Positions 1 through 52,442 of a DNA stretch of 52,442 bases are shown in pieces. Position 1 is the first letter of the stretch. Every line of letters begins with the position of its first letter. This DNA comes from Candidatus Magasanikiibacteriota bacterium (lineage in GTDB: Bacteria; Patescibacteriota; Patescibacteriia; Magasanikbacterales; UBA922), in assembly GCA_903837125.1 (NCBI GenBank), contig CAILTG010000094.1, forward strand, positions 1-52,442. Reading direction: 5' to 3'. A model generated the notes under the pieces. The model searched no databases. It saw only the letters and a program-made list of their open reading frames with translations, and had not been told where the DNA came from. The position numbers were made by a program, and so were the translations under genes.

Positions 1-7
1 AATAATA

Positions 8-340
8 TTATTCACTTTTTAAAATATTATATCTAACTTCCAACACTTTTCCTGGAGTATCATCCAAACTAATAATAAACTTACGGCTATCATCTTTTTC
101 TCTCCTAAATCTTACCATTGTGAACCTCAAAACTTTCAAAAACTTTCTAAGATGTTTCCCAGCATCCAACGAGCTAGAAAAATTAATATCAACATTCATA
201 ATATTACCGACAATTTCTATTTTAAGATTACCACTCCTATCTTTAGTAGCACAATCAATAAATTTTTGACAATCTTCACCTACCATCATTCTCTCCTTAG
301 CCTGCACAACTGACAATCTTTCAAATGCGTCAACATTCAT
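8..340 (-). CDS. Hypothetical protein, 110 aa
   Basis: I do not recognise a family. The product is a soluble, mixed-charge 110-residue protein with no signal peptide or membrane segment; the C-terminal half (from about residue 60) is basic and strand-rich. The ATG at 340 is preferred because an extended -10 promoter lies about 45 bases upstream and no other in-frame start fits better. Base composition is AT-rich like most of the window, in contrast to the GC-rich gene upstream of it. The two genes are separated by a strong terminator, so this is probably its own transcription unit. A complete stop codon lies at 8-10, so the gene is whole. Confidence 0.6.
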   Translation of the reverse strand: MNVDAFERLSVVQAKERMMVGEDCQKFIDCATKDRSGNLKIEIVGNIMNVDINFSSSLDAGKHLRKFLKVLRFTMVRFRREKDDSRKFIISLDDTPGKVLEVRYNILKSE

Positions 341-384
341 ATTTTTTAAAATTAAACTGGTCCACTTTTTGATGGATTAAGACA

Positions 385-395
385 ATTTTACCACA
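385..395 (-). promoter_or_regulatory. Extended -10 promoter (TGTGGTAAAAT)
   Basis: On the minus strand TGTGGTAAAAT gives a -10 hexamer TAAAAT preceded by TGG, about 45 bases before the ATG of the 110-aa gene. The same TGTGGTAWAAT word recurs before several other genes in the window. Confidence 0.5.
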
Positions 396-411
396 CAATT
401 CATAAATTTGT

Positions 412-445
412 CCATAAAAAAACCATCCCGATTTTATCAGGATGG
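412..445 (-). terminator. Rho-independent terminator
   Basis: On the minus strand a 10-bp stem (CCATCCTGAT / ATCGGGATGG, one G-U pair, loop AAA) is followed by a run of seven T. It ends the GC-rich transcript coming from 855. Confidence 0.85.
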
Positions 446-461
446 CTGTAATAATTGAGTT

Positions 462-491
462 CGCGCGCCTGGTTGGCTGATCAGACGCGCG
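462..491. repeat. GC-rich inverted repeat at edge of GC island
   Basis: Arms CGCGCGCCTG (462-471) and CAGACGCGCG (482-491) pair over 10 bases with one wobble. No T-run follows directly. It marks the point where composition switches from AT-rich to GC-rich, just downstream of the 110-codon GC-rich gene. Confidence 0.6.
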
Positions 492-523
492 TCCCCTTCT
501 CCAGAGCTTCCTGATGGTGGGAT

Positions 524-855
524 TCACACCCCGCATCCTGAAAAGCTCTTGGAGCCCTTGATTCCAATAACCTTGAAGCTCCGCAGGACGCCCACGTCCG
601 GAACCGATTCCGGAAACGTGAAGATCCGCTCGGCTTCAATGCACACCTCAACCCGATACACCTCTGCGTCCGGGAATCCGTACTCCCGGAACCGAACGAT
701 CCAACGGCGTGCGCCGCGAACCCGCTCGAGTTCCAGGACCTTGTAGTCCGCCCCAAGTGTGGTTGTCAGGGTGATATCCTGAACCCCCCCAAAGAGAACC
801 ACCCCGGTCCAAGCCTGAATGGCAGAAACTGGCCAACTTCTTCTTGATATCACGT
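524..855 (-). CDS. Hypothetical protein from a GC-rich island, about 110 aa
   Basis: I do not recognise a family. The predicted product is soluble and strand-rich, with many Arg, Val and Glu residues (for example RVRGARRWIVRFREYGFPD and YRVEVCIEAERIF). GC content reaches about 67% in the line 661-720, far above the flanks, and codon use matches only the pyruvate kinase gene at 40.3-41.5 kb. The longest frame begins with a GTG at 859, but that codon overlaps the AGGGGG ribosome site; the GTG at 855, five bases downstream of AGGGGG, fits better. The gene has its own promoter and terminator. A second open frame at 648-893 on the same strand is less protein-like. Recent transfer is likely but unproven. 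Confidence 0.6.
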
Positions 856-888
856 GCACCCCCTTGTAATTTTAGCCAACACCCCAAA

Positions 889-917
889 ACCATACTAGTT
901 TTTTAGTAAAATGTCAA
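889..917 (-). promoter_or_regulatory. Promoter of the GC-rich island gene
   Basis: Minus strand: -35 TTGACA (917-912), 17-base spacer, -10 TATGGT (894-889, 4 of 6 matches). It overlaps the rightward promoter of the HExxH gene, so the two genes diverge from one shared region. Confidence 0.5.
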
Positions 918-942
918 CATTATTAATAAAACATGTTATAAT
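914..942 (+). promoter_or_regulatory. Promoter of HExxH membrane gene, near-leaderless
   Basis: TATAAT at 937-942 with TCAACA (914-919, 4 of 6) 17 bases upstream. Only 10 bases separate the -10 box from the ATG at 953, so the transcript should start at or just before the start codon. Confidence 0.55.
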
Positions 943-952
943 ACTACAAACT

Positions 953-1750
953 ATGGAACAATACTTTATTCAACTAGCTAAGGCCGTAGGCGTACAAATT
1001 TTTGGTTTGTTTGGTCTATTTTTTATTTTTGGTTTTGTCTTATCAAAACTACAAGAATGGACGCAAAGAAATTATGCTCGTTCAGTAGGTTGGAAAGGAA
1101 TTCTATGGACTGCCTGGTTTGGCACACCCTTTCACGAATACGGCCATGCTTTTTTTGCCAAACTTTTTCGCCACAAAATTGACTCCATGGCTTTATTTAA
1201 ACCCAATCCTGAAACCGGTGAACTCGGATTTGTAAATCACTCTTATAATCCCAAAAGTTTTTATCAAAGCATTGGTAATTTTTTTATTGGCGCGGCACCC
1301 ATGATTTTTGGCTCACTAATTTTAGTATTTTTTTTATATTTATTGGTTCCCAACAGCAGTGACATTTTTGGTTCACTCGCTAATAATCAAGAAAATTTTT
1401 TGGGTATTTTAAAAGGAGCTGGTAACGCGCTCCTTAAACTTTTTACTTTAGAAAATATTAAGACCTGGTATTTTTGGATTTTTCTTTATATGTCTTTTTG
1501 CGTGGCCTCACATATTGCCCCCAGCAAGGCGGATCGTAAAGGTTTATGGAAAGGCTTAATTCTAATTATTATTTCTCTAGTTTTTATTAACATTCTTACC
1601 TTATTAATTAAGTGGGATATCACTCAGTACATTCTCACTTTTTCAGAGTGGCTTAGTATTTTAGTAGCCATTTTTGCCTATGCTACCATTATTTCTTTGC
1701 TGCATTTTATTGCTTCTTATTTTATACTCCGACCGTTTAGAAAGTATTAA
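953..1750 (+). CDS. Integral membrane protein with HExxH zinc-protease-like motif
   Basis: The protein has 265 residues with about six hydrophobic segments. Near residues 57-61 it carries HEYGH in the context GTPFHEYGHAFFAKLF, at a membrane boundary; this resembles the zinc site of M50/site-2-type membrane proteases. I see no clear NPDG or similar second motif, so peptidase activity is a suggestion only. Two starts are possible; the ATG at 953 is chosen because TATAAT ends 10 bases before it, whereas the ATG at 911 lies upstream of that promoter. The gene diverges from the GC-rich gene and ends convergent with the NUDIX gene at 1789. Confidence 0.6.
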   Translation: MEQYFIQLAKAVGVQIFGLFGLFFIFGFVLSKLQEWTQRNYARSVGWKGILWTAWFGTPFHEYGHAFFAKLFRHKIDSMALFKPNPETGELGFVNHSYNPKSFYQSIGNFFIGAAPMIFGSLILVFFLYLLVPNSSDIFGSLANNQENFLGILKGAGNALLKLFTLENIKTWYFWIFLYMSFCVASHIAPSKADRKGLWKGLILIIISLVFINILTLLIKWDITQYILTFSEWLSILVAIFAYATIISLLHFIASYFILRPFRKY

Positions 1751-1788
1751 AAATCGGTCATTAGCCAAATTTTTTTAAGTTTTATCCA

Positions 1789-2328
1789 TCAGCTTAGATT
1801 CAACTCTTCTCTTAAAAAAGCAAAAATTTTCTGATACTCTTCAAACCGAGGATAAAAATTCTCTGGATTATTTTTAATCATTTTTTCTAATTCCAAATAA
1901 TGAACCCATTTGGCATTCTGTACTTCTTCTGTTTGTAAATTAAAATTAGAAAAATCAGCACGGGCAAAATAAATATCGTCATATTCATTACTAAAGGTAC
2001 CATCAGAAAAAGCCTCCTCCATTTTTAGGGTGAATAACAAACGAAAAGCAGCCGGGGCTAAATTTATTCCCAGCTCCTCTGCGGTTTCTCTCACAATCGT
2101 ACTTAAAGAATCCTCGCCTGCCAATACATGACCGGCGGCCGAATTATCCCACAAATTAGGATGTTCATGTTTATTAGCAGAGCGTTGTTGAGTTAATAAT
2201 TCATTTTGCGAATTTAAAATCCAAACATGTGCACCCCGATGCCATTCACTGTTCTGATGAACAACTGTACGCGTTTTTACAATACCTGTAAGTTTTCCTT
2301 CCTTATCTAAAACATCTATATAATCCAT
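1789..2328 (-). CDS. NUDIX hydrolase, isopentenyl-diphosphate isomerase-like
   Basis: A perfect NUDIX box (G-x5-E-x7-RE-x2-EE-x-G: GHVLAGEDSLSTIVR then ETAEELGI) lies around residues 66-88. The N-terminus (DVLDKEGKLTGIVKTRTVVH, then WHRGAHVWILN) matches the IDI-like/YfcD branch rather than the MutT branch. Family members either isomerise isopentenyl diphosphate or hydrolyse nucleotide-type substrates; the sequence alone does not settle which. It is the last gene of a leftward set: the upstream NUDIX gene ends 4 bases before this ATG, with no clear ribosome site, so translation may be coupled. Confidence 0.8.
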   Translation of the reverse strand: MDYIDVLDKEGKLTGIVKTRTVVHQNSEWHRGAHVWILNSQNELLTQQRSANKHEHPNLWDNSAAGHVLAGEDSLSTIVRETAEELGINLAPAAFRLLFTLKMEEAFSDGTFSNEYDDIYFARADFSNFNLQTEEVQNAKWVHYLELEKMIKNNPENFYPRFEEYQKIFAFLREELNLS

Positions 2329-2332
2329 ATAA

Positions 2333-2779
2333 TTAATTTTTGTATATCACTTCCTCTAAATAATTTTTCATTACTTTTTCGCTAGGAAAAAATAATGGTT
2401 TTGGTAAATTATCAATTGCAAACCACTCCCAACGAGTAATTTCATCCGGCTCCATTACTTTTGGTTCACCTACAAAATCTTCACAAAGAAAACCTAGAGT
2501 GATAAAGTGAGCATCACTCACCATATCATTGGCCACACTAATAAGTTTTATTTTATTTTTAGCTATTTCCAAACCCGTTTCTTCTAAAGTTTCACGATAA
2601 CAACATTCTTCAAAACTCTCATGAAAACGCATTTTGCCACCAGGCATACTCCAAGTACCCTCACCGTGCAATTCAGAATCTGCCTTTTCTGGATCAACAT
2701 TCCGCTGACCTAAAAGAATTTTTCCATCTTTTAAGATCATCACCCCAAACCCCACGCCAATATTATTATTTTCTAGCAT
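2333..2779 (-). CDS. NUDIX hydrolase, NUDT15/MutT-like
   Basis: The 148-residue protein has a perfect NUDIX box (GGKMRFHESFEECCYRE then TLEETGL) at about residues 47-70, preceded by GEGTWSMPGG. The overall pattern, including the WEWFAIDNLPKPLF segment near the C-terminus, resembles NUDT15/MTH2-type nucleotide triphosphate pyrophosphatases. The substrate is not determined by sequence. It sits between the flavoprotein gene (24-base gap) and the IDI-like NUDIX gene (4-base gap), so the three are probably cotranscribed. Confidence 0.82.
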   Translation of the reverse strand: MLENNNIGVGFGVMILKDGKILLGQRNVDPEKADSELHGEGTWSMPGGKMRFHESFEECCYRETLEETGLEIAKNKIKLISVANDMVSDAHFITLGFLCEDFVGEPKVMEPDEITRWEWFAIDNLPKPLFFPSEKVMKNYLEEVIYKN

Positions 2780-2803
2780 ATTATTGATATAAAAAATAAA
2801 TTT

Positions 2804-4048
2804 TTAAAATTTTAGGTTAGACCCGGCCACATAACCAGTTGCCCAAGCCACCTGCAAATTGTAACCACCAGTTGGACCATCTAAATCTAAAACTTCACCA
2901 ACAAAATATAAATTACTAATTTTTTTAGAACGCATAGTTTGGGGATCAATCTCTCTCAATGACACTCCACCACTCGTCACCATGGCCATTTCATAACCCG
3001 AATTTCCAGCTACCGTAATTTCTAAACTATTCAACAATTTACCTAACTGCAATCGTTCTTCACGAGTAACATCATGCAGTGGCTTATCACCATTAATTTT
3101 TAAAATCCCCACCAAACATTCTGCCATTCTTTTGGGAATAAATTCAGTTAAATAATTTTTTAAAAACTTATGGCTATAATCACTAAACTCCATTTGTAAA
3201 TTTTTGTCTAATTGTTCAGGAGATATTCCTGGAAAAAAATTAATTCTTAATTTAACTTCACCATTTTTTTCTGCTCTAATCACACTCTTGCTAATATTTA
3301 TTACCAGTGGTCCACTAACACCAAAATGGGTAAACAACAAATCACCAGTTTTATTAATAATTTTTTTATTATTTTGATAAACAGCCACTCCGACATTTTC
3401 TAAAACCATTCCTGGTAAACTTTTTACCCAAGCTTCCTTAATTTTTAATGGTACCAGAGCGGGTTTAAGAGGCACCACTTCCAGACCAGCTTTTTTTGCC
3501 CAAACCAAACCATCACCGGTAGAACCAGTAAAAGTATAAGACAAACCACCAGTGGCAACAATAAGATTTTTAGTAGAAATTTTTGTGCCATCAGTCAAAA
3601 CAACTTCTTTAACAAGAGAATTTTTTACTGAAATATTCTTAACTATTGACTCATATTTTATTTCCACACTATTTTCCTCTAAATATTTTTTTAAAGCATC
3701 CAACACTTCTTTGGACGAATTAGAAACTGGAAACACTCTACCATCATTTTCTATTTCTAATTTTACACCCAATTCCTCAAAAAAATCCATTATTTGTTTC
3801 GGACCAAATTTATGCAAAGCAGAAAACAAAAAAGCACCATTTTCCCCATAGGCAGACACCAGTTTATGTAAGTCAAATTCGGCCTGAGTAATATTACACC
3901 GACCATTACCGGAAATTAATAATTTTTTACCTAATATTTTATTTTTTTCCAATAACAAAACTTTGGCAGCACGAGTAGCCGCCATGCCTGCCGAAATCAT
4001 CCCCGACGGTCCCCCGCCAATAACCACAAGGTCAAATACATTTTTCAT
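2804..4048 (-). CDS. HI0933/YhiN-family FAD-dependent oxidoreductase (BaiN-like)
   Basis: This is a 414-residue flavoprotein of the HI0933/YhiN family. The N-terminal dinucleotide-binding motif is VVIGGGPSGMISAGMAA (residues 8-24), followed by the family signature LGKKLLISGNGRCNIT (about 40-55). Near the C-terminus, TSGGVSLREIDPQTMRSK and the GPTGGYNLQVAWATGYVAG segment complete the FAD fold. Length is normal for the family. The physiological substrate is unknown. It is first in a leftward unit with two NUDIX genes. Confidence 0.88.
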   Translation of the reverse strand: MKNVFDLVVIGGGPSGMISAGMAATRAAKVLLLEKNKILGKKLLISGNGRCNITQAEFDLHKLVSAYGENGAFLFSALHKFGPKQIMDFFEELGVKLEIENDGRVFPVSNSSKEVLDALKKYLEENSVEIKYESIVKNISVKNSLVKEVVLTDGTKISTKNLIVATGGLSYTFTGSTGDGLVWAKKAGLEVVPLKPALVPLKIKEAWVKSLPGMVLENVGVAVYQNNKKIINKTGDLLFTHFGVSGPLVINISKSVIRAEKNGEVKLRINFFPGISPEQLDKNLQMEFSDYSHKFLKNYLTEFIPKRMAECLVGILKINGDKPLHDVTREERLQLGKLLNSLEITVAGNSGYEMAMVTSGGVSLREIDPQTMRSKKISNLYFVGEVLDLDGPTGGYNLQVAWATGYVAGSNLKF

Positions 4049-4076
4049 AAAGCTATAATATCACTTTATCTTAAAA

Positions 4077-4322
4077 TCACCGAAAAATCAATGCTATTTT
4101 TTGTAACCTTGTTAACCTCTTAATTTCGGCCTCTTTTTTTCGTACTTTCGCCAAAGTTTTAAATTTTTTAAAATATACTAATTTTACCGGCCTACGCCCA
4201 CGTGTATATTTCGCGCCTGCCTTTGTATTGTTGTGCTCATGAATTCTCTTCTGCAAATCACAAGTAGAGCCTGCATAAAGACTCCCATCTGAACACTCTA
4301 AAATATAAACAACAAATGGCAT
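4077..4322 (-). CDS. GIY-YIG domain nuclease-like protein
   Basis: This 81-residue protein is essentially one GIY-YIG domain of the UPF0213/YhbQ type: VVYILECSDGSLYAGSTCDLQKR carries the motif (YIL then YAG), followed by HNNTKAGAKYTRGRRPVKLVY and a Lys/Arg-rich tail. Arg-26 and the downstream Glu of KKEAEIKRL are in place for the metal-dependent nuclease site. Proteins of this type are common, small and of uncertain role. It lies 28 bases upstream of the flavoprotein start and may be transcribed with it. Confidence 0.85.
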   Translation of the reverse strand: MPFVVYILECSDGSLYAGSTCDLQKRIHEHNNTKAGAKYTRGRRPVKLVYFKKFKTLAKVRKKEAEIKRLTRLQKIALIFR

Positions 4323-4334
4323 TTAATTATATTC

Positions 4335-4373
4335 AATATAAACCAAAACCCTGAACAAATTTGGTTCAGGGTT
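4335..4373 (-). terminator. Terminator after the 21-aa peptide gene
   Basis: A perfect 10-bp stem (AACCCTGAAC / GTTCAGGGTT, arms 4347-4356 and 4364-4373) sits 7 bases after the stop codon of the small gene; the minus strand continues TTTTGGTTTAT. It insulates the small gene from the GIY-YIG gene. Confidence 0.75.
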
Positions 4374-4379
4374 GTTACA

Positions 4380-4445
4380 TTACTTCTTTTTATTCTTTTT
4401 TGGTTTTTTAACATCTTTTCTTTGTGCGTTGTTTCCTTTGGCCAT
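4380..4445 (-). CDS. 21-residue Lys-rich peptide
   Basis: An ATG-to-TAA frame encodes a 21-residue, very basic peptide, MAKGNNAQRKDVKKPKKNKK plus one more Lys. Its reality is supported by its position: an extended -10 promoter (TGTGGTATAAT) 32 bases upstream and a strong terminator 7 bases downstream, with nothing else in the transcript. The MAKG start and KKPKK tail resemble short basic ribosome-associated or nucleic-acid-binding peptides, but I cannot name a family. No ribosome site is visible. Confidence 0.6.
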   Translation of the reverse strand: MAKGNNAQRKDVKKPKKNKKK

Positions 4446-4477
4446 ACAAATTAAGATTAAAAAATTAAACTACTGCT

Positions 4478-4488
4478 ATTATACCACA
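4478..4488 (-). promoter_or_regulatory. Extended -10 promoter (TGTGGTATAAT)
   Basis: Consensus TATAAT (4483-4478) with an upstream TGG extension on the minus strand; the -35 region is poor (TTACGG). It drives the 21-aa peptide gene with a leader of about 26 bases. Confidence 0.65.
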
Positions 4489-4520
4489 TAATGACTATCA
4501 CCGTAAGGGATTATTATATA

Positions 4521-4549
4521 TTGACTACCGTCCGCCTTTTTGATATAGT
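4521..4549 (+). promoter_or_regulatory. Promoter of tRNA-Ser
   Basis: TTGACT (4521-4526), exact 17-base spacer, TATAGT (4544-4549), 10 bases before the first tRNA base. Confidence 0.8.
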
Positions 4550-4559
4550 TATGCGCGAT

Positions 4560-4647
4560 GGAAGGTTCGCATAGCGGTCTAGTGCGCACGCTTGGAAAGC
4601 GTGTATGCCGAAAGGCATCGAGGGTTCAAATCCCTCACCTTCCGCCA
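4560..4647 (+). tRNA. tRNA-Ser (anticodon GGA)
   Basis: The cloverleaf is complete: acceptor stem GGAAGGT (4560-4566) with ACCTTCC (4637-4643), anticodon stem CACGC/GCGTG with loop TTGGAAA giving anticodon GGA, a long variable arm (TGCC-GAAA-GGCA) typical of class II tRNAs, and a T arm GAGGG-TTCAAAT-CCCTC. The 3' GCCA (4644-4647) is encoded. It reads UCC/UCU codons. It stands alone between its own promoter and terminator. Confidence 0.96.
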
Positions 4648-4681
4648 AAACAAAATCACGTTTAAACGTGATTTTGTTTTA
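4647..4681. terminator. Bidirectional terminator after tRNA-Ser
   Basis: A perfect palindrome of 17+17 bases (4647-4680; core ATCACGTTTAAACGTGAT) with A-run and T-run flanks. It ends the tRNA transcript rightward and the LOG-protein transcript leftward. Confidence 0.85.
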
Positions 4682-4687
4682 TTAATT

Positions 4688-6097
4688 TTATTCTCCACCC
4701 TCATCTTTATCTCTACTTTTCAACATTTCCAGCAAATCTTCCCTTTTTTGATGAAATGTTTTAATCGCATCCAATAAATGATCTTCACTATCCACAATTT
4801 GATAAAATTCATCATCTTCATCATTAACAGTCCCTAGTTTATGCACCATTACTTCTTTAATAAAAGCCAACAATGGTTCCCAATACTTATGATTATAAAG
4901 CAACACCGGCATGGGTTCCATTTTTTTAGTTTGAATCAAAACCAGCACCTCAAATAATTGATGCAAAGTGCCAAAACCGCCAGGCAAAAATACAAAGGCA
5001 GTGGCCGGCGAGGTAATAATTAACTTACGAATGTAGGGAAATTGGAAACCGATGGCCTTGGTTAAATAAGCATTTTTTCGCTCTTTATAACCATATTTAA
5101 TATTAATGCCAATTGATTGTCCGCCGATTTCAAAAGCGCCACGCGACACTGCCTCCATAGTACCAGGACCGCCACCCGACACAACTGAAAAACCTTCTTT
5201 AGCCAAACGTTGTCCCACACGATAAGCTACTTGATAATATTCACTTTCAGTAGTAATATTTTTTGTACCTAAAACATTAACACTATTTTTAATACCGGTT
5301 AAAAACTCAAAACCATCAACCATTTCAGCCATAATGCGAAAAATCTTCCAATCCAATTTTTGCCCGTTCTGAAAATGGTGTGGCGACAACTCGGATTCCA
5401 CTTCTCGATCTTTAGTATTTTTAATAAATTGATATGCTTCTTCGGCGGTTTCCACCAAATGCCAGCTATCAATCACACTAGGCAAGACTGACCCAATCGG
5501 CACTGCTTTTTGGCGTAAAAAATCTATAAGCGGCTGCCAAAATTCTTTACCAACCAGTACAATCGGCACCCGCTGCATTTTATTCATATCCATTAAGTCC
5601 ACAATTTCAAAAAATTCATCCATGGTTCCGTAACCACCAGGAAAAAATACAAAAGCATTGGCTGGTGAAGTAAGCATTACTTTACGCGTAAAAAAATAAT
5701 AAAAACCAGTAGACTTTTTTACATATTGGTTAACTCTTTGTTCAAATGGCAGTTGGATATTGATGCCAATTGATTCTCCACCTCCATCATAAGCGCCATG
5801 ATTTCCCGCCTCCATAATACCCGGACCCCCGCCGGTAATTACCGTAAAATCATTTTCTGCCAAAAGTTTTCCCAAATCATAAGCAACCAAGCTATACTTA
5901 TTATCATGATGCAGTCGGGCTGAACCCAAAATAGTTACTTCATTCTTAAATTGGGATAAAAACTGATAACCTTCTACAAACTCAGACATAATGCGAAAAA
6001 TTCGCCAGGTATCACGATAATCACCCTCATTATTTATACTATAACTAAAATCTTTATCTTTTTGCTGAATTGCTTTTTTTATTTCTTCTTCACGCAT
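4688..6097 (-). CDS. Tandem double LOG-family (lysine decarboxylase-like) protein
   Basis: The 469-residue protein consists of two LOG/TIGR00730 Rossmann domains in tandem. Copy 1 has GGGPGIMEAG (89-98), RK (138-139) and PGGYGTMDE (153-161). Copy 2 has GGGPGTMEA (308-316), RK (357-358) and PGGFGTLHQ (372-380). LOG proteins are nucleotide 5'-monophosphate phosphoribohydrolases whose PGGxGTxxE glutamate is catalytic. Copy 1 keeps it (E161); copy 2 has Gln (Q380), so the second half may be a pseudo-enzyme or a regulatory half. Normal LOG proteins are single domains of about 180-250 residues. The gene follows a small acidic gene by 29 bases. Confidence 0.85.
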   Translation of the reverse strand: MREEEIKKAIQQKDKDFSYSINNEGDYRDTWRIFRIMSEFVEGYQFLSQFKNEVTILGSARLHHDNKYSLVAYDLGKLLAENDFTVITGGGPGIMEAGNHGAYDGGGESIGINIQLPFEQRVNQYVKKSTGFYYFFTRKVMLTSPANAFVFFPGGYGTMDEFFEIVDLMDMNKMQRVPIVLVGKEFWQPLIDFLRQKAVPIGSVLPSVIDSWHLVETAEEAYQFIKNTKDREVESELSPHHFQNGQKLDWKIFRIMAEMVDGFEFLTGIKNSVNVLGTKNITTESEYYQVAYRVGQRLAKEGFSVVSGGGPGTMEAVSRGAFEIGGQSIGINIKYGYKERKNAYLTKAIGFQFPYIRKLIITSPATAFVFLPGGFGTLHQLFEVLVLIQTKKMEPMPVLLYNHKYWEPLLAFIKEVMVHKLGTVNDEDDEFYQIVDSEDHLLDAIKTFHQKREDLLEMLKSRDKDEGGE

Positions 6098-6126
6098 AAA
6101 ATAATTTTAAATTTTTTGACACAAAA

Positions 6127-6546
6127 TTAATTAATTTCTCTTCTAGACAAACCTCTTTCTATAACCGTTTCAATGTCATCCCCGGCAGCTTCATTAATAT
6201 CTACAGGTACAGCTTCATCCGAAAGAGTTGAACCACGTTCCCTAGATTGATCACTTTTAAATATTCTGGCAAATACCGCCTGTAAATCTAATGCTTCACT
6301 TACCTTAGTTCCTTCCTTTTCTTCTCTGATTATATCTTCTACAATCAAACCAACCATATCTTTAATATATCTTAACAAAGTTGCATTACCCATCTTAGCG
6401 ACTGCCTCTTCTCCCAAATTTTCCCAAACTTCCTCAGTGGCCTGATCAATAATAATTGTCGCCGTTTCTTCAGCTGCCCCTAGTTCTTCCCTTACTTTAT
6501 CTTTAAGCACTTTTATTTCTTGTGCAAAATCAATCTTGTCTGTCAT
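6127..6546 (-). CDS. Acidic hypothetical protein downstream of gatA
   Basis: I do not recognise a family. The 139-residue product is acidic and helical, with a likely coiled region at residues 5-50 and a low-complexity acidic C-terminus. There is no membrane segment or cysteine cluster. Its ATG lies 3 bases after the gatA stop codon, so it is almost certainly cotranslated with gatA; this suggests but does not show a link to the amidotransferase. The LOG gene follows 29 bases later. Confidence 0.7.
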   Translation of the reverse strand: MTDKIDFAQEIKVLKDKVREELGAAEETATIIIDQATEEVWENLGEEAVAKMGNATLLRYIKDMVGLIVEDIIREEKEGTKVSEALDLQAVFARIFKSDQSRERGSTLSDEAVPVDINEAAGDDIETVIERGLSRREIN

Positions 6547-6549
6547 AGT

Positions 6550-7971
6550 TTATGATATTAAATTAGCTAATTTAAAAATCTTTTCTTCTCCCAACCTCGG
6601 CCCAATAATCTGTAACCCCACAGGCAACCCAGCTTTGGTATTTCCAGTGGGAACAGAAATAGCCGGAATTCCTGCCACTGCGGCTGGCGCCACAAAAATA
6701 TCTGCTAAATACATGGCCAAAACATCATCTTTTTTCTCTCCTAATTTAAAGGCTGGAAAAGGTGAAGTTGGGGTAACCAACAGATCAACTTCTGAAAACA
6801 CTCTCTCAAAATCTTGAATAATTAAAGTACGAACTTTTTGAGCTTTACGATAATAAGCATCATAATAACCAGCCGACAAAGCGTAAGTACCAATCATTAT
6901 GCGCCTTTTTACTTCATCCGGAAAACCTGCTCTACGAGATTTGGTATAAACATCATACAAATTTTTTGCTTCTTCTCTTACACCATATCTAATACCATCC
7001 ATTCTGCCCAAATTAGAACTATCTTCACATGGAACAATAATATAATAAACCGGAATTGCATATTTAGTCATTGGCAAACTTACTTCAACAATTTCCAATC
7101 CCTGTTTTTCCATTTCACCAATCTTAGTCTTAATCTTAGTCTTCACTTCTTCATCCATCCCCTCTGTCTCAAAATATTCCTTCGGTACGCCAATTCGCAA
7201 CTTTTTACTTTCTACTTTTAACTTTTTACTATATTTTGGAACTCCAACATCCACTGTTGTTGCATCAAGCGAATCTTTTCCCGCAATAATTTCTTCCACA
7301 ATTGCTGCATCTTCAACTGTCTTTGTCATTGGGCCAACAGTATCTAAAGATGAAGCCATAGGCATAATGCCATAACGAGAATTGCGGCCATAACTAGGAC
7401 GGAGACCCACAATACCGCAAAATGAAGCAGGTTGACGAATTGACCCACCAGTATCTTCACCTATACCAAAAATACACATATGGTCTGCCACCGCGGCCGC
7501 TGTACCACCACTTGAGCCACCAGCCACACGCGTTAAATCATGTGGATTTTTTACCGGCCCATACATGGAATTTTCATTTGAAGCACCGTGGCCAAAAGTA
7601 TCACAATTATTTTTACCAAGTAAAACCGCACCCTGTTCACGAATTTTTTTAATTACTGTGGCATCAAAACTTGGTGTATAATTATCTAAAATTTTAGCAG
7701 ACGCGGTAGAACGACGGTCAGCTGTACAAATAGCGTCTTTAACGCAAAAAGGAATACCAGTAAGTGTTTGTTGTTTTTTACTAGCAATTAATTCGTCCGC
7801 TTTTTTTGCTTCTTGAATCGCCTCTCCTTCAAAAACCGAAATAAACGCATTCAATTCTGGATTACGTTCTTTAATTCTGTCCAAACAAGATTGGGTAAGT
7901 TCAACAGAAGAAAATTCTTTTTTCTTTAAGCCGTCGTGAGCTTTTTTGATTGTAAGTTGATTTAAGTTCAT
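6550..7971 (-). CDS. gatA: Asp/Glu-tRNA amidotransferase subunit A
   Basis: GatA is the glutaminase/amidase subunit of the GatCAB complex, which converts Glu-tRNA(Gln) (and Asp-tRNA(Asn)) to the amidated form. The amidase signature is complete: Lys78 in CVKDA, Ser153/Ser154 in GGSSGGTAAAVA and Ser177 in DTGGSIRQ form the Lys-cisSer-Ser triad. The 473-residue length is normal. Residues around 240-252 (SKKLKVESKKLR) come from a short DNA repeat at 7198-7230, just before the conserved IGVPKEYF. gatC lies upstream in the same direction but is separated by a 130-base inverted-repeat element. gatB is not in the window. Confidence 0.95.
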   Translation of the reverse strand: MNLNQLTIKKAHDGLKKKEFSSVELTQSCLDRIKERNPELNAFISVFEGEAIQEAKKADELIASKKQQTLTGIPFCVKDAICTADRRSTASAKILDNYTPSFDATVIKKIREQGAVLLGKNNCDTFGHGASNENSMYGPVKNPHDLTRVAGGSSGGTAAAVADHMCIFGIGEDTGGSIRQPASFCGIVGLRPSYGRNSRYGIMPMASSLDTVGPMTKTVEDAAIVEEIIAGKDSLDATTVDVGVPKYSKKLKVESKKLRIGVPKEYFETEGMDEEVKTKIKTKIGEMEKQGLEIVEVSLPMTKYAIPVYYIIVPCEDSSNLGRMDGIRYGVREEAKNLYDVYTKSRRAGFPDEVKRRIMIGTYALSAGYYDAYYRKAQKVRTLIIQDFERVFSEVDLLVTPTSPFPAFKLGEKKDDVLAMYLADIFVAPAAVAGIPAISVPTGNTKAGLPVGLQIIGPRLGEEKIFKLANLIS

Positions 7972-7981
7972 ATTGGTTGGT

Positions 7982-8103
7982 AATCCCGAGCCACAGCGAG
8001 AGATCCCTTCTCAATGCTTAATAAAATGCATTAAAAAAAATTATTCCATAGAGCAAACAAATTCTCTCAAAAAGGGATCTCTCACCCTGCGGGGTTCGAG
8101 ATT
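7982..8103. repeat. Inverted-repeat element between gatC and gatA
   Basis: Two imperfect arms of about 30 bases (7982-8010 and 8070-8103) share GAGAGATCCCTT in inverted orientation, and both outer ends read AATCYCGA inward. They enclose about 60 AT-rich bases with no gene. The arrangement is MITE-like, and could also fold as a hairpin in the gatC-gatA transcript. Confidence 0.6.
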
Positions 8104-8404
8104 AATTGACGTCGTCAAATACTGCTTTTACTTTTAACAACTTTCCCATTTTCTCTGGAAAACTATTAATTAATTTTTGCTTGATTTCTTCACCACTATT
8201 AATTGCTTTGTCTTCTCGCACTACATCTTCCAACCCAGTTACCTGGCAAGTTTCTGGCACACCATCAGTATTAACTTCTTTTAACATGCCAATATAATCA
8301 AAAACAACCGAGAGTTGTTTGGCATACAGCTCTTTTTCATTATCACTTAACTCTAAACGAGCCAAAGTGGCTATTTGTTCAACTTCATACACAGTTAATT
8401 TCAT
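8102..8404 (-). CDS. gatC: Asp/Glu-tRNA amidotransferase subunit C
   Basis: GatC (100 residues) bridges GatA and GatB. The family pattern is clear: MKLTVYEVEQIATLARLELS at the start, FDYIGMLKEVNTDGVPET in the middle and VVREDK towards the end. The frame opens six codons earlier, but the ATG at 8404 matches the family N-terminus and lies 8 bases after a TAAAAT -10 box, so a leaderless start is likely. It is transcribed leftward towards gatA. Confidence 0.92.
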   Translation of the reverse strand: MKLTVYEVEQIATLARLELSDNEKELYAKQLSVVFDYIGMLKEVNTDGVPETCQVTGLEDVVREDKAINSGEEIKQKLINSFPEKMGKLLKVKAVFDDVN

Positions 8405-8412
8405 ACCCGTAT

Positions 8413-8441
8413 ATTTTAGCAAATTTTAAATCAAATGGAAA
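8413..8441 (-). promoter_or_regulatory. Near-leaderless promoter of gatC
   Basis: Minus strand: TTTCCA (8441-8436, 4 of 6), 17-base spacer, TAAAAT (8418-8413), then 8 bases to the ATG. Confidence 0.45.
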
Positions 8442-8445
8442 TATA

Positions 8446-8472
8446 AAACCACCCTATTTTTTAGGGCGGTTT
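8446..8472 (-). terminator. Terminator after SIMPL gene
   Basis: Stem AAACCGCCCT / AGGGTGGTTT (one G-U pair) around an AT loop, 21 bases after the SIMPL stop; the minus strand continues TTTATATTTCC. Confidence 0.75.
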
Positions 8473-8493
8473 ATTATATTAGTTATTTACTAC

Positions 8494-9228
8494 TTATTCT
8501 AAAGCAAAAGTCACTGAAACTGTGGCTGAAACTTCTTTTTCTTTAGTGCTCAAATCATAAGCGCCATAATCACTTACGTCAACTGAATTTGGGGGCAATA
8601 TCTGCACCACACCGGTTTTGGCCGAAATTGGTCTACCAACTTTTGAACCAGTGCCTTTGGCAATGGCCTCGGCGCGTGATTGTGCATCTTTAGTGGCCTC
8701 GGCAAATAATTCAGGGCGTAAATCATTAATCTTGGTATAATAATATTCGGTGGTTTGATAATCCGGCACAATCCCCAAATTTAACAAATCTTTGGTTTGA
8801 CCAGACAACTTATCCATCTTGATTAAATCAGTATTTTGTACCTTAACACTTTGCACCACATTATAGCCAATAATATTCTGGCTTTGACCATAACCTGGTA
8901 TTTGTTCATAAATAGAATTTATTTGTACTGGCAAAAAAGTAAGGTCTTGGTCTGTCATTCCTAAACTTTTAATATACTGAATCAATTTGGTTTTACCAGT
9001 TTCGGACTGGGCTAAAACATCTTTCAAATTGCTTATACCAGCTCTTAAAGTAAAAGAAGCACTCCACTTTTCTAAATCAGCTGTCACATTTTTCTTTACT
9101 GAACCGGTTACAGTTAAACCTGATGCCTGACTTCTGGCACCCATTTCATAACCATGAATCCAAAGACCTAAAATTGTGGCCACACACAACATTCCAACTG
9201 ATAACAATATTATTTTTTTGTAGTCCAT
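8494..9228 (-). CDS. SIMPL-domain (DUF541) membrane-anchored protein
   Basis: The 244-residue protein has one N-terminal membrane segment (about residues 5-26), then the DUF541/SIMPL domain starting LTVTGSVKKNVTADLEKWSA and including the IIGYNVVQSVKVQ and AQSRAEAIAKGTGSKVGRP signatures. Members are periplasmic or surface-exposed and poorly understood. Length is normal. It lies 16 bases downstream of ligA and ends with its own terminator, so it probably forms the end of the pilD-ligA transcript. Confidence 0.85.
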   Translation of the reverse strand: MDYKKIILLSVGMLCVATILGLWIHGYEMGARSQASGLTVTGSVKKNVTADLEKWSASFTLRAGISNLKDVLAQSETGKTKLIQYIKSLGMTDQDLTFLPVQINSIYEQIPGYGQSQNIIGYNVVQSVKVQNTDLIKMDKLSGQTKDLLNLGIVPDYQTTEYYYTKINDLRPELFAEATKDAQSRAEAIAKGTGSKVGRPISAKTGVVQILPPNSVDVSDYGAYDLSTKEKEVSATVSVTFALE

Positions 9229-9244
9229 AAATTTATTATTTAAA

Positions 9245-11293
9245 TTAATTATTTAACAATTTAAAAAATTCTTTCTCATCTAAAATCTTAACCCCTAATT
9301 CCTGCGCTTTATTATATTTACTACCTGGATTCTCCCCCACTATTACATAACTGGTATTTTTAGAAACAGACGAAGACATTTTACCACCTAATTCCCTAAT
9401 CTTTTCTTCAACCTCTTCTCTACTCATACTTTCTAATGTACCGGTAATCACAAATGTTTGTCCATTAAATCTTAATTCTTGATTCTTAATTCTTGATTCT
9501 TTAATCTTAACACCATTACTAACCAAATCATTTACCAACTTTACACTCTCTTTGTCATGAAACCAGTTAAAAATTGACTCGGCAACACGTGGACCGATAT
9601 CATTTACATTTTGCAATTCTTCTAAACTTGCTTCTTGAATTTTTTCTAACTTAACAAATTGTTGTGCCATTCGAATTGCCGTTTCTTCGCCCACATGTCT
9701 AATTCCCAAACCATAAATAAATCTATTCAACGGTTGAACTTTGGCTTTACTAATGGCTTCAATTAAATTATCGGCTGATTTTTCGGCAAATCTTTCCAAG
9801 GGTTCTAAATCACCTTTGGTGAGAGTAAAAATATCTGCTGGATTTTTTATTATTCCTTCATTCATTAATTGCTCTACAATTTTTTCTCCCAAACCATCTA
9901 TATCAAACGCGTCTTTGGAAACAAAATGACGAATATTTTCTAATTGTTTAGCAAAACATTTATTATTTGTACACACCAGTGCCACGCCTTGTCCTTTTTT
10001 ATCTCCCGTTTCATATCTTTTTATTTCCGACCCACAAATTGGACATCTTGTTGGCTCTTTAACTGTCTTTTCTTTTCCAGTTCTTAACTTATCCAACACT
10101 CTAATTACTTTCGGAATAATATCCCCAGCTTTTTCAACAATCACATAATCACCTATTCTCACTCCTAAACGCTTAATTTCATCAAAATTATGCAGTGTGG
10201 CGTGAGTTACAGTTGATCCAGCCAATTTTACTGGCTCCATTAAAGCCACTGGGGTTAAAGCACCTGTTCTACCCACTTGTACATAAATATCTTTTATTCT
10301 AGTTTTGCCTTGTTCAGCAGCAAATTTATAAGCAATTGCCCAACGTGGTGCTTTACCGGTAAAGCCCAATGCGTCTTGATATTTTTTTTGATTAACTTTT
10401 ATGACAATTCCATCAATCCAAAATTCAAATTTTTCCCGCATTTTTTCCACTTGTTTATAAAATGCAAAAATCTCACCAAGTGTTTTGCACACTTTCCAAT
10501 GTTTATCTGTCAAAAAACCGAGTTTTTCAAGAGTCTCTAATTCATCTTGCTGCGTATCGGTTTGTATCTTGTATCTTGTGTCTTGTGTCTTGACGAACGA
10601 AATATCATAAGCTGTTAAAGAAAGTTTTCGTTCACGTACAACCGCCGGATCCAATTGCCTAATTGTTCCTGCTGCAGCATTCCGTGGATTGGCAAATTCC
10701 GGTTCATTATTTTTCTTTCTTTCTAAATTTAATTTTGCCAACATTTTTGACCCCAGCCACACTTCACCCTCAGCGACCATAGTCACTGACTCACGAAGAC
10801 GCAACGGCACCGAATGAATAGTTTTAATATTATTAGTGACATTTTCACCGACTTTACCATCTCCTCGTGTGGCAGCAATTTTAAGTAAGCCATTTTCATA
10901 AGTTAATACCATGTGCAAGCCATCTATTTTTAATTCACAACAATAATCCAAATCTTTCGGCCGATGACCAATTTGTTTCTCTAGATAATTCATTATTCTT
11001 TCTTCCCAGTCTACCATTTCTTCCTCTACAAATGCGTCATTAAAAGACCATTGTGGCACCGAGTGCACAATTTTTTCAAATTTTTCCAATGGCTTACCAG
11101 CCACTCGTTGAGTCGGCGAATCTGGAGTAATTAATTCTGGATGTTGTTCTTCAATTTTTCTAAGCTCATTCATCAAGCCATCATACATTGTATCAGTAAT
11201 TTCTGGATCATTCAAAACATGATAGCGATAACGCAAGTCATCTATTTGTTCTCGCAGACGTTCAATTTTTTCTAATAAACCTTTTTCAACCAT
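9245..11293 (-). CDS. ligA: NAD+-dependent DNA ligase
   Basis: LigA seals nicks in replication and repair. The adenylation lysine is K122 in ELKIDG; an OB fold follows, then the four-cysteine zinc finger (CPICG, then CTNNKCF), helix-hairpin-helix repeats (about 500-590) and a C-terminal BRCT domain (from about 605). The 682-residue length is normal. Two insertions coincide with short DNA repeats: KTQDTRYKIQTDT (10563-10592) in the adenylation domain and ESRIKNQELR (9471-9502) in the linker to BRCT. The ATG is 7 bases after the pilD stop codon, so the two genes form one unit. Confidence 0.96.
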   Translation of the reverse strand: MVEKGLLEKIERLREQIDDLRYRYHVLNDPEITDTMYDGLMNELRKIEEQHPELITPDSPTQRVAGKPLEKFEKIVHSVPQWSFNDAFVEEEMVDWEERIMNYLEKQIGHRPKDLDYCCELKIDGLHMVLTYENGLLKIAATRGDGKVGENVTNNIKTIHSVPLRLRESVTMVAEGEVWLGSKMLAKLNLERKKNNEPEFANPRNAAAGTIRQLDPAVVRERKLSLTAYDISFVKTQDTRYKIQTDTQQDELETLEKLGFLTDKHWKVCKTLGEIFAFYKQVEKMREKFEFWIDGIVIKVNQKKYQDALGFTGKAPRWAIAYKFAAEQGKTRIKDIYVQVGRTGALTPVALMEPVKLAGSTVTHATLHNFDEIKRLGVRIGDYVIVEKAGDIIPKVIRVLDKLRTGKEKTVKEPTRCPICGSEIKRYETGDKKGQGVALVCTNNKCFAKQLENIRHFVSKDAFDIDGLGEKIVEQLMNEGIIKNPADIFTLTKGDLEPLERFAEKSADNLIEAISKAKVQPLNRFIYGLGIRHVGEETAIRMAQQFVKLEKIQEASLEELQNVNDIGPRVAESIFNWFHDKESVKLVNDLVSNGVKIKESRIKNQELRFNGQTFVITGTLESMSREEVEEKIRELGGKMSSSVSKNTSYVIVGENPGSKYNKAQELGVKILDEKEFFKLLNN

Positions 11294-11300
11294 AATTAAG

Positions 11301-12074
11301 CTAATTTAACAACCCCAAGTACCAACCCACAATTTGGTCTCCCCAAAACATGACAATAAATGTAGCTACAGTTAAATAAGTACCAAAAGGCGTTTCACTT
11401 TCTAAATTTTTTTTCTTTAAAACAACCTGTGTTAAACTAATAACTGCTCCCAACACATAAGCCAAAATTAAGCCCACAATAATATTGGGCCAGCTTAAAA
11501 TAACACCCATAAGTAATCCCAAACGAATATCACCTCCACCAATCCATTTGCCGTTGGATATAAAAAACTGCACAAAAAAGAAGCCAGCGCCAATGGCTGC
11601 CCCTATTATCATACTTTGCCAAGTTTGCCAATTCTCTGCCACCGATGCTAGATAAACAATTATCGTCAAAGGTAAAACCGCCATGTCTAATATTTCTTTA
11701 TATTTTAAATCATAAATAAAAATAAAAACCAAAAAGAAAACAATTCCCAAATCACGCAACATTTCTAAAGTAACAAAAGTATTTTCACCTTTCCTTAAAT
11801 AAGCTACCAATAAAAACAAAATACCCATTGCAAGTTCAACTGCTGGATATTGCCAAGAAATTTTTTCCTGACAATGACGACACTTTCTTTTTAACAAAAA
11901 ACAGCTAATTAAGGGAATATTATCATACCACAAAATTTGTTTACGACACCTCGGACACATAGAACGCCCGGAAACTATACTTAAATTTTCTCGTGTTCGC
12001 CAAATCCAAGCATTTAAAAAACTGCCAACCATTAAACCAAAAACAAAAACTAAAAAATAGTAAAAATAACTCAT
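11301..12074 (-). CDS. pilD: Type IV prepilin peptidase (A24 family)
   Basis: PilD removes the leader of type IV pilins and may N-methylate them. The 257-residue protein has about seven membrane segments, the N-terminal cysteine pairs C40/C43 and C65/C68 (zinc site), and the two catalytic aspartates D122 (in YDLKYKEI) and D182 (in GGGDIRLG). Length is normal for the bifunctional form. It is upstream of ligA and downstream of the pilin gene, with a 92-base palindrome in between. Confidence 0.93.
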   Translation of the reverse strand: MSYFYYFLVFVFGLMVGSFLNAWIWRTRENLSIVSGRSMCPRCRKQILWYDNIPLISCFLLKRKCRHCQEKISWQYPAVELAMGILFLLVAYLRKGENTFVTLEMLRDLGIVFFLVFIFIYDLKYKEILDMAVLPLTIIVYLASVAENWQTWQSMIIGAAIGAGFFFVQFFISNGKWIGGGDIRLGLLMGVILSWPNIIVGLILAYVLGAVISLTQVVLKKKNLESETPFGTYLTVATFIVMFWGDQIVGWYLGLLN

Positions 12075-12166
12075 AACTTACGGATTACGAATAATCCGGA
12101 TTTACTGATGCCAAAGCAATTGGCGAATCCGTAAATCAGGATTATCAGGATATCTGTAAGTTATCG
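12073..12166. repeat. Long imperfect palindrome upstream of pilD
   Basis: Outer arms ATAACTTACGGAT and ATATCTGTAAGTTAT, and inner arms ATAATCCGGATTTAC and GTAAATCAGGATTAT, pair in register over about 37 bases each. The element fills most of the gap between pilin terminator and pilD. It contains no gene. Confidence 0.65.
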
Positions 12167-12191
12167 TACCATAAAAAACGAGCAACAGCAA

Positions 12192-12222
12192 GAAAAAACA
12201 CCCCGATTTTACAAGGTGTTTC
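12192..12222 (-). terminator. Terminator after pilin gene
   Basis: Stem AAACACC / GGTGTTT with a T-run on the minus strand (GTGTTTTTTC), 26 bases after the pilin stop codon. Confidence 0.75.
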
Positions 12223-12247
12223 TTCATTTCTAGACTAGAAATGGTGT

Positions 12248-12685
12248 TTATTTACTTATTCCTGACGGAGTGGCAATAATTGGACCAGCGGCCAAATTAT
12301 TTACAGTACTCTCCAATGTTGCTGAAATACCGTAAGTAGTACCATTTGCTGATAAATACTGATAAGTACTGCTAACATTTGGATCACTTGGAATCTGTGC
12401 CATATAAGGATTGGTACAGCCACCTAATGCCTTAAAGCCACCACTATCCAAACAACCCATACTACCAGTGCCTAAAGTTGTACTTGCAGCTTTAATTGGA
12501 TAAGCGTTATTATCTGTAAAGTACAATTCCAAAGAGGTTTGAATTTGTCTAAGATCTGACATACGTTTAGCATCTCTAGCTTTTGTTCTAGCTGTACTTA
12601 AAGCTACTACTGCTAACGTAGACAGTAAACCAATAATGGCAATTACCACCAAAAGTTCAATAAGGGTAAAACCTTTTTTGTTCAT
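12248..12685 (-). CDS. Type IV pilin / pseudopilin
   Basis: The N-terminus MNKKGFTLIELLVVIAIIG is the canonical class III signal: PilD would cut after the Gly at residue 5, exposing a methylatable Phe and leaving Glu at position +5 of the mature protein. The 145-residue length and two cysteines in the C-terminal domain (C79, C91 area) fit a small pilin with a disulfide loop. A strong ribosome site AGGGGG lies 7 bases before the ATG, unusual in this window, and suggests high expression. It follows the response regulator and PilM genes in the same direction. Confidence 0.92.
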   Translation of the reverse strand: MNKKGFTLIELLVVIAIIGLLSTLAVVALSTARTKARDAKRMSDLRQIQTSLELYFTDNNAYPIKAASTTLGTGSMGCLDSGGFKALGGCTNPYMAQIPSDPNVSSTYQYLSANGTTYGISATLESTVNNLAAGPIIATPSGISK

Positions 12686-12717
12686 GTTCTCACCCCCTTT
12701 CGTATGATTGTTTTCAT

Positions 12718-13104
12718 TTAATTAATGTTAAGTACTTTTCTTACTTTGGCCACTGTTTCTGATGGTTTAAAATGAGCTTTAATCAAATAATCAGCTGCCC
12801 CCATTTCCAAACCCTTTTCCACATCATCTTTTTGCCCCAAATTAGTGAGCAAGATTACTGGCACATTTTTTAATTCTGCATCCTGCTTTAAATTATGCAA
12901 AACCGTATAGCCATCCATTTTGGGAAGCAAAATATCCAGCAAAATTATGTCTGGCTTTTTCTTTTTGGCATCTTTCAGACCTTCTTCGCCATTTTCCGAC
13001 ACACTGACCTTAAAACCTTCCATTTCAAATTTGGTTTTATAAATATTAGCCAAAAATGCGTCGTCTTCTACCAATAGTATATTTACCTGTTTTTTATCTT
13101 CCAT
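12718..13104 (-). CDS. Stand-alone response regulator receiver domain (CheY-like)
   Basis: The 128-residue protein is a single receiver domain: acidic pair D14/D15, phospho-acceptor D57 in ILLDILLPKMDG, T87 and K109 all present. There is no output domain, so it probably acts by protein contact, plausibly on the pilus given its place between pilM and the pilin gene. No histidine kinase is nearby. The good ribosome site AAGGAGGAG lies 26 bases upstream of the ATG, too far; a perfect 11-base tandem duplication (TTTGTAAAAGT twice) fills the gap. Confidence 0.88.
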   Translation of the reverse strand: MEDKKQVNILLVEDDAFLANIYKTKFEMEGFKVSVSENGEEGLKDAKKKKPDIILLDILLPKMDGYTVLHNLKQDAELKNVPVILLTNLGQKDDVEKGLEMGAADYLIKAHFKPSETVAKVRKVLNIN

Positions 13105-13192
13105 ACTTTTACAAAACTTTTACAAATTAACTCCTCCTTATAATTTTAGCAAAAAAACGTCTAATTGTTAAGGGCAACTGTGGATATGACTT

Positions 13193-14332
13193 TTAAATGA
13201 TGTTACGCATAGCCAAACCAATGGCCACCGATAACCGCGGGCCAACTCCATCCAAAAGTTTTTTCAGCCCCTCTTGATAAACTGTTCTGGCCCAAGGATC
13301 GCCCACAAAAACTTTAACATTAAACTTACTACGAATATAATCGGCAATAAATGGCAAAACCGCTGAACCACCAGTAAGGATAATTTTTTCCGGCCGTTTA
13401 TTTTCATTGCCAGTTTGATGTAAAAATAATTCAAAACCATAACCAATTTCTTTTTCTATTGGATCTACAGCCGACATAAATAAATCCAAACCCACACCTT
13501 GAGGCAGATTGGAATAATCTTTTTTAATCTGTTCCACTTCATTACTATTAACACCCAGCACTTGTTTCAAAATTTTATCAAAAGAATTACCACCCACATT
13601 AATACTTCTGTGGGTTAAAGGTAAACCCTGGTCTACAATAAAAAAATTAGTTCTTTCTGCGCCAATATCTACAACCATTATGGTAGCCGTATCATGCCCC
13701 ACCAAAGAACGCTCTAAAGCAAAAGCCTCAGTTTCTAATTCCTGAAGCTGTAAACCAGCTTTTTGAAAAATGGCTGTATAAAAAGCCACTAATTCTCTAG
13801 GTGCAGCAGTAACCAAAATACGCAAATATTTCTTTTTTTTGTCTGGATCTGGTTCAGGAATCACCTGATGCACCACCTGCATTTCTTCTATTGGCCTAGG
13901 CAACATTTTACGTACTTCAGCACGAACAATATGATCAATTTCTTTCTCTTCCACTTTAGGCAAATTAAGGACCGCATGAAAAACATAAGAAACCGGTAAA
14001 CTGGCAGTTGTTTTAGTAGTAGTAATTCTGGCCTTTTTAGCCAAGGTTTTCAGAAGCTTGGCATATTTTTCTACCCGCGGATCATTTAAATCTGTTAAAA
14101 AATCATTTTTTTTATTCTTATTTTTTTGGGAATCTAAACCATTATCTTCTTGCACTAATTCTTCCACATTTTTTTCTTTCATTTCTGGTAAATGAATGTC
14201 CAGTGGTTCATCAACCATGCCATAGGTCCACAATTGCGGCCGGCCCTTAGTTTTACGTAACTCAACAAGTTTAATGCCGTTGGCACCAATGTCTACACCC
14301 AAATAAGATTCATGATGGGAAAAAACAGACAT
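13193..14332 (-). CDS. pilM: Type IV pilus assembly protein PilM
   Basis: PilM is the actin-like cytoplasmic protein of the pilus alignment complex. The N-terminus YLGVDIGANGIKLVEL (phosphate-1 loop) and the segments MVVDIGAERTNFFIVDQG and ILTGGSAVLPF are the actin/FtsA-fold nucleotide site. The 379-residue length is slightly above normal because of a charged insertion at about residues 58-85. pilN and pilO are not adjacent. An extended -10 promoter lies 31 bases upstream. Confidence 0.9.
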   Translation of the reverse strand: MSVFSHHESYLGVDIGANGIKLVELRKTKGRPQLWTYGMVDEPLDIHLPEMKEKNVEELVQEDNGLDSQKNKNKKNDFLTDLNDPRVEKYAKLLKTLAKKARITTTKTTASLPVSYVFHAVLNLPKVEEKEIDHIVRAEVRKMLPRPIEEMQVVHQVIPEPDPDKKKKYLRILVTAAPRELVAFYTAIFQKAGLQLQELETEAFALERSLVGHDTATIMVVDIGAERTNFFIVDQGLPLTHRSINVGGNSFDKILKQVLGVNSNEVEQIKKDYSNLPQGVGLDLFMSAVDPIEKEIGYGFELFLHQTGNENKRPEKIILTGGSAVLPFIADYIRSKFNVKVFVGDPWARTVYQEGLKKLLDGVGPRLSVAIGLAMRNII

Positions 14333-14362
14333 AACGAAGTTGAAAATTTATAACTAGATTAC

Positions 14363-14373
14363 ATTATACCACG
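14363..14373 (-). promoter_or_regulatory. Extended -10 promoter of pilM (CGTGGTATAAT)
   Basis: Consensus TATAAT (14368-14363) preceded by TGG on the minus strand; the start codon is 30 bases downstream. It probably drives pilM, the response regulator and the pilin. Confidence 0.6.
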
Positions 14374-14406
14374 TTCTCCAGTCTATTACTAACATATCCA
14401 CAACTT

Positions 14407-14480
14407 CACCTGACCATCTAGCCACTTGACCGCATAATTGTTCAAATAATTAGGCGGTAAGGTGGTCAAGTGGTAAGGTG
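14407..14480. repeat. Inverted 27-base low-complexity repeat upstream of cysS
   Basis: Arms at 14407-14433 and 14454-14480 are built from variants of ACCTTACC/ACTTGACC and pair with several mismatches. This 74-base region separates the divergent pilM and cysS promoters and holds no gene. It resembles the short-word repeats found inside genes elsewhere in the window. Confidence 0.5.
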
Positions 14481-14494
14481 ATAGAGTGTTCTTT

Positions 14495-14524
14495 TTGACT
14501 CCAGCCCCTAAATTAGGGTATAAT
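14495..14524 (+). promoter_or_regulatory. Near-leaderless promoter of cysS
   Basis: TTGACT (14495-14500), 18-base spacer, TATAAT (14519-14524), then only 9 bases to the ATG at 14534. Confidence 0.7.
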
Positions 14525-14533
14525 GCTCCCATT

Positions 14534-15919
14534 ATGCAATTAAATCTCTTCAGCACTCTCACTCACAAAAAAGAGCCCTTTTACCCCCTTCGTGGCAAGT
14601 CTGTAGGTCTTTATACTTGTGGCCCCACGGTTTACAACTATGCTCACATTGGCAACCTGCGCACCTATGTTTTTGAAGATATCTTAAAACGTGTTTTAGA
14701 ATACAATAAATACAAAGTAAAGCAGGTCATGAACATTACTGACGTTGGCCATCTCACTTCCGACGCCGACCAGGGTGAAGATAAATTGGAAAAAGGCGCA
14801 GCCCGCGAACACAAAACTGTTTGGGAAATCGCTGAATTTTATACTAAAAAATTTCAGGAAAATTTAAAAGATTTAAATATAGAAAGTCCGAATATTTGGT
14901 GCAAAGCCACTGACCATATTCCAGAACAAATTAAATTAGTACAAACTTTAATTGATAAAGGCTATACTTATAAAACTTCAGACGGAATTTATTTTGATAC
15001 CACAAAAATTTCTGACTATGGCAAGCTGGCCAATTTAAAAAACCAAGAACTTAAGGCTGGTGCCAGAATTGACATGGGCGAAAAGAAAAATCCCCATGAT
15101 TTTGCGCTATGGAAATTCTCCCCTACTGGCTCAAAACGCCAAATGGAATGGAACGCTTTTGGTAAAAAAGGCTTTCCTGGCTGGCACCTTGAATGCTCAG
15201 CCATGAGTATGAAATATTTAGGCGAACAATTTGATATTCACTGTGGGGGAATTGATCATGTGTCAATCCACCATACGAATGAAATTGCGCAGTCTGAAGC
15301 TGCTACTGGAAAAAAGCCTTGGGTTAAATATTGGTTGCATGGTGAATTTTTGGTTATGAACCAAAGTAAAATGGCTAAATCAACTGGCAACTTTGTAACT
15401 TTAGAAACTTTAAAAGAAAAAAAAATCGATCCCCTAGCCTACCGGTATTTATTATTGCAGACACATTATCGCAAGCAATTGACGTTTAGCTGGGAAGCGT
15501 TGGAAGCGGCACAAACAGGGTTGGAGCATTTATACGGAGAAGTCTTTAAAGTCAAAAGTCAAAAGTCCATAATGTTTAAAAGCCACGAGGTTGAAAATAA
15601 ATTTCAAGAAGCGATAAATGATGACCTAGATATGCCAAAGGCACTAGCGGTTGTTTGGGAGGCCATAAAAAATAATCAAATTGATTATAAAACGCTATTA
15701 AAATTTGATGAAGTGCTGGGGTTAAATTTGAAAAAGATCAAAAGATTGAAAGATCAAAAGATTGAAATGCCAGACGAGGTAAAAAAACTTTTGGATTTGC
15801 GTCAACAAGCCCGCGAACAAAAAAACTGGACTGAAGCTGACCGTTTACGCGAAGAAATTAAAAAATTAGGATTTACTGTAGAAGACGCCAAGGATGGACA
15901 AAAAATTTCTAAGTTATAA
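14534..15919 (+). CDS. cysS: Cysteinyl-tRNA synthetase
   Basis: The class I synthetase charges tRNA-Cys. The HIGH-type motif is HIGN in [14 protein letters not shown], and the KMSKS-type motif is KMAKS. Zinc ligands are Cys in YTCGPTVY, Cys in WHLECSAM and the His/Glu of [10 protein letters not shown]. Length (461 residues) is normal. The frame opens 16 codons earlier, but the ATG at 14534 fits the family and lies 9 bases after TATAAT. Two in-frame short repeats occur in the C-terminal helical region: KVKSQKS (15548-15568) and a perfect 16-base duplication giving [11 protein letters not shown] (15734-15765). It is convergent with the next gene, 2 bases apart. Confidence 0.96.
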
Positions 15920-15921
15920 AA

Positions 15922-17370
15922 TTACCCAAACTTCACATCATCTTGCGCAATTACATGACCTGAATCAGTTAATAAATCATTTTTACCCGGAACACGGTTT
16001 GTCTGAACTTTTTTTCCAGTTTTATCAAGTTCTTTAGCAAGGAGTGACGCCACACTTTCCGTTGGCAAGCCTGCTGGCGGTTCGCCACGTTTACCAACTG
16101 CTTTCTGAACCAAAGGAGTTTTAACGTGGGACATGGGAAAATGCCAAATACTGGCCAATTCTTCAATATTTAAAACAAAAGAATTGCCCCCGGTTTTCAT
16201 TTTTCGCTTTTTATAGGCCCTAATTAACAAATTTTTTCGATAACTACGCCTGGCTTGTTTAAAAAAGAAAGCGGCCACAGTTTTGTAAACCGGTATAATA
16301 GAATTAGAATTAGGAATATTAAACTGAGTCACTGCACCTATTAAAGCATTCACCCCATGCTCTGGCTTAAACATTTCTTTTCTGGCTGCGTATACTCCGC
16401 GCATTTTAGTCTTAAAACCAATTTTTTGAATTTTAGTTTCCATTCCCTCTAACAACTTTCCTTGCCCTGGAGACAATACTTTTTTTTCTTCTTTTTCTTC
16501 ATGTTCCTCGTACTCACTAGCCATACGACCAAAAACTTGATCACCAATAAATTCTATAGCTTTTAAACCATAGGTTGGTATATTATCTAAAACACCAGCC
16601 ACTCCACCACCATGTGCATGGCTGGATTTTCCTTCAGTAATTTCTTCCATTTTTTTAATCACTTGTTCTTTCCAGGAATTAGAAATTGGCTCTACCAAAA
16701 TTTGAAACCACATTTGTTCTCCGGCACCTAAACGTGAAAAACTTTCCAAAAAAGTACCCATAGGATCCTTTAAAACAGTGTCCTTAGAAATTTTATGCTC
16801 AAATTCAGTGTAGGAACGAAGTGGCTGGCCGAAATGCTCGGCTAAACCAAAATCCGCTGCCCAAACGTCATAATATTCATTGGGATAATGACTGGGAACC
16901 AAATCTACATAATCCTCTACTTCAGTAATCTCGGCATCAGAATATTGTGCATAAACTGCTGCTTCCACCAAATCACGAAATCTTTCTTCAGTTCTAATTA
17001 AAAACTGAATATAACCCTCAATACTAATAATTTCAAAACTAAACCAGCGCTGTTTAAATCCTAAAATAAAACGTTCTTCCAAATCTGGATTATTAAAAGC
17101 ACCAGCTAAATGATTGAATAACTGTTCTACAGCCTTTGGGGTTTGCACATTCATAGGTGGCACATCCACTGCCAAAAGTACCCACTTCCATTGACTAACA
17201 TATAATTTTTGCTTGTATTCCAAAAACATATGAATAACTGTATAAAGTAACAGCCAATCCAAAACAACCCAACCTAAAATAGCCATCAATTGAATTTCAA
17301 TACTGGTAATATCTTGTGACCAAAAACCACTAAAGGCTCCTGTATTAATTGTAAATAAGCCAAAATCCAT
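15922..17370 (-). CDS. Large membrane-anchored protein of unknown function
   Basis: The 482-residue protein has an N-terminal hydrophobic segment (about residues 23-45), then a large soluble region rich in aromatic residues (FKQRWFSFEIISIEGYIQF, EYYDVWAADFGLAEHFGQP) and a Lys-rich C-terminus. I recall similar proteins in other Patescibacteria, often near a VirB4/TraC-like ATPase; no such ATPase is in this window, and the assignment is from memory only. The frame opens 11 codons upstream, but those codons are the inverted repeat at 17376-17405; the ATG at 17370 (MDFGLF) is the likely start. Confidence 0.65.
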   Translation of the reverse strand: MDFGLFTINTGAFSGFWSQDITSIEIQLMAILGWVVLDWLLLYTVIHMFLEYKQKLYVSQWKWVLLAVDVPPMNVQTPKAVEQLFNHLAGAFNNPDLEERFILGFKQRWFSFEIISIEGYIQFLIRTEERFRDLVEAAVYAQYSDAEITEVEDYVDLVPSHYPNEYYDVWAADFGLAEHFGQPLRSYTEFEHKISKDTVLKDPMGTFLESFSRLGAGEQMWFQILVEPISNSWKEQVIKKMEEITEGKSSHAHGGGVAGVLDNIPTYGLKAIEFIGDQVFGRMASEYEEHEEKEEKKVLSPGQGKLLEGMETKIQKIGFKTKMRGVYAARKEMFKPEHGVNALIGAVTQFNIPNSNSIIPVYKTVAAFFFKQARRSYRKNLLIRAYKKRKMKTGGNSFVLNIEELASIWHFPMSHVKTPLVQKAVGKRGEPPAGLPTESVASLLAKELDKTGKKVQTNRVPGKNDLLTDSGHVIAQDDVKFG

Positions 17371-17375
17371 AACAG

Positions 17376-17405
17376 GATACAAAATACACGTAAAAATATA
17401 CAAAA
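17376..17405. repeat. Left 30-bp inverted repeat flanking the four-helix-bundle gene
   Basis: This 30-base sequence is the exact reverse complement of 17853-17882. It begins 2 bases before the stop codon side of the four-helix-bundle gene and runs up to 5 bases from the next ORF's start codon, adding spurious codons to that frame. Confidence 0.9.
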
Positions 17406-17407
17406 TT

Positions 17408-17773
17408 TTAAATTGACTCTATTTTTTGTTCTAAATAATCAATCGTACTCCATAGCATTTTTGCAATTTCATCTAACATTTCTAAACCTTGTTTAAATTC
17501 ATCTTCTACAATCCATTTTTGTGTGAAAGAAAAATACAAAATATATTTACACTCTTGAGTAGAACCATGCGAGGTTTCATAAAAATTTAACTTTACTTTT
17601 TCTTTCCTTCTAGCAAAACCCTCCACATAATTCAACATGATGGACACAGACGCCCGCTTTAATTGCGATATTAATCCATAAATTTCATCCTTTGGTAATT
17701 TATTAGCTATTTTATAACTAAAAACAACATAGGCATGAATTTTTCTTTTTAATAAATCATGAAACTTTTCCAC
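17408..17773 (-). CDS. Four helix bundle protein (S23-type)
   Basis: The 121-residue protein shows the four-helix-bundle/S23 pattern: FHDLLKRKIHAYVVFSYKIA, LPKDEIYGLISQLKRASVSI, the N-x-V-E-G-F/A-R-R segment (LNYVEGFARRKEKVKLNFYE), and a C-terminal amphipathic helix. Such proteins were first seen encoded in rRNA intervening sequences and are scattered in CPR genomes; their function is unknown. The start is GTG at 17773. The gene is exactly bracketed by perfect 30-bp inverted repeats (17376-17405 and 17853-17882), with an extra direct copy at 17801-17836. That arrangement suggests a mobile unit of about 507 bp without a transposase. Confidence 0.85.
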   Translation of the reverse strand: MEKFHDLLKRKIHAYVVFSYKIANKLPKDEIYGLISQLKRASVSIMLNYVEGFARRKEKVKLNFYETSHGSTQECKYILYFSFTQKWIVEDEFKQGLEMLDEIAKMLWSTIDYLEQKIESI

Positions 17774-17800
17774 ATTTAACTATTATTTTTTATATATTCA

Positions 17801-17882
17801 TCACGTTTGTTTTGTATATTTTTACGTGTATTTTGTCTCCTTGTCACGTTTGTTTTGTATATTTTTACGTGTATTTTGTATC
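17801..17882. repeat. Two direct 36-bp copies including the right inverted repeat
   Basis: A 36-base sequence at 17801-17836 is repeated exactly at 17844-17879, with 7 bases (CTCCTTG) between. The second copy extends into the 30-base match (17853-17882) with the inverted left end at 17376-17405. Confidence 0.9.
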
Positions 17883-17886
17883 TTGT

Positions 17887-18057
17887 TTAGTGGCTGCCGC
17901 TACCCAGCAATTTGTGAATTGCCACATAAATAACAATTACTCCCAAACCAGTCCACCACCAGCCGTGAGCACTAGAAACATAACCAGAAAAATAAGCCAA
18001 GAGTACTATTAAAGATCCACAAAATGCCACCATATGGCGAATAAAATTTTCAGTCAT
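17887..18057 (-). CDS. Small membrane protein, 56 aa
   Basis: No family recognised. Two hydrophobic segments (VAFCGSLIVLLAYFSGYVSS and WWWTGLGVIVIYVAIHKLL) make up nearly the whole protein, so it is probably a two-pass membrane protein with a His-containing tail. The frame extends 21 codons upstream, but an extended -10 box (TGTGGTATACT, 18102-18092) lies inside that extension, so the ATG at 18057 is chosen. It follows secF in the same direction after a nested palindrome. Confidence 0.6.
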   Translation of the reverse strand: MTENFIRHMVAFCGSLIVLLAYFSGYVSSAHGWWWTGLGVIVIYVAIHKLLGSGSH

Positions 18058-18091
18058 AAATTCAAGAGTTAAAAAGCTTATAATTATGTCT

Positions 18092-18102
18092 AGTATACCA
18101 CA
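18092..18102 (-). promoter_or_regulatory. Extended -10 promoter (TGTGGTATACT)
   Basis: Minus-strand TATACT (18097-18092) with TGG extension, 34 bases before the ATG of the 56-aa membrane protein. Same motif class as at 385, 4478 and 14363. Confidence 0.5.
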
Positions 18103-18128
18103 AATAAAAAAGCCAACCAAATGGCTGA

Positions 18129-18199
18129 CTTTATCCCGATTTTGCTTCGAGCAAAATCGAAGATCCTCTATTTCAATCGAAATTGAAATCGGGATAAAC
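18129..18199. repeat. Nested palindromes directly after secF
   Basis: Outer arms TTTATCCCGATTT / AAATCGGGATAAA enclose two inner hairpins (CGATTTTGC-TTCGA-GCAAAATCG and TTTCAAT-CGA-ATTGAAA). The structure starts at the secF stop codon. It could act as a terminator or mRNA 3' stabiliser, and it has the modular look of a dispersed palindromic repeat. Confidence 0.7.
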
Positions 18200-19113
18200 T
18201 ACTCGTCGCTATGTCTATTATTCCAATTATGCCACACCACAAGTAACGGACTGGCAATAAAAATTGAAGAATAAGCTCCCAAAAAGATGCCAATGAGCAA
18301 TGCCAGAGAAAAATAATGAATACTGGCTCCTCCAAAAACAAACAAAGCCGCCAATACAATCAAGACGTTTAAAGTGGTGTTGATAGAGCGCATAAAAGTT
18401 TGATTCACTGCCACATTTACTGTTTCAGCAAAATCATCAGAACCATGGCGAACAAGATTTTCGCGAATGCGGTCAAAAATAACAATTGTATCATTAACCG
18501 AATAACCTAAAATAGTTAAAATGGCCACCACAAAAGGTATGTCTACTTCCACCCCGGCAAAATGACCTAAAAATGAAAACACACCAGTAGTAATTACTGT
18601 ATCATGAAAAACCGCCAGAATAGCCGTGACACCATATTTCCAAGAAGCTATTGGCTTACTGACTCTACGAAAAGAATAAGCAATAAAAATAATAATACCA
18701 ATCATCACGGCAATAGCTGCATACAAAGCACGAATGCGCAATTGTGAACTAATGGCCGGACCAATGGTTTGAAACTGAATTTCCAAAACTTTATTATCAT
18801 TAATTTCAAAATTTTGACGTAATTTATTTAACATGACCTGATGTTCTTCTTCATTCAAAAAACGCGTTTTGATGGTCATGTTTTTTTCTCCACTGGGTTG
18901 CACCACCATTTCTCCAAAATTTAAAGTTTTTAAAGCAGCTTGTACTTGGCTTACCTGCGGCCGATTATTAGAAAAAGTTGCTTCCAGCATTGAACCGCCT
19001 TTAAAATCTATTCCTGCATTTAAACCAAAAACTATTAGAAAAAAAACACTGGTCACAAATAGCATGCCGGAAATAGTTAAATTTAATTTTCTATAACCAA
19101 TAATATTTACCAT
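18199..19113 (-). CDS. secF: Protein translocase subunit SecF
   Basis: SecF works with SecD to drive late steps of protein export with proton motive force. The 304-residue protein has an N-terminal membrane segment, the FGLNAGIDFKGGSMLE signature, a periplasmic domain, and five further membrane segments with GVEVDIPFVVAILTILGYSVNDTIVIFDRIREN (split here: VAILTILGYSVNDT / IVIFDRIREN), the conserved D4 region. It starts 21 bases after the secD stop. Length is normal. Confidence 0.95.
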   Translation of the reverse strand: MVNIIGYRKLNLTISGMLFVTSVFFLIVFGLNAGIDFKGGSMLEATFSNNRPQVSQVQAALKTLNFGEMVVQPSGEKNMTIKTRFLNEEEHQVMLNKLRQNFEINDNKVLEIQFQTIGPAISSQLRIRALYAAIAVMIGIIIFIAYSFRRVSKPIASWKYGVTAILAVFHDTVITTGVFSFLGHFAGVEVDIPFVVAILTILGYSVNDTIVIFDRIRENLVRHGSDDFAETVNVAVNQTFMRSINTTLNVLIVLAALFVFGGASIHYFSLALLIGIFLGAYSSIFIASPLLVVWHNWNNRHSDE

Positions 19114-19134
19114 ATAATTTTCAATTTGGAAATT

Positions 19135-21195
19135 TTATTTCTTAACTTCTTCTGTCTTTGGCTGTGTATAACCCAAAAATAATTTATTACCAAACTCTGG
19201 AAACCAAGGCACAATAAATCTGACCATTACCCGAGTAACAGTAATGGCAGTAAACATGGAAACCAAAATACCTACAGCCAAGGTCAGAGCAAAACCCTGT
19301 ACAAAACTAGAACCAAACCAAATCAACATTACACAGGTGATTAAAGTAGAAACATTACTGTCACGAATAGATGGCCAAGCTCGTAAAAATCCTTCTTCTG
19401 CTGCTGCTTTCAAGCTTTTACCCCAACGTAATTCTTCTTTTAAACGTTCAAAAATAAGCACATTGGCATCTATGGCAATACCAATAGACATAATAAAACC
19501 AGCAATACCAGATAAAGTTAGAGTAACACCAATAAATTTTGTAACTGCCAAGGATAGAGCTACATAAACTGTTAAAGCAATAACTGCCAAAAATCCTGGT
19601 AAACGATAAAAGAAAATCATGAAAAGCATAACAATTATTGTACCAATAATTGCTGCTCCCAAACTTTTAGCCAAAGATTCCGAACCTAAAGTAGCGCCAA
19701 CATTTTGTTGAGAAATTAATTCTACTGGCACAGGCAAGGCACCGGCATTAAGGCGCTGAGCCAAAAGTTTTGCTTCATTTAAATTAAAACCACCGGTAAT
19801 TACTGCTTGACCATTGCGAATTGGTTCATTGACTCTGGGCGCGCTAATTACTGTACCATCCAAAAATATGGCCACAGGTTTACCAGCATTACGGGTCGTA
19901 ATGTCAGAAAAAAGTTGAGTACCCTCGGTATTAAATTGCATAGAAACTTGCACAGCTCCAGTTTGCTGATCTGTTACCACCTCAGATCTCTGTAATTGTT
20001 TTCCGGAAAGACCTGTATCTTTCCAAGGACTTTGTGGTGGTAAAATATCAGTTTCAGTTTCAGTTTTAATTAAAATTCTCCATAATTCATAAGTCTGAGT
20101 TGGTTGTTCTGCTTTTTTATAAATTATATGATAGCCAAATTGTGTTTCTACCGGACCAATTATTTCTCCTACTTTGGCCTTACTTAGAGCATCGGAAAAT
20201 TCTTTTACCATCATTTGTGGCATAAAAGTTCCTAAATCTCCACCATTATTTTTGTTGCTTAAATCATCAGAATTGGCTTTGGCTAAATCTGCAAAATTAT
20301 TAGCATTGGCTTGATTGTAAAGATCTTGTGCTTTTTTAAAAGCCTGATCACGAGTTAGAGTGGCTTGATCACAACCTTTGGATCCTAAATAACAAATTAA
20401 AATATGGGAAGCAGTAATTTCATTCTCACCAGGTTTTTCTGCTCCACGCTTTAAAATATTGTAACCCTCGGTGGAACTTACTAAAGTTTTACTAATCTCA
20501 CCAACTTTACTGGAAGTAGCCCAGTTGTAAAATTCGGGGTAGGCGGAATATTTACCAACATAATTTAAATAACCATTATTATTTTTACTCTGAGTATCAT
20601 CTGAATATTCTTTTACCAAAGCCGAAAAATCCTGCCCAGCGCTGGCTTTTTGTAAAACTTCCTGAGCTTTTTTCTTAGCATTAACATTATATAAATCCAG
20701 TTGTTTTTTCTCTTCAAGAGTTAAGCTTCTGGGCGGAATATTATTTTGCTCTTTAAATTCCAAAATTGGAGTTTCACCAATCATTTTTATAGCAGTATTA
20801 ATATCAGTTACTCCTGGCAAATCCACAATAATACGATAATCACTACCCACTTTGGTAGTTTGGATAATTGGTTCCGAAACTCCTAAACCATTAATTCGGC
20901 GTTCAATAATATCGCGCACGCCTTCTACAGAAACTGTTTGATCCGACATCTTAATTTTACTCACATCAGCGCGATATACCAATTCCGCACCACCCTGCAA
21001 ATCCAAACCTAAATTAAAATTCTTTTCTGGAATTCTAGGTAAACCCAAACTAGTAGTGTTATTTACTTTATCAACAACTTTATTAAAATATTTTGGCACA
21101 TCAAAAGAAATGGCCAGAAGCAATAAAACAAAAATCCCCACTATTCCCCAGCGGAGTTTTGACCTAGTATTGTATTTGGTTCTTTTAACTTGCAT
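19135..21195 (-). CDS. secD: SecD with inserted parvulin (PpiC)-like domains
   Basis: SecD core features are present: N-terminal membrane segment (16-32), FNLGLDLQGGAELVY (60-74), the P1 region, and the C-terminal membrane block with the SIGIAIDANVLIFERLKEE signature. At 686 residues it is much longer than most SecD because residues about 155-365 are inserted in the periplasmic domain. Residues 261-361 form a parvulin-like domain (TASHILICYL, FADLAKANSDD, NGGDLGTF, IGPVETQFGYHIIYKK). Residues 171-251 look like a second, half-length copy. This would place a prolyl-isomerase or chaperone module on the exit side of the channel. secF follows. Confidence 0.92.
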   Translation of the reverse strand: MQVKRTKYNTRSKLRWGIVGIFVLLLLAISFDVPKYFNKVVDKVNNTTSLGLPRIPEKNFNLGLDLQGGAELVYRADVSKIKMSDQTVSVEGVRDIIERRINGLGVSEPIIQTTKVGSDYRIIVDLPGVTDINTAIKMIGETPILEFKEQNNIPPRSLTLEEKKQLDLYNVNAKKKAQEVLQKASAGQDFSALVKEYSDDTQSKNNNGYLNYVGKYSAYPEFYNWATSSKVGEISKTLVSSTEGYNILKRGAEKPGENEITASHILICYLGSKGCDQATLTRDQAFKKAQDLYNQANANNFADLAKANSDDLSNKNNGGDLGTFMPQMMVKEFSDALSKAKVGEIIGPVETQFGYHIIYKKAEQPTQTYELWRILIKTETETDILPPQSPWKDTGLSGKQLQRSEVVTDQQTGAVQVSMQFNTEGTQLFSDITTRNAGKPVAIFLDGTVISAPRVNEPIRNGQAVITGGFNLNEAKLLAQRLNAGALPVPVELISQQNVGATLGSESLAKSLGAAIIGTIIVMLFMIFFYRLPGFLAVIALTVYVALSLAVTKFIGVTLTLSGIAGFIMSIGIAIDANVLIFERLKEELRWGKSLKAAAEEGFLRAWPSIRDSNVSTLITCVMLIWFGSSFVQGFALTLAVGILVSMFTAITVTRVMVRFIVPWFPEFGNKLFLGYTQPKTEEVKK

Positions 21196-21247
21196 AGATA
21201 AGTTGCGAGGTCTATTTTACAATAACCCTTAAAAAAGGTCAAGGGGA

Positions 21248-21279
21248 TAAAACAAAAGCCCTGCGATTTATTACAGGGC
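21248..21279 (-). terminator. Terminator after the giant-protein operon
   Basis: Stem GCCCTG / CAGGGC with a following CTTTTGTTTT run on the minus strand, 29 bases after the stop of the 1744-aa gene; a second small hairpin (GCCAAAAATTTTGGC) lies between. Confidence 0.7.
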
Positions 21280-21307
21280 CTGAAAACTGCCAAAATTTTT
21301 GGCTTTT

Positions 21308-24300
21308 TTATCTAGGTGATTCGGATTTAGACTCAACCGGTATAACTTTTATACCAATATCCTTATCAAAACCAATAACAGCTGGCACTGGTTTCCCGTC
21401 TCCAATTTTCATTAATAACTGACCACGGTCATCTTTGGAGTAAGTATTATGCTCATCTGCCACAAAATATTCTTTGCCCTGAATTTCAACTTTTATGCCA
21501 TGACTGCCATTAACCACAATACCAACACCTACTACGGGTTGCACAACCAATTGTCCCTCCGGAGACAAAGTTTTATAAAATTGATCTAACAAAGCACTGG
21601 AAGTTTTAGGAACTACCGGTGGTTTAAAATTTATCAATTTCTGCCTTATATCTTCCACAAGACCAGCTGCTTTATCCCCACTAACTTTCACACCATTCAA
21701 ACGACCATTTAACTCATTTTGTGCCGCAACCGAAACAGGATTAACTTCTGGAGTTGGAACAACTTCTCCCGCTTTCGTTGCTTCTGATATTTTAACAGCT
21801 TTGGCACTTATACTCTTTGTTTCTTTTACTTTTGGTTCGGTACTATCACCTTTTTTAGCAACAACAGCATCTGTCGCCCCCTCAGTACTTTTTGATTCAG
21901 TTCCAGTCCCAACAGTTGCTATTTTGGCAGGAGTTGGTATTTCTGTACGCCCAGTTCCACCGCCACTTTTTGTGGGGGGCACAACAGTCTCTGTTCCCGG
22001 AACCCTTATTCCTATACCACCGCCACCAATATGTCTTTCTCCACCACCAACTCCACCACCGCTTCCGCCACCACCACCTCCATGTCCCATACCTGTTGGG
22101 GCGTGTGCTAAAGCCTCAAGAGCAGCGGCAGCAGCCTTACCTGCACCTTTAAAAGTCATTTTATGAGGAAAAGCTGGTGGTAATTTAGAAAAATCAGTAG
22201 AAAAAGCTTTGTTTACATCTCCGCCAGGAGGCGAAGTGTAGTAGCCAATTAAGGCATGGGTACTATTATCATAAACAGCCACCACTGCTCCGGTGGTGCC
22301 ATCTGGCATTTCAAATCCAATTTTGGCTGTCAATATATCTGAACCACCTGGTTGACCAATACCACGACCCAAAATTGGTTTAGAAACAGACAATATTTTT
22401 CCCTCAGGATTAACTTTTGCTTCTGTTGCTGCTTCATGAACTGGCACGTGAACTCGGTGCGCTGATCCGTGTTCAATTATTGGTTGACCTTTTTCATCTA
22501 AACCAAGATAATGAGCATTTTCACCTTTAGCATAAAGATCATGCCCACCACCTACTAAACCTTTATTAAACAAATCTGTATCAACTTGCGCTTTAAGACT
22601 TTCATACAATCCATGAACCATAGCTGAAACTTCTTTGGTTGGCTTCCCCCCTCTAGTGGCATGAATTACTGTTTTCAAATAATTTTCAGCAAAACTTTTA
22701 AAATCTCTAGGCTTGCTTAAATGCAAACTCTGTTCAGCCAAACCATGAATTTTTAATTCATTTTGTAAAAAATGAGCCGCTCCAGCAGTATCGCCTTCCC
22801 TGAGCAAGGCTTCAAAAGTTACCATTTCCCGTTGCGCTCCAGCGTGAGTAATAGTACTTACTTGACCTTTCAAAATATCTGCATGAATATCTGAACCACC
22901 ACCTCTAACTTCTGAAGCATGATAAATCTCCTCAAGATCTGAAATCTCAAGTTTAGGATAGGTTTTTAATAAAGTAGCAAAATAATCAGAACCTTTATTA
23001 CTTAAACCAGCTGGAATATCATTTGCCCTATCATCAACTGCTACTTCCGGAACAGCGGCTTCAGCTTCTACACCAGCGCTACCACCTCCAGACGGTTGAT
23101 GAATAACATTTGAAGCTTCTGATTCACTTATAGTTGAAACTGGCACAGTTGACTCTACATCAACACCACCATTATCAACATTAGGCGCTTCCACATTATG
23201 ACCAGTCGCAGAATCGTCTGCTTCTACGGAAACAACATTACCAGCAGTTGGTTCAACAGCTTGATCTGAAACCGCTTCTACTGCATTATTACCACCAGCA
23301 ACAGGAGTACTTGCTTCAACAGTATGAGCTTCAACATTTGGAGTATTACCTCTAGTTGACACAACAGCCTGAACTGTTGACTGTTCAACTGCGATTGTAC
23401 CATCAGCAGTAAACCGTACAACGTGACCTGTGGCTGCCCCAGCCGCTTTGAAACCAGTTTCTGCTGTTTGTGGAGCGCCGCCACCATGAAATTTATCCCA
23501 AATTTTACCTATTGATGCAGTTGGATGAGAATAAAACCCAATCATCCGTTCACAATTATCTACAAAATTCTTTCCCAAAGAAGCCAGAATTTGATCCCAA
23601 TTTTTATCAGTAAAATTATCAGTTATTTTACCAACCATCTCATGCATTCCTTCATATCCGCCGGCCGCCACACCAAAAATACCAACTGATCGCATAATTG
23701 CTCCCACATTTTGCATTACCGACATACCTACCTCTAGTTTACTTTTTTTCCAGCGATCTTTTAATTTTACTTCTTTATCCTTTGACCAAAGACCAAAACT
23801 AGCTGTTTCCATGAAAGCATTATATGTTATATCCTTAAGATAATGCATGTTCGCTTCTTTTTGTGTAGCACCCTCCAGTTTTTTTTGTTTCTTTTCTGCG
23901 TTAGCTTTACGTGCCCGTTCTGCAATTGCTCCCAAACCATAAATTGCACCTCTTAAAGCGATTGCTCCAGTACCAACCAAAGCCAAACTGGCAGCATCTT
24001 TGAAAATACTCATGCCTGAAACTTTTTTCACTAAATAAGCTTCTACTGCTTCATTTATTTTGGCATCACGTTCTGTTCTACCCACAGTTGTTTCTTTTCT
24101 ATATTGATCAATAATTTCATCAATTCGCTTTAACAATTTTTCTTTCATTTCCGGCACCAAATACTCAGCTGAATTTATTTTATCTTTTAGCAGATCAATT
24201 CTAGTATCAGCATAAATTTCCGTATGCTTTACATCCGGACCGGCATTCCAAGCAACTTTTTGAGCTTCAATAAATTCTTTTAGAGCTGCTTTTATTTGTT

Positions 24301-26542
24301 CTATTTCTTTTCCACCCTGAACATTGGCATAAATATCACCTTTACCAACTGTATATAACAACGCGTCACCAACAATTTTAACGCCAAACATCTGGCCAAC
24401 CGTTTTATTGGCGAAGTCTACAGTACCCAAAGGACCCAAAGAAACCGCTGCTTCCCCTGCTCTTTTAAGTAAACCCTTCTTTTCCTCAGACTTAGGTGAT
24501 GGAGTGCCAGTATTCAATTCTTTGACATTCTTTTTAAATTCATCAACAAAAAAACCTTCAAAACATGCATCTAATCCGGCAAATTGCGGTTTTCCACCCG
24601 TTAAACTGTGCAGATGAATTCGTATTCTTTCCAAATCCTCCTGACCATTTGTTCTTGTCGTATAAGTGGCCAAAGCTTTTTCACCAAACACTTTCCAAAA
24701 ATTTATAAATTGTTTTCTACTTGATTCATATTTCTTTCCAACTCCAAATAATTTACCAAGCTTCCCCGGTTGTTTCTGTTCATTAAAATATGAATAAGCC
24801 TTTACCATTATATCTAACGACCCAAACAAACTTTCATCAAAAAATTGCCTTTTTTCGGCTTCATCACTTGGTTTATAAGCCCGAGCGAAAACATTGGAAA
24901 AAGACAATTCTTCCCTAGAAAAACGCGCGTCTGTGTCTTTATTTTCTGATGTATTTTTTGATTCATCTGTGCTTTCTGATTCATCTGCTTCTTCCGTTTT
25001 ACCAGACATTATTTTTAAGGCCTCACCACAAGAGTCAATTACATTACCGCCTCTGATAGGAATAGTGATGCGCCATCCACTTTCATCACTCATATCTACT
25101 CTCACTTCCCCTTCCAAAACAAAAACCAACTTCTTGGTTATTAATGGATCAATAGTAGGATATTTAATCAATTCTTGAAAATCCGCAGAGCAAGTCTCAA
25201 TTACATCCAAGTCTGCCGTAGTACAATCACCTTCAAACATAAGAGAAAAAAGATAATCAGGATTTTCTCTAACCAATTTATTAAATCTTGCCTTTTTAGT
25301 CACCAAATCAATGGCTTCTATACAAGAACTTTCAAGCCCGCCACCATTCATAGGCAAATTTATCTCTGTACCGCCTGGTTTTTCATGTATAAAAACTGAC
25401 GCTCCTGCCGGTACAAAAACCAAAGTATTTTTTACGCCTGGTTGAATCTCGGTGTCTATTAATAATTTCAACTTTTCAGAATTGCTTTCCACTGCATCCA
25501 AATCTTCTTTAAGATAACTGTCCAATTTAGCAGGTAGAAAAGTATACTTAGGATTTTCTCTAACTAATTTATTAATTATGGCTAATTTGGGAATCCTTTC
25601 TGCTTCTTTATTGTCCAATTTTTTTTCTACCACGTCCTTTTTATCTAGAGGTTTACCATCTTTATTATAAAAACTCCAAAGTTTTACCTGCCAGTCATCA
25701 TCCTCCAAATTAATTCTAACATCATTTTGTTTTGGGACAAATGTTGAACCCTGCAAAAAAAATTCTCCACCAAGACTATAAGTAGCGACAATTTCTGCCA
25801 ATTTCAAAATCCTAGCCTGTATTTTAGCCACTTCATTATCGGTTTTTGCTTTAAAAGCATAATCATGACACATTTTTATTTTTCCAGAATCAGGTAAAAA
25901 TCCTTCCACTCTTTTTCTAATGCAATATTTTTCTGCTAAATCTTCAAACTTTCTTTCCCATCCAGTTTCCTCAATATTTAACTGAATTTTTCCTTGATCA
26001 ATTTTACTTTCTATTTGCTCACCCGCGATACCCACCTTCACTGGAAAACTAAATTTTTTTATTAAACGCTTAAGCTGATCAACCCGTAATTTTAATTCAC
26101 CAAGTGATAAAGAAAAACCAACATCTTTGGCATATTCAAAAACAGACAAACTAATATCTTCTCCAACACAATTTTTTAATTGATCCTGCAATTCTTTCTT
26201 TTCCTCTTCTGTTGTTGCTGCTTTTGTCTCATTTTTTTCTCCTCCAGTTGTTTCTTTTCCAAGCTGTTCGGCTAACTCATGCAATTCATTCATTAATTCA
26301 GCCATTTCTTCCAATTCTTTATACACACGTCCAGCTTCACCAGGACTAACTTCACCAAATTGGTCTACAAGTTTTTGTACCATATCTTCCAAACTTTTAA
26401 TTTTATTCTCATGACTTGCAAGTTTACCCCTAACTTTTTCCAAAACAGGACTAAGTTGGTTATACCACTCTCTTAATTTAAAATTTTTCTCAACGTCTGG
26501 GTTATGGCTACGGTCAACAATGTATTTCTTGAATTCTGACAT
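21308..26542 (-). CDS. Giant uncharacterised protein, 1744 aa
   Basis: No family recognised. Regions by residue: 1-125 coiled coil, highly charged; about 165-510 four copies of a strand-rich unit ending in a pattern like VRINLEDDDWQVKL (185-200, 273-290, 381-398, 479-496), the last two preceded by the same phrase NKLVRENP (324-331, 421-428); 515-540 acidic linker; 540-850 helical; two hydrophobic stretches (850-872 and 946-962); 1030-1130 Val-Glu-Ala/Thr-rich linker; about 1150-1480 a folded region; then a glycine-histidine run (GMGHGGGGGGSGGG) and a Pro/Thr/Lys-rich tail. There is no signal peptide. It is the last and main gene of a three-gene operon, starting one base after the 64-codon gene. 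Confidence 0.75.
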   Translation of the reverse strand: MSEFKKYIVDRSHNPDVEKNFKLREWYNQLSPVLEKVRGKLASHENKIKSLEDMVQKLVDQFGEVSPGEAGRVYKELEEMAELMNELHELAEQLGKETTGGEKNETKAATTEEEKKELQDQLKNCVGEDISLSVFEYAKDVGFSLSLGELKLRVDQLKRLIKKFSFPVKVGIAGEQIESKIDQGKIQLNIEETGWERKFEDLAEKYCIRKRVEGFLPDSGKIKMCHDYAFKAKTDNEVAKIQARILKLAEIVATYSLGGEFFLQGSTFVPKQNDVRINLEDDDWQVKLWSFYNKDGKPLDKKDVVEKKLDNKEAERIPKLAIINKLVRENPKYTFLPAKLDSYLKEDLDAVESNSEKLKLLIDTEIQPGVKNTLVFVPAGASVFIHEKPGGTEINLPMNGGGLESSCIEAIDLVTKKARFNKLVRENPDYLFSLMFEGDCTTADLDVIETCSADFQELIKYPTIDPLITKKLVFVLEGEVRVDMSDESGWRITIPIRGGNVIDSCGEALKIMSGKTEEADESESTDESKNTSENKDTDARFSREELSFSNVFARAYKPSDEAEKRQFFDESLFGSLDIMVKAYSYFNEQKQPGKLGKLFGVGKKYESSRKQFINFWKVFGEKALATYTTRTNGQEDLERIRIHLHSLTGGKPQFAGLDACFEGFFVDEFKKNVKELNTGTPSPKSEEKKGLLKRAGEAAVSLGPLGTVDFANKTVGQMFGVKIVGDALLYTVGKGDIYANVQGGKEIEQIKAALKEFIEAQKVAWNAGPDVKHTEIYADTRIDLLKDKINSAEYLVPEMKEKLLKRIDEIIDQYRKETTVGRTERDAKINEAVEAYLVKKVSGMSIFKDAASLALVGTGAIALRGAIYGLGAIAERARKANAEKKQKKLEGATQKEANMHYLKDITYNAFMETASFGLWSKDKEVKLKDRWKKSKLEVGMSVMQNVGAIMRSVGIFGVAAGGYEGMHEMVGKITDNFTDKNWDQILASLGKNFVDNCERMIGFYSHPTASIGKIWDKFHGGGAPQTAETGFKAAGAATGHVVRFTADGTIAVEQSTVQAVVSTRGNTPNVEAHTVEASTPVAGGNNAVEAVSDQAVEPTAGNVVSVEADDSATGHNVEAPNVDNGGVDVESTVPVSTISESEASNVIHQPSGGGSAGVEAEAAVPEVAVDDRANDIPAGLSNKGSDYFATLLKTYPKLEISDLEEIYHASEVRGGGSDIHADILKGQVSTITHAGAQREMVTFEALLREGDTAGAAHFLQNELKIHGLAEQSLHLSKPRDFKSFAENYLKTVIHATRGGKPTKEVSAMVHGLYESLKAQVDTDLFNKGLVGGGHDLYAKGENAHYLGLDEKGQPIIEHGSAHRVHVPVHEAATEAKVNPEGKILSVSKPILGRGIGQPGGSDILTAKIGFEMPDGTTGAVVAVYDNSTHALIGYYTSPPGGDVNKAFSTDFSKLPPAFPHKMTFKGAGKAAAAALEALAHAPTGMGHGGGGGGSGGGVGGGERHIGGGGIGIRVPGTETVVPPTKSGGGTGRTEIPTPAKIATVGTGTESKSTEGATDAVVAKKGDSTEPKVKETKSISAKAVKISEATKAGEVVPTPEVNPVSVAAQNELNGRLNGVKVSGDKAAGLVEDIRQKLINFKPPVVPKTSSALLDQFYKTLSPEGQLVVQPVVGVGIVVNGSHGIKVEIQGKEYFVADEHNTYSKDDRGQLLMKIGDGKPVPAVIGFDKDIGIKVIPVESKSESPR

Positions 26543-26543
26543 A

Positions 26544-26738
26544 TTATTTTTTGGTTATTTTTCGTAAAACAGCTTTAATTTTTTGCTTATCTTCCAAACC
26601 AGTCAACTGGACTTGCAGTTTATTTTCAATTTTTTCCAATTTTTCCAAACGCTTGTCAATTTTATTCAGTAAAACCAAAATACGTTGCTTTTTAGCCTCT
26701 TCTGCCACAGCTTGATTATTGGTTTTAGATTTATTCAT
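26544..26738 (-). CDS. Small coiled-coil protein, 64 aa
   Basis: No family recognised. A Lys/Glu/Leu-rich single helix (ILVLLNKIDKRLEKLEKIEN) with heptad spacing suggests a coiled coil; no membrane segment. It begins 11 bases after the 107-codon gene and ends one base before the 1744-codon gene, so the three are surely cotranscribed. The tight spacing suggests a partner of the giant protein, whose N-terminus is also a coiled coil. Confidence 0.65.
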   Translation of the reverse strand: MNKSKTNNQAVAEEAKKQRILVLLNKIDKRLEKLEKIENKLQVQLTGLEDKQKIKAVLRKITKK

Positions 26739-26749
26739 AATGATTTTTG

Positions 26750-27073
26750 TTATTTTAATTGTGCGGCAATCTCATCTAAAGCTTTGTCCATTTTAGCTTG
26801 GGCTGTTTTAATTTGAGTATTATAGTCAGCTTTAATTTGCATTAGTTCAGCAATAAAATCCCGATCCAAATCACTGGTTTTTTCTCTTAAATAAGCATCT
26901 TCAAAAACATTATGCAAATGCTGTAATTGTTCATAACTTAAACTGGGCAAAACCGCCACAAAACCTTGCTTTTCATCATCAGTTAAATTGAGGGACATGA
27001 TAAACAGCCCCAACTTACGACCCAAAAGTATGGCCTCTTCTTCGGTGGCTTGATTATTGTTAGTCTTAGCCAT
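26750..27073 (-). CDS. Small helical protein, 107 aa
   Basis: No family recognised. The acidic protein is all-helical in appearance, with LTDDEKQGFVAVLPSLSYEQ in the middle and a Lys/Asp/Gln coiled coil at 78-105. Its N-terminus (MAKTNNNQATEEEA) resembles that of the next gene product (MNKSKTNNQAVAEEA), hinting at a shared origin or shared contact. First gene of the giant-protein operon. Confidence 0.7.
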   Translation of the reverse strand: MAKTNNNQATEEEAILLGRKLGLFIMSLNLTDDEKQGFVAVLPSLSYEQLQHLHNVFEDAYLREKTSDLDRDFIAELMQIKADYNTQIKTAQAKMDKALDEIAAQLK

Positions 27074-27120
27074 AAAAATTTAAATTTATTAATTTAAATA
27101 TCTGATAATTTATTGGCTAT

Positions 27121-27149
27121 ATTATAATACAGCTAGCCAAAAAATACAA
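27121..27149 (-). promoter_or_regulatory. Promoter of the giant-protein operon
   Basis: Minus strand: TATAAT (27126-27121) with TTGTAT 17 bases upstream; the leader of about 45 bases contains an AATTTAAATTTATTAATTTA inverted repeat. Confidence 0.5.
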
Positions 27150-27165
27150 TTTAATTATTGTAGAA

Positions 27166-27196
27166 CAAAAAAACCGCCCTGATTACCAAACGGTTT
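27166..27196 (-). terminator. Terminator after the ABC exporter operon
   Basis: AAACCG / CGGTTT stem followed by TTTTTTTG on the minus strand, about 55 bases after the ABC stop codon. Confidence 0.65.
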
Positions 27197-27250
27197 CTTT
27201 ATTTTTATTGATTATTATTCAGGCCCCATGACATTTCTTAAAGTATTAGT

Positions 27251-29113
27251 TTATTCAGCCGAACCAGCAACAAATTGACTATTGTACAATGACGCATAAA
27301 AACCGTTTTTAACCAGCAAATCTCTATGATTTCCTTGTTCAACGATATTGCCGTCATTCATTACTAAAATTAAATCAGCGTTGCGAATAGTTGAAAGACG
27401 ATGAGCAATGACAAAACTGGTTTTGCCTTTCATCAGATTATCCATGGCTTTCTGGATCAAAAGTTCAGTCCGTGTATCAACCGAACTTGTTGCCTCGTCC
27501 AAAATCAACATTGAGGTTTTGATCAGCATCGCTCTCGCTATAGTCAATAATTGTTTCTCGCCTTGGGAAATATTATCTGCCTCTTCGTTTAATTTTAAAT
27601 CATAACCCTGAGGTAAGGAATGTATGAAATGATCGGCATGAGCAGCTCTGGCAGCAACGAACACCTCTTCATCAGTGGCATCTGGTTTGCCATAAGCAAT
27701 ATTTTCACGGATTGTACCATTAAACAGCCAAGTATCCTGCAAAACCATACCAAACGATTTTCGAACATCTGAACGTTTCAGGTCGCGAATGTCAACGCCA
27801 TCAATTTTAATCGCACCCTGGTTCACATCATAAAATCTCATTAATAAATTCACTATTGTCGTTTTACCCGCACCGGTCGGGCCGACAATGGCAATTCTTT
27901 GACCCGGTTTAATGCTAGCATTAAAATTTTTAATAATAACCTTGCTTTTGTCATAACCAAAAACCACATTAGCAAAATCTACTCTGCCTTTTATAACTTC
28001 CGACACTGCAGTTTTATCATTTTCAACACTTTCTTCTTTCTCACCTAAAAATTCAAAGACTCGCTCAGCTGCAGCGGCTGTTGATTGCATCACATTGGCA
28101 ATATTAGCTGATTGGATGATAGGTTGATTAAATTGATTAACATACTGAATAAAGGCCTGAATATCACCAATTCGTATTTTACCATTAATCGCCAGCCAGC
28201 CACCAAACACTGATACTCCCACAAAACCCAAATTACCAACAAAAGTCATAATTGGCATCATCAACCCAGACAAAAACTGCGATTTCCAAGCACTGCCAAA
28301 AAGTTTGGTATTTATTTTTTGAAATTTTTGTACTGACCTCGCTTCACCATTAAACACTCTCATCACATTATGACCAGCATACATTTCTTCAATATGACCA
28401 TTAAGTTCGCCAAGAGAGTCTTGTTGTTCTTTAAAATAGTGTTGTGATTTCTTAACAATCAGAGTAATTAAAACAAAACTAAGCGGAACCAGAATTAATG
28501 AAACTATCGTCATCTGCCAAGAGATAGAAAACATCATGGCTAAAATTCCAATAATCATGGTAACCGAGGTGACAATTTGCGTTAAACTTTGATTTAGAGT
28601 TTGGCTCACAGTATCAACATCATTGGTCACCCGCGATAAAACCTCGCCAAAAGTTCTCTTATCAAAATACGCTAAAGGCAAACGATTAATTTTTTCAGAA
28701 ATATCGCGACGAAATTGATAGGTAATTTTTTGTGTAACACCAGTCATAATCCAGCCCTGAATATAACTAAAAATGGCACTTAAAATGTAAAGAGCCAAGA
28801 GTTCAATAGCAAAATATTCTAACTTACCAAAATCTACATGTGTTTTTATTATTACTAGATCGCTCACAATCTGGTTGGTCATATTGCCAAGAATCTTCGG
28901 ACTGACTATGGCAAAAATCGTACTGGCAATGGCAAAAATAAAAACAAAAATTATTGATACCCAAAATGGTTTAGTATATGAAACTAGTTTTTTCATGGTA
29001 GCGGAAAAATTCTTTGGCTTTTCTACCAGTCCCATTCCCACTCTACCCGGCCCCATTGGCAACGGTGATTTGGGTGGGGTTTTGCTCGATTGTAATTTAG
29101 GATTTTCACTCAT
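27251..29113 (-). CDS. ABC exporter, membrane-ATPase half-transporter (canonical site)
   Basis: This type IV (ABCB/LmrA-like) half-transporter has six membrane segments (about residues 40-330) and a nucleotide-binding domain with Walker A GPTGAGKTTI, signature ISQGEKQL (first Gly of the usual LSGGQ replaced by Gln), Walker B LILDEATSSVD with catalytic Glu, and a switch His in IAHRLSTI. The frame extends 14 codons upstream, but the ATG at 29113 has an AGAGG ribosome site and lies one base after the stop of the partner gene. With the preceding gene it forms a heterodimer under MarR control. Confidence 0.92.
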   Translation of the reverse strand: MSENPKLQSSKTPPKSPLPMGPGRVGMGLVEKPKNFSATMKKLVSYTKPFWVSIIFVFIFAIASTIFAIVSPKILGNMTNQIVSDLVIIKTHVDFGKLEYFAIELLALYILSAIFSYIQGWIMTGVTQKITYQFRRDISEKINRLPLAYFDKRTFGEVLSRVTNDVDTVSQTLNQSLTQIVTSVTMIIGILAMMFSISWQMTIVSLILVPLSFVLITLIVKKSQHYFKEQQDSLGELNGHIEEMYAGHNVMRVFNGEARSVQKFQKINTKLFGSAWKSQFLSGLMMPIMTFVGNLGFVGVSVFGGWLAINGKIRIGDIQAFIQYVNQFNQPIIQSANIANVMQSTAAAAERVFEFLGEKEESVENDKTAVSEVIKGRVDFANVVFGYDKSKVIIKNFNASIKPGQRIAIVGPTGAGKTTIVNLLMRFYDVNQGAIKIDGVDIRDLKRSDVRKSFGMVLQDTWLFNGTIRENIAYGKPDATDEEVFVAARAAHADHFIHSLPQGYDLKLNEEADNISQGEKQLLTIARAMLIKTSMLILDEATSSVDTRTELLIQKAMDNLMKGKTSFVIAHRLSTIRNADLILVMNDGNIVEQGNHRDLLVKNGFYASLYNSQFVAGSAE

Positions 29114-29114
29114 A

Positions 29115-30899
29115 TTAAACCTCTTTTTTATCAATTTTAGATCTATCTTGATCAATATTAATTTGATAATCTTTTAATTCATTCGGAGAAAGTTGTGAAT
29201 AAGCAATCTCGCGGTAGACATCACAGCTTTTTAACAACATCTCATGAGTTCCCTCGCCCACAATTTTGCCATCATCTAGCACAATTATTTTGTCTGCCGA
29301 TAAAATAGTGGAAATTCTTTGTGCCACAATCAACACAGTTTTATCTTTCGTTTCAGATTTTAAAGCTCCTCGAAGCGTCGCATCCGTTTTAAAATCAAGG
29401 GCCGAAAAACTGTCATCAAAAATATAAACTTCCGGTTTCCTGATAATCGCCCGCGCAATTGAAAGTCGTTGTTTTTGACCACCAGAAATGTTGGCTCCGC
29501 CCTCAGCAATTGGCGCATAAAATTTTCCTGGAAGATTATTGATAAATTCTTCGGCTTGTGAAATTTTAGAAAAATATTTTACCTCATTATCGGTCGCCTG
29601 GGGCGCACCGTATTTAACATTTGATTCTACTGTCCCGGAAAATAACACGCTTTTTTGAGGCACATAACCAATCTTCTCATAAAGATCTTCAAGCTGATAC
29701 TCACGCACATCAATACCATCCAATAAAATTTTTCCCGTAGTAACATCATAAAACCGCGGGATTAAATTTATCAGAGTCGATTTGCCGGAACCGGTTGAAC
29801 CAATAAACGCCGTTGTTTCGCCAGAATTCGCTTTGAAAGAAATATTTTCTAGCACAGACGTATCTGCGCCAGGATAACAAAAAGTAACATTTTTAAATTC
29901 AACTACCCCACCGTGGATATTTTTAGTAAAAATTGGTTTTTCAGGATCCTTAATAAGCGGGTCGGTTTCAATTACTTCAATGACTCGTTCAGCGGAAACC
30001 GAGGCGCGTGGCACTAAAATAAAAACCATTGAAATCATTAAAAACGCCATAATTACTTGCATTGCATATTGCATAAAGGCAATCATGTTGCCGATTTCCA
30101 AATTACCCGAGCTAATTAAATGTGCTCCCAGCCAAACAATTAATACCGATGTTAAATTCAAAATCAACATCATTACTGGTTGCATCACCACCATCAGTCT
30201 GTTTACAAAAAGATTCGCTCCCGTTAAATCAACATTGGCTTTTTCAAATTTTGCCTGTTCAAGTTTTTCGTTATTAAAAGCACGAATAACGCGCAGGCCA
30301 GTCAAATTTTCTCGCGTGACCAGATTTAATCGATCAACTAATTTTTGTAATAATTTAAATTTTGGTAAAGCTACTGCAAACATTACAAAAATCACTCCGA
30401 GCAATACCGCAACAGCGAGAGCAATAACCCACGAAAGTGAGGGTGCTAAATTGTAAGCCTTAAAAATTGCCCAAAGTCCCATTATGGGAGCCTGCAAAAC
30501 CATTCTTAAGAGCAGCACCATAACTGTTTGAATTTGTTGGATGTCATTGGTTGAACGAGTGATTAGTGAGGCAGTTGAAAATTTGTTGAATTCCACCAGC
30601 GAAAAACTTTCCACGCGAGAAAAAACTTGATTTCTAATGTCGCGACTAAAACCGGTAGCAATCTTGGAAGCTAAATAACCGACGCCGATGGTACAGACGG
30701 CACCGCCCAGAGCAATGAGGAGCATCCACAACCCATTATAAAAAATGAAACTATTATTTGACTGAACAATTCCCTCGTTAATAATTTTGGCCATATAATC
30801 CGGCAATTGAAGAGTTGCTGCCACGGTGCCAAAAACCAAAGCAATCAGTAAGATCATTTGTAAAGTGTATGGTTTTAAATATTTTATAAGCTTAAACAT
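29115..30899 (-). CDS. ABC exporter half-transporter (degenerate catalytic site)
   Basis: The 594-residue half-transporter has six membrane segments and a nucleotide-binding domain with Walker A GSTGSGKSTL, signature ISGGQKQRL, and Walker B VYIFDDSFSALD, where the catalytic Glu is Asp; the switch region reads IVAQRIST, with Gln for the usual His. These changes mark the degenerate-site partner of heterodimeric exporters of the LmrCD/TM287-288 type. It begins 5 bases after the MarR gene stop and ends 1 base before its partner. Confidence 0.92.
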   Translation of the reverse strand: MFKLIKYLKPYTLQMILLIALVFGTVAATLQLPDYMAKIINEGIVQSNNSFIFYNGLWMLLIALGGAVCTIGVGYLASKIATGFSRDIRNQVFSRVESFSLVEFNKFSTASLITRSTNDIQQIQTVMVLLLRMVLQAPIMGLWAIFKAYNLAPSLSWVIALAVAVLLGVIFVMFAVALPKFKLLQKLVDRLNLVTRENLTGLRVIRAFNNEKLEQAKFEKANVDLTGANLFVNRLMVVMQPVMMLILNLTSVLIVWLGAHLISSGNLEIGNMIAFMQYAMQVIMAFLMISMVFILVPRASVSAERVIEVIETDPLIKDPEKPIFTKNIHGGVVEFKNVTFCYPGADTSVLENISFKANSGETTAFIGSTGSGKSTLINLIPRFYDVTTGKILLDGIDVREYQLEDLYEKIGYVPQKSVLFSGTVESNVKYGAPQATDNEVKYFSKISQAEEFINNLPGKFYAPIAEGGANISGGQKQRLSIARAIIRKPEVYIFDDSFSALDFKTDATLRGALKSETKDKTVLIVAQRISTILSADKIIVLDDGKIVGEGTHEMLLKSCDVYREIAYSQLSPNELKDYQINIDQDRSKIDKKEV

Positions 30900-30904
30900 A
30901 ATTG

Positions 30905-31342
30905 TTATTTAACACACCCTCTAAAATCGGACATTTTTTTAATCAAACGGATTAAATCTTTCGTGTCTTTTTCTCCCAAAAAATTTACCAACATTTGGGT
31001 TTTTTTGGTAAATTCATTTTTTAATTTTAACACTTGTACCTGCCCTTTTTTTGTTAGTTCAATTAAAGTAACTCTGCGATCATTTTTGTCGGATAAACGA
31101 TTAAGCAAACCCTGTTTTTCCATGGCATTTATTTGGTGAGTTACAGCCGCCAAAGTAACACATGTCTTCTCAGCTATTTCGGACATAGTAACCGGCTGAC
31201 CGCTTTTTAATTCATAAATCAAAAACAAGATGTGTTTCTCGGCACCCTTTAATTTTGTGTGATTGTGCTGCAAGGCCATAGTTCGTTTAAACTGGCTCAT
31301 CACATTTTGTAGCTCAAAAACTATTTTTTTAGCTGTTTGCAT
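30905..31342 (-). CDS. MarR-family transcriptional regulator
   Basis: The 145-residue protein shows a MarR winged helix: GAEKHILFLIYELKSGQPVT, the recognition helix region VTMSEIAEKTCVTLAAVTHQ, and the wing KNDRRVTLIELTKKG (the DxRxxxxxLT signature). It is first in an operon with two ABC exporter genes, and an imperfect inverted repeat overlaps its own promoter, so it probably represses itself and the exporter until a ligand binds. The ligand is unknown. Confidence 0.93.
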   Translation of the reverse strand: MQTAKKIVFELQNVMSQFKRTMALQHNHTKLKGAEKHILFLIYELKSGQPVTMSEIAEKTCVTLAAVTHQINAMEKQGLLNRLSDKNDRRVTLIELTKKGQVQVLKLKNEFTKKTQMLVNFLGEKDTKDLIRLIKKMSDFRGCVK

Positions 31343-31346
31343 ATTA

Positions 31347-31375
31347 TTTACTTAATAAATAGTTTACTAAGTAAA
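31347..31375. promoter_or_regulatory. Probable MarR operator
   Basis: Imperfect 29-base inverted repeat with TTTACTT / AAGTAAA ends and matching inner TTTA/TAAA, between the -10 box and the ATG of the marR gene; it covers the expected transcription start. Confidence 0.65.
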
Positions 31376-31403
31376 GTATATAACAAGTAAAATAATTTGT
31401 CAA
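31375..31403 (-). promoter_or_regulatory. Promoter of the MarR-ABC operon
   Basis: Minus strand: perfect -35 TTGACA (31403-31398), 17-base spacer, -10 TATACT (31380-31375). One of the best promoters in the window. Confidence 0.8.
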
Positions 31404-31419
31404 TACACTAAAAAATTAA

Positions 31420-31445
31420 AAAAGAGCCCTGGTAGGACTCTTTTT
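31420..31445 (-). terminator. Terminator after the multi-spanning membrane gene
   Basis: Stem AGAGTCCT / AGGGCTCT (one mismatch) with a T-run on the minus strand, about 57 bases after the stop codon at 31503. Confidence 0.7.
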
Positions 31446-31502
31446 GCCTAAACATTACCATGACACTTCTTAAAGTGTTAGTTTAATATATAAGCAGACT
31501 TG

Positions 31503-32744
31503 CTATTTAACAATAATATTGTTCACAAAATTTCCAACCAATAATTTAATTTTCTCAATATTTTCCTTATCCATTACCATATAGCTATATTTTTGTCCGT
31601 CAAAGGTGGTAATTTTAAAATTTAATTTGTTCAAAATTATTTCCTTAATATTATCATAAGCAATTTCATAGGCAACCGGTACTGAGCTTAAAAATTGAGG
31701 TAAACCACTATTTAATAATTCCATACCCTTTTTTTCAATTTCTTTTCGATTAAAGAAAAAATTGGTTGGACTATAGGCCACGCCATCCACAACATTTGAT
31801 CCGCCGGTCACTGGCACCTCAACCATTAATAATCTTTTTGATGTTATAATTAGCGAATTTTCCGATTTAGTAGTTTTGCCGACACCTAAAACCGACCAGG
31901 TTTGAGTTTTTAAATTCATGATTCCAAAAATAGTACCTAACACGCTTTCATCATTATAACTCTTTAATTCCGGCTTAGGTTGGTTAGAAGTTGCAATGCC
32001 AGTCGCCGACAAATCAACAGCAGAAATTCGTTTTATCTCCTTGATACTCAAGACCAGTATAATAAGGGCAAATCCACCAAAAATAGATAAGACTGCAACA
32101 GCCATTGACCAAGCCCCAAGATGAATACTAAATAAGATAAAAGCTAATAAAAATATAAAAAACCAAGGAAAAAAATTTATCATCTCTAACTTTTTTTGGA
32201 TAATGGCGGCTTGCTGATTAATCTCCGCTAAATTTTTATTCTCATCTAGATTCTGGAACAATCTATATCTTATATACTTTAAACACAAATTAATCAGGTT
32301 ATAAAAAACAAACAAATAGATAAACCAATTTATCGAAAAAATGAAATTAAATGATTTAATTAAATTGCTATAAAAAAATAAAATTAGGGTGGCGGTAATA
32401 AAATGAGCTGCCAACCCAATTCCCGCCTGCATTAAATCATAATACTCTCGGACCAAAATAAATCTCTTAATACTGGCATTGGCTAATTGGCTGAGCGTTT
32501 TTATTTTCACATATTTTACAACACCAAATGACAGCTGTAAAACTATTTCCAGACCAAAAATAAATCCAACAATTAGTAGTGGGATGCCAAAGTATTTTTG
32601 GATTAGATAACCAAGAATAATTAAAAACAGCAGATTCTTAAAAACATTAGCCAGTTTAAAAGTTTCAACTGTATATTCTGTTTTGACGGCAAAAGTAGTT
32701 AAGTTTGAGTCCTTATTAAAGGGATTAGGAAAAAAATTAGACAT
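31503..32744 (-). CDS. Multi-spanning membrane protein of unknown function
   Basis: No family recognised. About six or seven hydrophobic segments occupy residues 30-245, with a cytoplasmic-looking helix (ENKNLAEINQQAAIIQKKLE) between them. The C-terminal 160 residues are soluble and include SENSLIITSKRLLMVEVPV, which resembles a PH-like/bPH fold strand pattern (inference). Ribosome site not evident. It lies 62 bases downstream of secA with no terminator between, so partial read-through from secA is possible. Confidence 0.65.
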   Translation of the reverse strand: MSNFFPNPFNKDSNLTTFAVKTEYTVETFKLANVFKNLLFLIILGYLIQKYFGIPLLIVGFIFGLEIVLQLSFGVVKYVKIKTLSQLANASIKRFILVREYYDLMQAGIGLAAHFITATLILFFYSNLIKSFNFIFSINWFIYLFVFYNLINLCLKYIRYRLFQNLDENKNLAEINQQAAIIQKKLEMINFFPWFFIFLLAFILFSIHLGAWSMAVAVLSIFGGFALIILVLSIKEIKRISAVDLSATGIATSNQPKPELKSYNDESVLGTIFGIMNLKTQTWSVLGVGKTTKSENSLIITSKRLLMVEVPVTGGSNVVDGVAYSPTNFFFNRKEIEKKGMELLNSGLPQFLSSVPVAYEIAYDNIKEIILNKLNFKITTFDGQKYSYMVMDKENIEKIKLLVGNFVNNIIVK

Positions 32745-32806
32745 AATGCGAAGTCAAATATTCTTTACTTATTATTTTCCATTAAATCTACATCTCACAA
32801 AAAATC

Positions 32807-35716
32807 TTACGCTCCATGACACTTCTTATACTTCTTCCCGCTCCCGCACGGACATAAATCATTTCGTCCAACTTTATGTCCGGAATCATCACGCGGTTTC
32901 CCTTCAAACTGTCCAACTTCTACTGCAGATTTTTCCGCACCTTTTAAAACTAATTTATCATTGGCCATAATGGTTGGCGCCAATTGCAAACCTACGCCCA
33001 CTTTATAAAAAGAATATACCACTTCTTTTTGAATACCGGCCAAAAGTTCATTGAACATTTTATAAGTTTCTTTTTTATATTCTACCAACGGATCACGCTG
33101 ACCATAACCACGTAAACCAATACCTGTGCGCAAATAATCTACGGCCACCAAATGATCTACCCACAGGGCATCTATAGAACGAAGTAAAATTCCTTTTTCA
33201 ATAGCTCGCACCATGAATTTTCCTTCAGCTGGATTTTGGCTAGCAGAAATAATTTGATTTTCTACTTTATCATATTCACGTTCAGCTTTTTCTAATAAAT
33301 ATTTAACTAAAGCATCACGCACAGTTACATCATCCAATTTACTATTGCCGTTTCTGGTAAAATGTAAAATTTCCTCGCGCTCGGTTTGTGAAAGCGGAAA
33401 AATTGTTCTAATGGTTTCAAAAATTTCTTGCAAATTCCATTCAGTTTTTGATTCAGTATTAGTGTGAAAAGATACTACCATTTCCAATTCCTGTTCAATC
33501 ATTTCCAAAATCATTTCTTTTAAAGAACTAAATTTCTTACTCCAATCATTCGGCCTCTCTTCTGGCACATCTCTTTCCAAATCCTCAATACTCAAATTAT
33601 CACCAACCTTAGTATTTACGTTATCATTTTTTTCTATAGTCTGTGGTCCATAGTCTATAGTCTGTTTTTTCTCCGCCAAATCCAAAATTTGTCTTCTTTT
33701 TCCATAAATTACCTCACGATGACGATTCAATACATCATCATATTCTAATAAATGCTTTCTAGTATCAAAATGAAAACCTTCCACTTTTTTCTGCGCGCCT
33801 TCCAACATTTTAGTTATCATGCGCTGTTCAATTGGCATATCTTCAGGCACATTCAATCTAGTCATTAATGATTTTATTCTGTCACCCGCAAAAATACGCA
33901 TTAAATCATCTTCGCAAGAAACAAAAAATTGAGTTTCACCAGGATCCCCCTGACGCGCCGCTCGACCACGCAACTGGTTATCAATACGTCGCGCTTCATG
34001 ACGTTCAGTACCCAAAACAAACAAACCACCAGCTTGTTTTACCATTTCTGCTTCAGTTTCAATAATAGGATTACCGCCCAATTTAATATCCACACCACGA
34101 CCGGCCATGTTGGTGGCCAAAGTAATTGCTCCTGGCCGTCCAGCTTGAGCAATAATTTCTGCTTCACGTTCATGATTCTTAGCATTCAAAATTTCGTGTT
34201 TAATACCTTCACGTACCAAATACTCACTCAATTCCTCATTTTTTTCTACTGAAATAGTACCAATCAACATTGGCTGTTTTTTTACTTGGCATTCCTTAAT
34301 TTTTTCTCCAATGGCCTTAAACTTACCCCGCTCATTTTTATAAATCCGATCTGGATGGTCAAATCTACAATCTTGCCGATTAGTAGGAATGGTTACTACT
34401 TCTAAATGATAAATTTTCCAAAACTCTTCTATTTCAGTAAAAGCTGTACCAGTCATACCAGATAATTTTCCATACATGCGAAATAAATTCTGGAAAGTAA
34501 TTGTGGCCAAAGTTTGACTTTCCTTTTGTATTTCTACTCCTTCTTTGGCTTCTATAGCCTGATGCAAACCTTCGGAATAACGACGACCAGGCATTTTACG
34601 TCCGGTAAATTCATCAATAATCAACACTTCATTATTTTCTACCATGTAATCCTTATCACGCTTAAATAGCACTTCTGCTTTTAGAGCCTGCTCCACATGA
34701 TGCACCAAACGCACACCACCTTCTACATAAAGATTTTCAATGCCCAGCCATTTTTCAAATTTAGCAATACCTTCTTCGGTTAAACTGGTCGTACGCATTT
34801 TTTCATCCAAATTATAATCTCCTTGCCCCGCAGGATCTTTGGCATCTTTTTCTTTTAACTGACGAATTAGTTTCGCAAATTGATAATATTGTTCATTAGC
34901 ATCTTCTGCGGGAGCGGAAATTATTAGTGGAGTTCTGGCTTCATCAATTAAAATTGAATCTACTTCATCCACAATTGCAAAATTCATTTCATTCCCCGGA
35001 CGCATTACCATTTCATTAATAGTCTGCACCATGTTATCGCGCAAATAATCAAAACCATATTCATTATTGGTGCCATAAGTAATATCAGCACGGTAAGCTT
35101 CTTGACGAGAGCAGGGACGAATAAAATCTTCGTCAATCTTAAAACTCTCCTGTTCACTTTCAATTTTTAATTCATTACTATCTGTTAGCTGTTGACTGCC
35201 ATCTAATTTTCTGGCCGTGGCATCATAAATATATGAAACCCGCATATTCTGAATAATACCAACACTCATTCCTAAATAATCATAAATTTTTGCCATCCAA
35301 ATAGCATCACGTTTAGCCAAATAATCATTCACAGTAACCAAATGTACACCTTTGCCTTCCAGAGCATTTAAATAAATTGGTAAAGTGGCCACCAAAGTTT
35401 TTCCTTCACCAGTGCGCATTTCCGAAATTCCCCCGCGATGCAAGACTACACCACCAACCATTTGGACATCAAAATGACGCATACCGGTGGTGCGTTTAGA
35501 GGCTTCACGAACTGTAGCGAAAGCTTCTGGTAATAAATCATCCAAAGTTTCACCTTTAGCCAAGCGATTTTTAAAATCCTGAGTTTTATTTTTTAATTCT
35601 TCATCAGTCAATTTTTGCCAGGCTGGCTCCAAAGAATTAATTTTAAGAACAATTGGTTGAATTTCCCGAATAGTTTTTTTATTGGTATCACCAAATAATT
35701 TAGTTAGAAAAGACAT
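32807..35716 (-). CDS. secA: Preprotein translocase ATPase SecA
   Basis: SecA pushes preproteins through SecYEG. DEAD-type motor motifs are present: MRTGEGKTLVATLP (Walker A), VDEVDSILIDEARTPLIIS (Walker B), TNMAGRGVDIKLGG and QLRGRAARQGDPG. The C-terminal metal-binding SEC-C tail is intact (DLCPCGSGKKYKKCHGA). The 969-residue length is normal to slightly long. A short DNA repeat at 33633-33664 encodes the in-frame stretch KKQTIDYGPQTIEK in the helical scaffold region. The promoter is an extended -10 about 47 bases upstream. Confidence 0.97.
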   Translation of the reverse strand: MSFLTKLFGDTNKKTIREIQPIVLKINSLEPAWQKLTDEELKNKTQDFKNRLAKGETLDDLLPEAFATVREASKRTTGMRHFDVQMVGGVVLHRGGISEMRTGEGKTLVATLPIYLNALEGKGVHLVTVNDYLAKRDAIWMAKIYDYLGMSVGIIQNMRVSYIYDATARKLDGSQQLTDSNELKIESEQESFKIDEDFIRPCSRQEAYRADITYGTNNEYGFDYLRDNMVQTINEMVMRPGNEMNFAIVDEVDSILIDEARTPLIISAPAEDANEQYYQFAKLIRQLKEKDAKDPAGQGDYNLDEKMRTTSLTEEGIAKFEKWLGIENLYVEGGVRLVHHVEQALKAEVLFKRDKDYMVENNEVLIIDEFTGRKMPGRRYSEGLHQAIEAKEGVEIQKESQTLATITFQNLFRMYGKLSGMTGTAFTEIEEFWKIYHLEVVTIPTNRQDCRFDHPDRIYKNERGKFKAIGEKIKECQVKKQPMLIGTISVEKNEELSEYLVREGIKHEILNAKNHEREAEIIAQAGRPGAITLATNMAGRGVDIKLGGNPIIETEAEMVKQAGGLFVLGTERHEARRIDNQLRGRAARQGDPGETQFFVSCEDDLMRIFAGDRIKSLMTRLNVPEDMPIEQRMITKMLEGAQKKVEGFHFDTRKHLLEYDDVLNRHREVIYGKRRQILDLAEKKQTIDYGPQTIEKNDNVNTKVGDNLSIEDLERDVPEERPNDWSKKFSSLKEMILEMIEQELEMVVSFHTNTESKTEWNLQEIFETIRTIFPLSQTEREEILHFTRNGNSKLDDVTVRDALVKYLLEKAEREYDKVENQIISASQNPAEGKFMVRAIEKGILLRSIDALWVDHLVAVDYLRTGIGLRGYGQRDPLVEYKKETYKMFNELLAGIQKEVVYSFYKVGVGLQLAPTIMANDKLVLKGAEKSAVEVGQFEGKPRDDSGHKVGRNDLCPCGSGKKYKKCHGA

Positions 35717-35762
35717 AAATTAGTAATTTTAAATTTGAAATTTAAGGTTTTATTGCTGAATA

Positions 35763-35772
35763 ATTGTACCAC
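35763..35772 (-). promoter_or_regulatory. Extended -10 promoter of secA (GTGGTACAAT)
   Basis: Minus-strand TACAAT (35768-35763) preceded by TGG, about 46 bases before the secA ATG. Confidence 0.5.
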
Positions 35773-35816
35773 CCTTTTTGCCTTCTGTCCATCCCCCAAA
35801 AGGTACCAATATAATA

Positions 35817-35836
35817 AACCCACCTTCCGGCGGGTT
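35817..35836 (-). terminator. Terminator after hpf
   Basis: Stem AACCCGCC / GGTGGGTT (loop GGAA) followed by TATTATAT on the minus strand, 34 bases after the hpf stop codon. Confidence 0.7.
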
Positions 35837-35869
35837 CATCACTAATTACTAGTTACCAGTTACTGATAT

Positions 35870-36214
35870 TTATACCTGGTATTCTTTCTCACTTCGCAAG
35901 ACTTTCTTATCTTTTCTTCTCATTTTTTCTTTCATTTTTTCCAATTCCACTTTTAAATGATCCTTTACTTTATCAATTGCCTTGTATAAATCCTCTGACT
36001 CTTTAACCACCCGTATAACTTTTCCAGGAACTGACAAATTTACCTCAGCATAATAAACTTTACCTTTTAAATGATGATGTGACTGCATACCTACATCAAT
36101 ATCTGCTGACTGAATATTATCAAAAAATTTAACCAAGCCACCAATTTTTTCTTCAGCATAATCTTTTATAGCATCAGTTAAGGTGATACCGGTTCCTTTG
36201 ATGTTTGTATTCAT
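35870..36214 (-). CDS. hpf: Ribosome hibernation promoting factor (short form)
   Basis: The 114-residue protein is the N-terminal HPF/RaiA domain: IKGTGITLTDAIKDYAEEKI, a central GKVYYAEVNLSVPGKVIRV and the YKAIDKVKDHLKVELEKMKE helix. It binds the small subunit between mRNA and tRNA sites in resting cells. It lacks the long-form dimerisation domain. The gene starts 9 bases after murB, so both are in one unit. Confidence 0.93.
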   Translation of the reverse strand: MNTNIKGTGITLTDAIKDYAEEKIGGLVKFFDNIQSADIDVGMQSHHHLKGKVYYAEVNLSVPGKVIRVVKESEDLYKAIDKVKDHLKVELEKMKEKMRRKDKKVLRSEKEYQV

Positions 36215-36223
36215 AATTTACAA

Positions 36224-37168
36224 TTAAAAATTTAAAATTTCTACTTCTGGTTCAATTTCTACTCCAAATTTATTATATATCTTATTTTTTAATTCTTCAA
36301 CAATTGTCAAGATATCTTGTTGTGTTGCCTTACCAGTATTAACTATAAAATTACCATGCTCATTAGCTATTTTTGCTCCGCCAACAGCATAACCCTTCAT
36401 ATTTACCTGCTCTACCAACCAACCAATTGGCACTTTCTTTCTTTCCACAAATAACGGAGGTAATTCCTCTACATTTCCAGACCATTTTTGGATGTCAATA
36501 TTTTTAAAGAAACTTCCTGCATTCGGCTCTGTAGGATAACGGCCACTACGTTGCTTTAAATAACCTTGCATGGCCGTTAAAATTTCCTGCTTATCTCCAG
36601 GTACCAATTTAAAATGAGCCTGCAAGATTACTCCCCCACTGCTCTTAAATACGCTTTCCCGATAACTAAAGTTGCATTCTTCTTTTTTTAACTCTGTCAC
36701 TTCACCATCTTTCCATAATTCAATTTTTTCTATAACGTTCGCAGTTTCTTTACCCATAGCTCCAGCATTACCGCGCACAGCTCCACCTACTGTACCAGGA
36801 ATTCCTACCGCCCATTCCAGACCACTTAAACCATTTTTTAAAGCTTCAACTACTACTAAACTCAATAAAACTCCAGTGTCAACCACGATTGTATTGTTAG
36901 TTCTTAGTTCTAAGTTCTTAGTTCTTAGTTTAATAACAACACCACGAAATCCTTCGTCATTAAATAACATATTACTTCCTCCTCCTAAAACATAATACTC
37001 AACACCCTCGCCACTTAAAAAATTTAATAAATCAACCAACTCATCTGTTTTAGAAATTTCTACAAAAAAATCCGCTGGCCCGCCAATTTTAAAAGTGGTG
37101 TGTTTGGCAAGCGGTTCGTTGAGACGAACATGACCAAATTGTTTTAATTGTTGATAAATTTCTTGCAT
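36224..37168 (-). CDS. murB: UDP-N-acetylenolpyruvoylglucosamine reductase
   Basis: MurB is the FAD-dependent second enzyme of UDP-MurNAc synthesis. Signatures: LAKHTTFKIGGPADFFVEI (FAD-binding), YVLGGGSNMLFNDEGFRGVV, AVGIPGTVGGAVRGNAGAMG and the C-terminal GSFFKNID and EPEVEIL. The 314-residue length fits. KLRTKNLELRTNN at about residues 81-93 is encoded by degenerate copies of TTCTTAG (36895-36932) and sits between two conserved strands. It diverges from the ATP-grasp gene. Confidence 0.95.
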   Translation of the reverse strand: MQEIYQQLKQFGHVRLNEPLAKHTTFKIGGPADFFVEISKTDELVDLLNFLSGEGVEYYVLGGGSNMLFNDEGFRGVVIKLRTKNLELRTNNTIVVDTGVLLSLVVVEALKNGLSGLEWAVGIPGTVGGAVRGNAGAMGKETANVIEKIELWKDGEVTELKKEECNFSYRESVFKSSGGVILQAHFKLVPGDKQEILTAMQGYLKQRSGRYPTEPNAGSFFKNIDIQKWSGNVEELPPLFVERKKVPIGWLVEQVNMKGYAVGGAKIANEHGNFIVNTGKATQQDILTIVEELKNKIYNKFGVEIEPEVEILNF

Positions 37169-37187
37169 AAATTCTTAATGAAAGATA

Positions 37188-37216
37188 TTGCCAAATTCTA
37201 TTTTTTCGCCTATAAT
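37188..37216 (+). promoter_or_regulatory. Near-leaderless promoter of the ATP-grasp gene
   Basis: TTGCCA (37188-37193, 5 of 6), 17-base spacer, perfect TATAAT (37211-37216), then 9 bases to the ATG at 37226. Confidence 0.75.
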
Positions 37217-37225
37217 TACCCAGCT

Positions 37226-38497
37226 ATGTCAAAACTGTTTATTCAACCCATCTTTTATGTCACCCGCGACCTAGAACGCGCCTTGGGACTCAACCTGGAT
37301 ACCGAAGGTTATTTTATTATCTCAAATTTCACTCCTTTTGCCAAGGGTATTACTCAAAACCGAAAAAATGTTTTACTGATTAAGAATAAAGAAATGATGG
37401 ACACCTGGGAATTACTCCAAAATACGGAAGTAAAAAAATTCATCAACAAACAAAAACAATCAAACATTCTTGTTTTCAAAAATACCATCCAAATCCAAAA
37501 AACCTGTGCCGAAAATGGCTGGCAGCTACTAAATCCACCAGCCAAAATTTCTAATGAAGTAGAAGAAAAAATCTCACAAATTACCTGGCTTGGACCATTA
37601 AAAAAATATTTGCCAAAATATTCTGTATTAAAATGCAACCAAGTAAAATTTTCCAATAAACCATTTATACTTCAATTCAACCGCTCCCACACTGGCAGTG
37701 GCACAATTTTAATTGAATCAAAAAATCAACTTGAAGAAATTCAACAAAAATTTCCTGAACGTGAAGTAAGAATTGCTGAGTATATTGTTGGTCCGTTATT
37801 TACCAATAACAATATTGTTACTAAAAATAAAATTTTACTCGGCAATATTTCTTATCAAATCACTGGCCTTAAACCTTTTACCGATCTTCCCTTTTCCACT
37901 ATTGGCAATGATTGGACTTTACCATCTAAAATTTTAACCAAAAAACAATTTTTGCAATACAAAAAAATCGCTGCTGATGTTGGCTTAAGACTTAAAAAAG
38001 CTGGTTGGAAAGGTTTGTTTGGCATTGATATGGTAATGAGAGAGAAACCCGCCTTCGCTAAAGCTTCGTCGGGCAAAGCCGGAAAATTATATTTATTAGA
38101 AATTAACTGCCGACAACCTGCGAGTACGACTTACGAATCACAACTACAGAATGGTATACAAAATACAAAAGATACGAAATTACGAAATAATGAATTGACT
38201 ATCTTTGAGGCACACTTAATGGCTTTACAAAATTTTGATTTAAAAAACTACAAATTAATTGAAATAAAAAATGGTGCACAAGTGATTCAACGAAACATAG
38301 AACATAAAACATGTAACCTGAAACAACTATTAAAAAAATTAAAAAAAGAAAAATTTAATGTAATACCATACAATAATACTGAGCCAAACTCTGACTTATT
38401 AAGAATCCAAAGTAAAACAGGAATAATGAATAATCATAACGAATTTAATGAAACTGGAAATCGTATTGTAAAAATTACAAATTCACCTAATTTCTAA
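37226..38497 (+). CDS. ATP-grasp domain ligase-like protein
   Basis: The 423-residue protein has an ATP-grasp pattern: PFILQFNRSHTGSGTILIES (ATP-binding lysine-loop region replaced by a Ser/Gly loop), EVRIAEYIVGPLFTNN, and the C-terminal metal site GLFGIDMVM plus LYLLEINCRQP. Such enzymes form amide bonds with ATP; the substrate is unknown. The ATG at 37226 is chosen over 37148 because of the promoter. Two DNA repeats interrupt it in frame: a palindromic element (38048-38083) giving KPAFAKASSGKAG between the metal ligands, and 38155-38190 giving GIQNTKDTKLRNN. The NlpC/P60-like gene follows. Confidence 0.75.
   Translation: MSKLFIQPIFYVTRDLERALGLNLDTEGYFIISNFTPFAKGITQNRKNVLLIKNKEMMDTWELLQNTEVKKFINKQKQSNILVFKNTIQIQKTCAENGWQLLNPPAKISNEVEEKISQITWLGPLKKYLPKYSVLKCNQVKFSNKPFILQFNRSHTGSGTILIESKNQLEEIQQKFPEREVRIAEYIVGPLFTNNNIVTKNKILLGNISYQITGLKPFTDLPFSTIGNDWTLPSKILTKKQFLQYKKIAADVGLRLKKAGWKGLFGIDMVMREKPAFAKASSGKAGKLYLLEINCRQPASTTYESQLQNGIQNTKDTKLRNNELTIFEAHLMALQNFDLKNYKLIEIKNGAQVIQRNIEHKTCNLKQLLKKLKKEKFNVIPYNNTEPNSDLLRIQSKTGIMNNHNEFNETGNRIVKITNSPNF
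38048..38083. repeat. In-frame palindromic repeat in the ATP-grasp gene
   Basis: A GC-richer 36-base element (CCCGCCTTCGCTAAAGC, TTCGTCGGGCAAAGCC) with internal dyad symmetry (CCCG...CGGG; GCTAAAGC) is inserted in frame, encoding PAFAKASSGKAG. It contrasts with the AT-rich context. Confidence 0.7.
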
Positions 38498-38582
38498 TTC
38501 ACCTAATAAAATTATCAATTTTCAAATTAAACATTTGATATTTGGCATTTTATTAGAAATTAGAAATTAGAAATTAGAAATT
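38498..38582 (+). repeat. Tandem ATTAGAA repeat before the NlpC/P60-like gene
   Basis: The gap contains ATTAGAA repeated four times directly before the ATG, and a near-inverted copy (AATTTCTAATTCACC, then TAATAAAAT) at its left end. No gene. Confidence 0.7.
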
Positions 38583-39335
38583 ATGAAACAGTCTTTATCA
38601 CAGTCTGCTCTACAAACAATTCAAAACTACCTTCAACTCCCATTCTCAGGGCATAATATAAATTGTCCTTATTTTAATAATCGCCGAGTAAGATTACGAG
38701 GAGGTTTACGAGCTTTAATTGGTAAAGGTTCCCCAAAAAATATTGTGGAGGAAATTACTATTATTTCTTTACGAGAAAAAATTGATTTAAATAAATTAAC
38801 TGATCAAGAACTAAAAAAGTTTTTAATAAATAATAAAATTGGTATTGATTGTTCTGGTTTGGTTTACCATATTCTAGACGCAGAAATGAAAGCCCAAAAC
38901 AAAGGCAGTTTACATAAAATTTTAAAACGTCCTTGGTTTAAAAATCCAATTAGAAAATTATTAGTAAAACTTAGGCCAATAGAAAATACTGGCGTGGGCA
39001 CTTTTAATCATCCAGTAAATAGTGAGGAAATAAATTTAAAAGATGTACAACCAGGCGACATGATTATTATCATGGGCGCTGGAACAAAACAAGATTACAA
39101 CCACATTCTTCTTGTACACGAAGTGGAGTCTGTCATTGTAACCCCTCCTATTATTCATTACACCCACTCATTCCAATACCCAACCGATGGTCAATACAAC
39201 CACGGTGTACGACAAGAATCAATTACCATTACTGATTTAAACAAATCTCTTCTTGAACAAAACTGGTCTGAACCACAGATAAAAGATTATGCGAAGACGG
39301 CAAAAGAAATTAAAATAAAAAGATTGAAAAATTAA
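38583..39335 (+). CDS. NlpC/P60-like cysteine peptidase, cytoplasmic
   Basis: Residues around 92-101 (NKIGIDCSGLVYHIL) carry the DCSG motif of NlpC/P60 peptidases, with a later PGDMIII and the DYNHILLVHEV histidine, giving a plausible Cys-His pair. The 250-residue protein has no signal peptide, so it acts in the cytoplasm or is exported otherwise. It lies downstream of the ATP-grasp gene in the same direction, separated by 85 bases of tandem repeats. The pair could be a ligase and an amidase/peptidase for the same bond (inference). Confidence 0.7.
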   Translation: MKQSLSQSALQTIQNYLQLPFSGHNINCPYFNNRRVRLRGGLRALIGKGSPKNIVEEITIISLREKIDLNKLTDQELKKFLINNKIGIDCSGLVYHILDAEMKAQNKGSLHKILKRPWFKNPIRKLLVKLRPIENTGVGTFNHPVNSEEINLKDVQPGDMIIIMGAGTKQDYNHILLVHEVESVIVTPPIIHYTHSFQYPTDGQYNHGVRQESITITDLNKSLLEQNWSEPQIKDYAKTAKEIKIKRLKN

Positions 39336-39342
39336 AAAAATA

Positions 39343-40176
39343 TCATTCAAACGGATTAATTTTATTAAAGTCAGGAATTAAATTCTCCTGACTTTTTTCA
39401 CCCTGCACCCAGCCATTAACAAAACCTAACTCTTGCAAATATTCATAAACTTGCTTAAATTCTTCTTCACTCACTACACGTATTAATTCTGAAAAATTTT
39501 TAGCATTGTGTAGTGGAAAATATTGATTCATTAAACTAACGTGAATACTCAAACCAATCTCTGCCAATTTTTGCAACACTCCAAAACTATTGGCCAAATT
39601 ATTTGGCAAAACCATATGGCGTACAATAACACCCTTCCTTGCCACACCACTCTCAATTTTTAATGTCTCCCGACGCGAATCGGGATCCCGCTGTGGCGGG
39701 ACAACTTGCCCCAGCATTTCTTTAATCGCTTCTGTAGCAACTTCAACATAATTTTTTATCCCAGAATATTTTAAAGCCAAATCATTATTACTATACTTAA
39801 AATCCGGCAAATAAATATCAACTAGTCCTGCCATTTCTTTTAAAATCTCCACCTTTTCATAACCATTAGAATTCCAAACAATAGGAATTGTTAATCCCCT
39901 ACTTTTTGCATTGATCAAAGCTTGTTTAATTTGTTTATACCAAATGGTCGGAGTTACTAAATCAATATTTACTGCTCCAGCATTTTGTAACTCCAACATT
40001 ATTTCTACTAATTCTTCTATACTATAAAATTTTCCTAAATTTTCTTGAGAAATTTGCCAATTTTGACAAAACACACAACGCAAATTACAGCCAGTAAAAA
40101 AAATACCACCAGCCGGAATCAATGGCGGTTCTTCCCCAAAATGTTTTCCCTGCCAAGCAATTTTTATATTATTCAT
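39343..40176 (-). CDS. Radical SAM protein, PflA/AmmeMemoRadiSam-like
   Basis: The cluster motif is C-x3-C-x2-C in FFTGCNLRCVFCQNWQISQ (about residues 29-47), preceded by the PAGGIFFTGC context typical of YgiQ-unrelated, PflA-like activases in the AmmeMemo group. Later segments IVWNSNGYEKVE and DIYLPDFKYSN fit. The 277-residue protein contains an in-frame repeat-derived stretch (VPPQRDPDSRRET) at about residues 156-168. Function as an activase or as part of a memo/AMMECR1 set is unknown; those partners are not in the window. Confidence 0.8.
   Translation of the reverse strand: MNNIKIAWQGKHFGEEPPLIPAGGIFFTGCNLRCVFCQNWQISQENLGKFYSIEELVEIMLELQNAGAVNIDLVTPTIWYKQIKQALINAKSRGLTIPIVWNSNGYEKVEILKEMAGLVDIYLPDFKYSNNDLALKYSGIKNYVEVATEAIKEMLGQVVPPQRDPDSRRETLKIESGVARKGVIVRHMVLPNNLANSFGVLQKLAEIGLSIHVSLMNQYFPLHNAKNFSELIRVVSEEEFKQVYEYLQELGFVNGWVQGEKSQENLIPDFNKINPFE
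39668..39701. repeat. In-frame double-hairpin repeat in the radical SAM gene
   Basis: Two adjacent hairpins, TCCCGA-CGCGAA-TCGGGA (39668-39685) and TCCCGC-TGTG-GCGGGA (39686-39701), are inserted in frame. This GC-rich 34-base block stands out from the AT-rich gene. Confidence 0.8.
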
Positions 40177-40186
40177 TCCACTAAAT

Positions 40187-40192
40187 ACTATA
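40187..40192 (-). promoter_or_regulatory. -10 box before the radical SAM gene
   Basis: Minus-strand TATAGT, 10 bases before the ATG at 40176, inside the palindrome ACTAAATA-CTATAA-TATTTAGT (40180-40201). No good -35 box is visible. The rest of 40177-40313 is GC-rich, has GGAATTGAGG/CCTCAATTCC inverted repeats and a CTTCCC/GGGAAG hairpin, and holds no gene. Confidence 0.4.
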
Positions 40193-40313
40193 ATATTTAG
40201 TATTCACTGGAATTGAGGTGGACATAACGCACACCTCGAACTTTTCAGCGGACCTCCAATTCCGCTGCCCCTCAATTCCCTTCCCCTCCTAAGGGAAGAA
40301 TGAACTACGTTGC

Positions 40314-41537
40314 CTACGAAGTAAACCACCACTTCTCAAGCACTTCTTTAGCCTTTCGGCCTTTTCCCTCATACGCCAGAAGAGTGGCCTGAAAAACTGC
40401 GATCGCAATTCTCCTTGCAACGTTGATCAGATCGTACGGAGTCTGAACAGCGCCTCTACCAGCCTTCTTTTCTTGTCGCCGGTATGCAATCGCGGCTTTA
40501 GCCACAGCCATGATCTTTTTGACCACCTCGATCGGGTACTCCCCAACCGTGGTTTCTTCAGAAGTCATGACAAAATCTGCGCCATCCAGCACCGCGTTGA
40601 AGGCATCAGACGCTTCCGCTCGGGTGGGTTTCGGACAACCCACCATTGAACTCATGACCTGGGTTGCGTAGATGATCGGGACACCCAGGCGATTGCAGAT
40701 ACGAATCATTCTCTTGACCATTGCTGGGGTATCTTCATCCGAAGTTTCCACGGCCAGGTCGCCTCGAGCGGCCATGACCATGTCCGACAACTTGGCGATC
40801 GCCAAGAAGTTCTTCGTTGCTCCAGCTCTGGTTTCAATCTTCGGAATGATTCTTACACCCTTGAGCCCCAGCTGATCCAAGAACAGCCGAAGCTCAATCA
40901 TGTCGTCCGCGCTCTGCACGAACGAAATGGCGATGTAATCACCATCCCGCAAAAGCCCGCACTCCTTGATCTCACGGATATCCCGCCTGTCCCCATCGGT
41001 CAAAGACGTAAGCGGAAGAATCCGGCCTGGAAAAGAAACCCCCTTTCTTCTCTTCAGACTACCCTTGCAGGTAGCTTCGAGCAAAAAGACGGAATCTTCC
41101 TTGATGACCTCGACGACGAAGAACTCAATCTTTCCATCGTCCATTGAAACCTTGTTTCCCTTGCCGAGCCCCCTCAGCACTTCAGGGGGACTAACCTCAA
41201 GCAAAGGCAATTCCCCTGGCTCGCACTCCTTCATCTTGGTGCAAAGCACTACCCGACTACCCTGAACGAGTTCCAGTACGGCGTCGAGTCCGCCTGGAAC
41301 GTTGCCAATGCGGATTTTCGGTCCGCAAAGGTCGAAAAGGATGTAAATTCTCCTCCTCAACTTCACTTCGAGAAACCTGATATTCCGAACGTGCTTTTCG
41401 TACCCCCCCGCCCTGTCGTGCGAAAAGTTGAGTCGTGCAATGGTCATCCCTGCCAAAACCATTGCTTCCATGACGACCAGATCCAAGGACGAAGGTCCAA
41501 GAGTACAAACCACCCCCTTGAAGCGTCCTCTCTTCAT
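40314..41537 (-). CDS. pyk: Pyruvate kinase, short form in a GC-rich island
   Basis: Pyruvate kinase makes ATP and pyruvate from phosphoenolpyruvate. Motifs: VVCTLGPSS, ARLNFSHD, LFDLCGPKIRIGN (with the CGPK in place of TKGPEIR), IIPKIET, VMAARGDLAVE, IYATQVMSSM, PTRAEASDAFNAVLDGADFVM. The frame opens at 41609, but the ATG at 41537 has a perfect GGAGG 8 bases upstream and fits the family start. At 407 residues it ends soon after the barrel, so most of the C-terminal regulatory domain is missing. GC is about 58% in 40861-40920, with codon use unlike all neighbours except the 524-855 gene. Transfer is likely. Confidence 0.9.
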   Translation of the reverse strand: MKRGRFKGVVCTLGPSSLDLVVMEAMVLAGMTIARLNFSHDRAGGYEKHVRNIRFLEVKLRRRIYILFDLCGPKIRIGNVPGGLDAVLELVQGSRVVLCTKMKECEPGELPLLEVSPPEVLRGLGKGNKVSMDDGKIEFFVVEVIKEDSVFLLEATCKGSLKRRKGVSFPGRILPLTSLTDGDRRDIREIKECGLLRDGDYIAISFVQSADDMIELRLFLDQLGLKGVRIIPKIETRAGATKNFLAIAKLSDMVMAARGDLAVETSDEDTPAMVKRMIRICNRLGVPIIYATQVMSSMVGCPKPTRAEASDAFNAVLDGADFVMTSEETTVGEYPIEVVKKIMAVAKAAIAYRRQEKKAGRGAVQTPYDLINVARRIAIAVFQATLLAYEGKGRKAKEVLEKWWFTS

Positions 41538-41623
41538 TTCTTTATCCTCCACTTTCGTCCCAAAGACACTTCCACCAAGAACACCTGTCCTCGGCAAGCC
41601 GCTTTTCAACCAGGTTTGACAAC

Positions 41624-41679
41624 CTAGTGTTCAGCAATTGAATTTTGAATCTCAAAAAACAATTGCTGAACACTATTTT
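41624..41679. repeat. Perfect 16-bp inverted repeat upstream of pyk
   Basis: Arms TAGTGTTCAGCAATTG (41624-41639) and CAATTGCTGAACACTA (41664-41679) enclose 24 bases. A T-rich tract follows on the plus strand, so it would terminate rightward RNA; leftward it would be a structured pyk leader. The rest of 41680-41817 is AT-rich with a possible pyk promoter (minus-strand TTGACG, 17 bases, TATGTT near 41755-41727) and a weak mraY promoter. Confidence 0.8.
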
Positions 41680-41817
41680 TATTTATTTATTTTTTAAAGA
41701 ACGAATTTATAAAATATATCGAAGAAAACATAGCATATTTTTTATCCAACGTCAATAATTTTCTAATTTTAAAAAACTTGATTTTTTGTTTCTTTGTTGA
41801 TAAACTACGTTCAACTT

Positions 41818-42939
41818 ATGAATGTTTCCTTAGGTACCATAAACGAACTAAAAACCGCCATTGGCTTCGGCCTATTTTCTTGTATTTTAGCTTTTTTATG
41901 GTCACCGGCCTTAACCAAATTTTTATATAAATTCAAACTTACCAGAAGAGCAGAATACGATGCCACTTTAAACATAAGTACCAAAACTGGCACACCAATT
42001 ATGGGTGGACTCTTGGTAATTGTCACAGTAGCACTGGTGACCATGCTTTTTAATTGGGAAAGAAAATATACTTGGGTACCAATTGGAGTAATGCTCTTAG
42101 CTGCGCTTTTAGGTGGTATTGATGATGTACTCCACATTTATGGACACGAAAGAAGAAATAGAAAATTAAAACAAATTTTAACACTTATCCGCGTACATGC
42201 CAATTGGAAACAACGACTCTGGCTTATAATTACCTTACCCTGGTCAACTTTTAAACGCTTAGCACTAACGCTTGGATCTCACCCAGGCAAAGGCGTGCAT
42301 GTTCATGAAAAACTATTACTACAATTTGCTGCTGGTGCCATTACGGCCTATTGGATTTATTTTAAACTAGGCGCCAACTGGCAACAAATTAACATACCTT
42401 TTGATGGTTATGTAAATATTGGCTGGTGGATTGTTCCTTTAATAATTTTCTTTGTTATGTTCACTGCCAATGCCGTAAATGTGGCTGATGGCATGGACGG
42501 ACTAGCTGGCGGTTCGCTTCTGCTCACTTTTTCCACACTCACTATTTTAAGTTGGCTTAATGGTTACCAAGAAATTACTTTATTAAATGCCACAGTAGTT
42601 GGCGCTTTAATTGCCTACACTTATTACAATATTAAACCAGCCCGTTTTCAAATGGGCGATGTTGGTTCTTTAGGACTAGGCGCTCTTTTGGCTATCAACA
42701 CCATTGTTATAAGTAAAATGCTTTTACTCCCCTTTTTGGGATTTATTTTTTATGTGGAGCTTACAACTGTAATTATTCAAATCATTGGCCGATATATTTT
42801 AGGCAGAAGAATTTTTAAAATGGCACCCCTACATCATCATTTTGAATTACACGGCTGGAGTGAAGAAAAAACTGTTATGCGTTTTTGGATAATACATGCA
42901 GCGGTGGTGTTGTTGGGGTTGTGGATAGCTTTGTACTAA
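41818..42939 (+). CDS. mraY: Phospho-N-acetylmuramoyl-pentapeptide transferase
   Basis: MraY makes lipid I, the first membrane step of peptidoglycan synthesis. The 374-residue protein has about ten membrane segments, the aspartate motif LLGGIDDVLHI, the NAVNVADGMDGLAGG motif and the C-terminal PLHHHFELHGW histidine motif. A cytoplasmic loop (about residues 100-165) is longer than usual. The frame could start at a TTG at 41794; the ATG at 41818 is preferred. It heads a rightward set with the ATE-like, mpl and NUDIX genes. Confidence 0.95.
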   Translation: MNVSLGTINELKTAIGFGLFSCILAFLWSPALTKFLYKFKLTRRAEYDATLNISTKTGTPIMGGLLVIVTVALVTMLFNWERKYTWVPIGVMLLAALLGGIDDVLHIYGHERRNRKLKQILTLIRVHANWKQRLWLIITLPWSTFKRLALTLGSHPGKGVHVHEKLLLQFAAGAITAYWIYFKLGANWQQINIPFDGYVNIGWWIVPLIIFFVMFTANAVNVADGMDGLAGGSLLLTFSTLTILSWLNGYQEITLLNATVVGALIAYTYYNIKPARFQMGDVGSLGLGALLAINTIVISKMLLLPFLGFIFYVELTTVIIQIIGRYILGRRIFKMAPLHHHFELHGWSEEKTVMRFWIIHAAVVLLGLWIALY

Positions 42940-42942
42940 AAA

Positions 42943-43006
42943 TATCATTTATCATGTATCATCTATTTTGATTAAAAAAAATAAATGATAAATGATAAAT
43001 GATAAA
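42943..43006. repeat. Inverted ATGATAA-type tandem repeats between mraY and the ATE-like gene
   Basis: ATCATTTATCATGTATCATC on the left and three copies of AAATGATA on the right form a long AT-rich hairpin that fills the gap. One copy creates a spurious upstream ATG at 42999. Confidence 0.75.
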
Positions 43007-43007
43007 C

Positions 43008-43670
43008 ATGAATAATTATCTCACTTGGGCTGAGAAAACTATTTCCGACTTTTCTGCTGAAAACATAAACTCTCTCTACAATGAGGGCTTTTTGTTTACT
43101 CGTGAACACTTAGGTTCAATGTATCAAACGCGTAGTTTACGAATTGATTTAAAAAAATTTAAACTAACGAGTGAAAACAAACGCATTTTAAAAAAGACAG
43201 ACAGCTTACAGCTTGTAACTTGCAATTTACCCTACTCCAATTATAGTTGGGAGATTGGCAAACTTGGTAAAGATTTTTACGAAACAAAATTTGGTTTAAA
43301 AACCTTTAGTGCAAATAAAATAAAAGAACTATTAACAACAAAATATAATTTTAATAAATTGTTTGTTTACGAAATTGGAAATTCGCCAATTGGCTACTGT
43401 ATTTGTCATGAAAACAATGAACTTCTCCATTATTGTTATCCATTTTATCATCTATCATCTATCATCTATCAATACAATCCTGATACCGGCCTGGGCATGA
43501 TGCTCCGCGCTATTATTTACGCCCAAGAGCAGGGAAAAAAATATATTTACTTAGGTTCTGCAAAAGATGAAGCGGCTAAATATAAATTGCAATTTGCAGG
43601 GTTGGAATGGTTTGATGGAAAAGAGTGGAAAACTGATTTAGAAGAATTAAAAAATATTTTGAAATTATGA
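43008..43670 (+). CDS. GNAT-fold protein resembling arginyl/leucyl-tRNA-protein transferase (ATE/Bpt C-terminal)
   Basis: Two parts of the ATE/Bpt pattern are visible: SRSLRIDL-type (here TRSLRIDLKKFKLTSENKR) and, near the C-terminus, YNPDTGLGMMLRAIIYAQEQ followed by GKKYIYLGSA and KYKLQFAGLEWFDGKEW. These enzymes move an amino acid from tRNA to a protein N-terminus; FemX-type GNAT relatives add amino acids to peptidoglycan precursors. Its place between mraY and mpl makes a cell-wall role worth considering. Two in-frame short repeats occur (43199-43235; 43447-43478). The ATG at 43008 is chosen because 42999 lies in a repeat. It overlaps mpl by 4 bases. Confidence 0.6.
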   Translation: MNNYLTWAEKTISDFSAENINSLYNEGFLFTREHLGSMYQTRSLRIDLKKFKLTSENKRILKKTDSLQLVTCNLPYSNYSWEIGKLGKDFYETKFGLKTFSANKIKELLTTKYNFNKLFVYEIGNSPIGYCICHENNELLHYCYPFYHLSSIIYQYNPDTGLGMMLRAIIYAQEQGKKYIYLGSAKDEAAKYKLQFAGLEWFDGKEWKTDLEELKNILKL

Positions 43671-45043
43671 AGCATATCCATTTTATTGGCATCTGCGGAG
43701 TCGCCATGTCGGCACTCGCTATCGCTTTTAAAAAGGCTGGTTTTGAAGTAACCGGAAGTGATGTAGGTTTTTTTCCACCGGTTTCTACTAATTTAGAAAA
43801 ACATAAAATTAATTTTTATCCTGGTTGGCATCCGGAGAATATAGGAAAACCTGATTTAGTAATTGTTGGCAATGTTGCCAGTTCAACAAATCCTGAATGG
43901 CTTTATATACAAAAAAATAAACTAAATTTTAAATCTTACCCAGAAGCAATTGCCGAATATTTTGTAAAAGAAAATTCTATTGTTTGTGCTGGCACTTATG
44001 GCAAGACCACCAGTTCATCCTTGCTTACCTGGATTTTAAAACAAAATAATTTTGATCCGACCCATATGTTTGGTGGAATTAGTTTAAATGACCTTCCTGC
44101 CGCCGAAATTACCAATTCTAAATACTCAATTTTGGAAGGTGATGAGTACAAAAGTGCACGCTGGGACAATGGCCCAAAATTCGCTCACTATTCCCCTACT
44201 CATTTGCTTTTAACTTCAGTGGTTTGGGACCACGCCGATGTTTATCCAACAGAAAAATCGTATATTGATGTTTTTGCTAATTTACTAAAAAATATTTCAA
44301 CAAACGGCTTAGTAGTTTTATCAGCCAAAGTTATTCATGATCAACCACAGCTAGCAGACTTACCTACTTGTAAAATTATTACTTATGGCAAAACTCCAAA
44401 CAATGACTATCAATACTTTGACGTTCAAACCAATAAAGAAGGCATTAATTTTAAAATAAAACATCAATCATTAATTTTCAATCTGCAATCTGCAAATCTC
44501 GGCGACTACATGGCCGACAATATGACCGGTTGTTTTGCTCTGGCACACCAACTAGGAATTGAACCAAACAATATTATAAAAGCCATCACTAGTTACAAAA
44601 ATATAAAACGTCGACTGGAAAAAAAATATGAGGATAGCATAACAGTATTTGATGATATTGCTCATTCACCAAAAAAGGCCGAAGCAGTACTGTCTAGCTT
44701 AAAAAATATTTATTCAGGAAAAATTATTGTAATTTTTGAACCAAACGGTGGTAATCGTCAAATAGAATCTATTCCGGGATATGATAATGCTTTTATTAGT
44801 GCCAATGCAGTCATTATTCCCCGTCTGACAACCATTAAACAAGATCCAAACAAACCAGAAGCAATGGACGGACAAAAACTGGCAGAGGTTATCAGCAAAA
44901 CACATAATAATGTAAAATATATTGATGATGACAATAAATTGATAAACTATTTAGCCAACATTACTCAGACTGGTGATGTAGTTATCTTTTGCGGCAGCCA
45001 TGGATTTAGAGGAATGATAGACCAATTAATTAAACAGTTATGA
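43667..45043 (+). CDS. mpl: Mur ligase of the Mpl type (UDP-MurNAc:tripeptide ligase-like)
   Basis: The 458-residue protein is a Mur ligase: N-terminal HIHFIGICGVAMSALA, P-loop CAGTYGKTTSSS (Tyr in place of the usual His), and the Mpl-specific ILEGDEYKSARWD with FAHYSPTHLLLTSV and DHADVYPT. Mpl attaches recycled tripeptide to UDP-MurNAc; MurC adds L-Ala. The EGDEY and DHAD motifs favour Mpl over MurC, but with no other ligase in view it could serve as MurC here. Both ends overlap neighbours by 4 bases (ATGA), so translation is coupled. Confidence 0.85.
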   Translation: MKHIHFIGICGVAMSALAIAFKKAGFEVTGSDVGFFPPVSTNLEKHKINFYPGWHPENIGKPDLVIVGNVASSTNPEWLYIQKNKLNFKSYPEAIAEYFVKENSIVCAGTYGKTTSSSLLTWILKQNNFDPTHMFGGISLNDLPAAEITNSKYSILEGDEYKSARWDNGPKFAHYSPTHLLLTSVVWDHADVYPTEKSYIDVFANLLKNISTNGLVVLSAKVIHDQPQLADLPTCKIITYGKTPNNDYQYFDVQTNKEGINFKIKHQSLIFNLQSANLGDYMADNMTGCFALAHQLGIEPNNIIKAITSYKNIKRRLEKKYEDSITVFDDIAHSPKKAEAVLSSLKNIYSGKIIVIFEPNGGNRQIESIPGYDNAFISANAVIIPRLTTIKQDPNKPEAMDGQKLAEVISKTHNNVKYIDDDNKLINYLANITQTGDVVIFCGSHGFRGMIDQLIKQL

Positions 45044-45606
45044 AAATTCCTAAACAAGCCAAACAAGTTTTTAAAGGAGTTATATTTGATATTTACCAGT
45101 GGGAACAAAAAATGTATGATGAATCATCCGTTATTTTTGAACGTGCCAAAAGACCATATACTGTACAAGTAATAGCCACCGCAGAAAATAAAATTATTCT
45201 AGGAGATGAAAAACAACCATACAAAAAAAGAGAAACAAACATTTTAGGCGGTCGCTTAGAAAAAAATGAATCTCCTCTTTTCTGCGCCAAAAGAGAATTG
45301 TTAGAAGAAGGCGGTTATGTTTCCAAAAACTGGTCGCTGCTAAAAGTATATGATGACGTGCCAAAACTTGATTGGAAAGTTTATTTTTTTGTAGCCACGA
45401 ACTGCCAAAAAGTTGCCAAACAAAATTTGGATCCCGGAGAAAAAATTAAAATTATTACCGTTTCTTTTGAACTGTTTATTCAAATGATTGAAGACAAAAA
45501 AATCTTCACTGGCCAACTTGGTTTTGATATTTTAAAAATGAAACTAGACGGCAATTTAAGTCAATTCAAGAAAAAATTATTTAAAAAAACACCAATCAAA
45601 ATGTGA
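45040..45606 (+). CDS. NUDIX hydrolase, ADP-ribose pyrophosphatase-like
   Basis: The NUDIX box GGRLEKNESPLFCAKRELL then EEGG is complete (about residues 70-92), inside a context (RPYTVQVIATAENKIILGDE, then DVPKLDWKVYFFVA) that resembles ADP-sugar pyrophosphatases. The 188-residue length fits. The start codon overlaps the mpl stop by 4 bases, so it is the last gene of the mraY set. The substrate may be a nucleotide sugar (inference). Confidence 0.8.
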   Translation: MKIPKQAKQVFKGVIFDIYQWEQKMYDESSVIFERAKRPYTVQVIATAENKIILGDEKQPYKKRETNILGGRLEKNESPLFCAKRELLEEGGYVSKNWSLLKVYDDVPKLDWKVYFFVATNCQKVAKQNLDPGEKIKIITVSFELFIQMIEDKKIFTGQLGFDILKMKLDGNLSQFKKKLFKKTPIKM

Positions 45607-45637
45607 TTAGTGTCTATTCGTGATAAAAATTAGTGGT

Positions 45638-45802
45638 TTATTTACCTTCATCCACCACTTCTGCCTCCACCTTATCCCCACTAATCGAGGAAACTAACAA
45701 AGAAATACCGCAAATATCACATTCAATTACCTGGTCTTTAGCCAAATTTGGATAAATAGCTAAATTCACCTTATTTTTACATTCTGGACAAACTAATTGC
45801 AT
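45638..45802 (-). CDS. LysW-like zinc-ribbon protein
   Basis: The 54-residue acidic protein begins MQLVCPECKNKVNL and has ECDICGISLLV later: two CxxC pairs typical of LysW, the amino-group carrier of lysine/arginine biosynthesis. LysW normally ends in EDWGE; here the tail is EVVDEGK, so the carrier glutamate is not in its usual C-terminal place (inference). The frame opens 19 codons upstream through a TTAAGA repeat; the ATG at 45802 fits the family. No LysX, Y or Z gene is adjacent, although an ATP-grasp gene lies 7 kb away. Confidence 0.65.
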   Translation of the reverse strand: MQLVCPECKNKVNLAIYPNLAKDQVIECDICGISLLVSSISGDKVEAEVVDEGK

Positions 45803-45937
45803 AGGGTTAAGATTAAGATTAAGACTGTATAATCTTAACATAATTACAAATTTATTCAAGCCTAAATATTAACATACAATATACATAGATTAAAATACAA
45901 ATTTTGTATATTATTCCATGTATCTTGTCCCTTGTTT

Positions 45938-46861
45938 ATGAAGACTCCCCAACAATCTTATCCCGAACTTGCAAAAACCTTAGGTATACCGGAAATTTAT
46001 TTAAAACGCGAGGATCAACATAAATACGGCTCACACAAAGGGCGCTCTCTTCCTTTAATGATTAAACGTTATACCAAACCCCTTAAGATTAAAGATAAAA
46101 ACGGAGATTCTGCCCCCACCAATCCTATTTATAAAAATTTTGTTATTTCTTCTTCTGGCAACGCTGCTTTGGCAGCAATTTTAGCCGTACAAGCACACAA
46201 CACCAATAATCCTGAAAAAATTAAACTAAAAGTTTTGGTTGGCCTTAATATAAATCCCCAAAAATTAAAAATACTAATATCAGAAATTAATGATCCACAA
46301 GTAACTCTGAAACAGGTTGATAACCCCAAGCAAGAAGCTTTTTTGGAAGACAAAAATGGCGAAACTAAATTTTTACGCCAATCAACCGATGATTTAGCTT
46401 TGGAAGGATATTTTGAATTAGCTGAAGAACTTTCTAAAATCCCTAACTTACAAGCGGTATTTATTCCTACTTCAAGCGGCACCACTGCTCAAGCTTTAGG
46501 TGAAGCATTTGTAAAATTAAATTGCCAAGCGCAAATTCATATTATACAAACTACTGCTTGCCACCCTATGGTGGAAGATACAAAACACAAGATACAAAAT
46601 ACAAACACGAGTGCGGCCGACGCCATTGTTGACCAAGTTGCTCATCGTAAAGAAAAAATTTTAGAAATTATTAAAAATAGCCGTGGCGCTGGCTGGATTG
46701 TGACTGACGAAGAAATAAACAATGCTATTGAATTAGTGGAAGATAATTGTAAAATAAAAATTTCTCCTAACAGTGCTTTATCTGTAGCAGGATTAAAAAA
46801 AGCAATTGTTAATGGTTTTAAATTTTCTGGTCCAGCAATTTGTTTGATAACTGGGCGATAA
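45938..46861 (+). CDS. PLP-dependent enzyme, threonine synthase/cysteine synthase-like (fold type II)
   Basis: The 307-residue protein is a fold type II pyridoxal-phosphate enzyme: EIYLKREDQHKYGSHKGRSL holds the Schiff-base lysine, FVISSSGNAALAAIL the phosphate-side SGN loop, and VFIPTSSGTTAQALGEAF the glycine loop. The nearest match by eye is threonine synthase. A repeat-derived stretch DTKHKIQNTNT (46579-46612) lies in the C-terminal half. A TTG two codons earlier is possible, but the ATG at 45938 is likely. It diverges from the LysW-like gene. The gap 45803-45937 has AT repeats and no gene. Confidence 0.8.
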   Translation: MKTPQQSYPELAKTLGIPEIYLKREDQHKYGSHKGRSLPLMIKRYTKPLKIKDKNGDSAPTNPIYKNFVISSSGNAALAAILAVQAHNTNNPEKIKLKVLVGLNINPQKLKILISEINDPQVTLKQVDNPKQEAFLEDKNGETKFLRQSTDDLALEGYFELAEELSKIPNLQAVFIPTSSGTTAQALGEAFVKLNCQAQIHIIQTTACHPMVEDTKHKIQNTNTSAADAIVDQVAHRKEKILEIIKNSRGAGWIVTDEEINNAIELVEDNCKIKISPNSALSVAGLKKAIVNGFKFSGPAICLITGR

Positions 46862-46891
46862 TAAAAAATAGAAAAAGACAGTAAAAAACAA

Positions 46892-47590
46892 CTATTTAAT
46901 AGGACAAACTCTGGCAATTGTAACAATATTTGCACCGAGTTGCACAGCTGTTTTTTTACCTCTTCTAGAATAATAATTTTCCAAAACTTCAAAACCAATA
47001 CTTTTTAACTTTTCTTCAATTTCTCTTAATCCAAAACCATAATAATACCTCTCCCCCATTTTTTCTCCCTTGGGACTAAACCAAGGCACAATAAATCCCG
47101 CACTTTCAATTTTCTGCCATTTTCCTTTAGCAATTACTTTTTGCGCACTCTCTGAATTTAAATTCCAATTGGTCATTAACAAATAACCACCTGGTTTTAA
47201 AACACGTTTTATTTCTTTCAAAGCTTTATCCCTGTCTTCTTCCTTATTTAAATGATGTAAAGTGGCAATACAAAAAACTAAATCAAAATTCTTATCTGGT
47301 AAAGGTAGACTGGTCATCTCGGCCACCAGATAATTATTTTTAGGAAAATCTTTTTTTGCCATATTTAGCTGCTCCTCACTTTGATCCAACCCCAAGTACT
47401 CAACCTCTTGAAAATCGGCCAATAACTGATATAATCTGCCCGTACCACAACCAATATCCAAAACACTCAGCTTATTGTGCAAGTAAGGTTTAAAAGAAAT
47501 CAGGTCATCCCAAAGATATTGGCGGGTAGCGTAAAATAACTTAGCAATACGATTATAAGTGTTTTTATTTAAATCATTATAATTTATCAT
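46892..47590 (-). CDS. SAM-dependent methyltransferase, Trm9/ALKBH8-like
   Basis: The 232-residue class I methyltransferase has motif I VLDIGCGTGRLYQLL (about 45-59), motif II DQSEEQL, the FDLVFCIATLHHL motif IV region and VLKPGGYLLMTNWN. The C-terminal YYYGFGLREIEEKLKSIGFE then IVTIARV, and the short N-terminus without extra domains, recall Trm9, which methylates cm5U at the tRNA wobble position. That link is supported by context: it diverges from elp3, which makes cm5U. Trm112-like partner not seen. Other small-molecule methyltransferases remain possible. Confidence 0.75.
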   Translation of the reverse strand: MINYNDLNKNTYNRIAKLFYATRQYLWDDLISFKPYLHNKLSVLDIGCGTGRLYQLLADFQEVEYLGLDQSEEQLNMAKKDFPKNNYLVAEMTSLPLPDKNFDLVFCIATLHHLNKEEDRDKALKEIKRVLKPGGYLLMTNWNLNSESAQKVIAKGKWQKIESAGFIVPWFSPKGEKMGERYYYGFGLREIEEKLKSIGFEVLENYYSRRGKKTAVQLGANIVTIARVCPIK

Positions 47591-47643
47591 ATTATTATTT
47601 ATTATCTATCATCAAAAAAAGATAAATAATAGATAATAAACGG
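47588..47643. repeat. AT-rich inverted repeat between the Trm9-like gene and elp3
   Basis: ATTATTTATTATCTATCATC and GATAAATAATAGATAATAAA form a hairpin across the whole 55-base divergent gap. Same style as at 42943-43006. Confidence 0.65.
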
Positions 47644-47645
47644 AT

Positions 47646-49313
47646 ATGGATAATCTAAAGCAAATAATTTTTTACATTTATAATCATCAGCCTCAAACCA
47701 AGGTTGAATTTGATAATTTCCGCCGTGAAATTTGCAGTAAATTAAAAATGGCTCAACCTCCTAATCGTGACCTTCTTTTAGCCTACCAGAAATTATTAAA
47801 AAAGAAAAGACTTGAACAAAACAAACAATTTGAATATTTTTTAAAAAAAGCACAAATTCGCACTCTTTCTGGCATTGCGGTCATTACTTCATTAACCAAA
47901 CCTTACCCCTGCCCTGGCAACTGTGTGTACTGCCCCACCGAGGCCCGCATGCCAAAAAGCTACTTGGCCAGTGAACCAGCCGCTGCCCGCGCCCTGGGCC
48001 TAAAATTTGACCCCTATGAACAAATGCGCCGACGAATTCTGATGCTAGAACAAAACGGCCACCTCACCGAAAAAATTGAATATATTATTAAAGGTGGAAC
48101 TTGGAACGCCTACCCACTTAAGTATCAATACTGGTTTATTTTACGTTCATTTCAGGCAGCCAATGAGACAAAAAAAACAAAAGATAAAAAAAATCTTACG
48201 AGCTTACGATCTTTTGATCTTTCAAGTAATATTAAAGATCTGCAAAAACGATTAGAACTTGAACAAAGAAAAAATGAATCATCCCGCCACCGTATAATTG
48301 GCCTCACTCTGGAAACCCGTCCTGATGCCGTCACTCCAGAAACAATCTATCACATGCGACAAATGGGTTGTACTAGACTTGAACTTGGACTGCAAGCTCC
48401 GGATGATAAAATTTTAAAATTAGTTAATCGTGGCCATACTGTACAACAATTTAAAGATGCCTTATTTTTGCTCCGTCAAGCTGGTTTTAAAGTGGATTTG
48501 CACTTCATGCCGGATTTACCCGGCACGACTCCTAAACATGACGTAGAAATGTATAAAAAACTTTTTTCTGATCCTGGACTAAAACCTGATATGGTTAAAA
48601 TTTACCCCTGCACAGTAATAAAATCAGCTGATCTTTATAACTGGCATAAAACAGGCAAATACAAGCCATACCCCGTTGAAAAACTCTTTGAAGTATTAAT
48701 ACAAATGAAACTGGCCACCCCGCGCTATTGCCGTATCTCGCGCCTAATTCGCGACATTCCAGCCAATGAAATATCCGGCGGAAACATTATTACAAATTTA
48801 CGTGAAGAATTAAAAAAAGAAATGAATAAACGAGGATTAAAATGCCAATGTTTAAGGTGTCGCGAGGTTGGTCACCAAAACACCCCAGCACTTCAACACC
48901 TTAGCACCTTAGCACCTAAACTATTTGTTGATAAATATGAGACAACAGGTGGAACAGAATACTTTTTAAGTTTTGAAGACAGTAAACGCCAAGTGGTTTT
49001 TGCTTTTTTAAGGTTGAGATTACCAGACCAAAAATACTTGATTAATTTGGTGGATTTGGGCAACTTAAAAAACTTGGCTTTTATCCGCGAACTTCACACC
49101 TATGGACAATTAGTCAGCGTTGGTAAAAACGAAAAAACCGCCAGTCAACATAAAGGGCTGGGTAAAAAATTAATGGCAGAGGCGGAAAAAATTACAAAAA
49201 AAAATCACTATACAAAATTGGCAGTAATTTCAGGTGTGGGTGTAAGAGGTTATTATCGCAAGTTAGGATATAAAAAACAAAAAACGTACATGATAAAAAA
49301 AATCTCCCTCTAG
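47646..49313 (+). CDS. elp3: Elp3-type radical SAM / GNAT tRNA-modifying enzyme
   Basis: Elp3 makes the carboxymethyl group of cm5U34 in tRNA. The 555-residue protein has an iron-sulfur motif C-x3-C-x2-C at C89/C93/C96 (PYPCPGNCVYCPTEARMPKS), the radical SAM barrel (TLETRPDAVTPETIYHMRQM, RLELGLQAPDDKILK), and a C-terminal GNAT domain (from about 430; HKGLGKKLMAEAEKI). Length matches the family. Two in-frame repeat words occur: about 48193-48226 (LTSLRSFDLSS) and 48883-48922 (NTPALQHLSTLAP). It diverges from the Trm9-like gene. Confidence 0.93.
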   Translation: MDNLKQIIFYIYNHQPQTKVEFDNFRREICSKLKMAQPPNRDLLLAYQKLLKKKRLEQNKQFEYFLKKAQIRTLSGIAVITSLTKPYPCPGNCVYCPTEARMPKSYLASEPAAARALGLKFDPYEQMRRRILMLEQNGHLTEKIEYIIKGGTWNAYPLKYQYWFILRSFQAANETKKTKDKKNLTSLRSFDLSSNIKDLQKRLELEQRKNESSRHRIIGLTLETRPDAVTPETIYHMRQMGCTRLELGLQAPDDKILKLVNRGHTVQQFKDALFLLRQAGFKVDLHFMPDLPGTTPKHDVEMYKKLFSDPGLKPDMVKIYPCTVIKSADLYNWHKTGKYKPYPVEKLFEVLIQMKLATPRYCRISRLIRDIPANEISGGNIITNLREELKKEMNKRGLKCQCLRCREVGHQNTPALQHLSTLAPKLFVDKYETTGGTEYFLSFEDSKRQVVFAFLRLRLPDQKYLINLVDLGNLKNLAFIRELHTYGQLVSVGKNEKTASQHKGLGKKLMAEAEKITKKNHYTKLAVISGVGVRGYYRKLGYKKQKTYMIKKISL

Positions 49314-49328
49314 GGAGATTTTTTTTAT
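49301..49328. terminator. Bidirectional terminator after elp3
   Basis: Stem AATCTCCC-TCTA-GGGAGATT with T-run on the right and A-run on the left; the elp3 stop codon lies inside it. It serves both elp3 and the opposing coiled-coil gene. Confidence 0.85.
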
Positions 49329-49682
49329 TTAGTTAGCTTTTTTAAACCGCACAGAAAAAACCGGTTCATAAGTATTATCATATTCATCTTTTACTTCCAC
49401 ACTTTCCCCTTTCATTAATTTAGTCATGGTAATATCCGACAATAATACCATATCTGATTCCAAATCTATTTTCATGTCATCTAATTTAGTAAATTCACTG
49501 GCAAAATCCGCTTTTATTGATTGTTCTATTTGTTTTTTTCGCTCACGTAAAGTTTTCATTTTCTCAATAAGCTCCACATATTCTTGAGAAGCCACTAAAG
49601 CATCTCTATACGCCGCCTTCAAATCTTTCCGCTCTTTTTTAATTTTTTGAGTCCGCACAAATATCTCTTGAATGTCTTGCAT
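49329..49682 (-). CDS. Coiled-coil hypothetical protein, 117 aa
   Basis: No family recognised. Residues 10-65 are a Lys/Glu-rich coiled coil (KIKKERKDLKAAYRDALVAS and EKMKTLRERKKQIEQSIK); the C-terminal part is strand-rich (EYDNTYEPVFSVRFKK). Soluble, no cysteines. It has its own extended -10 promoter 27 bases upstream and ends at the shared terminator with elp3, so it is a monocistronic gene. Confidence 0.65.
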   Translation of the reverse strand: MQDIQEIFVRTQKIKKERKDLKAAYRDALVASQEYVELIEKMKTLRERKKQIEQSIKADFASEFTKLDDMKIDLESDMVLLSDITMTKLMKGESVEVKDEYDNTYEPVFSVRFKKAN

Positions 49683-49709
49683 AAATAATTTTAAGAATTA
49701 AGTGACAAT

Positions 49710-49718
49710 ATTTTACCA
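49710..49718 (-). promoter_or_regulatory. Extended -10 promoter (TGGTAAAAT)
   Basis: Minus-strand TAAAAT (49715-49710) with TGG extension, 27 bases before the ATG of the 117-aa gene; it overlaps the end of the EamA gene. Confidence 0.5.
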
Positions 49719-50612
49719 TTTAATATTCAAAACTACAATACCCACTACCATAAACATCAAAGCCACTAATTTTAAAATTAAATTTTTTAGATCAAATTTT
49801 TCTTTTAAGATTCTAGGAAAAAATATTGTAAAAAATATAGCAATAGAAAAAACAAAAAATGTTTGAAAACCTTCCATGGCAAATACTAAAGATGCCTGCT
49901 GCAAAGCTAGCGCCAGTTGATTCATTAAAACTCCCCCTAGAACAGCAACTACCAAAACCAAAAGAGTCAGACAAAATTTATAATCCAACGAACAGATTAC
50001 CTGTTTCATGTCTGAACGCCATTTTTTATAAAAAACCAAAATCAACAAAGAGGGCAAAAAATTAAAAAATATATTGCCTACAAAAACCGTAAAAAATGGA
50101 AGATGTTGAAGCAAATAACGCATGATCACCCCATAACCAGAGAAAAAAATACAAGTAATTAGCATTAGCCAAAAGGCTTTTGAAAATTTGAATTTCCCTT
50201 CCCCCAAATGAATACTAGCCAAAACAGTACCGGTAATTAAAATGGCCAAAGCCAAGAGCTCCTGCCAAGAAACCTTGTCGCCAACAAAATATCCTAAAAA
50301 TAAACTGATCACAGGAATTAAACCCCAAAGAATATTTACTCGGGTAACTTCTTCAATTTGCATGGCTTTAATATATGGAAAACCGCCAAAAAAATAAAAA
50401 AGACCTCCTGCACCCAAGAGTAAGATCAGCGGCCATGAAGGAATAACAAAATGAGCAAACGGAATCGCTAAAAAAACCACACCTTCTAGCAAAGTAAATA
50501 AAATTAAAAAAATATAAGGATTTTTTACCCTTTTATCCACTGCATACTTGGTTATCACATTCTCAATTGCCCAAAAAAAATGTGAACCAATTGCCAAAAA
50601 AATCCACGTCAT
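49713..50612 (-). CDS. EamA-family (DMT) transporter
   Basis: The 299-residue protein has about ten membrane segments in two five-segment halves, as in EamA/RhaT-type drug/metabolite transporters; WIFLAIGSHFFWAIENVITK and IEEVTRVNILWGLIPVISLF match the first half. The substrate is unknown. No ribosome site is visible. It lies downstream of the ThiD2-ThiE gene in the same direction across an inverted repeat. Confidence 0.85.
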   Translation of the reverse strand: MTWIFLAIGSHFFWAIENVITKYAVDKRVKNPYIFLILFTLLEGVVFLAIPFAHFVIPSWPLILLLGAGGLFYFFGGFPYIKAMQIEEVTRVNILWGLIPVISLFLGYFVGDKVSWQELLALAILITGTVLASIHLGEGKFKFSKAFWLMLITCIFFSGYGVIMRYLLQHLPFFTVFVGNIFFNFLPSLLILVFYKKWRSDMKQVICSLDYKFCLTLLVLVVAVLGGVLMNQLALALQQASLVFAMEGFQTFFVFSIAIFFTIFFPRILKEKFDLKNLILKLVALMFMVVGIVVLNIKW

Positions 50613-50614
50613 AC

Positions 50615-50696
50615 AGCATTGATTTAAACAGATTTAAACTGATTGTGTAATATATACATCAATTTAAATCTATATAAATCAGTTTAAATCGATGCT
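50615..50696. repeat. Inverted repeat between the thi and EamA genes
   Basis: Arms at 50615-50645 and 50660-50696 pair over about 30 bases (AGCATYGATTTAAACWGATT at both outer ends) and consist of TTTAAAYNGAT words. The right arm ends on the stop codon of the thi gene; the left arm reaches the EamA start. Confidence 0.75.
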
Positions 50697-51690
50697 AAAA
50701 AAATTCTCTCGCCGCTCTAACCACTGCGACATTCTTTGCTCCCACTGCTTTTAACTCTGCAAAATTATTTTTATTTATTCCCCCAATCGCCAGCCATGGT
50801 TCTTGAACTATTTCTGCCACTTGTTTTACTATTTCTAAACCCACTGCCAATTTTCCCTCTTTGGTAGGAGTAGCAAAAACTGGGCCAATGCTCAAATAAT
50901 CCCAACCTTCTTTTTCTGATTTTATAATTTGTTCAATTGAATTATTGGAACGACCAATAATTTTTAGACTTCCCAATCGCAAACGAGCTTCACTTATTAA
51001 ACCATCAGCTTGACCACAATGCACCCCTGCAACTGATAATTTACTAGCAATTTCCAAATCATCATTTAAAATGAACAAAATTTTGTCCTTAATCTTGTTC
51101 TTAATCTCAAACTGATTAATATACTCACACAAATATTTCGCTTTTTTATAAACCTCGGCCCGACTACTTTCCTTATCTCTAAGCTGTACAATCTTGGCGC
51201 CATGCTGAATCAACCAAACAATTTCATTCACACTTTCGGATATTGGATAAATTACTCCCTCTTCAAAATATTTATTCAACCAAAAATGCGAAGTCTGCAT
51301 TAAAATTTTTAATTCTAACTCATAAATCTTATAACGATAATTTTCTAACTGATAAGCTATCTTCTGACTATAAATTTTACTTAACTCTTCAAGTACACGT
51401 AACGATTCTGATACACGACGACAATTGGCGCGAACTAGAGACCAAATTGATTGTCTAGCATACTCTTCGGGCACAACTTGAGCTTGACCAATTTCCTTTT
51501 CAGTTCTAGAAAATACCAAATGCGCTGGAGATAACTGCTTTTCAATTTTGTCCAAACCGTGCCTTATTACCTTCAATTCTTCAAAAAAAGTCCGTTTCTG
51601 CAACCCAAAACGGCAGATGTCTTCCACCACTCTAATTCCCTCTTTTGCCCTAACAATATTAGCATCTATCAATGCAAAATCTCTATTCAT
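50695..51690 (-). CDS. thiE: ThiD2-ThiE fusion, thiamine-phosphate synthase
   Basis: Residues 1-130 form the ThiD2-type N-terminal domain (ALIDANIVRAKEGIRVVEDI, RANCRRVSESLRVLEEL) known from cyanobacterial ThiE. Residues about 145-331 form the ThiE barrel, with IVQLRDKESSRAE, FILNDDLEIASKL, GVHCGQADG and YLSIGPVFATPTKEG, then AIGGINKNN. ThiE joins the pyrimidine and thiazole halves of thiamine. No TPP riboswitch or other thi gene is visible. The in-frame stretch EIKNKIKDKIL (51090-51122) may be a repeat word. Confidence 0.88.
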   Translation of the reverse strand: MNRDFALIDANIVRAKEGIRVVEDICRFGLQKRTFFEELKVIRHGLDKIEKQLSPAHLVFSRTEKEIGQAQVVPEEYARQSIWSLVRANCRRVSESLRVLEELSKIYSQKIAYQLENYRYKIYELELKILMQTSHFWLNKYFEEGVIYPISESVNEIVWLIQHGAKIVQLRDKESSRAEVYKKAKYLCEYINQFEIKNKIKDKILFILNDDLEIASKLSVAGVHCGQADGLISEARLRLGSLKIIGRSNNSIEQIIKSEKEGWDYLSIGPVFATPTKEGKLAVGLEIVKQVAEIVQEPWLAIGGINKNNFAELKAVGAKNVAVVRAAREFF

Positions 51691-51743
51691 AAAAATTGCC
51701 TAAACATCCCTATTATGTTATCATATTTTTATATTTTGTCCAT

Positions 51744-52127
51744 ATGGAAACCATTATTGCCTCTGGGCCAGTCATTATAGAAAACGGAAAAGTTTTACTG
51801 GATAAAGAACAAAAAGACTACGGTATAACTCCTTGGTTTTTTCCTGGTGGTCGATTGAATAGCCCTAACGAAAATATAGAAAATGCTTGTCGACGAGAAG
51901 TAAAAGAAGAATTAGGAATAGACATAAAAATTATTAAACAATTAAAAACACTGGAAAAAATAATGCCAGACAACAAAAAAAGTATTTTACATCATTTTCT
52001 AGCCGAAAGAATCGGTGAAATTACTATGGGCGATGATGTAATAGAATATGGTTGGTTTGATATCAATAATTTGCCGCCTGATTGTTCTTTCAACGTCTAC
52101 GAAATTATCAGAAGCCTAAAAATATGA
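51744..52127 (+). CDS. NUDIX hydrolase, MutT-like
   Basis: The 127-residue protein has a NUDIX box (FFPGGRLNSPNENIENACRR then EVKEELG) in which the first spacer is six residues instead of five; the REVxEE helix is intact. The frame opens at 51696, but METIIASGPVIIENGKVLL at 51744 is the sensible start, with TATATT 8 bases upstream, or TATCAT with TTGCCT 17 bases upstream. The substrate is unknown. The downstream SMR-like gene overlaps its stop by 4 bases. Confidence 0.8.
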   Translation: METIIASGPVIIENGKVLLDKEQKDYGITPWFFPGGRLNSPNENIENACRREVKEELGIDIKIIKQLKTLEKIMPDNKKSILHHFLAERIGEITMGDDVIEYGWFDINNLPPDCSFNVYEIIRSLKI

Positions 52128-52438
52128 AATTTTATTTATATCTTTTTTGTGTAGCGATACTTGATTTGATTGGTATGCTCTCGGCAAAATATTTTAGCCT
52201 AAAAAATAATTACTCTTACATTATTATTGCTGTTTTGTGCTTTGCAGCTGCCGCAGTATTTATTTCCTTATTATTAAGATATCAAACTACACCGATAATA
52301 AATATGCTCTGGGTGTCTGTCTCCACAGTTTTAGTAACAATTTTCAGTTATTTCCTATTTAAAGAAACTTTAAGTATAATACAAGTAACGGGCATGTTTA
52401 TTGCTTTAATTGGTGTAATAATGCTTGAATGGAAATAA
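52124..52438 (+). CDS. Small four-segment membrane protein, SMR/EamA-like
   Basis: The 104-residue protein has four hydrophobic segments (FYLYLFCVAILDLIGMLSA, YIIIAVLCFAAAAVFISLLL, NMLWVSVSTVLVTIFSYFLF, IQVTGMFIALIGVIMLEW), the size and layout of small multidrug resistance or half-EamA transporters. A conserved membrane Glu near residue 14 is absent (Asp14 instead). It overlaps the NUDIX stop by 4 bases (ATGA), so translation is coupled. The gene is complete at the window edge. Confidence 0.75.
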   Translation: MKFYLYLFCVAILDLIGMLSAKYFSLKNNYSYIIIAVLCFAAAAVFISLLLRYQTTPIINMLWVSVSTVLVTIFSYFLFKETLSIIQVTGMFIALIGVIMLEWK

Positions 52439-52442
52439 ACAG

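Follow-up and report, generated by a model that had tools for sequence, protein, structure and literature searches.

The window, by which we mean the whole 52,442-nt stretch of contig CAILTG010000094.1 (Candidatus Magasanikiibacteriota bacterium, assembly GCA_903837125.1), carries on its reverse strand a 121-aa gene with a GTG start (17408-17773) that is framed by inverted repeats. The arm 3' of this gene (17371-17405, reverse strand) is an inverted copy of the outer arm 5' of it (17844-17887, forward strand), which in turn has an inner direct copy (17801-17837, forward strand) at a spacing of 43 bp. As the initial annotation had reported, 17376-17405 and 17853-17882 are exact reverse complements (30 of 30 positions), the two direct copies agree at 36 of 36 positions (17801-17836 and 17844-17879), and the ends enclose nothing but the S23-type gene and its leader. 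The inverted pair can be extended to 35 nt at 97% identity (17371-17405 with 17853-17887). Arms and gene together make up a unit of 516 bp (17371-17886, reverse strand), with boundaries drawn from an alignment with locus L296, and it is absent between the two bordering genes in 29 relatives. Both genes bordering this unit, and thus the empty site, are on the reverse strand: downstream lies a conserved 482-aa protein without a Pfam match (15922-17370) and upstream a 77-aa protein (17887-18120) that is kept beside the 482-aa gene and secF. The 3' arm is flush with the start codon of the 482-aa gene (TGTT directly followed by ATG), and the 5' arm reaches the stop codon of the 77-aa gene, with which it has one base in common. 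The annotation had also placed the left end inside the start region of the next gene. This we correct, as the TTG at 17403 is merely a mechanical ORF start and alignments of homologues begin at the ATG at 17370.

Read from the sequence, the window arms are arrays of degenerate 7-bp units, which run from outside to inside as ATACAAA, ATACACG, TAAAAAT and ATACAAA with AACANG before these. In the predicted minimum free energy (MFE) RNA fold of the unit the arms are paired with each other (z=-5.6). Elsewhere in the window, short tandem-like repeats similar to the array words (AAAGTC AAAAGTC; AAAAGATC AAAAGATTG) occur within the cysS coding sequence at 15550-15580 and 15735-15775. Between the 77-aa gene and secF (18130-18198), a 13-bp perfect inverted repeat, TTTATCCCGATTT, surrounds two nested hairpins and has a near match at 5948-5960.

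By profile and by its modeled four-helix-bundle fold, the framed protein is a member of the S23 (23S_rRNA_IVP) family. It matches PF05635 with an e-value of 3.9e-25 (88.5 bits against a cut-off of 33.8) and TIGR02436 with an e-value of 2.7e-25 (88.7 bits against a cut-off of 24), and no Pfam family besides PF05635 was matched between the repeats. The AlphaFold2 model has four helices at a mean pLDDT of 97, and Foldseek aligned it to XCC0516 (2GSC; TM 0.86) and also to BT_0352 (2RLD). The fold is likewise that of the Avd protein of diversity-generating retroelements (DGRs), with a TM of about 0.8 both for 4DWL and for the Avd of the DGR ribonucleoprotein structures from 2024. However, the window protein scores 23 bits against the NCBIfam Avd equivalog cut-off of 80, the single reverse transcriptase match in this genome is on another contig (C19), and there are S23-bearing genomes without a reverse transcriptase, so we rejected an identification as Avd. 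Across 138 S23 proteins, at least 91% conservation was found (in window numbering) at Y20, E30, Q37, R40, S44, N48, E51, R55, S71 and E74, with N48, E51 and E74 essentially invariant over many phyla. The conservation of these last three residues exceeds what a mere scaffold would need, and the protein may have an unrecognised active site.

We searched for the empty sites that the annotation had proposed to look for at the same locus in relatives. The order secF, 77-aa gene, 482-aa gene is kept there, and the last two genes are adjacent and free of S23 in 29 of 29 relatives, from which we conclude that the window unit is an insertion at its site. One relative (G019) has a different S23 one gap further along. 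Outside the window's genome, window-type arms are frequent only in G029 (12 copies), which belongs to another genus. In G029 one pair of these arms, the same on both sides, frames an S23 protein 61% identical to that of the window. This unit adjoins a different gene, its nucleotide similarity to the window unit begins and stops at the arms, and the 77-aa/482-aa junction of G029 itself (L140) is empty. Since the site is empty in relatives, the ends are dispersed and a homologous unit with similarity ending at the arms lies elsewhere, the unit of S23 and arms is probably mobile, as the annotation had suggested. The opposite pattern, a unit kept at this locus everywhere with no further copies and no empty site, is clearly not what these genomes contain. 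Counting against movement as a cassette, an excision product was not seen, nor, on inspection of this site by eye, was a direct target duplication beside the window arms; the empty sites available were those of other species.

The search for further copies of the ends, also proposed by the annotation, covered the 1.35-Mb genome of the window (G000). The 24-bp core of the ends has 35 copies within 3 mismatches in this genome and none for a reversed-pattern control, and the 3 matches inside the window compare with 0 in 100 dinucleotide shuffles, so chance can be excluded as the origin of these repeats. Some of the dispersed arms stand alone, and others face each other in inverted pairs. Of 30 copies examined, roughly half have their end no more than 10 bp from a stop codon, several more adjoin a start codon, and a few overlap predicted ORFs. 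Arms at a gene boundary have their outer end toward the gene, and their orientation is constant relative to the intergenic gap and not to the direction of transcription. Further, window-type arms stand beside or on either side of intrinsic terminators (L014, L020, L016, L018, L029, L036), bracketing them on both sides at L014 and L020. Because the terminator sequence varies from copy to copy, these arm pairs are not simple miniature inverted-repeat elements (MITEs), whose interior would be fixed. In solo arm pairs, which measure about 85 bp (L303, L298, L297 and similar), a CCATG-type arm is often combined with an ACGTG-type arm, and the two types resemble distinct left and right ends. The genome has one further S23 gene, flanked by a perfect 24-bp inverted repeat unrelated in sequence to the window arms, and dispersed copies of its ends were not found in G000.

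Arms also surround host hairpins at the junction of nusG and rplK, where some relatives have S23 and others lack it. A leader hairpin containing GCTTCT is conserved ahead of rplK in most relatives, and at four of these junctions (L289 in G008, L287 in G021, L290 in G033 and L288 in G036) arms of different words bracket the host hairpin, whether or not an S23 gene accompanies them. The words differ at this same site even between genomes of the same genus (G008/G033 and G021/G036), and five nusG-rplK loci gave no Rfam match above the gathering score. A simple cut-and-paste unit with a fixed interior leaves the bracketing of terminators and of the rplK leader unexplained. Given this pattern, an individual arm might be moved or copied from one side of a hairpin to the other.

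The same placements could be those of a regulator, in which S23 would act as an RNA-binding ring similar to TRAP, controlling array-bearing mRNAs along with its own mRNA, and the gene with its sites would be spread only by ordinary horizontal transfer and recombination. Such a role would fit the closeness of the arrays to stop and start codons in G000 and the arm pairs around terminators and the rplK leader hairpin, and translational regulation has been argued for TAACTGA heptamers located just upstream of start codons (MacGregor 2015, PMC4679880). However, an mRNA-binding regulator would not account for an orientation that follows the gap instead of transcription, it leaves the inverted 3' arm without a role, and the sites that S23 and its arms occupy in different genera are unrelated, with no similarity beyond the arms. 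It would thus seem unlikely that regulation combined with ordinary transfer is the whole explanation.

The inverted arms are not peculiar to the window. For each gene we compared the two flanks by local alignment, the upstream one as it stands and the downstream one reverse-complemented. In relatives, the median score was 18.75 for S23 genes (n=62) and 8.5 for control genes with intergenic flanks from the same stretches (n=151; Mann-Whitney p=5.6e-26), and a threshold of at least 14 was passed by 79% and 4.6%, respectively. Direct-repeat scores did not differ between S23 and control genes in relatives, which indicates that inversion, and not repetition alone, marks S23 genes. The pattern recurs in 80 named genome contigs of the Bacteroidota, many candidate phyla, Acidobacteria, Planctomycetes, Proteobacteria and others, where 69% of S23 genes and 8% of controls have inverted flanks (p=2.8e-12). 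Arms were also found to frame S23 genes on plasmids of cyanobacteria, Riemerella and Azospirillum and on 13 of 19 viral contigs. Some cyanobacterial plasmid S23 genes (L193, L194, L200) are inside CRISPR operons (cas6/cas4 and cas10/cmr3), with arms included at least in L194 and L200.

Most of these arms are arrays. In relatives, 94 of 128 arms are significantly periodic compared with 2.6 expected, with a median of 4.5 units and periods of 7 bp (53 arms), 9 bp (26) or 8 bp (15) and no others. In the 80 named contigs, 116 of 160 arms are periodic, 82 of them at 7 bp. Over both sets, periods other than 7, 8 or 9 bp are all but absent. Among 77 loci with strong periodicity in both arms, the two have an equal period at 71. 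A strict mirror-register test, which is moderately informative, clearly preferred one register at 19 of 95 loci. About 20-30% of S23 genes have no clear arms. We regard the association of S23 with arrays, and its generality, as practically certain. The initial annotation had overlooked the 7-bp arrays and this family-wide rule, along with the arm pairs that bracket host hairpins at other loci.

Such arrays and palindromes might in principle be a by-product of intergenic hairpins, growing there through slippage and template switching, with S23 merely inserted or tolerated at these places. The occasional bracketing of host hairpins is compatible with this origin, and tandem units and extra arm copies (17801-17837 in the window; 842 and 863 in L296) do suggest local duplication. 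However, the control genes of the same loci also have intergenic flanks and are rarely armed. Moreover, the repeat word follows the S23 subfamily over genomes and contexts. For 64 S23 loci, with pairs that have homologous neighbours (shared gene contexts) excluded, protein similarity correlates with arm similarity (Mantel r=0.43, p<=5e-4; highest of 2000 permutations 0.11), and the relation vanishes in a control with one arm reverse-complemented. Arms match in 69% of pairs at a protein similarity of at least 0.7 and in less than 1% below 0.5. The G029 unit, with its window-type arms and an S23 close to that of the window, provides an out-of-sample case. This covariation disfavours a by-product of slippage, which we consider most improbable.

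Similarly, arrays of one word, AAAGGCTTA, are present in 6 of 8 genomes with the cognate S23 compared with 8 of 51 without it (Fisher p=0.0014; 0.02 within the family). The co-occurrence is imperfect, as orphan arrays exist in some genomes without the cognate S23; the window's genome has 7 such arrays on several contigs although it lacks that protein. Word and protein may covary because the protein binds the word or because the unit is inherited as a whole, and these data do not tell the two apart. We are fairly confident that S23 recognises its arrays.

The annotation had further proposed that the unit is mobilised in trans, and for a transposase in that role we find no support. This would make the unit a derivative of a transposon with terminal inverted repeats, a MITE that contains a passenger gene and depends for its movement on a transposase from another locus, and the perfect terminal inverted repeats, the solo pairs of about 85 bp and the dispersed ends are what one would expect of it. 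However, the same architecture is built from unrelated words across phyla, the word is tied to the S23 protein and not to any transposase, and the target duplication was not seen. Further, several S23 genes are present in each of G009, G036, G031 and G025, while Y1 transposases and reverse transcriptases, the two families searched, are both missing there, which rules out that a co-resident member of either is required. We therefore judge a transposase-driven MITE to be very unlikely. No Y1_Tnp match was found in the window's genome. In G021, 27 Y1-transposase fragments lie mostly at contig ends, as in a recent IS200/605-like expansion that breaks the assembly.

Rather we hypothesize, with a probability of roughly 60%, that S23 and its arms form a mobile cassette whose protein binds its own arrays, a system that works like RAYT/REPIN and is neither a RAYT nor an rRNA intervening sequence (IVS). 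Our confidence in the details of the mechanism is low. In the cassette, an S23 gene would be enclosed by inverted arms that consist of about five degenerate 7-bp units each. A ring of S23 would read its own array as single-stranded RNA or DNA with one unit per protomer, a stoichiometry suggested by the 4-5 units per arm and the five chains in 2GSC. Single strands would be favoured because a 7-bp period misfits the pitch of B-DNA. RNA winds round TRAP in a way that offers an analogy for an S23 ring with its array, and Avd is pentameric; a search of open-licence papers gave nothing useful on RNA binding by the Avd pentamer. Recognition of the array by S23 would make the protein and its repeat word evolve together. 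The cassette would move as a whole into intergenic gaps, flush with gene boundaries, and arms without a gene, whether single or in hairpin-forming pairs, would be its dispersed non-autonomous relatives as REPINs are to RAYTs. For strand transfer our guess is that the host's replication or recombination would act on the hairpin, as S23 lacks a known nuclease motif and is not consistently accompanied by a Y1 transposase or a reverse transcriptase.

To our knowledge, S23/IVP proteins have had structures without a function since 2006-2007, the rRNA IVSs have no known route of movement, and the heptamer repeats reported from several lineages have been left without a mechanism. IVSs with an S23 ORF and a terminal stem are sporadic and thought to be horizontally acquired (PMC4990558), and 23S_rRNA_IVP ORFs also occur in rRNA insertions of the CPR (PMC11270868). 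Like the IVSs of Coxiella, Leptospira and Salmonella, the window unit has an S23-family ORF between inverted repeats that form a long stem, with complementary ends (30 of 30) that pair in the MFE fold. Unlike them, it is intergenic between two protein genes and not inside a 23S or 16S rRNA, and its ends are arrays of 7-9 bp units that are dispersed alone and matched to the protein subfamily.

The arms also resemble the short tandem repeats described by genome surveys. Heptamers have been reported in Beggiatoaceae, cyanobacteria and Bacteroidetes, with TAACTGA found across unrelated phyla by a mechanism that was not evident (PMC4679880), and arrays of GGGAATC are on record for Xanthomonas and of GGGGA(C/T)T for Nostoc, those of X. 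campestris including 70 inverted pairs that converge (PMC4692102). A term search of these two papers found no mention of S23, nor did we find in the open-licence literature a paper joining a four helix bundle protein to intergenic tandem repeats, so earlier notice elsewhere is possible. The cyanobacterial STRR and heptamer arrays are, like the window arms, tandem, degenerate, intergenic and multi-copy (period 7, 4-5 units and 35 copies in our case), and arms of this architecture surround cyanobacterial S23 genes as well. With S23 genes of distant phyla having matching inverted heptamer arrays, the protein family and the repeats appear to be one testable system, and the repeat families of many genomes gain a candidate cognate protein. 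More tentatively, S23/IVP proteins could be cognate ring-shaped readers of 7-9 bp arrays throughout the bacteria, forming a mobile system without a transposase in which the rRNA IVS would be the rRNA branch and STRR-like heptamers the footprints.

The closest system in its working is RAYT/REPIN, in which a protein gene is flanked by inverted short repeats that are dispersed singly and as hairpin-forming inverted pairs (PMC3116915). The arms of S23 are likewise scattered over the genome, both alone and as inverted pairs, and their word corresponds to the type of protein. Unlike a RAYT, S23 is a four-helix bundle without the HUH/Tyr transposase signature, and its repeats are tandem 7-9 bp arrays whereas REPs are GTAG palindromes. 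If our reading is true, S23 and its arrays would be a protein-repeat pair comparable to RAYT/REPIN, built on a protein without a known nuclease.
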